NCBI GenBank assembly: GCA_004294095.1
Contig: RDZR01000048.1
Span: 1-42,972 of the forward strand
DNA from: Verrucomicrobiota bacterium
Lineage (GTDB): Bacteria; Verrucomicrobiota; Verrucomicrobiia; Verrucomicrobiales; Akkermansiaceae
DNA length: 42,972 bases
Direction: 5' to 3'
This document shows, in pieces, positions 1 through 42,972 of the stretch (positions are counted from its first letter, which is position 1; every line of letters begins with the position of its first letter). The translations under genes and the position numbers were made by a program. The notes under the pieces were generated by a model. It was not told the origin of the DNA and ran no database searches. It saw nothing but the letters and a program-made list of their open reading frames with translations.

Positions 1-284
1 GAATGATGCCAGCTTTTTCATGTTTTTTTTTTTTCAAATGATAAGAATGGAGTAAACTTTTTGCTACACTGTGTTGCGCAGCCACCAATGCCTTCTTCGC
101 AGTCTAATAATATTTGCAACTATTTCTAATATAAGTGCTTAACACACATTTTCGCCACATGGCAAGTGCAATTTCGTGGACTTCTAGTGGTAGATCTCCA
201 AGCAACTCTATAGTATGAAATAGACCAGCGATACGGAGCCTACTGATGATTGAAGCTTTGACCGCAACATTCTCACTTTCCAGT
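1..284. other. Window edge, no convincing gene
   Basis: This stretch lies downstream of the RND pump remnant and holds a run of twelve T at 23-34. A minus-strand reading frame of 73 codons (325 to 104) starts inside the last 41 bases of the pump remnant. It resembles no family I recognise, has no obvious signal or membrane segment, and may be chance. I see no RNA gene here. The poly-T tract has no clear hairpin next to it, so I do not call a terminator. Confidence 0.4.
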
Positions 285-1313
285 TTAGGGTTCTTGTAGC
301 TTGCGTTTTCTGAGCTGGCGTTCATGCAGCCACAGGAAAATGACGGGCGTCACGATGAGAATGTGAATCAGACTCGAAATCATGCCTCCGATGACGGGTG
401 TGGCTAAAGGTTTCATGACCTCAGCGCCCTGTCGGCTGCTCCACATGATGGGCAATAGGCTGGCCACCGTCGTGGCCACGGTCATCACCTTGGGGCGCAG
501 TCGGAGTTTTGCTCCATCTTTGACCGCTTGAACAAGGTCAGCCTGTGAAAAGGCGGAACCTAGCTTTGCCATGCTCGTCTTCATGGTTTCCTCAAGATAG
601 ACGACCATCACCACTCCGGTCTGCACGGCAGTGCCGAAAAGTGCGATGTAGCCGACCCAGACCGCGCCGTTGAAATTGTAACCGAGAAATTTTTGTAATA
701 TAACTCCGCCACTGAGTGCGAAGGGCACGGCGAGCATCACATGTGCGGCCTCCATGCCACTGTGGAAAACCATGAACAAGAGAACAAAAATCACCATCAT
801 CACCATCGGGAAAATGAGCCACATGGTCTTGGTGAAACGACGTTGGTTTTCATACTCACCCGTCATTTTGTAGGTCATGCCTTCCCAATTGACTGTCTTG
901 AGTTTTTGCTCGATCTCCTCGACGAAGCCGCCGAGATCACGATCTTGGACGTTGGCTTGCACGTAACTGCGCAGCTTGCCGTTTTCCGAAGCGATCTCAT
1001 TGGCAACGATGCTTCGAGTAATCTTCGCTACCATACCGAGTGGAATGTAAGGAGTGATAGCACCCTCAACTCCCGGCACAGCGGCTGCGGCCGTGGCTCC
1101 TCCCATGCCGCCGCCGCCTTGCGGAATCGTAGGTGCACTCATGCTGGGCTTTGCCGCAATTAGGATACGGCTTAGTTTTTCAATATCATCGCGCTCACTC
1201 CGCTCGACCCGAATCTGGATCGGGAACCGTTGGCGACCTTCGATGGTGGTGCTGACGTTTTTGCCGCCGATGGGTAAGGGGGATTTCGAGACGCTTACGG
1301 TAGAACCTGCCAT
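285..1313 (-). pseudogene. CusA/CzcA-type RND metal efflux pump, C-terminal remnant
   Basis: The 342-residue product matches only the last third of a heavy-metal RND transporter, a family usually a little over 1000 residues long. Seen: the CusA-like GGKNVSTTIEGRQRFP block near residue 17, a porter-domain stretch with SENGKLRSYV, and then the closing hydrophobic segments from about residue 165 (LIFPMVMMVIFVLLF, VGYIALFGTAVQTGVVMVVYL, a final VTPVIFLWLH). The natural C-terminus is kept. Homology begins about 70 bases past the stop codon of the beta-helix gene, so the N-terminal two thirds, including the first membrane half, are gone. The remnant cannot form a working proton antiporter. No membrane-fusion or outer-membrane partner lies beside it. 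The likely explanation is deletion or replacement at the junction near 1265-1340. Confidence 0.8.
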
Positions 1314-1336
1314 TCTAACAAACTTGAAGCCTTCTT

Positions 1337-4300
1337 CTAAGGAACTAGCACCTGATACACTTGCACGCTCTTCGGGAGAAGATTGCCACCGAGGCTCAGC
1401 CCCGACTGAGTGAGTGTGTTCTCTCGTTCCGCAAACAACGGCCTAAGGCCGGTAGCCCCAGTCGGCAGGATAAGACTGCAAGAACGGGAAACAGTCTGAT
1501 GAAGATTGATCATGACGATCGTAAGAACCGAATCTAACTTCCATGTCGTGATTGCAAGGAAGCGATCAGACTGTGGAATACGCGATCTCTCACCGTTCAT
1601 GAGAAATGGTGCTAATGTTCGAACTTCTTGAATCAACGATTTTTGTTCATTCCAAAGTTCTGTTTGATTCGGAAGATTTCTAAACTCGTAGTTTAGAAAT
1701 CCATTGGCGCCTGCAGCCAGCGCCGCATAAGTCATCGCACGCGATTCGATCGCTGTAGGATAACGTGGTGCAGTTGCTTGTCTTCCCCAGCTAAATGTCT
1801 GGCCTGTAAACAAAAAACTGCGTTGCGCAGCGTGGGCCGCATCTGCGTAGCGAACCGACCGTAGATAAGTTTCGTAAATCGGCTCCCCATCAGTAATATC
1901 ATAGCCAGAAGGTGCTGCGATCGGATAGACCTGCACTGCAGCGATATCCGAGATCGCGGACCAAGCCGATGCAAGATTTCGCCTCGTTTCTGAGTAACTG
2001 GTGAGTGATAGAAAATTCAGACGCCCGGGGTCCGTTTGGCGAACGACTTTTTCTCGTTGAATCGCTTCATCCAAAGTCCAGCGCCCATCATCCCCATCAT
2101 CATTTAGATTCCAACCGATTAAAGCAGGGTGTAAAGCATAGCCAACTTGCGTTCCCGTTGTGACATCGTTCCCTGTATGCGATAGAAAACACCAAATATT
2201 TTGTGCACATGCACGATTCAAAATTCTAACAAGAGGATAGTCTGGTGGCGCGTTGATAAGATGGCCATCGGTAACAGAAGCAACATTGCAACCAGCTAGA
2301 CTAAGGATATCGATTTCATTTGCAGCCATTTCTTCGCTATAACCCGAGAAATCAAGATAGTAACCAAAAGGGAAAAAAGGACTCCCATTTTTAAGAATCG
2401 TTCCATCTGGCCGAACCGAGAAGTCTGTCACCAAATGACCACCCGTTCGGAGGAATCGTCTCGGTTGATTGGAACTATCAACTATATCTTGCACTATTTG
2501 CGTCTGACCCACAGACACAGGACTGAAGACGATAGGAACCCAAATCCGTAAATCATTTGAAGCTTCCACCGCATAGGCAACACCAGCTCGATAGCACGTA
2601 TACTCAACCTGGAGCCGATCGTTGACGAGAGAAGAAACTGGACCCAATGGTGATTGATTAACAACAGGGTTTCCACCAAAAAAAAACTCCATTCCATTCG
2701 AAAGACCATCCGAATCAGGATCTGCTTGCATATCTCCCAACTCTAGGCCAGTTATGGGCAGGCCATATCCTCCCGCCCAAGCCTGAAACGGTGTGCGGGC
2801 ATCAAAATTTACTTCTAAAAGAGCTGATGAAGGACTGGAACCTAACGTAACATTTTGTAGTGCTGGCGTGAAGGTATAACCAGCCATTGCGGCTGTAACC
2901 GTATTGGCCCCGGAGGAAAGTCCCGTAATCGTATAGCAGCCATCGCGTCCAGTAATCGTGCTGCGGCTCCCGACGCTGATGGATACTCCCGAGAGACCTG
3001 TGCTGTTTCCTTTTTTCACCTTGCCACGAATCATTCGCTGAGGAAGTATCTCGACCGCAGCAGCCTCTTCATTCCAGCCTCCGTTGGCACTTGAGTAAAC
3101 TCTCGCTCGAACGATGTGAATACCCTCTGCCCAATCACTAGTATCAAACGAAGCCTCATAAGGAGCCACCCAATCAGTCTTGCTTGCGATCTCAACACCA
3201 GATTTTCGAACCGTAAAAACTACACGATCCAAGCCTGCACCATTTGCCGAGCCGGTATCGGGAGCGTTCCCTGTTGCTAGCACAGATATCATGGATCCTT
3301 GGCGAAACCGAGTCAAATGTGCCGGACTCAAAAGCGTCACCAAAGGCGCTCTTACGGCTTTAACCGTGGTATTTAGAGTAAATCCAGTAACGGGTGTCAC
3401 TTGCTGCACAGTTGCACCGTTTGGATTATAGACTGTGACTGTGCCAGATATATTTGCTGGATTCACCCCCGAGCCACCTTGACTATCGATTTTAAAATAG
3501 GGACGCGCCGCTGAATCGTGCACACGGCAATCTGTGAAAGTGACTCCACCTGGTCGGACGGTTACGACGCCATCTCCCGAATTGTCTAACCATCCATTTC
3601 CAGTTAAAATCAAAGGTGAAGCCCCGCCTGCAGAGGAATTCACTTGATCAAAAAGACATCGCTCCATCACGAGTTCTGCAGCCAAAGTTGACTTATTTTC
3701 AATTTCCAAGCAACCGTAGATATTTGTGCTGCGTAGAACACAGTCGCGCCACAATAGTAACCCTGGCATGTCATCTGGCACTCTCTGCACAGTTCCAGGT
3801 ATCCCCTGCCCGAGTCCCTCTGATGTCGCATCGACATGGCAGCGATCGACCGTGATTTGCACGGATTTACTTCCCCTCCAAACGGGTCGATATAAAAATA
3901 GTGAAATTCCCTTAATCTTATTGTTCCGGACCAAACAATTTCGCATCATTACGCTGCGCAGCGGTTGCCAATCTGGCTCCCAATCGATTCCGGCTTGCGG
4001 TGCTGTTCCCTCCGTATCCTGCAACACAGAATCCTCGATAAGAAGATTCGTTGCCCCGATGATGGAAATACCTTGGCGATGATTTTTATCACAAATCACA
4101 CTTTGGATAATCACGTTTTCAGGGGCGAGCGGAGGTGTCTGGTTTCTATATCCAATTTGCCCCTGAAGGCAAATACCATCTCCGCCGCTCTCCATGATCC
4201 GTAGACCCTCAATCTTGATATTGGTGGTCGCGAATCCTGAGCCTACTTCGTTGCCCGCAGCGTTGCGCGAGCTGCAAGTAATCGAGATGGCATGCCGATG

Positions 4301-4801
4301 CTCGCTGGGGCTGTATAGCGCAGGATTTTGATAGTCACTCCGCCACATTTTCAAGGTCGCTCCGTAACCACGCACGGATACCCCATGCACACCTCGAATC
4401 GTTAAGAGCGCGTCCCACTCATCTTGAAACTCTCCTTGCTTTGCCCGCAACTCTGCACCTTCTTCAAGATAAATTTCCTGATGGCTGGTTCGGGCAAACA
4501 AAGGCCTCACGATCCATGGCGACCCTAGCGCCGGAATAACGACTTGCGAAGCTCCACTATCAATCGCTGCTTGAATAGCATCCGTAGCGTCGCCAGCCAG
4601 AGGATTGTAGTTGACAATGTTGACTGAAAAAGCACGACATATGGTAGAATTAGCAAAAAAAATAGATAAACCTACGAGAAGAAATTTGTTCAGGGGAAAA
4701 AAGTTGCAGGGATTAGCAGCAAGGAAAAATCTTAATAGAACAAGCAACCGGCACGAAATGCACAGCAGAGCTGTTGTCCAGCGGACATCGTTTCTAGCCA
4801 T
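1337..4801 (-). CDS. Secreted multidomain protein: beta-helix, CarboxypepD_reg, TSP3, glycoside-hydrolase-like C-terminus
   Basis: A large exported protein of about 1154 residues. Order, approximate: hydrophobic export segment to residue 60; right-handed parallel beta-helix (pectate-lyase-like repeats) 65-480; Ig-like segment 480-590; carboxypeptidase-regulatory-like domain 593-670; calcium-type TSP3 motif DPDSDGLSNGMEF near 695; a module with VEASNDLRIW; then a TIM-barrel-like region with GYYLDFSGYSEE and HPALIGWNLNDDGDD, the latter reminiscent of clan-A glycosidases; and a final beta-sandwich. Function is inferred: polysaccharide binding or cleavage outside the cell. Start: an ATG at 4816 is also open, but GGGGA lies eight bases before the ATG at 4801, which I prefer. 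The CarboxypepD_reg/TSP3/SNDL..W block recurs in the gene at 25614. The gene carries only one TGTTAG-type hexamer, unlike most of the window. Confidence 0.7.
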   Translation of the reverse strand: MARNDVRWTTALLCISCRLLVLLRFFLAANPCNFFPLNKFLLVGLSIFFANSTICRAFSVNIVNYNPLAGDATDAIQAAIDSGASQVVIPALGSPWIVRPLFARTSHQEIYLEEGAELRAKQGEFQDEWDALLTIRGVHGVSVRGYGATLKMWRSDYQNPALYSPSEHRHAISITCSSRNAAGNEVGSGFATTNIKIEGLRIMESGGDGICLQGQIGYRNQTPPLAPENVIIQSVICDKNHRQGISIIGATNLLIEDSVLQDTEGTAPQAGIDWEPDWQPLRSVMMRNCLVRNNKIKGISLFLYRPVWRGSKSVQITVDRCHVDATSEGLGQGIPGTVQRVPDDMPGLLLWRDCVLRSTNIYGCLEIENKSTLAAELVMERCLFDQVNSSAGGASPLILTGNGWLDNSGDGVVTVRPGGVTFTDCRVHDSAARPYFKIDSQGGSGVNPANISGTVTVYNPNGATVQQVTPVTGFTLNTTVKAVRAPLVTLLSPAHLTRFRQGSMISVLATGNAPDTGSANGAGLDRVVFTVRKSGVEIASKTDWVAPYEASFDTSDWAEGIHIVRARVYSSANGGWNEEAAAVEILPQRMIRGKVKKGNSTGLSGVSISVGSRSTITGRDGCYTITGLSSGANTVTAAMAGYTFTPALQNVTLGSSPSSALLEVNFDARTPFQAWAGGYGLPITGLELGDMQADPDSDGLSNGMEFFFGGNPVVNQSPLGPVSSLVNDRLQVEYTCYRAGVAYAVEASNDLRIWVPIVFSPVSVGQTQIVQDIVDSSNQPRRFLRTGGHLVTDFSVRPDGTILKNGSPFFPFGYYLDFSGYSEEMAANEIDILSLAGCNVASVTDGHLINAPPDYPLVRILNRACAQNIWCFLSHTGNDVTTGTQVGYALHPALIGWNLNDDGDDGRWTLDEAIQREKVVRQTDPGRLNFLSLTSYSETRRNLASAWSAISDIAAVQVYPIAAPSGYDITDGEPIYETYLRSVRYADAAHAAQRSFLFTGQTFSWGRQATAPRYPTAIESRAMTYAALAAGANGFLNYEFRNLPNQTELWNEQKSLIQEVRTLAPFLMNGERSRIPQSDRFLAITTWKLDSVLTIVMINLHQTVSRSCSLILPTGATGLRPLFAERENTLTQSGLSLGGNLLPKSVQVYQVLVP

Positions 4802-5282
4802 AGAATTATTCCCCATCCATTCAAACGGTTTGATCTGAAAACTTCGGAGTCAAGGTTTTTTTAAGAATATTTTGAAGGTTTGTATGCCGATGCATAGCTT
4901 AATATCTTAATCCAAAGCCACCTTGAACAGATAAGCACGCGATTCTTGCGACGAGTATTCCAGAGGTTTCATAGCGTTCACCCCAAGGCAACAAGCGACA
5001 GCGATTGCTTTTTCGAGTTACTCCGGCAGTCAAGTGTCCAATAGGCGGATGCAAACTCTGCCGATGGCAAGTTGCGCGAATGCAAATGGTGTGATCCATC
5101 ATTTTTGCATCTGCGTGAAATAGATTGTTACGAGATCTAGGACGCGCGGCGTGGAGAACTACTCGATGGATTGTTGCATTTTTTAATGGTCTTTTTAATC
5201 TAACAGATCATGTGTGATCGCGCCATCTCCCAGCATGAGTTTGCCTTTACATGAAAGGCACTAGATTGCAGCGTGAGGCCGC
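4802..5282. other. Intergenic region between divergent genes
   Basis: About 480 bases separate the beta-helix gene (leftward) from dapF (rightward) and should hold both promoters; I cannot assign -35/-10 boxes with confidence. A minus-strand frame of 67 codons (5102 to 4899) shows no family resemblance and is treated as chance. Visible details are one CTAACA hexamer at 5200-5205 and a small inverted repeat, GATCA-TGTG-TGATC, at 5206-5219, about 65 bases before dapF, which could be an operator but is short. Confidence 0.4.
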
Positions 5283-6113
5283 ATGTTGATGAGTTTTTAT
5301 AAAATGAATGGTGCGGGCAATGACTTCATTGTCGTGGATAATCGCGATGATTCGCTGAGCGCCACGTTGGATCGGGAGACGATTAGCGCACTGTGCGATC
5401 GCCACCGTGGGATCGGCGCGGATGGCTTGCTCGCGGTGGAGACTGCCCAGCACGGCGCGGATTTTCGCTTTCGCTATTACAATGCGGATGGGGGGGAGGC
5501 TGAAATGTGTGGCAATGGGGCTCGTTGTTTTGGCCGCTTCGTCGCTCATCTAACAGAAGACGTGAAAGAATCTGTTAGTTTTGAAACCATTTCCGGCACT
5601 CTGACCGCGGAGATGGTGGGGGAGGATGTGCGGATCGCCATGTCGCAACCCAAGGATCTCAAGATGAACTTGGAAATCACCGCAGATGGCCTAACAGAAA
5701 AAGTGTATTTCATCAATACGGGAGTTCCACATGCAGTGGTGTTTGTGAGCGATGAGGAGGCTTTAATGTCGTTGCCTGTTGAGAAGTTGGGTGCGCAGCT
5801 GCGCCATCATGCGGCGTTTGCACCTGCGGGCACGAATGCGAATTTTGCGGCAGTTTTAGAGCATGGGCACATTGCGATTCGCACCTACGAACGCGGAGTC
5901 GAGGGCGAGACGTTGGCCTGCGGCACGGGCATGGTGGCTTGTGCTTTATTGCACCATTTAATGACATCCGCGCCGAGCCCAATTCTCGTCGATGTGGTCG
6001 GTGGCGATACGTTAGAAATTGGGTTTGAGAAAAATGACGTTGGGGACTTTATCGACGTGACGCTCACCGGCCCGGCAGATTTTGTGTTTGAAGGTGAAAT
6101 TCAAATCGAATGA
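5283..6113 (+). CDS. dapF: Diaminopimelate epimerase
   Basis: DapF interconverts LL- and meso-diaminopimelate in the cytoplasm, supplying lysine and the peptidoglycan cross-linking residue; it uses two cysteines as acid and base without a cofactor. Both are present: Cys76 in MCGNGARC and Cys213 in LACGTGMVA. The N-terminal MNGAGNDFIV and the NTGVPHAV block are also typical, and 276 residues is normal length. A GTGAGG sequence lies four bases before the ATG at 5283 and ten before a second ATG at 5289, so the true start may be the latter, which matches family N-termini better. The stop overlaps the trpF start (ATGA), so translation is probably coupled. Confidence 0.96.
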   Translation: MLMSFYKMNGAGNDFIVVDNRDDSLSATLDRETISALCDRHRGIGADGLLAVETAQHGADFRFRYYNADGGEAEMCGNGARCFGRFVAHLTEDVKESVSFETISGTLTAEMVGEDVRIAMSQPKDLKMNLEITADGLTEKVYFINTGVPHAVVFVSDEEALMSLPVEKLGAQLRHHAAFAPAGTNANFAAVLEHGHIAIRTYERGVEGETLACGTGMVACALLHHLMTSAPSPILVDVVGGDTLEIGFEKNDVGDFIDVTLTGPADFVFEGEIQIE

Positions 6114-6811
6114 AAGACAGCTCATGCAAGGGGATGAATCTGTTAGAAAAATTTCTATCCTCGGATTCCGTTTCGTTAAAAATTTGCGGTGTCACCACGG
6201 CGGATGATGGTGCTGCGTTGATCGAGCATGGAGTTGAGGCGCTGGGCGTTAATTTCTGGCCTCAATCCAAGCGTGGCACCACGCCAGAGCAAGCTGCATG
6301 GTTGCTGCCGCTTGCTGGAAAAATTTTGCGCATTGGGGTATTCGTCAATCAGCCAAAAGAGTTTGCGGCCGGGATTTTTGAAAAAGGCATGATCGATGTC
6401 GTGCAACTTCACGGCGATGAAAGCGCGGATGAGGTGACTTATTTTTATGAGCGGCAGATTCCGTTGTTCAGAGCCATCGCGCTGAGGCGGGCGGAAGATG
6501 TCGTTTTACGAGGATGCGAAAGTGCCCACGGCATTTTGTTAGATGCGTATGCACCGGGAGTCTATGGTGGCACCGGTGAGCGTGTGGACTGGGGAGAGGC
6601 GAAAAAATTTCGTGAGCAATATCCGCAGATTGCCATGATTCTAGCAGGTGGCATCACTCCGGAAAATGCGGCACAAGCGGCAAGTCACGTTCGCCCGTGT
6701 GCGTTGGACGTTGCCTCTGGCGCAGAGCTGCGCCCAGGAGTGAAAGACTTCGTGAAAGTGGCCGCGCTGATGAAGGCCGTTGGTTCGACTCATTCGACTC
6801 ATGTTGACTGA
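6110..6811 (+). CDS. trpF: Phosphoribosylanthranilate isomerase
   Basis: TrpF converts N-(5'-phosphoribosyl)anthranilate to the 1-deoxyribulose isomer in tryptophan synthesis. Seen: the catalytic KICGVTT motif with Cys26, the strand VGVNFWPQSKRG-like segment, VVQLHGDE, the acid residue in LLDAYAPGVYGGTG, and the phosphate-binding LAGGITPENA. The product has 233 residues, about twenty more at the N-terminus than usual, so initiation at the internal ATG at 6134 is possible; the 6110 start is kept because it overlaps the dapF stop. The extreme C-terminus carries a perfect in-frame 9-base tandem duplication (6784-6801), giving a repeated Ser-Thr-His. Other tryptophan genes are not nearby. Confidence 0.95.
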   Translation: MKDSSCKGMNLLEKFLSSDSVSLKICGVTTADDGAALIEHGVEALGVNFWPQSKRGTTPEQAAWLLPLAGKILRIGVFVNQPKEFAAGIFEKGMIDVVQLHGDESADEVTYFYERQIPLFRAIALRRAEDVVLRGCESAHGILLDAYAPGVYGGTGERVDWGEAKKFREQYPQIAMILAGGITPENAAQAASHVRPCALDVASGAELRPGVKDFVKVAALMKAVGSTHSTHVD

Positions 6812-7607
6812 TACGCATTGCCACCTCGCTTCTGCACGCTACGAAACCACCGAGGTGCCCGCGATCATTGAGCGCGCCCAGGCCGCGGGTGTGCGGCGCC
6901 TGATCACGCTGGCGACCGATCTCGAGGATCTTGAGCTTTCGCTAGATCTCGCACAACGATCCTCGGTTTATGCCTGCATTGGCATCCATCCATGCTCTGC
7001 TCATGAAGTGACCACAGACGTGATCGAAACGTTGCGAAGTTACGTGAGCGATCCACGCGTCGCCGCGATCGGGGAAACGGGACTTGATTATTTTCACAAT
7101 GCACCGGATGGATGGACAGAGGAAAATTTCCGCAAGCATCAGCGCGCGTTGCTCAGGGCGCATTTTGAATTGGCTTCTGATGCTGGATTAAATGTCGTGA
7201 TTCACACTCGCGATCGCGAGGGCGATCAATCATTGCAGGATGCATTGGCGATCTACGATGATTTTCGGAATAACGTGCGCGCCGTTTTTCACTGCTTTAT
7301 TCAAGGCAGTTCTCAAATGCAGCAAGTGCTGGATCGCGGCGGCATTGTTTCTTTCGGCGGTGTGATGACGTTCAAGAATGCCCATATGGTTCGTGAAACC
7401 GCGCGGCTTGCTCCAGTGGGCTCGTTCATGCTCGAAACCGATTCACCCTACCTCGCGCCTGATCCATTTCGCAGCCAACGCAATGAGCCTGCTTATCTTT
7501 TGCGCATTGCTGAGTGCCTCGCTCAGCTCCGCGGAGAATCACTCGACGAACTAGCAGGGCATTGTGAAAAAACAGCCGGAGCATTCTTTCGGCTGTTAGA
7601 AAAATGA
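6801..7607 (+). CDS. TatD-family metal-dependent hydrolase (DNase)
   Basis: A TIM-barrel metallohydrolase of the TatD/YcfH group, 268 residues. The metal-binding set is complete: DTHCH at the N-terminus, ETGLDYF in the middle, HTRD, HCF, and ETDSPYLAP near the C-terminus. TatD proteins have 3'-5' exonuclease activity on DNA or RNA and are linked to repair and to D-Tyr-tRNA or related housekeeping; the exact substrate here is not visible. A longer frame opens with TTG at 6780, but the ATG at 6801 places MLTDTHCHL at the family's usual start and gives an 11-base overlap with trpF, consistent with one dapF-trpF-tatD transcript. Confidence 0.92.
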   Translation: MLTDTHCHLASARYETTEVPAIIERAQAAGVRRLITLATDLEDLELSLDLAQRSSVYACIGIHPCSAHEVTTDVIETLRSYVSDPRVAAIGETGLDYFHNAPDGWTEENFRKHQRALLRAHFELASDAGLNVVIHTRDREGDQSLQDALAIYDDFRNNVRAVFHCFIQGSSQMQQVLDRGGIVSFGGVMTFKNAHMVRETARLAPVGSFMLETDSPYLAPDPFRSQRNEPAYLLRIAECLAQLRGESLDELAGHCEKTAGAFFRLLEK

Positions 7608-7716
7608 TTTGAATACTTTGTGCCCTTCGCGACGTTTAATCGAGGTGTAGCGTAAATTTTGAATTTGATTTAAGATTCGGCTTGGAGAACTTTTCACCTC
7701 AGATCTAAAAACCATT

Positions 7717-8121
7717 ATGAAGCCTTTGTTATTTCTTACCGTTTGTTCGTTGGCAGGATTCTTCACTGCATGCTCGCCGTATCGCAGCGATGCCTATGAT
7801 ACGCAGCCGCCTGCATCACACTCAGCCAGTGCCTCGCCAGATGCGGCCGTCAATCCTGTTTATGATAGTGCCCCAGCCTACGAGGATAACTCGGCTTCCG
7901 CATACGTCGCCCCTGCATCGCCGTCTGTTTCTTCGCCAGCGGTTCAAGCACCTGCGGCTCCTGATTTCCGCTCGGCTACGATTCACACGGTAGTTGCGGG
8001 CGATACCTTATCTGGCATTGCTGCGAAATACAAAGTGCCAGCTGCATCGATCAAAAAGGCCAACAACATGACGCGCGATATCGTTGTGTTAGGGAAAAAA
8101 ATGGTGATTCCTCCACAGTGA
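7717..8121 (+). CDS. LysM-domain lipoprotein
   Basis: A small envelope protein of 134 residues. The N-terminus is a lipoprotein-type signal ending FFTAC, so Cys19 is the probable lipidation site (Phe at -3 is not the commonest lipobox residue). A proline/alanine/serine-rich linker (about 20-85) leads to one C-terminal LysM domain (about 90-134, HTVVAGDTLSGIAAKY through VLGKKMVIP) that should bind peptidoglycan glycan strands. There is no catalytic domain, so it is more likely an anchor or accessory to a wall enzyme. It sits 109 bases after tatD and 44 bases before the next gene in the same direction. Confidence 0.88.
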   Translation: MKPLLFLTVCSLAGFFTACSPYRSDAYDTQPPASHSASASPDAAVNPVYDSAPAYEDNSASAYVAPASPSVSSPAVQAPAAPDFRSATIHTVVAGDTLSGIAAKYKVPAASIKKANNMTRDIVVLGKKMVIPPQ

Positions 8122-8165
8122 ATTCGACGATTGCAGTGTCACTGCTTTGCTAAGAAACTGCGGCC

Positions 8166-9164
8166 ATGCTGCGATTCAATTGGATTTTGATCAGCCTGCT
8201 AAGCGGGCTGATTTTTCTGCCCCTTGCGCGTGCGGAAATTGATTCCCAAGCGAAGCAAGATCACGCAAGCAAAGCTTCGGATAAAGAGCAGGTGCTGGAA
8301 GTTTTGTTTTCTGAGCGAGATTCTTCAGAGGCTTTTGCCAAAGCCGTGGAACAAGCCAAGCACGCTGGCCTCAATGACCAAGCAATTCTTGAAGCTCGGT
8401 TTTTGTATTTCATCGATTTGCAAGACGACGTTGCAGTGGCAGGTTTGCTGCCCGAGTTTTTGCAAATGAGTGATCAATTTTTGTTAGAAAATTCCGAAAT
8501 CTTTGCCTTCAAGGACGATTGGCTCGCCGTCATTGAATACATTCGTGCCATTGCCAAACTTCAAGCGGGTGACAAGCCGGGATTTAAGCGTCATATCACG
8601 GAGGCATTTTGGTTGAGCCCGCGTCAGGCATCTGCTTTCGGAGTTCACATTCAACGCATGCGTCTAGCAGAAGTTATTGAGTCGGTCGTTATTGATTTTA
8701 ATCGTCGCTTTGCGCCACTTGATTCTGGTGAAGCAATTCCTCTCAAGCAGCTTCAAGAAGGCCGCCGTGCTCTCTTGATTTACTTTTGGTCGCCAGCCAG
8801 TCGTCAATCAGAAGCGCTTCTACCAGATTTTTTAACGATGGCGGCAACGCTTGAATCATCGAACATTGGAGTCATCGCCTTGTTAGCCAATCCCTCGGAC
8901 TCATTGATCGTTTCTGCTAGAGAAATGTTAGGCTCAATCAGTTTGAAAAAACCTGGTTCTTGGTTGTTAGATTCAAAGTCAGATTCATTTGCTAACATTC
9001 TTCGTTTGGATTCTTTTCCTTATGCGTGCTTGATTTCACAGCAGGGAAATATTCTTTTTGCAGGTGATCTATCAGAATCAGCGCTGTGGGATGAGCTGCG
9101 CAAAATTGCGCCAGAAATCCAACGTCCGCAGTTGGATCACGAGCCACCAATGGATGCTGAGTAG
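8166..9164 (+). CDS. Exported thioredoxin-fold (TlpA-like) protein lacking the CxxC pair
   Basis: A 332-residue protein with a clear signal peptide (hydrophobic core, then LARA before residue 25), a helical N-terminal half, and a C-terminal thioredoxin/TlpA-like half. In the latter, LLIYFWSPASRQSEALLP aligns with the TlpA pattern around WCxxC, but both cysteines are replaced (SPASRQS). The cis-proline strand is kept (DSFPYACLIS) and is followed by the usual QQGNILFAGD turn. A redox role is therefore unlikely; binding or scaffolding outside the cytoplasm is more plausible. The fold call is by motif order, not by search. The N-terminal region is not recognised. Confidence 0.65.
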   Translation: MLRFNWILISLLSGLIFLPLARAEIDSQAKQDHASKASDKEQVLEVLFSERDSSEAFAKAVEQAKHAGLNDQAILEARFLYFIDLQDDVAVAGLLPEFLQMSDQFLLENSEIFAFKDDWLAVIEYIRAIAKLQAGDKPGFKRHITEAFWLSPRQASAFGVHIQRMRLAEVIESVVIDFNRRFAPLDSGEAIPLKQLQEGRRALLIYFWSPASRQSEALLPDFLTMAATLESSNIGVIALLANPSDSLIVSAREMLGSISLKKPGSWLLDSKSDSFANILRLDSFPYACLISQQGNILFAGDLSESALWDELRKIAPEIQRPQLDHEPPMDAE

Positions 9165-9288
9165 AGGCTGTCTATCGATACTAGAACGTTAGTAGAAACA
9201 ACAATTCGTTGAAACGATTAGAAAAAATTATTTAAGATTTATTGAAAATCTTAACATTTAAACTTGACGGAAGTGCAAACTACTATTT

Positions 9289-9945
9289 TTGTGGTGGATA
9301 GATCACATGAACGATTGCATGACATCGCCAACGCATCCTTCCAATCTTGAGTTACAAGCTCTATCAGTTTTGTGGCATGGAGGTCCGCTGACAGTGGGGG
9401 CAATCCTGGAATCGTTGCCTGATGGCAAAGAGCGAGCATACACGACCGTGCTGTCGGTGATGCAAAGCCTCGAACGAAAGAATCTCGTCAAACGTATGAA
9501 GACCGGCCGAGCACATGTTTATGTGCCGGCCTATTCGCAAGAATTGATTGTGCAGCGAGCTACACAAGATTTTCTAACAAACGCGTTTGGAGGACGTCTT
9601 GAAGAGGCGATCCTCGCAATACTCTCCGCTGGCACATTGACGCTAGAAGAGAAACTAAACATTGAACGCGAACTCCAACGACATAAGACCATGGCTGCAA
9701 AAAAAACAGCAAAGAAAGCAGCGGTAAAAACCGCCAAGAAAGCCGCCGTAAAAAAAGCGGCACCTAAAGCACCTGCTAAAAAAGCCCCTGTGAAGAAGGC
9801 GCCAGCTAAAAAGGCGCCAGCTAAAAAAGTGGCGAAAAAAGCAGTTAAAAAGGTCGCCAAAAGTGCGAAAAAAGCAGTAACGAAAGTTGCTAAAAAGACA
9901 GTTGCTAAAAAAGCACCTGCCAAAAAAACAGCTAAGAAGAAGTAA
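9289..9945 (+). CDS. BlaI/MecI-type repressor fused to a histone-H1-like Lys/Ala tail
   Basis: Residues about 15-130 form a BlaI/MecI/CopY winged-helix regulator (LELQALSVLWHGGPLTVGAI, then AYTTVLSVMQSLERKNLV as recognition region, and a C-terminal dimer helix). The last 85 residues are almost only Lys, Ala, Pro, Val and Thr in KKA/PAKK repeats, as in bacterial H1-like proteins such as chlamydial Hc. The two parts are in one uninterrupted frame. An ATG at 9691 begins exactly at the tail (MAAKKTAKK), so a separate H1-like protein could also be made by internal initiation; I see no strong ribosome site before it. For the long form, ATGs at 9307 or 9319 are likelier starts than the GTG at 9289. 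No BlaR-type sensor is adjacent. Confidence 0.85.
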   Translation: MWWIDHMNDCMTSPTHPSNLELQALSVLWHGGPLTVGAILESLPDGKERAYTTVLSVMQSLERKNLVKRMKTGRAHVYVPAYSQELIVQRATQDFLTNAFGGRLEEAILAILSAGTLTLEEKLNIERELQRHKTMAAKKTAKKAAVKTAKKAAVKKAAPKAPAKKAPVKKAPAKKAPAKKVAKKAVKKVAKSAKKAVTKVAKKTVAKKAPAKKTAKKK

Positions 9946-10021
9946 CCAATTCCCGAGTCTCATTGAAGCACTCGCGGATATCCCGCGGGGCTGAAAATCA
10001 GTTCCTCAACGGGATTTCAAG

Positions 10022-10047
10022 GGCGGAAGACTCTAGGGTCTTCCGCC
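10022..10047. terminator. Perfect hairpin between convergent genes
   Basis: GGCGGAAGAC and its exact complement GTCTTCCGCC flank a six-base loop. The hairpin lies between the end of the BlaI/H1-like gene and the end of the leftward gene at 10050, so it can serve both strands. The T-rich tail is weak (TCTTAG on plus), so termination may be only partly intrinsic. Confidence 0.7.
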
Positions 10048-10049
10048 TC

Positions 10050-11963
10050 TTAGTTGGGAGATTTTTCTTGTTGATTGTCTAGGTTTTGTTTTTGAGCGTC
10101 AAATAAATGGCGTAAATCATCACCTACTTCTTGGCCAAGAGCACGTTCAGCTAGGTTGATCGAATTTTGATTGAGGAATTGCCTGCGTTTAGAAGCAAAG
10201 AGTGAGATCTCAGGAATGATTTTCACCCCATGAGCGGTCTCGATCAGTGCCACGATCTGATGAGTCATTGTATCAGCTTGTTGGATTTCAACGGCTGCGA
10301 TGGAGAGGAATTTCCCATGAGAAATTTGAGTGACGCGGGTTTTGTTATCCGGATTTTTTGCTAATAAGAGATCATAACTGAGATTGCGTATGAGGGTATT
10401 GCGCGAGGAATCTGAATCGCTGAGTTGAGCCGTGCTTGAAAGCATGGGGAGCAATCGGCCACCACGCATGGCATCTAACCATTGGTGGGTTGCTTCGCTC
10501 GCAAGGTCGTCACTCGGTGGTTTGATCTTGCCATTATGCTGTATGATCGTTGAGTTTTGGAAGATTTCTTTGAATGATATAGGCGAAAGTTCTTTGGGTG
10601 ATGGCGTTGGCAAGTTGTGAGAAGTAAGCAATGCGGAAGTGTTAGGGTTTGGAATCCAGAGCCAACGATTCTCCTCGCGCTGTAGGTAAAGGCTGCGCGT
10701 TTTGATACGGCTTGGTTGATCTGATGAGAAGATGTGCACAGCTGCGAGCCATAATGAGTCGTTCGAGGCGATGGGCTTGATCACCACATCTCGAATGATC
10801 GTCGCATCATGAAAAGATTTCCACAAATCCATGATGGATGAAAAGTCTGCTTGCAGCGTGGTGCCTTTTGGTTGAGCTAATTTGAGGAGTGGACCTGGGG
10901 TGGGGGCGAATAATGCTTGCTGCCACTCGTGGCATGCCATTTCAGTGGTTGGTAAATGATCTGCTAGGTTTTGACGCAGATAGATTCTAACAAATTCGCT
11001 GGTTGGAAAATTGTTGAATACCTTAGAGCCATTCTCACTCGATCTGATAGATTGAGTATTAAAATCAATTTGCCAACTGAGGTTAGGAGTCCGTTGAATT
11101 ATGAAATCAAACTCGATGATGCTGTCTGCAAGCTCTCCACTTGTAATCAATGCGGCAATGCCGAAAGTATGCACATCATTTTTGGATGATTCATAACTGA
11201 TGACGCGCAGCGTTTGTGGCAAAGTGATTTGATGAAGCCAATGATTTGGAGTGTTTGGTAGCTTTAGCGAATCGATGATGCGAATTCGTTCTAACCAATT
11301 GTTAGGAGGCTCATCGGCATGCCCACCTAGCAAGGCGAGTGCAGTGAGACGGTCTCCAGTGGCACAGGCATTGAGAAAGACTTCCAATGCTTCTCTGGCA
11401 TTGAGCTGTATGACGGAATCATGTGTGACATGCGCATTGATTTGCTCACGAATGATGCGAAATGAGGCTTGCTGGAGATTTTTAAGTTCATCCATTTGTT
11501 TAGTGAGCATCCAATTTTCTAACAAGCGCGCGTTTTCGCGGGTTTGATTGGAAAACATGGCGCGCGTATTTTCAAAGGAAGCCGGAACGGGTGCCACCAG
11601 CCATTCGTCCGCAATTCGAATCAGGCCAAGAGGTAGAACACGGTCTGTGGTTGAAGCTGATGGGTCAATTTTTAAGATCATCACGGCTGCAAGATTGCCA
11701 TCTGTATTTACGCTGCCGATGGTTAGCTTCGCATCCTTGATTTGTGACGCGACGTTTTGCCAAATGAAGTCGATGGCTTGTTTTTTCTCCACATTGGTCG
11801 TCGGCAACATCGCAGTGCCTTCCAAGAAATTTTGGCCAAAGTTGTGGATTTTTACTTTTTCCAAAAATCCCAATGCGGCATCACTGGGAGATGTTGCGGC
11901 GGCATGCGCAGACAAGTTGAAAATAATCAGTGCAGAAAGTAATTTCACTCTGAGGAAATTCAT
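10050..11963 (-). CDS. Exported protein of unknown function
   Basis: About 637 residues with a signal peptide (MNFLRVKLLSALIIFNLSAHAAA). I recognise no family. The body alternates segments that look like repeated alpha+beta units, each containing a phrase of the type ADEWLVAPVP, NRWLWIPNP or PNLSWQIDF, which suggests three or four related NTF2-like modules, but that is an impression. No metal or catalytic motif is evident. An upstream ATG at 12065 would add 34 residues before the signal peptide and overlap the next gene by 67 bases, so the start at 11963 is preferred; the gene then follows the YdjM-like gene by 35 bases and is probably co-transcribed with it. Confidence 0.75.
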   Translation of the reverse strand: MNFLRVKLLSALIIFNLSAHAAATSPSDAALGFLEKVKIHNFGQNFLEGTAMLPTTNVEKKQAIDFIWQNVASQIKDAKLTIGSVNTDGNLAAVMILKIDPSASTTDRVLPLGLIRIADEWLVAPVPASFENTRAMFSNQTRENARLLENWMLTKQMDELKNLQQASFRIIREQINAHVTHDSVIQLNAREALEVFLNACATGDRLTALALLGGHADEPPNNWLERIRIIDSLKLPNTPNHWLHQITLPQTLRVISYESSKNDVHTFGIAALITSGELADSIIEFDFIIQRTPNLSWQIDFNTQSIRSSENGSKVFNNFPTSEFVRIYLRQNLADHLPTTEMACHEWQQALFAPTPGPLLKLAQPKGTTLQADFSSIMDLWKSFHDATIIRDVVIKPIASNDSLWLAAVHIFSSDQPSRIKTRSLYLQREENRWLWIPNPNTSALLTSHNLPTPSPKELSPISFKEIFQNSTIIQHNGKIKPPSDDLASEATHQWLDAMRGGRLLPMLSSTAQLSDSDSSRNTLIRNLSYDLLLAKNPDNKTRVTQISHGKFLSIAAVEIQQADTMTHQIVALIETAHGVKIIPEISLFASKRRQFLNQNSINLAERALGQEVGDDLRHLFDAQKQNLDNQQEKSPN

Positions 11964-11998
11964 AGCGCAATCACTGATTGGGAGAAGTCCAGAATTGA

Positions 11999-13108
11999 TC
12001 ATCGGCTCGGAAGCAGTTCTGGCAAGCTGCCGGGTGTATTTGCGAGTCTCGGATTCGCCTCCCAAGCAGAGCGATCACCGAGGAAGGTTCTCTTGAGTAG
12101 GCGGTTTAAATATTCCATGCTACAACGTTTCGCGGCAAGCATCGGCCACAAGCGATCTTTTTTGCGATCTTTGAGAAAGAGCCATGAGCGGTGCATCTGG
12201 CTATCGACCATGCCTTTTCTTTTCCCCCAGATGCGCGCTTCACTGGATCTCATATCTACTAGAAATAAGCCCTTAGTGTGCGGTCGCACAATCCACCAAT
12301 TGGATGTCGCGTGAAGCATTGATTTGATTTCCCGATTTTTTTGGTAAGTCTCAATAACATCACGTTGGCGAGGATAGATCGTCCATTGGCTTGGTGATGC
12401 ACTGCCTTCAAATACGGATCGGTAGCTCACATGGATGGCATCCTCTTGCTCGATCAACACGCGCCATATCAGCGGGCTTAGCGGCAGCGGTGTGGCAAGC
12501 ATCCGGCTGTAACTTATTTCTTGTTGTTTCAAGGCCTGTTGGCTTTGTGATGATACCCATGCTCGGCAAGAAATCATGAACATGAGGATACCCATGGTGA
12601 ACAAAGATCCACGAGCCAGAAAAACCATCTGCAAGTGAAAGGGCAATTTTTTACCTTTGATGATCAAATGTGCGATGGCCCATGCCAGAGGGATGCACAC
12701 GACCGAACATGTTAGATGATCGTAGCAAGGAAACGCGATTCGCGCCATCGAGATTGGCCACAGAAGTGCCACACCATTGGTGGAAAGAAGCTCGATGGCG
12801 ATGTGCATGCTCCAAGTGAGCCCAATCCATTTTGCGCATTGGGCGCGGCTCCACTTCAGAGATCGCCAATACTTTGATAACAAAAATGACCCGCCGTAGG
12901 CAGCGACGATGATTCCCAACAGCGAATGAGTTGGCCCCGCGTCCAAAAACAAAGCGTGTGAAGTGGATAAAAGAAAGCCGAGCAAGCGATCCACATCAGG
13001 AGCTAGGCCGAGGATCGCTCCCCAAACAAGAGCTTGATGGCCCAAGCGTTTTCCTAACAGCCAATAGCCGATGGCGGCCCCTGCCATTGCTTGAAACACT
13101 TCAATCAC
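11999..13108 (-). CDS. YdjM-like inner-membrane metal-dependent hydrolase (DUF457)
   Basis: A 369-residue membrane protein. The N-terminal half carries the DUF457/YdjM signature: GHQALVWGAILGLAPDVD, with the acidic pair, followed by GPTHSLLG, inside several hydrophobic helices. These residues resemble the phospholipase-C-like metal site assigned to the family, but substrate is unknown. The C-terminal third (from about 190) is less hydrophobic, rich in Arg, Lys and Trp, and not part of the standard family; it ends with a Leu/Pro segment. The gene is followed closely by the exported protein at 10050-11963. Confidence 0.75.
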   Translation of the reverse strand: MIEVFQAMAGAAIGYWLLGKRLGHQALVWGAILGLAPDVDRLLGFLLSTSHALFLDAGPTHSLLGIIVAAYGGSFLLSKYWRSLKWSRAQCAKWIGLTWSMHIAIELLSTNGVALLWPISMARIAFPCYDHLTCSVVCIPLAWAIAHLIIKGKKLPFHLQMVFLARGSLFTMGILMFMISCRAWVSSQSQQALKQQEISYSRMLATPLPLSPLIWRVLIEQEDAIHVSYRSVFEGSASPSQWTIYPRQRDVIETYQKNREIKSMLHATSNWWIVRPHTKGLFLVDMRSSEARIWGKRKGMVDSQMHRSWLFLKDRKKDRLWPMLAAKRCSMEYLNRLLKRTFLGDRSAWEANPRLANTPGSLPELLPSR

Positions 13109-13151
13109 GGCGTGAGTCTAGTCTGAAAATGCCGGTTGAACATTTGAAAAA

Positions 13152-15818
13152 TCATGAATTCAAGCCAACAAATTGATCGCCAAACTTGTGGCCTGCGGCG
13201 AGTGCCTCGAAAGTGTCAAAATCCACGCGATCCGCTGGTGGCCAAAATGATTTTTTTGAAATGGATTCCGCAATCCGAAGGCCACATTTCACCGCAGAGT
13301 CTAAATCAGTTAGATTGAATGCATCCCATGCATCGAGCGAGATTTCACCAGTTATCTCTGAGAGAACGAAATAACATGGTTTTGGAAATGTATCAGCCAA
13401 CGTTCGCAGTGCATGACAATAAAGCGGCAACTGTAGGTTGATCCATGGCAGCTCTCCGGCGGGATGTATATCAGATGAGCTGCTCTGTGGGGACGGTTTT
13501 TTTTTGCGGTGTTTTAGATCGATTGCAACCTTTTTGCCCGATTTATAGTCGATCACGCGGCGCTCTCCCGATGAGACATGGCAATCAATCCGATCGATGC
13601 TCCCATGAATTGTTAGATCACCCAGCGGGAATTCAATTTTAGATTCCACGCATTCGATTCGCCAACCCTCAGCGAAGATCTGACTCTGAACTTCGGCAAA
13701 AGCTTTGAGGCGTTGCTTAATCGCTTCTGCTTGTATCCGGATTGCAAGTGGGGCTTGTGGGCCAAATGTTTCAAGAATTAAATCGGTTAGAATTTTTTGG
13801 ACGCAATTATCAATCGCATCTGCTTCTGCAAGCGTGTTGGTATCTGGATCTGCCCCCCATTTTTCTAACACGCGGTGGATGATTGTGCCACAATCACTTA
13901 AATTCCATTCTTTGCGTGCTGGTTCGCGCGACTGACAGCCTAGCACATTTTTCAGGTAAAATCGAAATGGGCAGGCCAAATAATCGTTGAGCGCGGTGAC
14001 GGAAAATTGATTAGGAACATCGCAGGAAGGGACATTCCAGCAAAATGGTCTTTCCCAAATGATCGCCGCATCATCACTTTCCACAGGTTTGAACAATGAG
14101 GCGGCTCGCTCTGCTAGATCGTCCGGCGGCGCGGCAAGCAAGACGCGCGAAGGTAAAAGTGGATCGCCAGATGCGGAATATTTTCCTAACAGAATATCGA
14201 TGCGCCCATTTTGTGATCTTGAATTCACCAATGCATGGTAGAGATAGGCATCGCGAGCGGCACGAGATTCTTGATGCGTGATGCCCAATTGTTTGCGGGC
14301 AACTTCGCTTAGCCATGGTTCTGTTCCAGCCATCTTTGGCACGGACCCTTCATTCATGCCGCAGAGGATTAAATGGCTTCCCGGTTGATGGAAAATTTCG
14401 AGCCAGCCTTGAACATCGATCACTCGATGGGGCGGGGGACTCGCCGTTTCCGCAGGCAGAGAATCTAACATCCAAGCGATCCAAAAATCGGCGCGACGAG
14501 GCGAGGCGTTGATGAATGGTTGCGATTCTTCAAGCCAGGTGGCGATCGGCTTGATGGAGTTATTTTGCTCATCGGGCGTGGCCGATGTGAGCAAGGTCAA
14601 CAATTCGGATAAATGATGTGTCAGATCACTGCTCGCCATGCGCTGGCGCCATGCATCAAGGTCTGTGATGGCAAATTTAAGTGGCGTATCTTCTTTGAGA
14701 TGCCTAACGGCTGCCGCAGTTGTCTGACAGAGCTTTCGATCGCGCAGTTTAGCAAGCGATTTGGCATGATCATAGAGATTGTCTTGCACGATGGCTGCCG
14801 TCATCGGTTGAGAAAATAAATCCGCGAGTGGCACGATGCTGTCATTGATCAACCATTGATTGAAAAGCGTGAGCCATCGCCGAAATCCTGATAGAGGCAC
14901 TGCCGCGCCGGGATGAAATGCCGGCCAGCCAGCACGCGATAAATCGATAGCGATGGCATGGGCAACTTCGGGATCGGCGCTACCGATCGCCGCATGCTTA
15001 GCTTCTGTTTGATGATCACTCAATAGCGCGATAACTTTTTCAGCCTGCTTTTTTGGATTGATGAGAAGGTGCACTGCGCTTGGCTTTTCAGGGAAAGAAA
15101 GTTCCCTCTCGGCCCAACTATTTTCTGGCAATCCAATTGTCGAAAATGAGGCGGCTTCATGAGGAGGAGCCGCGATGAGGCTTGTTAGATTTCCCTGCCA
15201 TGCATTGAATGCCCTGTCTAACAGTGGGCTCATCTCAGTGATCCCGATGAGCATGATTCTCTCGACGTGGTTTGGAATTAGCGCGGTATTTTTTAGCGCA
15301 CGACTCCGGCTTGTTAGATCCCATCCGCTCAGTTTTTCTTCTACGGCAGATTCTAATTTCGCGAGTGCTTGCCACCGATCTGCGGCGTGTGTGTGCGCCA
15401 ATTGCCTCGCTGCACTTGTAAAAGTAAGCCCGTTTTCTTGAAGCGAGCGTCTCAAATTAAGCATTTCATCGGCGAGCGATTTAAGCACTGCGGCTGATGG
15501 CTCCGGGGGATCTGGAAGTAGCGCAACGTATGGCTTCCAATCATCGATCCTCTCAAAAATTTCAAACCAAGCATAACATTCTTGCCAATCTGTGGCGATT
15601 TGCGGAGCGCGCAACTGCATCATCAAACCCGGCGTGGTAAAGTGGGGTGAAAGCATGGCGCCCGCCCTCGAAATAAGTGCTTCACGAAGGCTGCGGCCAC
15701 TTTGCACCGTGGGCACCACGATCCATGCTTCGGGCAGAAGCTCTTTATTTTCTAACAACCAATCACATGCGCATTCGATGATGGGGCGATCCCAACCTAG
15801 AAATATACGCTCGATCAT
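13152..15818 (-). CDS. AddB-like PD-(D/E)XK nuclease / helicase-related protein
   Basis: An 888-residue cytoplasmic protein resembling the AddB subunit of AddAB-type recombination helicase-nucleases. The C-terminal third has the RecB-family nuclease: FSVTALNDYLACPFRFYL, GTIIHRVLEKWG, then IHGSIDRID and VIDYKSGK, which supply the catalytic Asp and Lys. The N-terminal part looks like an inactivated superfamily-1 helicase; I see no intact Walker A, as in AddB. The full four-cysteine iron-sulfur set of Bacillus AddB is not obvious; CPFRFYLKNVLGC gives only two. An AddA-type partner is not in the window, so it must lie elsewhere or the protein acts with another helicase. Confidence 0.8.
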   Translation of the reverse strand: MIERIFLGWDRPIIECACDWLLENKELLPEAWIVVPTVQSGRSLREALISRAGAMLSPHFTTPGLMMQLRAPQIATDWQECYAWFEIFERIDDWKPYVALLPDPPEPSAAVLKSLADEMLNLRRSLQENGLTFTSAARQLAHTHAADRWQALAKLESAVEEKLSGWDLTSRSRALKNTALIPNHVERIMLIGITEMSPLLDRAFNAWQGNLTSLIAAPPHEAASFSTIGLPENSWAERELSFPEKPSAVHLLINPKKQAEKVIALLSDHQTEAKHAAIGSADPEVAHAIAIDLSRAGWPAFHPGAAVPLSGFRRWLTLFNQWLINDSIVPLADLFSQPMTAAIVQDNLYDHAKSLAKLRDRKLCQTTAAAVRHLKEDTPLKFAITDLDAWRQRMASSDLTHHLSELLTLLTSATPDEQNNSIKPIATWLEESQPFINASPRRADFWIAWMLDSLPAETASPPPHRVIDVQGWLEIFHQPGSHLILCGMNEGSVPKMAGTEPWLSEVARKQLGITHQESRAARDAYLYHALVNSRSQNGRIDILLGKYSASGDPLLPSRVLLAAPPDDLAERAASLFKPVESDDAAIIWERPFCWNVPSCDVPNQFSVTALNDYLACPFRFYLKNVLGCQSREPARKEWNLSDCGTIIHRVLEKWGADPDTNTLAEADAIDNCVQKILTDLILETFGPQAPLAIRIQAEAIKQRLKAFAEVQSQIFAEGWRIECVESKIEFPLGDLTIHGSIDRIDCHVSSGERRVIDYKSGKKVAIDLKHRKKKPSPQSSSSDIHPAGELPWINLQLPLYCHALRTLADTFPKPCYFVLSEITGEISLDAWDAFNLTDLDSAVKCGLRIAESISKKSFWPPADRVDFDTFEALAAGHKFGDQFVGLNS

Positions 15819-15873
15819 GTTAATACTATTTCCTTAGTAGTTGTGCAAAAAAACTCTGCAACAGCAAAAAAAA

Positions 15874-16665
15874 TCAACGCGCCAGCAATGGCCCGCATAC
15901 GCTGCGGCGCGTAAGAAATTCATCTGCGAGATCGCCATATGCCTGAGCTCCGATGCCATTGCGATCATGCTCGAAAATGGTTTTCCCATGGCTAGGTGCC
16001 TCGCCAATGCGGATTGTGCGCGGAATCATCGTGCGATACATTTGATCCGGAAAAAATCGCGCCACTTCTTCGACCACTTGCCGCGATAACAAAGTCCGCC
16101 CATCATACATCGTCATCGCGATGCCTTCGAGCCGGATGTTAGGTTGTGCATCCGAATTGCGAATTTGATCAATCACATGGACGATCTTTGCCAGTCCTTC
16201 CAGCCCATACCACTCGCATTGCAGCGGGATTAAAATTTCATCCGCAGCGGCAAGAGCCGAGGTCATCAACACGCCAAGAGATGGCGGAGTGTCGAGAATG
16301 CAAAAATCAAAAAGATCATTCGGCTTGAGTGCTTGGAGGATATCGCGCAGGCGAGTCAGATGATCGTCGCTGCGGGCAAGCTCGATTTCCACACCTGCTA
16401 GATCCATTTCAGATGGCACCAATGAAAGGTTGGCGCGTCCAGTTTCTAGAATTTGTTGAGCAACTGTGCGCTCGCCTAACAGAACAGGATACATGCTGCA
16501 ACCTTCTGCGGGATCGATGCCTAAGCCGCTGGTGCAATTGGCTTGCGGGTCCAAATCGATGAGTAGCACGCGTTGTCCTCGCATCGCAAGCCCGGCTGAT
16601 AGATTGAGCGCAGTCGTGGTTTTCCCAACACCCCCTTTTTGATTGGCAATCGCAACAACTTTCAT
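15874..16665 (-). CDS. parA: ParA/Soj-type chromosome-partitioning ATPase
   Basis: A 263-residue deviant-Walker ATPase. Seen: KGGVGKTT at residues 10-17, the LIDLDPQAN Walker A' strand, and LDTPPSLG. The start is set at 16665 because [12 protein letters not shown] is the family N-terminus; an extension to 16734 adds 23 residues with no counterpart. ParA works with ParB and parS to segregate origins. No parB follows here, which is unusual because parA and parB usually adjoin; parB may be elsewhere. Neighbours are chromosomal housekeeping genes, so this is not evidence of a plasmid. Confidence 0.9.
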
Positions 16666-16736
16666 GGTCTTTGCTTCCCGTAAATCACGCCACACCATTC
16701 CTTGATCATCGCCAGCGTGCAATGAAAACCGCATAT

Positions 16737-17225
16737 TCAGTGCTCAATATCCGCCAAACCAATGAGTTTTGGAGGAATTAAAAATCTCAATGTGCCAGCG
16801 CGTGCGGGCGGCTCAATGGTAATGCCTACCAGCGCGGCCTTTTTCACTTCCAAGTTGCCACAGCTAAATCCCAGAATCCATTCGGCAAACATCGAAAAAT
16901 CCGGCTCATGGCCAACGATTGCCACGCTGCTAAAATCCATAAACGCGGCCAACTCACGCAATCCTTGCTCGGGTGCCATGCCACACGCGAGCCACCCTTG
17001 CACGATCGGCCCTGGCATGCCTGCTGCCGCGCAAAAGGCCTCCGCCGTCTGTCGCGCACGCACCAGCGGGCTGGTAAGCACGACTTCTGGCAATAGCTTT
17101 GCTTGCTCAAGTAGCTTGGCCGCTCGAACGCCTTGCCAGTGACCTTTGGGCATCAATTGTCGTTCAGTATCGCCTAACAGATTGTAATCTTCGGCTTTGC
17201 CGTGGCGCAGTAAAATGAGCTCCAT
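16737..17225 (-). CDS. sixA: SixA-type phosphohistidine phosphatase
   Basis: A compact histidine-phosphatase-superfamily protein of 162 residues. The catalytic LLRHGKAE motif is at the N-terminus, and the second catalytic His is in VGHEPDF. Residues [13 protein letters not shown] are also typical. SixA dephosphorylates phosphohistidine in signalling or sugar phosphotransfer proteins in E. coli; the partner here is unknown. The length matches SixA rather than larger phosphoglycerate mutases. It lies 30 bases after fabG and 71 before parA. Confidence 0.88.
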
Positions 17226-17255
17226 GGGGAAAGTAATTTTTTGTTAGAAAAATTA

Positions 17256-18002
17256 TCACATCGTCATACCGCCATCCACTGCGAGCACTTGGCCGGTGAT
17301 GTAACGCGCAGCTGGACTTGCTAGAAAGCCGACCGCGGCCGCGATGTCCGCCGTGTTGCCAAAACCTGCGAGCGGAATTTTCCCAATCACCGCATCTTTG
17401 ACGGCTTGCGGAAGCTCATCGGTCATATCCGTGGTGATGAATCCTGGTGCCACGGCATTGCATGTCACCGCGCGGCCTGCGAGCTCTCGTGCTACGGCTT
17501 TGGTAAATCCGATCAAGCCAGCTTTGCTCGCTGAATAGTTCGCTTGGCCCGCGTTGCCGATCAGCCCGATGACAGACGCGATGTTGATGATTCGAGCATC
17601 CTCGGCTTTCATCAGTGGCCTCATGAAGGCTTTGACCATATTAAAAGCCCCCTTCAAATTGGTATCCACCACTTGATCCCAGTCGTCCTCTTTCATCCGC
17701 ATGAGCAAGCCATCGCGTGTTACCCCGGCGTTGTTGATTAAAATGTGCACCTGCCCGAGCTGGTCTGAAATCGACTTTGCCAGCTCTTGCACCGCTGCAT
17801 GGTCCGCCACATCCACCGCAAATGCAGTCGCCTTGCCCGGATACAGCGAGTTGATTTCTTCAGCAGCTTTTCCACAACTTGATGCGCTCCGGCTGACGAC
17901 GGCGACGCTTGCCCCCTCAGCGGCAAACATCCTTGCAATCTCTTGACCGATGCCGCGGCCGGCACCCGTTACCACCGCAGTTTTTCCTGAAAAACGTGAC
18001 AT
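17256..18002 (-). CDS. fabG: 3-oxoacyl-[acyl-carrier-protein] reductase
   Basis: A 248-residue short-chain dehydrogenase that matches FabG throughout: NADP-binding TGAGRGIG, NNAGVTRD, the catalytic Ser in SVIGLIGNAG, the YSASK tyrosine and lysine, and the closing TGQVLAVDGGM. It reduces beta-ketoacyl-ACP in fatty-acid elongation. Other fab genes are not adjacent, so another SDR role is possible, but length and motifs favour FabG. Confidence 0.9.
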   Translation of the reverse strand: MSRFSGKTAVVTGAGRGIGQEIARMFAAEGASVAVVSRSASSCGKAAEEINSLYPGKATAFAVDVADHAAVQELAKSISDQLGQVHILINNAGVTRDGLLMRMKEDDWDQVVDTNLKGAFNMVKAFMRPLMKAEDARIINIASVIGLIGNAGQANYSASKAGLIGFTKAVARELAGRAVTCNAVAPGFITTDMTDELPQAVKDAVIGKIPLAGFGNTADIAAAVGFLASPAARYITGQVLAVDGGMTM

Positions 18003-18038
18003 GGGAAAGACTGTGCGGGTCCATCACCCACTGTCAAC

Positions 18039-18353
18039 TCAAGCAGTGATCCTGCGGAAAATTTGCTGGAATACGCGAACCACCAATACCACCGCGGCGA
18101 CGATCAGACCAAGCGTGAGTGCCAGCACTGCGACGATGAATCCGAGAAATAACCACAGCGGCCACCAGCGACGATCCAACCGATGAACGCGCGCTGCCCA
18201 CTCTTGCCATTTAGGCTGAGGCACCTGCTTTTCCATTTCAGGCATTTTCGCCGGAGCAACGCCATCGACTTCGATAACCTCCACCTCAATGGCTTCAAGA
18301 TCGCGTGCACTCATGGCTGGAGAAAAATTCATATCATCACCTACGGCTGTCAA
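18039..18353 (-). CDS. Small single-span membrane protein
   Basis: 104 residues, or 97 if it begins at the ATG at 18332. An acidic, proline-containing N-terminus is followed by an Arg/Trp-rich stretch (HRLDRRWWP) and one long hydrophobic segment (about 68-92) with a short basic tail. The pattern suggests a tail-anchored inner-membrane protein. I recognise no family. It lies 36 bases before fabG. Confidence 0.6.
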   Translation of the reverse strand: MTAVGDDMNFSPAMSARDLEAIEVEVIEVDGVAPAKMPEMEKQVPQPKWQEWAARVHRLDRRWWPLWLFLGFIVAVLALTLGLIVAAVVLVVRVFQQIFRRITA

Positions 18354-18380
18354 TCCAACGAAATCATTTGGAAAAATTGC

Positions 18381-18905
18381 CTAATATTCTTCCTCTTCCA
18401 AACTCTCACCCGGCACTGGCGGCAATAAATCTTCTCTTTCTAACAGCCGTTTCACGTCCATGTCCGCTAATAAATCCTCCGGTGTATTCCGCACCGTCGC
18501 CGCATACGGAATCAAGCGGTCTAACTCAGCAATCGCGCAGTGCACCATCGAAGAAATTATGTGTGCATCAAATTTTTCCCGCTCAAATAAATTGGCGATG
18601 CGAAAGACGATGAATTGCCGATCTAGGTCATACTCGAAGCCGCCTAATGTGAGTTGCTTGTTTGCACGCGCGAGCAGCTCATAAAAAATGGGCATGTGCG
18701 TTTTGTTCAATTGCAGCATGCTCTCGGCGACGATGCTCAGTGCGTTGAGCTGCGGATAGGCCTGCGCAATCATCGAGATCCGCGTGTGGTGCGCATCAAA
18801 GCCAGCGCGCAGCACATCGCGTCCATCGATCAATTCTGTATGCCAGCCATTTTGGCCAAACGCTTCTTCAACGCTAAGAATTTGTCGGGAGTGTGGGCGG
18901 TTCAT
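18381..18905 (-). CDS. YbjN-like protein
   Basis: About 174 residues, soluble, acidic at the C-terminus (GESLEEEEY). The pattern of an N-terminal alpha+beta half, LNKTHMPIFYELLARANKQLTLGGFEYD, and a following strand IVFRIANLF resembles the YbjN/type-III-chaperone-like fold of bacterial sensory transduction regulators; this is a resemblance, not a firm call. Start chosen at 18905 (MNRPHSRQIL) because the open frame to 18947 would add 14 unrelated residues and overlap the upstream gene further. As called, it overlaps the end of that gene by 32 bases. Confidence 0.65.
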   Translation of the reverse strand: MNRPHSRQILSVEEAFGQNGWHTELIDGRDVLRAGFDAHHTRISMIAQAYPQLNALSIVAESMLQLNKTHMPIFYELLARANKQLTLGGFEYDLDRQFIVFRIANLFEREKFDAHIISSMVHCAIAELDRLIPYAATVRNTPEDLLADMDVKRLLEREDLLPPVPGESLEEEEY

Positions 18906-19380
18906 CTTGAGAATTTGGATTGAGCCTGCCTTGCAATGCTTTGGCAAGCAGGCAACGCGATTCCTTGCGGATCGGCCTCAATGAAAGGTGAATTCCAGAA
19001 GTTTTCTCGCTGGTAAAGTGAAGGGTGAGCAGCTGTTTTGCTTGATCCACATTGGCTTCCGCAATTTGCCCCCACGGGACCAAATTCATGCCGCTTTTGG
19101 CCCGAAAAAATGGGAAAATTTCGATCCCGATGGGCGATAAAATCAGATACGCGTGATAGGCCAGTTGAGAGGAGAATCGCAGCGCAATAACACCTGTTAG
19201 AAATGGCAGAATGGCCCATGCGCCATGTGGTAAGTTTGGATTGATCGAGCGATATGACGCGCTGAAAAGTATCGTCATCGCTGCGCCCATCATGACTGCA
19301 CCAATCACTGCAAATAGCGCTGCTTGCCGAGAGCGGGTGAAGCGTAACTCCTTTTCAGGGTGTTGGATCGATCGCGCCAT
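18874..19380 (-). CDS. Membrane protein with two spans and a PH-like segment
   Basis: About 168 residues. Two hydrophobic segments lie near the N-terminus (ALFAVIGAVMMGAAMTILF and WAILPFLTGVIAL). They are followed by a beta-rich stretch, LILSPIGIEIFPFF to LVPWGQIAEANV, that resembles the bacterial PH domain found after two spans in small envelope proteins. Function unknown. The ATG at 19380 is preferred to 19413. The 3' end overlaps the YbjN-like gene by 32 bases, so the two are probably co-translated. Confidence 0.6.
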   Translation of the reverse strand: MARSIQHPEKELRFTRSRQAALFAVIGAVMMGAAMTILFSASYRSINPNLPHGAWAILPFLTGVIALRFSSQLAYHAYLILSPIGIEIFPFFRAKSGMNLVPWGQIAEANVDQAKQLLTLHFTSEKTSGIHLSLRPIRKESRCLLAKALQGRLNPNSQDEPPTLPTNS

Positions 19381-19485
19381 ATGCCATTCGTTGAAAAAAA
19401 GTTGGCCAACCATCAGCAGGTAAACCGTCAGTCAGACAAGCGATGACAGTCCGGCAATCATTACCCATCGGCAATCGCTTCATGT

Positions 19486-19890
19486 TTATTTAGCCAGTAA
19501 ATCGGAAGAGGCACTTTTTTCTTCCTTGAGATCCGGCTTGGCTGCTGGTTGTTCAACAAAATCATCGAGACTCACGAAATCGGAGCCATCTTTTTTGCGG
19601 CGCAGGCCATTGATCGCAACGACGGCGACAAATCCGAGAATCACGAAGCTCGTTTCCATGATAAACGGCGTGGTCAAGGCACCGATTGCTTTGCTATACG
19701 ATTCGCCGAGCACACCGGGAAGCCTGCCCGAGCTGAATAAACTCACAGGCATCACAATTGCGATCAGCAAAAATGCCCCGCCGCCGATGCAGACTTGTTT
19801 GATTCTTTCATCTCTCATGATTCTTTTCGCCGCCACCATCGGTGCTCTGACCCGTCTTTGCGACTCAAAAATTGCGGGAGTGCTTGCCAT
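19486..19890 (-). CDS. Small membrane protein
   Basis: 134 residues with two hydrophobic segments (VCIGGGAFLLIAIVMPVSLF and SFVILGFVAVVAI), an N-terminus rich in Arg and Lys, and a charged C-terminal tail ending in Lys. No family recognised. It diverges from cysS, with 28 bases between the starts if 19890 is used. Later ATGs at 19839 and 19818 would leave more room for promoters and may be the real start. Confidence 0.55.
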   Translation of the reverse strand: MASTPAIFESQRRVRAPMVAAKRIMRDERIKQVCIGGGAFLLIAIVMPVSLFSSGRLPGVLGESYSKAIGALTTPFIMETSFVILGFVAVVAINGLRRKKDGSDFVSLDDFVEQPAAKPDLKEEKSASSDLLAK

Positions 19891-19918
19891 CGATTAGCTC
19901 GCCTCTTAAACCGCAGTC

Positions 19919-21313
19919 ATGCGCTTGTATGACACGCTGACTCGCACCTTGCGAGATCTCCGCCCTCTCGATGGCAAAGCATTTCGATTTTATTGCTGCG
20001 GCCCAACGGTCTATGGCCCGGCTCACATTGGAAATTTTCGCACCTTCGTCACGCAAGATGTGCTGCGCCGTGCTTTGGAAACTTCCGGCATGCCGACGTG
20101 CCACGTGCGCAACATCACAGACGTCGATGACAAAACGATTCGCGATTCTCAAAAAGCCGGGCAATCGTTGGAAAATTTCACCCAGCACTGGACTGAGATG
20201 TTCCATGCAGATTGCGAGAAATTAGGTCTGTTAGAACCTCACATCGAGCCGAGCGCAGTCGCTCATATCCCACAACAAGTGGCGATGATTGAGACGCTCG
20301 TTGCCAAAGGCCATGCCTATGCTTCGGATGATGGATCCGTTTATTTTAAGATCGCCTCTTACCCTGATTACGGCAAACTTTCACGCTTGGATGAGAGGGA
20401 ACTGGATTTGGGAAAAACCCAAAATCAACGGGCCAATGCCGATGAATACGGCAAAGATAGTCTCTCTGATTTTGTGCTTTGGAAGGCAAGCCGACCTGAA
20501 GATGGCGAAAATTTTTGGCCATCGCCGTGGGGCAACGGCCGCCCAGGATGGCATCTCGAATGCTCGGCGATGATTCAGGAATATTTGGGCGACTCATTTG
20601 ATCTGCACTCCGGCGGCGTGGATCTGGTTTTCCCGCATCATGAAAATGAAATTGCTCAAAGCGCTTGTGCTTGCGGCGGCCATTTTGCCGCTCATTGGTT
20701 TCACATCACGCATCTGTTAGTGGATGGCGGCAAGATGTCGAAGTCGTTGAAAAATATGTTCACTCTAGCAGATTTAGAGGAGAAAGGTTTCACGGCGATG
20801 GAGGTGCGCTACGTTCTGTTAGGCGCGCATTATCGCAAGCCACTGAACTTTACTCTCGAATCACTTCACGCAGCTCGCGAGGCACTGCAAAAGCTCTCCA
20901 AGCTGGCGCATCAACTCGCCGCCAAGGTGGGTGGGGAATTTAGTCTAACAGAAATTTCGTTTGGCCCATTTGATGCCGCATGGCAATCGCTCAATCAGGA
21001 TTTGAATGTTCCGGGAGCTCTCGGCGGGCTCTTCACCGGCTTGCGAGATGCCGCCGGATATGAGGGGAAACAAGCGGCTGCGGCACTCGCAGGCATGAAT
21101 CGCATGCTGCGTGCGCTCGGCTTGGTTTTGCCCAGTGTGGAGCTGGCCGAAGTGGCAGAAGTTCCGCAGGAAGTTCGTGAAGTGGCGGAGGCTCGTTGGC
21201 AAGCGCGCGCTGCGAAAGATTGGGCGCAATCTGACCTCTTACGGCAGAATTTGTTAGAAAAAGGCTGGCTGATGAAAGATGGCAAGGAAGGTTACACGCT
21301 CGAGCCGACCTAA
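19919..21313 (+). CDS. cysS: Cysteinyl-tRNA synthetase
   Basis: A class I synthetase of 464 residues, normal for the family. The zinc and ATP motifs are intact: FYCCGPTVYGPAHIGNFRT (zinc Cys plus HIGH-type HIGN), ECSAMIQEYLG and FPHHENEIAQS (further zinc ligands), and GGKMSKSLKN as KMSKS. The C-terminal anticodon-binding region is present. The gene ends seven bases from the convergent C39-like gene, with no hairpin seen between them. Confidence 0.96.
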   Translation: MRLYDTLTRTLRDLRPLDGKAFRFYCCGPTVYGPAHIGNFRTFVTQDVLRRALETSGMPTCHVRNITDVDDKTIRDSQKAGQSLENFTQHWTEMFHADCEKLGLLEPHIEPSAVAHIPQQVAMIETLVAKGHAYASDDGSVYFKIASYPDYGKLSRLDERELDLGKTQNQRANADEYGKDSLSDFVLWKASRPEDGENFWPSPWGNGRPGWHLECSAMIQEYLGDSFDLHSGGVDLVFPHHENEIAQSACACGGHFAAHWFHITHLLVDGGKMSKSLKNMFTLADLEEKGFTAMEVRYVLLGAHYRKPLNFTLESLHAAREALQKLSKLAHQLAAKVGGEFSLTEISFGPFDAAWQSLNQDLNVPGALGGLFTGLRDAAGYEGKQAAAALAGMNRMLRALGLVLPSVELAEVAEVPQEVREVAEARWQARAAKDWAQSDLLRQNLLEKGWLMKDGKEGYTLEPT

Positions 21314-21320
21314 TACTTTT

Positions 21321-22151
21321 TCACCATCGCCCGAGACCTGCAGAAACGACGACGTAGCTCACTTCGCCCTTTTTCACCAACTTGCGGCCTACGCTTAAAT
21401 TCGGGAATTGGGCAATGAGGCAAGGCGACGGAGTGCCCACCTCGGTGAGAACGGCCTGCTCGGGAATGGCGATTTCTCCTTGGTGCATTTTACCGCCCCA
21501 AGGATCGATGTATTGCACGGCAAAGCTTTGCGCGCCGCGTTCTAACTTTTTCGGCAAGCTTACCAGAGTGATGAAGTGGGCCTCTAACACCACCCACTGT
21601 GGGGTCGGATTCCCACCGCTGGCACGCAGCACGTAGCGGCGCAGGCTCACGATCGGTGGCAGGCCTTTTTGCAGTGAGCGAGCGAGCCGTTGATGCACGC
21701 GAGAAAGCAGTGCTTGTTGGCCTTCGCGGGCTTTGGCGATGAAGACTTCTTGGCTGATGATAGGTAACATCTGGCCACGGGTCATTTCATTTCCCATATC
21801 GCAGAGGTCCGCAATATTTATGCCCTTGCGCGACCATCTGGGGCGGCCGGTTAGATACTTCGATGGGCGCATGCCAATTTCTCGGATGATCGTGAGAATG
21901 CGCTGTTTGTCATTTTCTCCGCTCACTGCAAGGAGTGCGCGCTGCCAGTCTTGATTGCCGAAGCGGAAGCTATTGAGCAATGAGGTCGGTCCACACGCAT
22001 TTCCAGAGACGAGTAACTGATTGGCTGGTTGCGCTTTTCCTAACATCGCAGCCACATGCAAGCCATCATCGGCCCATGTGATCATGCCACTCATAAGCAG
22101 TAGTAAGAGTGCGAAAAAATTACGGTTGCGGGCTAAACTGCCGGAAATCAT
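21321..22151 (-). CDS. Exported papain-fold (C39-like) protein
   Basis: 276 residues with a signal peptide ending near MITWA. The mature part carries a plausible papain-type triad in C39-like order: Cys in NACGPTSLLNSF, His in EAHFITLVSL and Asp in YIDPWGG. The GNACGPTS context and the spacing resemble C39-like peptidases rather than transglutaminases, but I cannot confirm activity. The gene overlaps the end of the upstream subtilase by 32 bases, so the two are likely produced together outside the cytoplasm. Confidence 0.65.
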   Translation of the reverse strand: MISGSLARNRNFFALLLLLMSGMITWADDGLHVAAMLGKAQPANQLLVSGNACGPTSLLNSFRFGNQDWQRALLAVSGENDKQRILTIIREIGMRPSKYLTGRPRWSRKGINIADLCDMGNEMTRGQMLPIISQEVFIAKAREGQQALLSRVHQRLARSLQKGLPPIVSLRRYVLRASGGNPTPQWVVLEAHFITLVSLPKKLERGAQSFAVQYIDPWGGKMHQGEIAIPEQAVLTEVGTPSPCLIAQFPNLSVGRKLVKKGEVSYVVVSAGLGRW

Positions 22152-23712
22152 TGGATGAAAATTGGTCTAGGTGGTTTCCAGAAAGTCGCACGCGCCCGCT
22201 GTAAGTGGATGTGTTGCTGTTAGATTGAGCCGCTCCAGAATATGGCACGCGCACCGTATGCGTGCCGCCGGGCGCGAGTTGAGTGATGTTCGATGAAAAA
22301 GTGCCGCGCGGTGTATCGACGGTGAGTGTGGTGTTAATCAGCGCTTCGGTGCCACGGTTCTGGACCAGATACTCTACCTCTTTGCCATTTTTTGTTAGAT
22401 GAATGGAGGCGATGGCTGCATCGTAGTGGCCTGGAGTTTCTGCTCGAAATACTCTTCCTAAATCCACCGTGCCATAACCAAGCTGCGGATCCCAACCCGC
22501 TTGTTGTCCATCATTGGCGGTTTTTGCAATTCGGTTGAATGACTCCTCAGAAGGCGCCTGATAGACATCCATGGCTCTCGCCACCGCCCCCGTGACTACC
22601 GGAGCGCTGAATGACGTGCCCGTCACGCTTGCGAACTTTTGGCCGGGCATCGCGGCAAGATTTCCATAGCCGGGTGCCGCAATACTCATTGCTGGCCCTT
22701 GATTGGAAAAGGCCATCGGATTGTTTTTAGCATCCACCGCGCCGACGGCGATCACGCCTGCATTCGCCGCGGGATAAGCAATTTGCTTGCCTCCGTCATT
22801 TCCCGCCGCAGCGACGATCATGATATTTGCTTTCCGAGCGGCTGCAACTGCTTGGCTTACTACACTGCTGTCGCTGGAGCTGCCCATCGAGATGTGGATG
22901 ATGTCTGCTCTTTGCTTGATGGCTTCCATGATGCCATTGGCCAGCGTGAAACTATCTGATAGACCATCGTCGTTGGCAATGCGGATTGAAATTCCCTGAG
23001 CTCCCGGAGCAATCCCGAGCGCGGGGAAATTTTTCCCGAAAATCATCGAGGCGACGGCGGTGCCATGCGGATTGATCTTCGCAGGATCCGCAGGCAATGG
23101 CACCAGATTGATGGAAGAAATGATCTTTCCGAGGCCATCATGGGCGATGATGCCGGTGTCTAAAATCGCAATTTTCACGCCTTTTCCGGTGCCCGGCGAG
23201 TTTTCGTTTAGCCCGAGCATTTCTAACAAGTGGATGCCAACTGGCTCAGCTCCGGTCTGGATGCCGCCCTGATAAACATCGGGCGTTTTCACCGGAAAAA
23301 TAAACTCAAGCTCTTGTGAAGCGCCTAACAAATCAGATAAATCGTCGCCGCTGTTGATGCGAATGCGTGCTACGGCCAGCCCATCGATTTGATCGAGCCA
23401 CGTCACGCGATTGCCCGCGCGCCGCCTGAAGTCCTCCATTTCTGCTAGGCTGGCAAATGCAAGCATGCGTTGGTCAGGCAAGGCACCAAGCTCCATCGCG
23501 GCCAAATCCAGATGCTGGCTCGATGCGTTGCGTTTTTTGCGATCGTGCGGACTCGATGCCCGCGAGAAATTTTTTTCCGAAGTCGTTTTTGTGATTTCCG
23601 GACTCGCGGGCACCACCTGACCTGGCTTCTCGAATTGCTGTTTTCCTAACAAAAAAGCGAGAATCCCAATGATCAATAGCAATAAGGCGACATGCGTGAT
23701 CCGAAGATGCAT
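22120..23712 (-). CDS. Subtilisin-like serine protease (S8) with C-terminal beta domain
   Basis: 530 residues. A hydrophobic N-terminal segment (about 8-23) serves as signal or anchor. The S8 triad is complete: Asp in ILDTGIIAHDG, His in NPHGTAVASM, Ser in GTSFSAPVVTG; AAAGNDGG supplies the oxyanion Asn. A prodomain-like stretch (about 80-140) precedes it. The last hundred residues (YLVQNRGTEALINTTLTV, LAPGGTHTVRVPY) look like a CARDB-type adhesion or binding module. It should be an extracytoplasmic endopeptidase. It is upstream of, and overlaps, the C39-like gene. Confidence 0.88.
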   Translation of the reverse strand: MHLRITHVALLLLIIGILAFLLGKQQFEKPGQVVPASPEITKTTSEKNFSRASSPHDRKKRNASSQHLDLAAMELGALPDQRMLAFASLAEMEDFRRRAGNRVTWLDQIDGLAVARIRINSGDDLSDLLGASQELEFIFPVKTPDVYQGGIQTGAEPVGIHLLEMLGLNENSPGTGKGVKIAILDTGIIAHDGLGKIISSINLVPLPADPAKINPHGTAVASMIFGKNFPALGIAPGAQGISIRIANDDGLSDSFTLANGIMEAIKQRADIIHISMGSSSDSSVVSQAVAAARKANIMIVAAAGNDGGKQIAYPAANAGVIAVGAVDAKNNPMAFSNQGPAMSIAAPGYGNLAAMPGQKFASVTGTSFSAPVVTGAVARAMDVYQAPSEESFNRIAKTANDGQQAGWDPQLGYGTVDLGRVFRAETPGHYDAAIASIHLTKNGKEVEYLVQNRGTEALINTTLTVDTPRGTFSSNITQLAPGGTHTVRVPYSGAAQSNSNTSTYSGRVRLSGNHLDQFSSNDFRQFSPQP

Positions 23713-23841
23713 TGGTAGTAAGAAAGCCTAAGATCGCCATGGTGGGTAGGGTAAATCACACCATCCCCGTTAATTTTTTGCGATTGCATCGATTCGTCAT
23801 GGCGCGTTGCTTCAAAAAAGGCCACCAATGAACACGCCATC

Positions 23842-24363
23842 ATGACAGGTTCAAAAGAAAGCACCCCACCTCCGCCTCACGCATGGGCAGGCAAGTTGTT
23901 TTTATGCCTCATCGGTCTCAGCGTCGCTGCGATGGGTGCAGTTTTCGTTTGGCTGTTAGGGCATAGTTTTTTGCAAGCACGCGACATGCGCACCTGGCCG
24001 AAGGTGCCGTGCGTGATTCTCATGGCTGAAATGGAGCAACGGCAAATCGACCAAAACGACGCGCCAGAATATCGGCAAAAAATCCTCTTCGGTTATGAAT
24101 GGAATGGCCAACCCATGACCGGAAATCACATTTCTCTGCGCGATAATCCATGGACATCGAAGCCTAACGTGATCGAAAAAAAAGCAGCTCAGTATGCTCC
24201 CGGCTTGACCACCATTTGTTATGTTGATCCCGCAAAGCCAACCATCGCCGTGTTGAAGCTCGATTCACTCGCGCCCGGCTATTCCATTTGGTTTCCCTTG
24301 CTGTTTGTGATCGGCGGCTTGGGCATCGTTTGGAAGTGCCTTGTTCCTAGAAAAAAGAGTTAG
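23842..24363 (+). CDS. DUF3592 membrane protein
   Basis: 173 residues with a transmembrane segment near each end (LFLCLIGLSVAAMGAVFVWLLG and FPLLFVIGGLGIVW). Between them is the DUF3592 pattern: WPKVPCVILMAEMEQ, a beta segment with FGYEWNGQ, then YAPGLTTICYVDPAKPTIAVL. Role unknown. The gene ends 17 bases before the large palindrome. Confidence 0.8.
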   Translation: MTGSKESTPPPPHAWAGKLFLCLIGLSVAAMGAVFVWLLGHSFLQARDMRTWPKVPCVILMAEMEQRQIDQNDAPEYRQKILFGYEWNGQPMTGNHISLRDNPWTSKPNVIEKKAAQYAPGLTTICYVDPAKPTIAVLKLDSLAPGYSIWFPLLFVIGGLGIVWKCLVPRKKS

Positions 24364-24380
24364 AGCCGGCATGGTCACAA

Positions 24381-24447
24381 TCAAGGAGCGTGGGCGTCTC
24401 GCCCACATCCGTATGACTGCTGTGGGCGAGACGCCCACGCTCCTTGA
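24381..24447. repeat. Perfect inverted repeat, 27-base arms
   Basis: Arms 24381-24407 and 24421-24447 are exact reverse complements around a 13-base spacer. Each arm contains its own palindromic core, GTGGGCGTCTCGCCCAC. The element lies between the DUF3592 gene and the broken efflux locus. Size and nested symmetry resemble REP/BIME-type dispersed elements mobilised by IS200-like transposases rather than a simple terminator; there is no T-tract after it. No other copy was seen in this window. Confidence 0.85.
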
Positions 24448-24510
24448 GAGCGCCAGTCAATCCAGCACATGTGACTTAGTCCGTGCGCTGCCATTATTCG
24501 GCAAACCACC

Positions 24511-25413
24511 TTACTTCCAGCCGCCGCCAAGCGCACGATATGCTTGCACTACCGATAGCAGGCGATCCCGCCGCGCATCGGCAAGGGTCAGCTCTGAGTT
24601 GAAGAGGCTGCGCTCGACATCTAACACTTCCAGATAGCTCGAAGCACCGCCGGTAAATCGATCGCTGGCTACGCGCGCGACCATCTGGTTCGATTTGACT
24701 AAGCGGCTTTTCTCGGCAAGGATTTGCCCTGTTTTAAGATGCGCCTGCAACGCATCGGCCACTTCGCGGAATGCTGCTTGGCCGCTTGATCGAATGCCGC
24801 TTGTGCTTCTTCTGCGCGGGCTTTGGCTGCCTCCACGCGAGCTTTGCCACGGCCTGCATCAAACAATGGACCAACGAGACGTGGGCCGATTGAATACGAT
24901 GCCGAATTATTTTCTAACAGCCGATTCAGATCCGCGCTGAGCACGCCACCACTTCCGGAAAGTGCAAGTGATGGCAAGCGTAGTGATTCAGCAACGCCCA
25001 CATCGGCCAAAGCAGCTTGAAATGATTGATCTGCGGCGGCCAGATCGGAGCGGCGCAAGAGCAATTCAGACGGCAATCCGCTGCGAATTCGCGTGTTCCC
25101 ATCCAGCCGGTTAAGATTACCTCCGCGAGCGATCGCACCCAGGGGTTATCCTAACAGAACGCGCAATTTATTTTCTGTCACGGTGATCGATTTTTCAGTC
25201 ACTGGAATGGCGGTGAGTGCTTGGTCCAACAGCACCTCAGCTTGGCCGACTTCGAGGTCTGAAGAAACGCTGCCATCACGCCGAGCCGTGACCAACTCTA
25301 ACGAGGCACGCCGACATTGCGCTGTGCGGCGGGAAATGGCGAGCCGCTCATCCAAATTTTTCAAACGGATGTAAGCGGATGCCACGCCAGCAACTAAGGA
25401 TGTCTGCACCGCA
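24511..25413 (-). pseudogene. TolC/NodT-family outer-membrane efflux protein, disrupted
   Basis: Read leftward, homology begins near 25413 with AVQTSLVAGVASAYIRLKNLDERL, runs to LRVLLG, meets an in-frame TAA at 25143-25145 (GGA TAA CCC CTG, where Gln or a similar residue is expected), resumes with GLPSELLLRRSDLAAADQ and RLVGPLFDAGRGKARVEAAKA, then shifts frame near 24770-24790 after AAFDQAA and resumes as AAFREVADALQAHLKTG to the end at 24511. The N-terminal third, including the signal, is missing, replaced by an inverted RND fragment. Three independent lesions make it a pseudogene. Intact relatives form the outer-membrane channel of tripartite pumps. Confidence 0.88.
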
Positions 25414-25548
25414 TCGCGAAACACGATGGGCACCGCAGTGGTCTCTGGCATGACCATCGCCACGATCATCGGGCTTTTTCTGATCCCGGTCTGTTTTGTT
25501 TTTATCCAACAATTCGCTGATCGTAGGCATAATGCTCAGTTAGATTGA
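25411..25548 (+). pseudogene. C-terminal remnant of an RND (AcrB/HAE1-type) transporter
   Basis: The plus-strand frame reads ASRNTMGTAVVSGMTIATII, then GLFLIPVCFVFIQ and a short tail to TGA at 25546-25548. This is the last transmembrane helix and tail of an AcrB-like pump. It begins where the inverted outer-membrane-factor homology stops. It is too short to be listed as a gene by length alone; the call rests on the SRxxxGTAV..GM pattern plus the closing FLIPV. Confidence 0.75.
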
Positions 25549-25613
25549 TCGCTAATGGTGACGAATTAAAAAGTTTACTTGTTTTTTGGTTTGGCGTAAA
25601 TTTTTGATTAGTC

Positions 25614-28031
25614 ATGAATAATTTTGTTAGATTGGTTCAAATTTCAACCCTTGCATTGGTCATATGTAAGGTCCAGCCAGCAATTGCGGTGCCTGTATGG
25701 ACTGAGGAAGAAGCGATCGATTTGTTTAAAGGGCTTAGATTTTATCAAATGCCACTGCTGCCGCAAGATCTTGACGGCACCGCGGTGCTCGGGGTTCACA
25801 CGCAAAACTCGGTGGGCGCAGATTTAAGATCGGAGGCACCCTATCCGCCCTTTGTGCTTTCCCCAAGGCGCCAGACCGACGCGCTCGTTCGCCAACTTTA
25901 CACCCTGATGCCTACGGATATAACCGATACCACTGCCTTTGTCGTGGGCGATCGTTTTTCCCAGAATCCCGAAGCATACCTGCCGTATTTGAAATCACGC
26001 CAAAAAATTGCGATTGCTGGCTCATTCATGGGCATTGGAAGCACCGCCACCATGACTGCTTACAACTCGTCTTGGGCGAAGGGCCAGCACACTCGGGAGC
26101 TTGCTCAACTTGAAGGCATCTTGGCTCTAGCTGGGGCGCTCGGTAAAACAGTCGTCAATGTCACCTATGCCATGGGTGACTCATCCGGTGCAGTTGGCGG
26201 CTCCGTGCGTAACTTGATGGAAACCCAGATGAATGACCTGCTCACCGAATACGGGTATTCCAATCTAACGGGAACATTGTCTTGGGGGGCAGACGAAACA
26301 GTCGCCATGTCCATGGCAAAGCTACTGCCAAACCTCACTGTTCGCGTTCGATATAGCAATCCCGCAGCACCTCAGTGGTATGATAGCCAAAATACCGCCC
26401 AGCAGATTACCAATGATAAACTGCCATCCGTTGGCCTGGAGGCAACTACCTCATCGACTTTTGATATAGACCTCGCCGTATTCACTCGCCGTGCTGGCGG
26501 TGCGAATAACGATTACCAATCTAACGACACGACTCAGGCGACTTTGGACAATAATTTTGCCGCCAATTTCTCTGGTTACACCGCTGCGCAACGCAATAAA
26601 TTGGCAATCGTCGATGGCCGACTTTTCAATGGCTCATGGGATTCAAAATCTTTAATCACTAACAATACCGATTACCTCGCGTATGGTGGATGGGGGACTT
26701 TTGGAAATAAATTGGGAATGACGCTCGCCGTTGCTAAAATTGTTAGAAATAATCCAGCTGCACGTAAGCAACTCTTTCTTGAAGCCGTGGCTCATGATTG
26801 TTTCATGGGTGGCTACGCCGAGGCGCAGCGCGGAGAACTTTTCAGAAGACTGCGCCTTCTTACCACGAATTGGGGCCACTGGAGCGGGTGGAAATCTGAA
26901 TCGGATACCAACAATGCATTTTGGGAGATCAATCAATTCGTCAACCAACGCATGACTGCCTACTATGGTTCTAATATTACAGGAAAATCATTCCGTTTCT
27001 CCCCGCAATTTTGGCGAATATTTGAGGCCGATGTTAGAATGACTCCAGCTGAGATTGTCCTACCAGTTGGGATTTATAGAACAGCGCCTCCATTTATGAA
27101 TCCACAAAATGGGATTTTCCCGCAGCTCACCCTAGCGCAATTGATCCCACCAACTCCTCTTGCTCCTACATCATTGGTCATTTCTTCTAACACGTCTAAC
27201 AGCCTCACGCTTACTTGGAACGACGTTTCAACCAATGAAACTGCTTATCGACTCCAGCGCTCATCGAGTCTGACTGGGCCTTTTGTTGATCTCGTGTCTA
27301 ACCTACCGGCCAACACAAATACCTACACAAATACTGGTCTCAATCCTAACAACACTTACTTTTATCGACTCTTTGCCATGAACATTGGCGTTAGTTCTTC
27401 ACCAGCCGAAGTCACTGGCACGACTCGCGGCGTGACGATTCGAGGCCAAGTTGCTACGGGCCCCAACCAGCTCGCTGGCGTCACCATCACTGACGGCGTG
27501 CGCTCGACGACCACCGCAGCGGACGGAACTTATGAACTTTCCGATGTCCCAGCTGGTCTAACAACCATCACCGCTTCCTTGAGTGGTTACATATTCATTC
27601 CGGGATCATTGGAAGTCACCGTCTCTAATCTTAATTTTGTCGATCAAGATTTCTCATTTCTAACTCCATATCAAGTTTGGTGCGGTTCATTTGGTTTGCC
27701 CAGTGATGAAACTGGCGATGCCGCACCGAATGCGGATCTTGATAGCGATGGTAATCAAAATTTGTTAGAATACGCAATCGGGGCTAATCCCACAATCCCT
27801 GATTCAGAGTTGCTTCCCACAACCACCTTGGACCAAGGCAAGTTGAAAATTTCATTCACACGACTGCGCCGCGATGTCATTTACCATGTTGATGTCTCAA
27901 ATGATCTTTCCACTTGGGGCCCGATCACTTTTGTTCCAGTGCCGCTCGGTGACGTGCAAGTAGTGACCGATCCCGAGTCTCCGCCATTTTCAGAGCAACG
28001 GTTTCTTCGCATGCGTGCAACGAAACCTTAG
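25614..28031 (+). CDS. Secreted DUF4127-like protein with FnIII, CarboxypepD_reg and TSP3 modules
   Basis: 805 residues with a signal peptide ending near AIAVP. Residues about 30-500 resemble DUF4127: SWGADETVAMSMAKLLP, IVDGRLFNGSWDS and LAYGGWGTFGNKLGM match that family's GADE and AGWNTxxNxLG patterns. Then follow a fibronectin-III-like domain (520-610, LTWNDVSTNETAYRLQRSS), a carboxypeptidase-regulatory-like domain (612-680), a TSP3 motif (NADLDSDGNQNLLEY) and a final block with VDVSNDLSTWGP and RFLRMRA. The last three parts parallel the middle of the beta-helix protein at 1337. Function unknown; a surface or secreted polysaccharide-related role is inferred. Confidence 0.7.
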   Translation: MNNFVRLVQISTLALVICKVQPAIAVPVWTEEEAIDLFKGLRFYQMPLLPQDLDGTAVLGVHTQNSVGADLRSEAPYPPFVLSPRRQTDALVRQLYTLMPTDITDTTAFVVGDRFSQNPEAYLPYLKSRQKIAIAGSFMGIGSTATMTAYNSSWAKGQHTRELAQLEGILALAGALGKTVVNVTYAMGDSSGAVGGSVRNLMETQMNDLLTEYGYSNLTGTLSWGADETVAMSMAKLLPNLTVRVRYSNPAAPQWYDSQNTAQQITNDKLPSVGLEATTSSTFDIDLAVFTRRAGGANNDYQSNDTTQATLDNNFAANFSGYTAAQRNKLAIVDGRLFNGSWDSKSLITNNTDYLAYGGWGTFGNKLGMTLAVAKIVRNNPAARKQLFLEAVAHDCFMGGYAEAQRGELFRRLRLLTTNWGHWSGWKSESDTNNAFWEINQFVNQRMTAYYGSNITGKSFRFSPQFWRIFEADVRMTPAEIVLPVGIYRTAPPFMNPQNGIFPQLTLAQLIPPTPLAPTSLVISSNTSNSLTLTWNDVSTNETAYRLQRSSSLTGPFVDLVSNLPANTNTYTNTGLNPNNTYFYRLFAMNIGVSSSPAEVTGTTRGVTIRGQVATGPNQLAGVTITDGVRSTTTAADGTYELSDVPAGLTTITASLSGYIFIPGSLEVTVSNLNFVDQDFSFLTPYQVWCGSFGLPSDETGDAAPNADLDSDGNQNLLEYAIGANPTIPDSELLPTTTLDQGKLKISFTRLRRDVIYHVDVSNDLSTWGPITFVPVPLGDVQVVTDPESPPFSEQRFLRMRATKP

Positions 28032-28062
28032 CTCAATTTTTGGCCCAGCGGCATGGGTAATT

Positions 28063-28791
28063 TTATCTGTTGCGATCATTCACTTCTCTCAGTGGGAAGA
28101 TATTCACGTTCACGGGTTCCGCATAAATGGCGGAAATTGGAGGACTATTAATGTTGAATCCAGCCTGCTTGAGAGGCTGCGTGCAATATTGAAAATTCCT
28201 CGCTTGTGTGAGGCGGTATGGAGCATGAGAAACGCGGCCTAACAGAATTTTTCGACTCTTTTGATGAGCGGTAAAAAGCAAATAACGCTCGACCAAAAAA
28301 TGCTCAAGGCTGTCTGATTTGGCTGGTGCGGGATCGCCCATGGCCTGCCATTGGTAGTTAGATGTTAGATCGCTTGATCTTCTGCGGCAACTGAACGCCA
28401 TTTGATTTCCCTGAAAGTTGGTGGCCATTTCTGCATGTTGATAAGGAAGGTGGAATGCGCGGCGTGCGATGTTCACAGCAAGTGGTTGATTGCAATCTAA
28501 CGAATAGAAATAAACGCCTTGGCGTTGATGTTGATCGCGAACGTAAGTTCTCACATTGAGTTCGAGAAACCATGATAGCCCTGGCACCGGTGGCAAAAAT
28601 CTTGGGCGCACGCGTTCCATCGAAAATGGAATAATCCCAAGATACGCATTTCCCTCAAAAGCATCGACGGTCAGGCCACGCGGCAACGTTTTCTGAATGT
28701 GCTCTGGATCCTCAATCCAATGCATAAAGAACAAGTGCCGCCATGTTTGGCAACCAACCGAAAATTCCCACTTTTTATTTTCATTGCTCAT
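28063..28791 (-). CDS. DUF2071 (YqjF-like) protein
   Basis: About 242 residues from the ATG at 28791. Seen: TWRHLFFMHWIEDPEHIQKTLPRGL, AYLGIIPFSMERVRPRF, FLELNVRTYV and GVYFYSLDCNQPLAVNIAR, all in DUF2071 order. The family is related to acetoacetate-decarboxylase-like folds but has no agreed function. The start overlaps the photolyase-like stop by four bases (ATGA), so it is the last gene of the repair cluster. An upstream extension to 28929 would run through the preceding gene and is rejected. Confidence 0.85.
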   Translation of the reverse strand: MSNENKKWEFSVGCQTWRHLFFMHWIEDPEHIQKTLPRGLTVDAFEGNAYLGIIPFSMERVRPRFLPPVPGLSWFLELNVRTYVRDQHQRQGVYFYSLDCNQPLAVNIARRAFHLPYQHAEMATNFQGNQMAFSCRRRSSDLTSNYQWQAMGDPAPAKSDSLEHFLVERYLLFTAHQKSRKILLGRVSHAPYRLTQARNFQYCTQPLKQAGFNINSPPISAIYAEPVNVNIFPLREVNDRNR

Positions 28792-30035
28792 TTTCCGAAG
28801 GGGAATTCCGGAGAAGCTGCCAATTCGCGTAGGTGGCGTTCCATCTTTTTCCAAAAGGGGAAAAACCCGGCACCAGCTATGCTGAATGCACGTTGATCTG
28901 ATGGCCGACGAATCCAATGGCATGAACAACCTATGGCTGTTAGAGCGGACTCAATCGCAGGCATTTGATCGCGAGTCGGGCCCACACAAGCAGCAAGTGC
29001 AACGACTTGGTCCAACCGATGTTCTTTGGCCCAAGCAGCCATTTGTGGGGCATACACTTCGTCTAATATCACAGTAGGTGCGTGGTTGAAATGTTTTTTC
29101 GTTCTTAAAATAGCGTCGCCGAAAGCATTTTCTAAGTAGCGGGATTTGACTGTGGAAACGAGCGCAGATCTAGCAGATGTCGCCGCGATGGCCACTGGTG
29201 AAACGTCCGTTAAAGGACTCGTTTCTAACAGTAAATCATCCATGTGCAGCCAGATGCCGATTTTTTGTTCTAACGGCTGCCGATAATCGTTGGCGAGTGT
29301 GGGCAACGCATGTCGTGCCATCAGCGCAGTCTCCTGGGCAAGCTGGGGAGCCGTCTTTTCATCATCCAACGCGTCGGATCCAGAGGAGTATTTTTCTAAA
29401 AGGTGAGGGGCATAACGCTCGATGTTTGATTTCCGAACGAGATAAGTTTTCCCCGGTGTTTGCAGTCCAGCAACCCAGCGCCACGAGCAGGTGTTGCTTG
29501 CAGGATCTGCATCTAACAAATGCCTGTAAAAGAACTCTGCACCTAATTCCCACGGTAGCTTTTCCACATGAATCCAAAAGCTGGCCCACCACATGCGGGC
29601 GTGATTGTGAAGATAGCCTGTTTTGATCAATTCATGGGCAAACGCATCCATCACCGCAACGCCACTCTCTCCGCGAGCGACGGCGGCTGCGCGATCTAAC
29701 ACATTTTTTGGGAGTGATTCTGTTAGAACTTTCACCCGATCTTGCCAGTTATCCCAAACATCTGGATGCATTTCCAACCAGCCTTTCCAATATCGCCGCC
29801 AGCATACTTCTTGCAGCCATTTTTCTGCACGATCAAATCGATGATGACGCAGTGTATCTAACAAAATTTCGTCCTCGCTAATTAGCCGGTGGCGGATCGC
29901 TGGGCTCAGGCATGACACATGCTGGTGGCCATCGATCACATGGTTGCGATTCTTCGCGTAGGCGGTGACTTTTGGAATAAATTCCTGCCACGCATTCAAG
30001 GCATCGGCTCGTGCGGCAGGGAAGGATAATTTCAT
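28788..30035 (-). CDS. Photolyase/cryptochrome-like FAD protein with reversed domain order
   Basis: 415 residues. The N-terminal part (1-235) is the FAD-binding domain of photolyases: FPAARADALNAWQEFI, LSPAIRHRLISEDEI, WLQEVCWRRYWKGWLE, HNHARMWWASFWIHVEKLPW, then LLDADPASNTCSWRWVAG. The C-terminal part (about 270-415) reads like the alpha/beta antenna domain that normally comes first (TVILDEVYAPQMAAWAKEHRL, VVALAACVGPTRDQ). Order is therefore FAD then alpha/beta. The FAD-proximal segment QTPGKTYLVRKSNIERY departs from the canonical photolyase PYFRIFNP. It may repair DNA or sense light; neither is shown. It is followed by DUF2071 with an ATGA overlap and preceded by DUF2256. Confidence 0.82.
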   Translation of the reverse strand: MKLSFPAARADALNAWQEFIPKVTAYAKNRNHVIDGHQHVSCLSPAIRHRLISEDEILLDTLRHHRFDRAEKWLQEVCWRRYWKGWLEMHPDVWDNWQDRVKVLTESLPKNVLDRAAAVARGESGVAVMDAFAHELIKTGYLHNHARMWWASFWIHVEKLPWELGAEFFYRHLLDADPASNTCSWRWVAGLQTPGKTYLVRKSNIERYAPHLLEKYSSGSDALDDEKTAPQLAQETALMARHALPTLANDYRQPLEQKIGIWLHMDDLLLETSPLTDVSPVAIAATSARSALVSTVKSRYLENAFGDAILRTKKHFNHAPTVILDEVYAPQMAAWAKEHRLDQVVALAACVGPTRDQMPAIESALTAIGCSCHWIRRPSDQRAFSIAGAGFFPFWKKMERHLRELAASPEFPFGK

Positions 30036-30100
30036 GTTAGACGATCATGAAGGGAAATAGATAAGCACCGTGGAGTGACTTAACATCAGCAGGCAATTGA

Positions 30101-30250
30101 TCATTTTGCGGAAGATGCAGATTTGCGGCAACGATCGCTGCAATAGCGGACTTCATTCCAGACGTTCTGCCATTTTTTCCGCCACACCATCATGCGTTTG
30201 CAATGAGCGCACGGTTTTTGAGGTAGGTTCTGTTTCTTCACGCCTTGCAT
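30101..30250 (-). CDS. DUF2256 small zinc-ribbon-like protein
   Basis: A 49-residue frame that overlaps the last 98 bases of the DUF4130 gene in another frame. The product has two cysteine pairs, CAHC and YCSDRC, framing VWRKKWQNVWNEVRYCS, which is the DUF2256 signature. In other bacteria DUF2256 genes commonly sit beside photolyase/cryptochrome genes, and here the photolyase-like gene follows by 65 bases. The match is strong because the whole family motif, spacing and length agree. Biochemical role is unknown; zinc binding is inferred from the four cysteines. Confidence 0.88.
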   Translation of the reverse strand: MQGVKKQNLPQKPCAHCKRMMVWRKKWQNVWNEVRYCSDRCRKSASSAK

Positions 30251-31109
30251 CGTTTCTGAAACAGACATCGTCGAGCGTTCTCAATTTTTCAAGATAGGCA
30301 TTTTTGGGTGCTGGAAGAGTTGGCCGCTCGTCGGTGGCCATCATCTGGCCGACTCGCTGGGAGCTTTCTTGAACCAAGGATTGGATGATTTCGGCTTCAG
30401 GTAAATTGTGCCAATAGATCTTCGGCATCTCGGCGTGCATCGCTTGAATTTTGACACGGGCTGGATTGAAAATACTTCGATAATACGTCCGCCAGTATTC
30501 ATCCATGGCATCGGCAGTAGGAGCCGCATCGCGTGCGACGCCGACTGTAAATTGTAAAATCTTGCCGTCCCAATGCACGCACTCATCCGGCGTGAGAATG
30601 GACCAATTCATTTGCGTGAAGCGTTTTTGAAAAAATGGAGCTGCTAGACGCACGATGCGATATGGCGGCTCGAACCATGCGACATAACACTCGCGCTTGC
30701 TAGCCACATCAACATCCACCGCGCGAAATCTAACAAAAGCATGCATTTTATGAATGCTCCGCGAGACCTCTTTGCGCCATTGATGAGCACGCCGGACTTG
30801 CGGATCAGTCGCCATTGCCAGCAAATGAGCTTCACCACCGTGAGTGATACGCCACACTAACTGATAGAGCAAAGCCCACCGCTGCGGGTGATCATGCGCG
30901 GCGACGTTGCGCGCGAGATCGATGAATTCTTGCGGCACTTTTGGCATGATGTGCGCATTTTCTAACAGGTCATAATGAGCATCAAAAGTTAGCTCGTTTT
31001 GGTGTTGATCCAGCCACAATACTTGTTCCGGTGGCACCTTTGAGCGGAGCAATGCGCGTGATCGATCACGCCATGAATCAAACGTCGGCTCGATCTGAAC
31101 GTGCTGCAT
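30153..31109 (-). CDS. DUF4130 protein (TIGR03915-type, DNA-repair associated)
   Basis: 318 residues. Seen: an N-terminal SWRDRSRALLRSKVPPEQVLW, then FIDLARNVAAHDHPQRWALLYQLVWR and IHKMHAFVRFRAVD, YVAWFEPPYRIVRLAAPFF and WSILTPDECVHWDGK, all in the order of the DUF4130 proteins that accompany a radical-SAM partner. Family members are often fused to a uracil-DNA-glycosylase-like domain; no such domain is evident here. Two bases separate the start from the radical-SAM stop. The C-terminal 33 residues are encoded by DNA that also encodes DUF2256. Confidence 0.82.
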   Translation of the reverse strand: MQHVQIEPTFDSWRDRSRALLRSKVPPEQVLWLDQHQNELTFDAHYDLLENAHIMPKVPQEFIDLARNVAAHDHPQRWALLYQLVWRITHGGEAHLLAMATDPQVRRAHQWRKEVSRSIHKMHAFVRFRAVDVDVASKRECYVAWFEPPYRIVRLAAPFFQKRFTQMNWSILTPDECVHWDGKILQFTVGVARDAAPTADAMDEYWRTYYRSIFNPARVKIQAMHAEMPKIYWHNLPEAEIIQSLVQESSQRVGQMMATDERPTLPAPKNAYLEKLRTLDDVCFRNDARREETEPTSKTVRSLQTHDGVAEKMAERLE

Positions 31110-31111
31110 TG

Positions 31112-32398
31112 CTAAAGTTCTCCACTGAGTGTGCTGAGATGGTCGGCGCGAGTGGGCGTGATGCGATCAAAGTCCAATTCTAACTGTTGGTGATTGGTTA
31201 GAAATTTTTGGCTGAGCCTATCCGCATCGAGGCCAAGCCGATGTGGCGTGTGATCTGCCGCGATGATAAACGGCAGAATTTTTTTCATCGGTAAGCGCAG
31301 CAAGGTAAGATCCGTCAATCGCAGGCGAGTGAAGCGGCGCGCGGAAATGATGCGATCCGCGTTGCGCACGCCGAGGCCTGGGATTCGCACCAACTGCTCG
31401 CGTGCGGCAACGTTGATGTCCATTGGAAATAATTCCCGATGGTTGAGAGCCCAAGCGAGTTTCGGATCCAGTGTGAGGTTTAAAAATGGCGTGGCTGGAG
31501 TGGTCAATTCTTCCACTTTAAAGCCGTAAAAGCGCAGCAACCAATCTGCCTGATAGAGGCGATGCTCGCGCACCAGTGGCGGCGAAACCAAAGGCAGTCG
31601 TTGCGAAGGTGAGGGGATCGGGCTAAAGCTTGAATAGTAAACTCGGCGCAAGCGAAACGAGCGATACAAATGATCCGCGCGGCCCAAAATGGTCGCATCG
31701 TCCGCCGCGTCTGCGCCGACGAGCATCTGCGTGCTCTGGCCAGTCGCGAAGGGCGGCACCTTGGCTCGGCCAGGCGAGCGGCTTTGTTCTTTCCGTTCAT
31801 CAATACGATGGCGAATCTGGCCCATGGTGGATTCGGTGCGCGCTAAATTTTTCTCAGGGGCGAGTTGATCGAGCCCCGCTTGGGTAGGCAGCTCGATATT
31901 CAGGCTGATGCGATCTGCATAACGGCCGGCCATTTCGATCAACTCCGGCGATGCCTCGGGAATCGTTTTGAGGTGAATGTAGCCGCGGAAGTCGTGCTCT
32001 TCACGCAGCGAGCGCGCCACTTGGATCACGCGCTCCATCGTATGATCCGCACTTTGCACGATGCCGCTGCTCAAGAACAGCCCTTCGATCATGTTCCGTT
32101 TGTAAAAATCCAACGTCAGCTTCACCACCTCTTCCGGAGTGAAACGAGCACGCCTCACATCGCTTGAGCGGCGATTGATGCAGTAGTGGCAGTCATATAG
32201 GCAAACATTGGTGAGAAGCACTTTGAGCAATGAAATGCAGCGACCATCCGGTGTGTAAGAATGACAAATGCCAGCGCCGCCAGTTGAGCCCACGCCGCGC
32301 CCACCGCGTGAGTCTTTGCGTGCTGCGCCGCTGCTGGCGCACGAGGCATCATACTTTGCCGCATCTGCGAGAATTGAGAGCTTTTGCTGGAGATCCAT
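31112..32398 (-). CDS. Radical SAM protein of the putative DNA modification/repair family (TIGR03916-type)
   Basis: About 428 residues from the ATG at 32398. The iron-sulfur motif is CLYDCHYC, preceded by YTPDGRCISLLKVLLTN as in this family. GLFLSSG and YIHLKTIPEAS follow. The C-terminus has a helix-hairpin-helix, VRIPGLGVRNADRI, suited to binding DNA. The reaction is not known; the family is defined by its pairing with DUF4130 proteins, as here. The N-terminal region holds a Gly-rich stretch (GGRGVGSTGGAG). A start at 32425 is also open. Confidence 0.88.
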   Translation of the reverse strand: MDLQQKLSILADAAKYDASCASSGAARKDSRGGRGVGSTGGAGICHSYTPDGRCISLLKVLLTNVCLYDCHYCINRRSSDVRRARFTPEEVVKLTLDFYKRNMIEGLFLSSGIVQSADHTMERVIQVARSLREEHDFRGYIHLKTIPEASPELIEMAGRYADRISLNIELPTQAGLDQLAPEKNLARTESTMGQIRHRIDERKEQSRSPGRAKVPPFATGQSTQMLVGADAADDATILGRADHLYRSFRLRRVYYSSFSPIPSPSQRLPLVSPPLVREHRLYQADWLLRFYGFKVEELTTPATPFLNLTLDPKLAWALNHRELFPMDINVAAREQLVRIPGLGVRNADRIISARRFTRLRLTDLTLLRLPMKKILPFIIAADHTPHRLGLDADRLSQKFLTNHQQLELDFDRITPTRADHLSTLSGEL

Positions 32399-32458
32399 GA
32401 TGGCTGATTGCGTTCTAATGAACACTGATCCAGCGCCTTGTCAATCAACGTTTTGTGT

Positions 32459-33751
32459 TCATCCGACCAAATCTCCAATCGATCCAAAATCGGGTGAAAA
32501 CAGGCGTTTGTAAGTCCTCGCGGCGTAGCCATCGGTCATGCCAGCAAGAAAATCGCAGACCAAGCGAGCGCGATCAGGCACAGTTTTTGCGGCGGCGATT
32601 TCCGCCGTATTTTCAGCAGAGAGGAGGTCAAAAAATTGGCCATCGATCGGTTGTTGATGGATGTAGTGCTGTTCTAACACCCGCCAAAGTTCATGCAGCA
32701 TCCGGCTTCCTTTGTGCTCTAACTGTTTTAATTGAGGAGAGCGAAAAACCACATCGAACGCCAATTTTTTAAACAACGAACACTCCGCTTTCACCTCCTC
32801 ATCGATGCTCAGGCGATAGCGATAGCGCTGGCTTAGGTGGCTTAGAAAATGATCTTCCGGCACCAACTTCGTCGCTTGAATATAGCGCCCAATGCGTTTG
32901 CCGACGAATGGATTCACTCCCTTGCGGCGGATGGCGCGGAGCAAGGTGCCGAGCGAACTTTCCGGATCCGTCGAGTGACCATGAGCTGCCGCCCAATCTT
33001 CGATTTTTTCGATGGTGAGAAATCCTGCCCGTGCACTATCTGATAGATCGTTTAACGAGTATGCGGTATCATCGGCCCAATCCATGATTTGGCATTCGAT
33101 GGATTTGCAATGGTCGCGTTGTGGGCCAGGTGGATAGTTGGCTGGAAATGGAATTTCCCCCATCGCCCAGTGGAGAAATGGTGCTTGATCATCGTAGATG
33201 AAATGGTTTTCAGGCTCGGAATTGTTAGATTCTGTTAGATCATTTCTGAGGGATTTGTATTTCAGCACCCCATCGAGAAATGCGCGGGTCGGGTCCATGC
33301 CGCTGCGTTTGGTCGAGAAAATGCGCTCGGTAAGCAGGCGCAGAGTTTGTGCATTTCCTTCAAAGCCGCCGTAGGGTGCCATCAAATGATTCAGCGTGCG
33401 CTCACCTGCATGGCCGAATGGCGGGTGGCCCAAATCGTGGGAAAGACAAATGGCCTCGACCAAATCCGGATCAATGAAAAATGTTTCATTGAGCGGGCCA
33501 TCGCGAATCGAGCGCAGCCAATAGCAGATCGATTTTCCAATTTGTGCGACTTCGAGTGAGTGCGTTAGTCGCGTGCGGTAAAAATCGTATTCTCCGCTCC
33601 AGAAAACTTGCGTTTTATTTTGCAAGCGGCGGAACGTGGGCGTGTGCAAAACGCGGTCTCGATCGATCTGAAAAGGCGAACGATAATCATCTAACAAAAT
33701 GGATCCTGAGCGGCGCTCAATGTCCCAACTTTCATAAAACCCATTGCGCAT
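32459..33751 (-). CDS. dGTPase-like HD-domain triphosphohydrolase
   Basis: About 430 residues from the ATG at 33751. The HD metal site is complete: RLTHSLEVAQIG, SHDLGHPPFGHAGE, EGNAQTLRLL and IMDWADDTAYSLNDLSD. Members hydrolyse dGTP or other dNTPs to nucleoside and triphosphate and adjust precursor pools during repair or phage defence. It precedes the radical-SAM gene by 60 bases on the same strand, so pool control may be linked to the repair cluster, but it could equally be an independent housekeeping gene. The frame extends to 33793; the later start MRNGFYESWD fits the family better. Confidence 0.88.
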   Translation of the reverse strand: MRNGFYESWDIERRSGSILLDDYRSPFQIDRDRVLHTPTFRRLQNKTQVFWSGEYDFYRTRLTHSLEVAQIGKSICYWLRSIRDGPLNETFFIDPDLVEAICLSHDLGHPPFGHAGERTLNHLMAPYGGFEGNAQTLRLLTERIFSTKRSGMDPTRAFLDGVLKYKSLRNDLTESNNSEPENHFIYDDQAPFLHWAMGEIPFPANYPPGPQRDHCKSIECQIMDWADDTAYSLNDLSDSARAGFLTIEKIEDWAAAHGHSTDPESSLGTLLRAIRRKGVNPFVGKRIGRYIQATKLVPEDHFLSHLSQRYRYRLSIDEEVKAECSLFKKLAFDVVFRSPQLKQLEHKGSRMLHELWRVLEQHYIHQQPIDGQFFDLLSAENTAEIAAAKTVPDRARLVCDFLAGMTDGYAARTYKRLFSPDFGSIGDLVG

Positions 33752-34226
33752 GATGCCGAAGGTATTTGCTTTTAGCGATCCGGCAATCAACAAGATGCCT
33801 GCTCAGCTAGGGCGTTTGGCTTGAAGACTCATAGTTGAGGGCGTGCTTGGAGGATGAGGTTTATAGCAAGATGCGGGTTTTGCTGAGATGGTGCGATCAG
33901 GTTACTTTTTTCGTCGAAAAATCTGGAATGGTGAACAGTGTTTAATTTGAAGGATCAAACTCAATACTAGACTTACCGTTTCTTTGGAAAAAATCAGCAT
34001 AAGTGCACTGTGCACACAAATGGAAAAACGTGCTAAGTCATTGATACAATTGATAGAGCGGGTTTTTTTAATTTATGGATCTATTATGATGTTGACTTGG
34101 ATGGTGGATTTGAATTAATTGCGATCAATCATTTTTGAAATCTATCATGACATCAAAGGCATGATGGCTCGCTTACCGCATGATTGTTTTTTCCTCGCCT
34201 TAACTGGCTAACCCATCATCAAACCG
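33752..34226. other. Intergenic region before the phase-variable operon
   Basis: About 475 bases between the divergent dGTPase and PA14 genes. It is AT-richer than the coding DNA around it. It contains GTGCAC-T-GTGCAC at 34003-34015, two copies of a six-base palindrome one base apart, which may be an operator. Several short frames start near 34147-34180 but stop before the GGTCA repeats. I see no RNA gene and cannot place a promoter with confidence. Confidence 0.4.
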
Positions 34227-37200
34227 ATGTCTCACTTCTTCAACTCATTACCCGTTGTGAAACTTCCTCATTCTAACGCAGGTCAGGTCAGGTCAGGTCA
34301 GGTCAGGTCAGGTCAGGTCAGGTCAGGTCAGGTCAGGTCAGGATCTGTCTGCTAGGCATCAATTAAGTAAATTTTACTTTCTTTTACTTGTTGCGTTCTA
34401 TGGGGCGGCATCTCTCTCCGCTCATGGGGGCGAAGTAGGGAAAATGACTCGTGAGGTATGGAACCAAGCCCCATCGTCCAAGTTATCGGATTTTGTTGAG
34501 AGTCCTCGTTATTGGCAAGTGGCTGATGCCGTTTCTTTGGTAGATGGGGCATCGTCTCCGACTGTCTATCACGAGTATTTTGCCGCGCGTTTTCGCGCAC
34601 TGATTACACCAGCAGTCACAGGTGAATACACATTCTGGATCGCTTCGGATGATGAATCGGAGTTGTATCTATCACCCAATGCTTCAAAATTCGGGCGGGT
34701 TAAAATTGCCTCCGTCACCGGCTGGGTGGCGCCACTTTCATGGGATCAGTTAGAATCGCAAAAGTCCCGATCGATTCATCTGGTCGCAGGACAATCTTAC
34801 TTCATGGAGGTTTTGCACAAGCAAGGCCCATATTTCCATCATTGCTCAATTGCATGGCAATCTCCGGGCGGTAATCGCGAGTTAATCCCGGCTGCGGTGC
34901 TGACATCATATTCCATGGATCCAACGGATCTTGATAACGATGAACTGGCTGATGCTTGGGAGGCGGCCTACAACTTCAGCTCGCTTCCAAATGCACCTGG
35001 AAATTTAGAAGAATACGCGAGTGCTGATCCCGATGCTGATGGATTTACTAATCTCGAAGAATCGCTTCAAGGAACTTCTCCTCGTGTCCACGGAGGCATT
35101 GCTGGCTGTTTGCTGCTGGAGTCATGGAATCATGTGGATGGTGCCTCTGTGGAGGATCTAACATGGAATGCAAAATATCTCTCCGCGCCTGATCAGACTC
35201 TATTCGTCGAGTCAGCGCAGATTCCAGAGGGGCACTCCTACAGTTTGAGTTCGCGAGTGGCAACGACTCCTCCAACGACGGGCGATTATTGGCGTGTTTT
35301 CATGGGCGATGACTGGGCCGGTTATGGGGCAAGGTTGCGAGGTTATGTGATCGCTCCAGTGACTGGAAGCTATCGTTTTTACATTGCAGGTGATGATGCT
35401 GCACAGTTGTGGCTATCGCCATCTAACAGCCAATTTGATCGTGAAAAAATTGCTTATCTGGAGTCAGCCACCAACCCAATGGAGTGGGATAAATTTCCTT
35501 CACAAACCTCGGTGGAGATCAGCCTCGTCGCGGGCCAGAAGTATTATTTGGAAGCTATTCTCAAGCAGCAGTTTGGCGATGACCATATGCAGATTGGTTG
35601 GGCGACTCCTGGCTCCCCGAATGTCACGGTCATCCCAAGCGCTGCGCTCGAAAGTTATGCCTATGATTTACAAGATCCAGATGGGGACAATCTCCCATCA
35701 TCATGGGAAAGCAGCCATGGCTTGAATCCTTTGTCTCGTGATGCTATCGATCCGGATCGTGATGGAATTTCAAATCAGTTAGAATTCGAGCGTGGCACCA
35801 ACCCAAATCAGAAAAATATCATCGATGGCGGTTTGACTTATGAAACATGGCCGAACATTGAGGGGCGATTTGTGGCGAATCTAACGGCTGCACCTGCATA
35901 TTTTTTACCCGCGCCTCAAGCCAGCATTGCGACGATGGCACAAACGCCATGCCTCGCGGCAGAAGCGTTCGGAAGTCGTTTGCGTGGTTACATCACTCCC
36001 CCAGTGTCGGGGAACTACACCTTCTGGGCTCTTGGAGATGATGAGGTAGAATTGTGGTTTTCTCCATCGGATAGCCAATTTCAAAAAACTCTTCGTATCA
36101 GAGTGCTGGATGAAAGCGCGAGCTTTGATGACGATATTTCTCAACAATCTAACATGGTCTCTCTTGTTGCAGGGCAAAAGTATTTTATTGAGATATTACA
36201 CAAAGATAACAACGGCATGGACGTTTCTCAAATCGCGTGGACTCTGCCCAATGGCCTGCGCGAAGTGATTTCGAGCAATGCATTATCATCATTCATTCCA
36301 ACACCAGATGATTTGGATGATGATTGCTTGCCCGATGCATGGGAAATTCAGCATGGCCTCAATGCCACTGATAATGGCCGCATGGATCCGCAAAAGCAGG
36401 GCGAACGCGGTGACTTTGATTCTGATGGATTAAACAATCGCACAGAGTATATCATTGGTTCTGAGCCTAATAATCCAGATACGGACGGGGATGGTGAACG
36501 CGATGGGGTTGAGTATTATTCACTCGGGACAAATGCGTTGGTTTTGAATTCGATCACCGATCGCTTAGTCAATACGGTGAATCTTGGGGAATTGGTTTCC
36601 TCGACTGTGAACTGGGTGATGACTTCGGGGGGGCTTCTATCGGATAGTTTCCGGGGTGAAGGCACATGGAATTTCACAGTCCCGAGTGATGGCAACTGGT
36701 TGCTCCGCCTTGATGCTGAGCTTGTGGGTAGCCACTACGGGGATGAATCGGTGCCTGTGATCGTTAAAGTCAATGGGCAGACGGTGACTCGTAAAAAATT
36801 AAATTTTGGCTCAGGAAATTTTGCCGTGTTACGTGCTCTGACTCCGTGGCTGACTGCGGGCCAACACCAAGTATCCATCATGATAGACAATGCGGTGGCT
36901 CGTCGCAGTGTGCGCTTGGTTTCGCTAAAAGTGTATGAGTCTAACAGCAGTCAGGAAATTTTAGCAGCGTCGAACCGGATTTTACCTCACTCTGCGACCA
37001 GTCGTGTTTCGCCAGCTTTTGTGGAGGGCTTTGCGCGTCATGCCGAGGGAGCCCAAATCAATAATGTGCCGGTCACTTTAGGAACTGGCGATGGCCATTG
37101 GTTTGCCAATGTTTCTTTGCCAGAAAATGGCACCAACCTCGACTACACAGTTGCTTTTGAGCAAGGCCACACGGCGAATGGCTCTATATCATGGCAGGCC

Positions 37201-37974
37201 ACGAATGCGATGTTGGGGGAATCATTGATCGTGCGCGCCGGAGATTCGCTACGCATTGGCGCATGGTCGGAAGGAAACCCGACGGCTACGCTTTCTTCTT
37301 CATCCGGTAATTCATGGCAATTGAATGGAACTGAGGCAGTCGTCGTGCCTTTCCCAGTGAGTGGCATCTTTTACTTCAATGCTGCATCTGGTTCTGCCAC
37401 GGCACAACTTTCCGTAAAGGTAGTTGCCTCGCCTAATTTTTCACCTGATCCGGTCGATCTGTTAGACGGCGCGGTCCGCCACTTGACGTTCCAAGCCGCC
37501 TCGGATGTCGTGTTCGATCTTCCTCAACATCTTGGCCGCTTGAGCACGGCACCTCACTCGGCCAATCAGCGTAAAGTTTCTATTTTAGCGGGGCGTTCTG
37601 GGGATTTTCACCTCGCTGCGCGCTTGGGCCAAGGTGGACCGATCTTAGGCATTCAGCGTTGCAACGTCATCCTGATTTCTGATGCGCTGCAAAATGATCT
37701 CACTTCGTCTTCTCGCAGTGATGTTCCTGGCTACCGATTGTTCACCGCTCCACTCACGGTGTTGAATTTTCCCACTGGAGCGAGGATCGATGTCCGCATC
37801 AACCGCGCGGGGGTGATGTTTCCTGACGGAAGCTCGATCATGCAAATCGGTGCTGCGGATTTCAACAACGGTTGGGCACCCCTTAGCTTCCTATTCCCAG
37901 TGGGCATGGGTGGGGGCTATTGCCATAGCCTGTTGGTCTATGATCGCCACGGGGTGTATCTTGGCATGCGTTGA
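34227..37974 (+). CDS. PA14/TSP3 surface protein, translated only after a repeat-number change (phase-variable)
   Basis: From the ATG at 34444 the frame is open for 1176 codons, but the same frame upstream encodes an obvious signal peptide (KFYFLLLVAFYGAASLSA then HG) with no start codon of its own. The only open start reaching this point is ATG 34227 (MSHFFNSLPVVKLPHSNA), which enters the GGTCA repeat in a different frame and stops at TAG 34353. One more repeat, or two fewer, would join them. The mature protein has three PA14 domains (roughly 4-156, 215-400 and 460-625 counted from 34444), each followed by TSP3-type motifs such as DPDADGFTNLEE and DTDGDGERDG, then a beta-rich C-terminus. PA14 domains often bind glycans. 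As sequenced the gene is OFF. Confidence 0.8.
34281..34340. repeat. Pentanucleotide microsatellite (GGTCA)x12
   Basis: Twelve perfect tandem copies, with partial matches CA before and GG after. In frame from ATG 34227 they encode four copies of Gly-Gln-Val-Arg-Ser. Because the unit is five bases, each gain or loss shifts the frame. Only frame 34227 is open into the repeat, and only the frame with the signal peptide is open out of it, so copy numbers of 10, 13 or 16 would give a full-length product. Confidence 0.95.
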
Positions 37975-37995
37975 TCCTTTTTTTGAAAAAATCCA

Positions 37996-38961
37996 ATGAG
38001 TGCGATCTCGCCCAAACGGTTCCTAGCCATCGCCATCTTGGTTGGCCTAGTTGCTGGCGGCATATGGCTCGCACGAAGCCAGAAGGGCAATCAGCTTGCT
38101 GAGAAAACTGCACCCGTCCCTGCCGTTGCGGCAGAAATTCCCAGCGTGCTGCGAAATCTCACCGATCACTCACAGCCATGGCAGCGGCGCATCGATCAAT
38201 TGCGCAGTGAACTCGCCATCACGCGCAGTGAGAGCGAATTGCTTTATCTCTATCAAATTCTTGGCAAGCCCACACCTGATGCAGAATTACCACAAACATG
38301 GTATTTGATCGCCAATGAAATCATGATCGAGCTGGGCAAGCATGATGCTCAAGCTCAGCGCTTTACCTCACACATGCTCACCTTGGCGCAAGATGAATCA
38401 AAGCCGCTCGTGATCCGCGATTACGCAGTGCAGCATCTGATCACTTACGTGCACACTCGATGGGCCAATGCATCATCGAGTGATCGCGCGTCTTCAGAAA
38501 ATTTTTCATCGCTGTTAAATGCATGCGCCGCATTGGCCGTGGATCCAAAGCTGCAAAAGACTTCGATTCCAGGAACCACTCTCATGATGCTCATGGGGCT
38601 TGCTCAACTCCCCCAAGCCTCTAAAGGATGCAGTGCTGCGATCATGACCCTCAAGCCGTGGCTGTCATCCGTATTTGCTGAGGGCTCGATGACCAGCGAG
38701 CCTGTGCGTGTCTCAGCGCTCAAAGCAGCAGCCATGTTTGCTCCGGATGAATTTCGCGATGTCATCCGCAGTCACGCATTCGGTGAATCGATGCCGCTTG
38801 CTCTCCAGTTACCCGCCATCGCTGCGCTTGCTCGCTGCGGCCAAGCGCAAGACGTCCCCAAGCTGCAACAGCTCGCTGATCAAATCCCCGCTCTCCACTT
38901 TGCCGCACTCAAGGCAAGCCAATCTCTCATCGCACAACAAAAGACTACGCCATCGCCATGA
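37996..38961 (+). CDS. Membrane-anchored helical protein
   Basis: 321 residues with a single N-terminal hydrophobic segment (FLAIAILVGLVAGGIWLA) and a long alpha-helical remainder in which pairs of helices repeat (VRVSALKAAAMFAPDEF, LALQLPAIAALARCG), like HEAT-type repeats. No catalytic motif seen. It starts 21 bases after the PA14 gene and overlaps the Rhs start (ATGA), so it is the middle gene of the operon and its expression may depend on the upstream switch through coupling or polarity. It might escort or anchor the Rhs product, but that is only inferred from position. Confidence 0.7.
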   Translation: MSAISPKRFLAIAILVGLVAGGIWLARSQKGNQLAEKTAPVPAVAAEIPSVLRNLTDHSQPWQRRIDQLRSELAITRSESELLYLYQILGKPTPDAELPQTWYLIANEIMIELGKHDAQAQRFTSHMLTLAQDESKPLVIRDYAVQHLITYVHTRWANASSSDRASSENFSSLLNACAALAVDPKLQKTSIPGTTLMMLMGLAQLPQASKGCSAAIMTLKPWLSSVFAEGSMTSEPVRVSALKAAAMFAPDEFRDVIRSHAFGESMPLALQLPAIAALARCGQAQDVPKLQQLADQIPALHFAALKASQSLIAQQKTTPSP

Positions 38962-41900
38962 AATACAAAATCCCTCGTCACTTGGTGTTCCTGAAAAATG
39001 CTCCCGCATGGTCGTGGGCTTTTTCTCGTCAGTTGCTTGCCCTCTTGGTCATGTTTATCATGACTCCTTGGGTGCTCGCCACGGTCAATCCAGATCCCGG
39101 AGATGATGATGAGCCTAATAATTGCGAAGGTGAATCCGGAGGCAGTGGCGGTGGGCATTCAAGTTATTCTTGGTATTTGAATGTAGGATACGCACCTAAA
39201 TCTCGCCCCACGAATTTAAACACCTTGGCCTCTTTAGGCTCGAACGTGCATGGCCGCCCAACCAGCTTTCAAAAGCGCTTTGATGATTCTTTTTCCTCGG
39301 ATCCATTGCAGCGCTCACAAGTCAAAGTCTTGATTCAACAAACTCAGTTCTCAGCGGCCCTGTTCCATCCTTCATGCGTGTTTTTTGATTCGATGATGTC
39401 TGATTTTGAAAAAATCGACAAACCAGCGTCGGGTGGCTTTCCAGCCTTCGTTCACCAAATCGTCACCGACGATTGCTTCACCCTCATCGATACGCTGCCT
39501 GCCAGTGAAGGCTCGGGCTGGCGTGCCCGTGTGTGGAAAAAAAATCTAGCAGCTTTAAATAAGGTTGGCACTTTTTATGATGCGACTCCTTTTTTCGCCC
39601 ATCCGCCATTGACTGACATTACGTTCAAAAGACCCAGTGCCACCGCAGGCGATAATACTCTGCTCTATCTCGAAAAGCAAAATACCGGCTCAAGCATTCG
39701 CACGATTACCGAAGAAGCGGTCCAAGTCCTCGCTGGCGATGGCAAGCGTGCCTCCTTAGTTTCTAAAATTTTCCTCGGCGATGGCACGGCGGGGCCATTG
39801 CTCTCTCAAGAAAATCTCACCTACTCAGCCCGTGGCACCAAACTTTGGGATTACTCGATTACGCGCGAAGTATTAGAATCTTCCGTCACGGGCGCTGGCA
39901 CCATCGGTGGTTTGACGCTGGTTAAAAAATCGTTTGAAGATTATGATGATTTTTCACTTTCCCCACCCACGGGTGGAGCACGCGGCATGAAGCGACTGAT
40001 GACTCGCATTGATGCGTTTCAAGTCCCAGGGCAGCTCCCGCAAACCACGACGTATCAGTATGTCAATAGCCCCACCAATGCCGCGACTCACGGCCTCATC
40101 ACTTCGAGGGTCAATCCAGATGGATCGTGGAAATACCATGAATATCCGCTATATTCTGCCACAAGCTCGGTTATCCAAGCGATCGATTACGAGGGCTGGA
40201 AGGACGTGACCATGGCCAATCGCGCTCAGGCCCGCATCACCACCCATGAAACGTTGGGCACCAATAGCACCTCGACGACGCGGATTGGGGGGCAACTTAT
40301 TGCGCAGAAAAAAGTCACGGTTGCGACTCAAGCTCTCGCAGGTGCCGGTTCCGTTTTCAATTTTGCAACGGGGTCACAGGCTCCTCCGCTTTTTCCCATC
40401 GCCGCCGAGGAGCATTTTGATGGCTCTGCATTCCACATCACCACCACACTTTATTATCCGGATTCAGCTCCTTTTCCTCATAAAAGCCGCATCGCATGGG
40501 TCGAGAATAGCGATGGCACCGCCGTGACGTATACTTATGCTACGGTGAATAACAACCTCGTCGTGACCATGCGCGAGGGCGCGGGCAATCGCAATGGCGT
40601 CACCGCCGGCATCGAAACCCAAACGACTTACAGCTCCGGCAACCACCCAATCGCGGAAATCCAAAAGGACATTGCGTCCAACCTCACCGTTTACACATGG
40701 GATACAGATTTTTCATACAATGGCGGCACCGATGCTCTCGGGCGCCCGATCAAGCGCATTTTCAATGGCGATGTGAACGATTTCGCGATCGCCCAATACG
40801 CATGCTGCGGCCTCGCCTTCGCCCGCCAGCGGGATGGCAGCTCTGAGGAGTATTTTCGAGATGGCCTCAAGCGTGTTTATAAAGTGGTCTCAAAAGCCAC
40901 GGCAGCTTCCCCGGAGGTTACGAATTTTATTGCCATCAATGGCTTGACCACCACCCGCACCCGCAACTTCGGTGGTAGCTCATCGCTTTTTCTCAGCTCA
41001 TCTACCGAGTCCATCGATGGACTCACATCTTCACAGACTCTCCCTGCGGAAAAATCAAACCTCGCCGCAGACCGCCCCACCACCTCTTCAGTCATCGTTC
41101 GTGGAGCAGGATCTACAGGAGATACCATCACCACCACTTTCGCAGATGGCTCCAAGAGCATCAAGAGCCACTTCCTCGATGGTCAACCCAAATCGAGCAC
41201 CGGCACCGCCGTGCCCGATGTTTCCTACGATTACTCGGCGCACAATGATGGCTTCGGCGGCCTTCGCACCATCACCACCGCTTCAGGTGTGGTCACCACC
41301 ACCTTCGAGGATTTGCTCGGGCGCAAAACCAAAGTGCTTTCCACGGAGTTTGGTGCTGGTGAAATCAAATATGAATATTTTCCCCACGTCAATTCTGCCC
41401 CCGCAGGCTCTCGCACAAAACTCATGAGCGTGACGGATCCCGATGGTGTCGTCATCAGCTTTGCTTACAACTCCAAAGGCGAGCGCATCACGGAATCCCG
41501 CATCGTGCCTCTCGCCAGCGGCTCGTCCACCCAAGTCTCTTCATATGCCATCGATTACGTCCCAAACATCACGATCCATGGTTACAATTTAGGCGTTTCT
41601 CGGGTGGAATCTCAATCGCTATCTGGCACCGGCACCGCGGCGGTCACCCTGCGTCAAAATTACACCTCGACCGACGGCCTCAGTCGTGGATCCACCTCCC
41701 TGACTGGTAATTCACTCACCGTAGTCACCCGCCCGAATGGCAGCGGCGTTCGCACCTCCACCACCACTCGCCCAGACGGCACCAAGGATGTAAAAACCTT
41801 CACCCACGGCCTGCTCACCAAGCAAAGCCACCTCTCCACAACCTCAACGGTTCTCACAGAAATTTCCTATCTTTACAGCCCACAACAACAACTCACTGGC

Positions 41901-42972
41901 ACCACAGATGCCAGAACCGGCACCACCACCTTCGATTGGAACTCAGATAACATCCCAGACTTAGCGGAATCTGGCAAACCACTCGGCCAAAAAAATCCAG
42001 ACGGCACCAACCTTCAATTTTCCTATGACGTTCTAGGCCGCCTCATCCGCACCGTAAATCCTGATAGCTCGGTCACTCACATCGCTTACTACCCAACCGG
42101 ACTACAGAAAGCAAGATGGGGCAGCCAGACCAACCCACAATGGTATCAATATGACGAACAAGGCCGCATGACGCATCTTTACACTTGGCAAGTAGCCCCA
42201 ACGCTTGATCCAGCGAGCCTGCCAGCCTCGGCCCCTGCGGGATCCACCGCCACTCAATGGGTTTATCAACCATCCTCCGGCCGCCTGCAACGCAAACAAT
42301 ACGCCGATGGCAACGGCACCGACTACACCTACACCGATGCTGGCCGCCTCAAGACCCGCACATGGGCGCGCACGTTGCCGAGTTCAACCACCCGCGTCAA
42401 TACGACTTACCATTATACTCACGGTTTCCTAACGCTCACGGATTACAACGATAACACGCCAGACGTCACCATGGCCTACGATGCCCTCGGCCGCACGCAG
42501 ACGGTCACGCAAGCCGCCCAATCCCAAATCACCTACACCTACGCCGCCGATTTTAATGTGGATCTAGAAACCATCCGCTACGACTTAAATGCCGATGGCA
42601 CTTACAACGACTTCGTTCGTGTCATCGATCGCAACGACTTCAGCCTTGGCCGCGATACGGGCTTCAAACTCCTCGCTGGAACCACGATCGAGCACGAAGC
42701 TCTTTACACCTATCATCCGCTCGATGGCCGTCTGCAACAAGTCAGCAACCCACAAATCCCAGGCCACCAATTCAATTACACCTACGAACCGAATTCAAAT
42801 CTGCTCGATACCATCAACGGCCCAGTCCACCAAGTGGACAACACATGGGAGACCAATCGCGACGTGCTCGATATCAAACAAAATCAAGTTGCCAGCACGG
42901 TCATTTCGCGCTATGACTACTCTGTGAATGCTATTGGCCAACGCACTGCTCTCGCCCAAACCGGCACGGCAT
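38958..42972 (+). CDS. Rhs/YD-repeat protein, 3' end beyond the window
   Basis: An open frame of at least 1338 codons, still open at the last base. The N-terminus has a signal-like hydrophobic segment (LLALLVMFIMTPWVLA) followed by an acidic Asp/Glu stretch. From about residue 600 YD-type repeats accumulate: FEDLLGRKTKV, YDVLGRLIRTVNPD, YDEQGRMTHLY, YTDAGRLKTRTW, YDALGRTQTVTQ. These build the Rhs/TcC beta-cocoon that encloses a toxin or adhesive C-terminal tip. The variable tip and any immunity gene lie outside. The sequence contains no TGTTAG/CTAACA hexamer, unlike the core of the window, hinting at different ancestry. Confidence 0.9.
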   Translation, partial: MKYKIPRHLVFLKNAPAWSWAFSRQLLALLVMFIMTPWVLATVNPDPGDDDEPNNCEGESGGSGGGHSSYSWYLNVGYAPKSRPTNLNTLASLGSNVHGRPTSFQKRFDDSFSSDPLQRSQVKVLIQQTQFSAALFHPSCVFFDSMMSDFEKIDKPASGGFPAFVHQIVTDDCFTLIDTLPASEGSGWRARVWKKNLAALNKVGTFYDATPFFAHPPLTDITFKRPSATAGDNTLLYLEKQNTGSSIRTITEEAVQVLAGDGKRASLVSKIFLGDGTAGPLLSQENLTYSARGTKLWDYSITREVLESSVTGAGTIGGLTLVKKSFEDYDDFSLSPPTGGARGMKRLMTRIDAFQVPGQLPQTTTYQYVNSPTNAATHGLITSRVNPDGSWKYHEYPLYSATSSVIQAIDYEGWKDVTMANRAQARITTHETLGTNSTSTTRIGGQLIAQKKVTVATQALAGAGSVFNFATGSQAPPLFPIAAEEHFDGSAFHITTTLYYPDSAPFPHKSRIAWVENSDGTAVTYTYATVNNNLVVTMREGAGNRNGVTAGIETQTTYSSGNHPIAEIQKDIASNLTVYTWDTDFSYNGGTDALGRPIKRIFNGDVNDFAIAQYACCGLAFARQRDGSSEEYFRDGLKRVYKVVSKATAASPEVTNFIAINGLTTTRTRNFGGSSSLFLSSSTESIDGLTSSQTLPAEKSNLAADRPTTSSVIVRGAGSTGDTITTTFADGSKSIKSHFLDGQPKSSTGTAVPDVSYDYSAHNDGFGGLRTITTASGVVTTTFEDLLGRKTKVLSTEFGAGEIKYEYFPHVNSAPAGSRTKLMSVTDPDGVVISFAYNSKGERITESRIVPLASGSSTQVSSYAIDYVPNITIHGYNLGVSRVESQSLSGTGTAAVTLRQNYTSTDGLSRGSTSLTGNSLTVVTRPNGSGVRTSTTTRPDGTKDVKTFTHGLLTKQSHLSTTSTVLTEISYLYSPQQQLTGTTDARTGTTTFDWNSDNIPDLAESGKPLGQKNPDGTNLQFSYDVLGRLIRTVNPDSSVTHIAYYPTGLQKARWGSQTNPQWYQYDEQGRMTHLYTWQVAPTLDPASLPASAPAGSTATQWVYQPSSGRLQRKQYADGNGTDYTYTDAGRLKTRTWARTLPSSTTRVNTTYHYTHGFLTLTDYNDNTPDVTMAYDALGRTQTVTQAAQSQITYTYAADFNVDLETIRYDLNADGTYNDFVRVIDRNDFSLGRDTGFKLLAGTTIEHEALYTYHPLDGRLQQVSNPQIPGHQFNYTYEPNSNLLDTINGPVHQVDNTWETNRDVLDIKQNQVASTVISRYDYSVNAIGQRTALAQTGTA

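Follow-up and report, generated by a model that had tools for sequence, protein, structure and literature searches.

A predicted H1-like gene nested in frame within a BlaI/MecI-type repressor gene of Akkermansiaceae, preceded by a putative RNA leader in the repressor code

The sequence comparisons presented here point to a nested gene pair in a single reading frame of a Verrucomicrobiota bacterium (Akkermansiaceae; contig RDZR01000048.1), in which one mRNA probably gives rise to two products, the repressor fused to an H1-like tail and the H1-like protein on its own. Positions refer to the window, the whole stretch of 42,972 nucleotides that was analysed. Across relatives, the fusion and an ATG at its junction are conserved, the surrounding nucleotides are constrained as such, the sense RNA ahead of the ATG is structured, and the inner gene persists where the DNA-binding part of the repressor is missing. 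An internal start at ATG 9691 is strongly supported at the level of sequence. A previous sequence-only reading of the locus had proposed that it may yield both a long regulator and a free H1-like protein, a proposal which the frozen codons, the hairpins and the decoupled genomes described below support. The two open reading frames are as follows:

9319..9945, + strand: outer ORF, BlaI/MecI-type repressor continuous with the H1-like tail (208 aa; 212 aa from the possible ATG 9307)
9691..9945, + strand: inner ORF, predicted H1-like basic protein of 84 aa from ATG 9691, based on the conserved ATG, a gene without the DNA-binding part in genomes G052 and G300, and a free gene in g24

The region 9289-9945 forms a single open frame on the + strand. 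The frame stands as originally read, but its start at TTG 9289 does not: homology places it at ATG 9319, which corresponds to the Met of aligned relatives where these begin with Met (ATG 9307 is the alternative), and TTG 9289 ends a conserved upstream stretch. The part up to 9690 is a BlaI/MecI-type repressor. Penicillinase_R (PF03965) is matched in the frame with an E-value of 2.5e-23 and 83 bits against a Pfam cut-off of 22.6, and the best Foldseek matches of an AlphaFold2 model are MecI (1okr) and BlaI (1sd4), with TM-scores by target of 0.76-0.82; by these matches the model has the overall BlaI/MecI fold, while its residues 144-212 (of 212) have a pLDDT <50. BlaI/MecI repressors typically, though not universally, have a BlaR1/MecR1 sensor protease as partner. 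The genome of the window contains no match to Peptidase_M56 (BlaR1/MecR1-type), and BlaR1-type signalling was rejected on that basis; in the alignment A-I takes the place of the N-F of BlaI, so that the repressor lacks the Asn-Phe site cleaved in such signalling. The outer gene is the sole PF03965 match in its genome and is classed as an orphan BlaI/MecI-type repressor.

Counted from ATG 9691, the tail comprises 84 residues and not the 85 given at first, with 35 K, 27 A, 9 V, 6 P, no acidic residue and a pI of 11.5; HC2 (PF07382) matches it weakly, at 21 bits and under the Pfam cut-off of 40. The PF03965 score, the Lys/Ala/Pro chain and the conserved fusion bear out the description of a winged-helix repressor joined to an H1-like tail. 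K/A/P-rich tails are used more than once in the same genome. On contig C32, an ORF (L134:417-1688, - strand) was seen by eye to encode MAAKKITKKLAKKK, a long K/A/P-rich stretch and then a DksA/TraR-like C-terminal part, and on contig C7 a gene (L002:614-880, + strand) encodes a small basic protein (GQQHKKLIKRRRRTDYLKRKKE...), K/A-rich towards its C-terminus, and shares 39 bp at 87% identity with the window tail.

Searching other Verrucomicrobiota showed that most members of the genus have the fusion, and that it extends to additional family-level groups within the order. The repressor part is matched in 87 of 99 relatives at an E-value of 0.001, distant homologues included. Among 61 genomes of the genus, 55 have a strong, nearly full-length match, one match is cut by a contig end and five genomes have none; the matches that bear names are MAGs, most of them deposited under Akkermansiaceae or Verrucomicrobiaceae. 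Beyond family f1, the fusion is found at seven loci of family f3, one of f6 and one of f2. Tails at 75 loci with a closed frame measure 27-174 residues (median 128), with 36-63% Lys+Arg and four acidic residues altogether, and the fused proteins form one cluster in a tree, which is only moderately supported (81/72; 82% of bootstrap trees). In a sample of the phylum, 26 of 387 genomes match at an E-value of 1e-18 or better; matches outside the order are frames of 125-171 aa, and the K/A tail is absent from the 15 loci examined outside the order or outside the fused group. A fusion outside the order was rejected on the basis of these short frames and tail-less loci. Many members of the genus share the gene order trpF-like, TatD-like, LysM protein, 332-aa protein and repressor-H1 gene (window 6110-9164), in which the LysM protein was identified by Pfam and the names trpF and TatD are presumed.

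Of 87 loci aligned, nine without a junction match were excluded, namely L048-L050 (fused, no Met), L057, L058 and L071 (no tail), L059 and L100 (one locus of genome G070) and L120 (contig ends right past the Met). The codon analysis rests on 67 of the remaining 78 loci, of equal ungapped length and at least 52% identity. A stop between the two parts in close relatives had been named as the sign of a frameshift artefact; none was found in the 67 aligned orthologues or in 10 fetched later, where the frame is open throughout, so that the fusion stands and a frameshift or assembly artefact is rejected. The exception is the distant genome G070, an eighth f3 locus, where the repressor frame is broken ahead of the junction and MAAKKK plus the tail are intact in another frame. 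This is possibly a third decoupling, possibly a sequencing error (G070, like G052 and G300, is a draft genome), and a single broken copy does not make the fusion in the window an artefact.

The ATG at the junction is present in 67/67 codon-aligned orthologues and in 10/10 of those fetched afterwards as a check, among which G332 and G014 may duplicate L061 and L069, already counted. It opens the motif M-A-A-K-K or one of its variants (M-P-A-K-K, M-A-V-K-K, M-A-K-K-K). The same holds for f3 and f6, whose linker ahead of the junction differs in sequence and, in f3, in length. The nucleotides around it carry the following features:

9583..9714, + strand: frozen synonymous stretch, codons -36 to +7 about the inner ATG (codon alignment of orthologues)
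9590..9615, + strand: hairpin 1 of the RNA leader (consensus fold and pairing statistics)
9623..9652, + strand: hairpin 2 of the RNA leader (consensus fold and pairing statistics)
9653..9690, + strand: A/C-rich leader without a Shine-Dalgarno sequence, directly 5' of the inner ATG (composition)

In the 67 ungapped orthologues, the synonymous conservation index is 0.61 for codons -36 to +7 against 0.14 for codons -121 to -38, the codon columns behind both values not being independent. The best 44-codon stretch of this gene reaches 0.51, compared with 0.13, 0.15, 0.21 and 0.24 in four neighbour genes (loci of the same group, 38-50 sequences per gene), and third-position G+C of the frozen stretch barely correlates with that of the upstream part (r 0.21). 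Codon bias alone was rejected as an explanation, since the four neighbours show nothing comparable and Arg is frozen as CGC at codon -8 and mostly as CGA at -4. The start codon is thus kept beyond the need of the protein, with synonymous sites frozen on either side of an ATG that is invariant in these orthologues, and it behaves like a real start exactly at the tail, where it had been noticed. A second and weaker rise in synonymous conservation lies at 9436-9471 (codons -85 to -74; index 0.31 against 0.14).

The frozen stretch folds as sense RNA. Removal of near-copies left 60 of the 67 sequences (alignment A1), and 55 sequences were used for the consensus fold; its energy is -23.1 kcal/mol on the sense strand and -7.1 on the other, and codon-column shuffles average -2.7 (sd 2.0), with 0 of 100 reaching the sense-strand value. 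Pairing is possible in 96.0% of cells against 46.6-59.9% in slid controls (60 sequences), a figure favoured by the derivation of the structure from these same sequences, and six stem pairs show changes on both sides. Native energies lie on average 2.33 sd under synonymous shuffles (67 sequences, 53 of them below -1.5), and other segments lie at +0.24 to -1.47 (30 sequences). Non-Watson-Crick stem cells (70 sequences) comprise 94 G-U and 12 A-C, an excess that matches the expectation for sense RNA. A protein-binding site in the DNA or an antisense RNA could also freeze codons, and inverted repeats would suit a dimeric binding protein too; such an element is nonetheless highly improbable, as the G-U/A-C asymmetry disfavours it and the other strand folds far worse. 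Rfam gives no match up to an E-value of 1 for 9200-10050, and a known RNA family was discarded.

Between hairpin 2 and the start codon, the leader is rich in A and C: the A+C fraction of the last 30 nt is 0.77 against 0.52 for the gene (70 loci), and 0.80-0.93 at eight f3/f6 loci with other linkers. In f1 loci an SD-like tetramer stands ahead of only 16 of 223 ORFs (start taken as the first ATG), a rarity that agrees with the counting of Akkermansia among SD-scarce bacteria (PMC10783764). The f3 locus L060 is an exception, with AAGGAG ahead of the inner ATG. Strong hairpins also precede this ATG at f3/f6 loci (L060, L093-L097, L099), with no sequence likeness to f1, so that convergent or fast-evolving leaders are possible readings. 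The TTGGAG of the hairpin 1 region (window 9586-9678) can pair instead with CTCCAA just 5' of the inner start, in RNA the GGAG arm with CUCCAA, and this competing fold has the minimum energy in several relatives; the leader may possibly adopt two states. The element also contains a short +1-frame ORF (window 9589-9641) with GGAGG, a TTG here or GTG in relatives, and a TGA/TAA end, whose stop is preserved by TTA or TTG at codon -18 in 61 of 67 sequences (by eye).

A search with a covariance model built on the element hit 110 of 195 family genomes at an E-value of 0.01; the weakest matches include free genes and Met-less fused copies, the latter arising through shared coding sequence. In two genomes the leader, ATG and tail are kept without the DNA-binding part of the repressor. 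G052 has no repressor match in its genome, yet both hairpins, ATGGCTGCAAAAAAA and a lengthy K/A tail are still found beside the usual upstream neighbour gene; in G300, with its TatD neighbour upstream, the repressor is reduced to residues 77-124, the portion coding the element, and ATG and tail are intact. In genus g24, the ATG of five fused copies is replaced by TTG (G262, G178), CTG (G267, G195) or CGA (G292), and all five genomes possess a separate free M-A-A-K-K or M-P-A-K-K gene. The inner gene therefore persists without the outer one, both in G052 and G300 and as free genes in g24. Further g24 members keep the ATG together with a free copy (G164), keep the ATG (G277), or have a free copy plus a merely distant repressor homologue of 29% identity (G282). 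When five free leaders were folded, a hairpin appeared at the position of hairpin 2 in all, with two strong hairpins in L169-L171, and CCAACAACACAATACACAT 5' of the ATG in four free loci resembles CTCCAACGACACAAAACC of fused genes.

Four Met-less copies (L048, L049 and L173 of g24; L050 of g25) have the consensus codon at 27 of 89 sites, and the two Met-keeping g24 copies at 42 of 63; distant Met-keeping genera have 41-75%, a range that overlaps the best Met-less copy (11/25), so that single loci overlap. Outside g24, the Met-less genomes G187 and G258 gave no clear free copy in a protein search that also missed the known one in G262. In genus g21, no free H1-like gene was found by protein in 5 genomes or by start pattern in 11, with searches that are insensitive (the former missed the G262 gene, the latter matched only 5 of 25 genomes).

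These genomes weigh on the reading that only the fusion is made, the frozen stretch serving mRNA stability, co-translational pausing or another function and the tail raising DNA affinity. Such a reading accommodates the frame that is open in 67/67 aligned orthologues, and the short K-rich tail retained by Met-less g24 copies may help the repressor itself. We consider it improbable, given that leader, ATG and tail survive in G052 and G300 without the DNA-binding part, and that loss of the ATG accompanies loss of the codon pattern and, in g24, a free gene.

Transcription of the locus was approached through its flanks:

9264..9269, + strand: TTGACG, -35-like element of the outer promoter, conserved in most of 77 upstream regions compared
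9277..9289, + strand: AAACTACTATTTT, operator-like inverted repeat, imperfect here (upstream-region comparison)
10022..10047, + strand: strong hairpin past the gene, candidate terminator (fold)

The promoter repeat has the form ACTA-C-TAGT in many members of the genus, and TACTA/TAGTA-like repeats occur in f3. A strict pattern of promoter plus repeat was found once each in 5 of 20 genomes, always at this gene, and is absent from the other 15, that of the window included. The repeats suggest autorepression and hence control over both products, and the mRNA is probably autorepressed. Free H1-like genes of g24 possess promoters of their own and a long leader; some 300 bases 5' of their ATG (L168-L171, L219) lies the inverted repeat CTAGAATTCTAG (CTAGATTTCTAG in L168), which, itself or as a close variant, is spaced from TTGAC much like CTACATnCGTAG in some g24 repressor promoters (L049, L173). 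This gives a hint that the repressor may still govern the split-off gene. The hairpin at 10022..10047 is possibly a shared transcription end of two convergent genes; a consensus scan gave no terminator-like site on the + strand.

It is also conceivable that the free H1-like protein comes from a separate short mRNA that begins within the repressor gene and carries the hairpins close to its 5' end. Two hairpins ahead of a start do look like a 5' UTR and would otherwise be opened by ribosomes in passage, and in g24 the free genes come with promoters of their own and a long leader. We regard such an internal promoter as somewhat unlikely, because a sigma-70-type scan, which covers that promoter type only, found no + strand site in 9300-9690, and because the distal promoter-like TTGACGGATATCCTAA is retained in G300 despite the lost DNA-binding part.

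For the nested pair on one mRNA, we propose that transcription would begin from the promoter near 9264, and that both starts would be used: initiation at 9319 would make the repressor carrying the H1-like tail, and initiation at 9691 the H1-like protein alone. For the inner gene, the final portion of the repressor coding sequence would also be a structured 5' leader, in which two hairpins are followed by A/C-rich sequence that is largely unpaired and then by a start codon needing no Shine-Dalgarno. By binding the inverted repeat of its own promoter the repressor would control both products, and the tail would bind DNA. Only tentatively do we speculate that the two-hairpin leader is a dedicated SD-independent start element, perhaps a switch, setting the ratio of targeted fusion to free H1-like protein. 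If it is a start element, the dimerisation part of the repressor is coded by the functional 5' UTR of another gene, which would couple the amount of a nucleoid protein to autoregulation within a single gene. We think it unlikely that a real inner protein acts on polyphosphate, RNA or storage granules and not on the nucleoid. AlgP of Pseudomonas, with its H1-like KPAA-repeat tail, is described as required if polyphosphate granules are to be evenly spaced (PMC9239181). The physical link with a DNA-binding repressor speaks rather for DNA, without deciding the matter, and the free protein may compact the nucleoid as Hc1/Hc2 do.

A gene caller would yield one protein from this locus where the evidence points to two, and the H1-like protein may be unannotated across much of a bacterial family. 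The proposed pair would be a clean case in which one stretch of code is protein domain, structured RNA leader and SD-less start region. Internal initiation in SD-scarce bacteria becomes directly testable, with genomes lacking the DNA-binding part of the repressor or the internal ATG as natural controls. The question is raised why a repressor carries, and perhaps controls, an H1-like protein.

Precedents exist separately for in-frame nested genes, for BlaI-type repressors and for H1-like proteins. Among the papers listed in the literature searches, none described a BlaI-H1 fusion or an H1-like start nested in another gene; relative to the literature searched, the predicted nesting of an H1-like gene and its structured leader in repressor code appears new. 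Like the BlaI/MecI/CopY repressors (PF03965), the window protein combines a winged helix with C-terminal helices, and MecI and BlaI are its best structural matches; unlike them, it has an 84-residue H1-like tail, its genome lacks an M56 peptidase, and its coding sequence would double as an RNA leader. With chlamydial Hc1/Hc2 (HctA/HctB) and Pseudomonas AlgP the tail shares a Lys/Ala/Pro-rich, disordered basic chain and the weak PF07382 match, but it is nested in frame in a repressor gene, with a structured leader within coding sequence. HctA synthesis is under translational control by the sRNA IhtA (PMC4355289, PMC3469542), and control at translation is likewise proposed for the inner gene. 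Two proteins from one frame through internal initiation are exemplified by infB (IF2 alpha/beta) and the long and short forms of CheA (PMC11005335), and are predicted here as well. What sets the present locus apart is that its inner part would be a protein of a different kind, encoded in relatives by a free gene too, and that conserved hairpins mark the overlap, in a lineage with little use of Shine-Dalgarno sequences.
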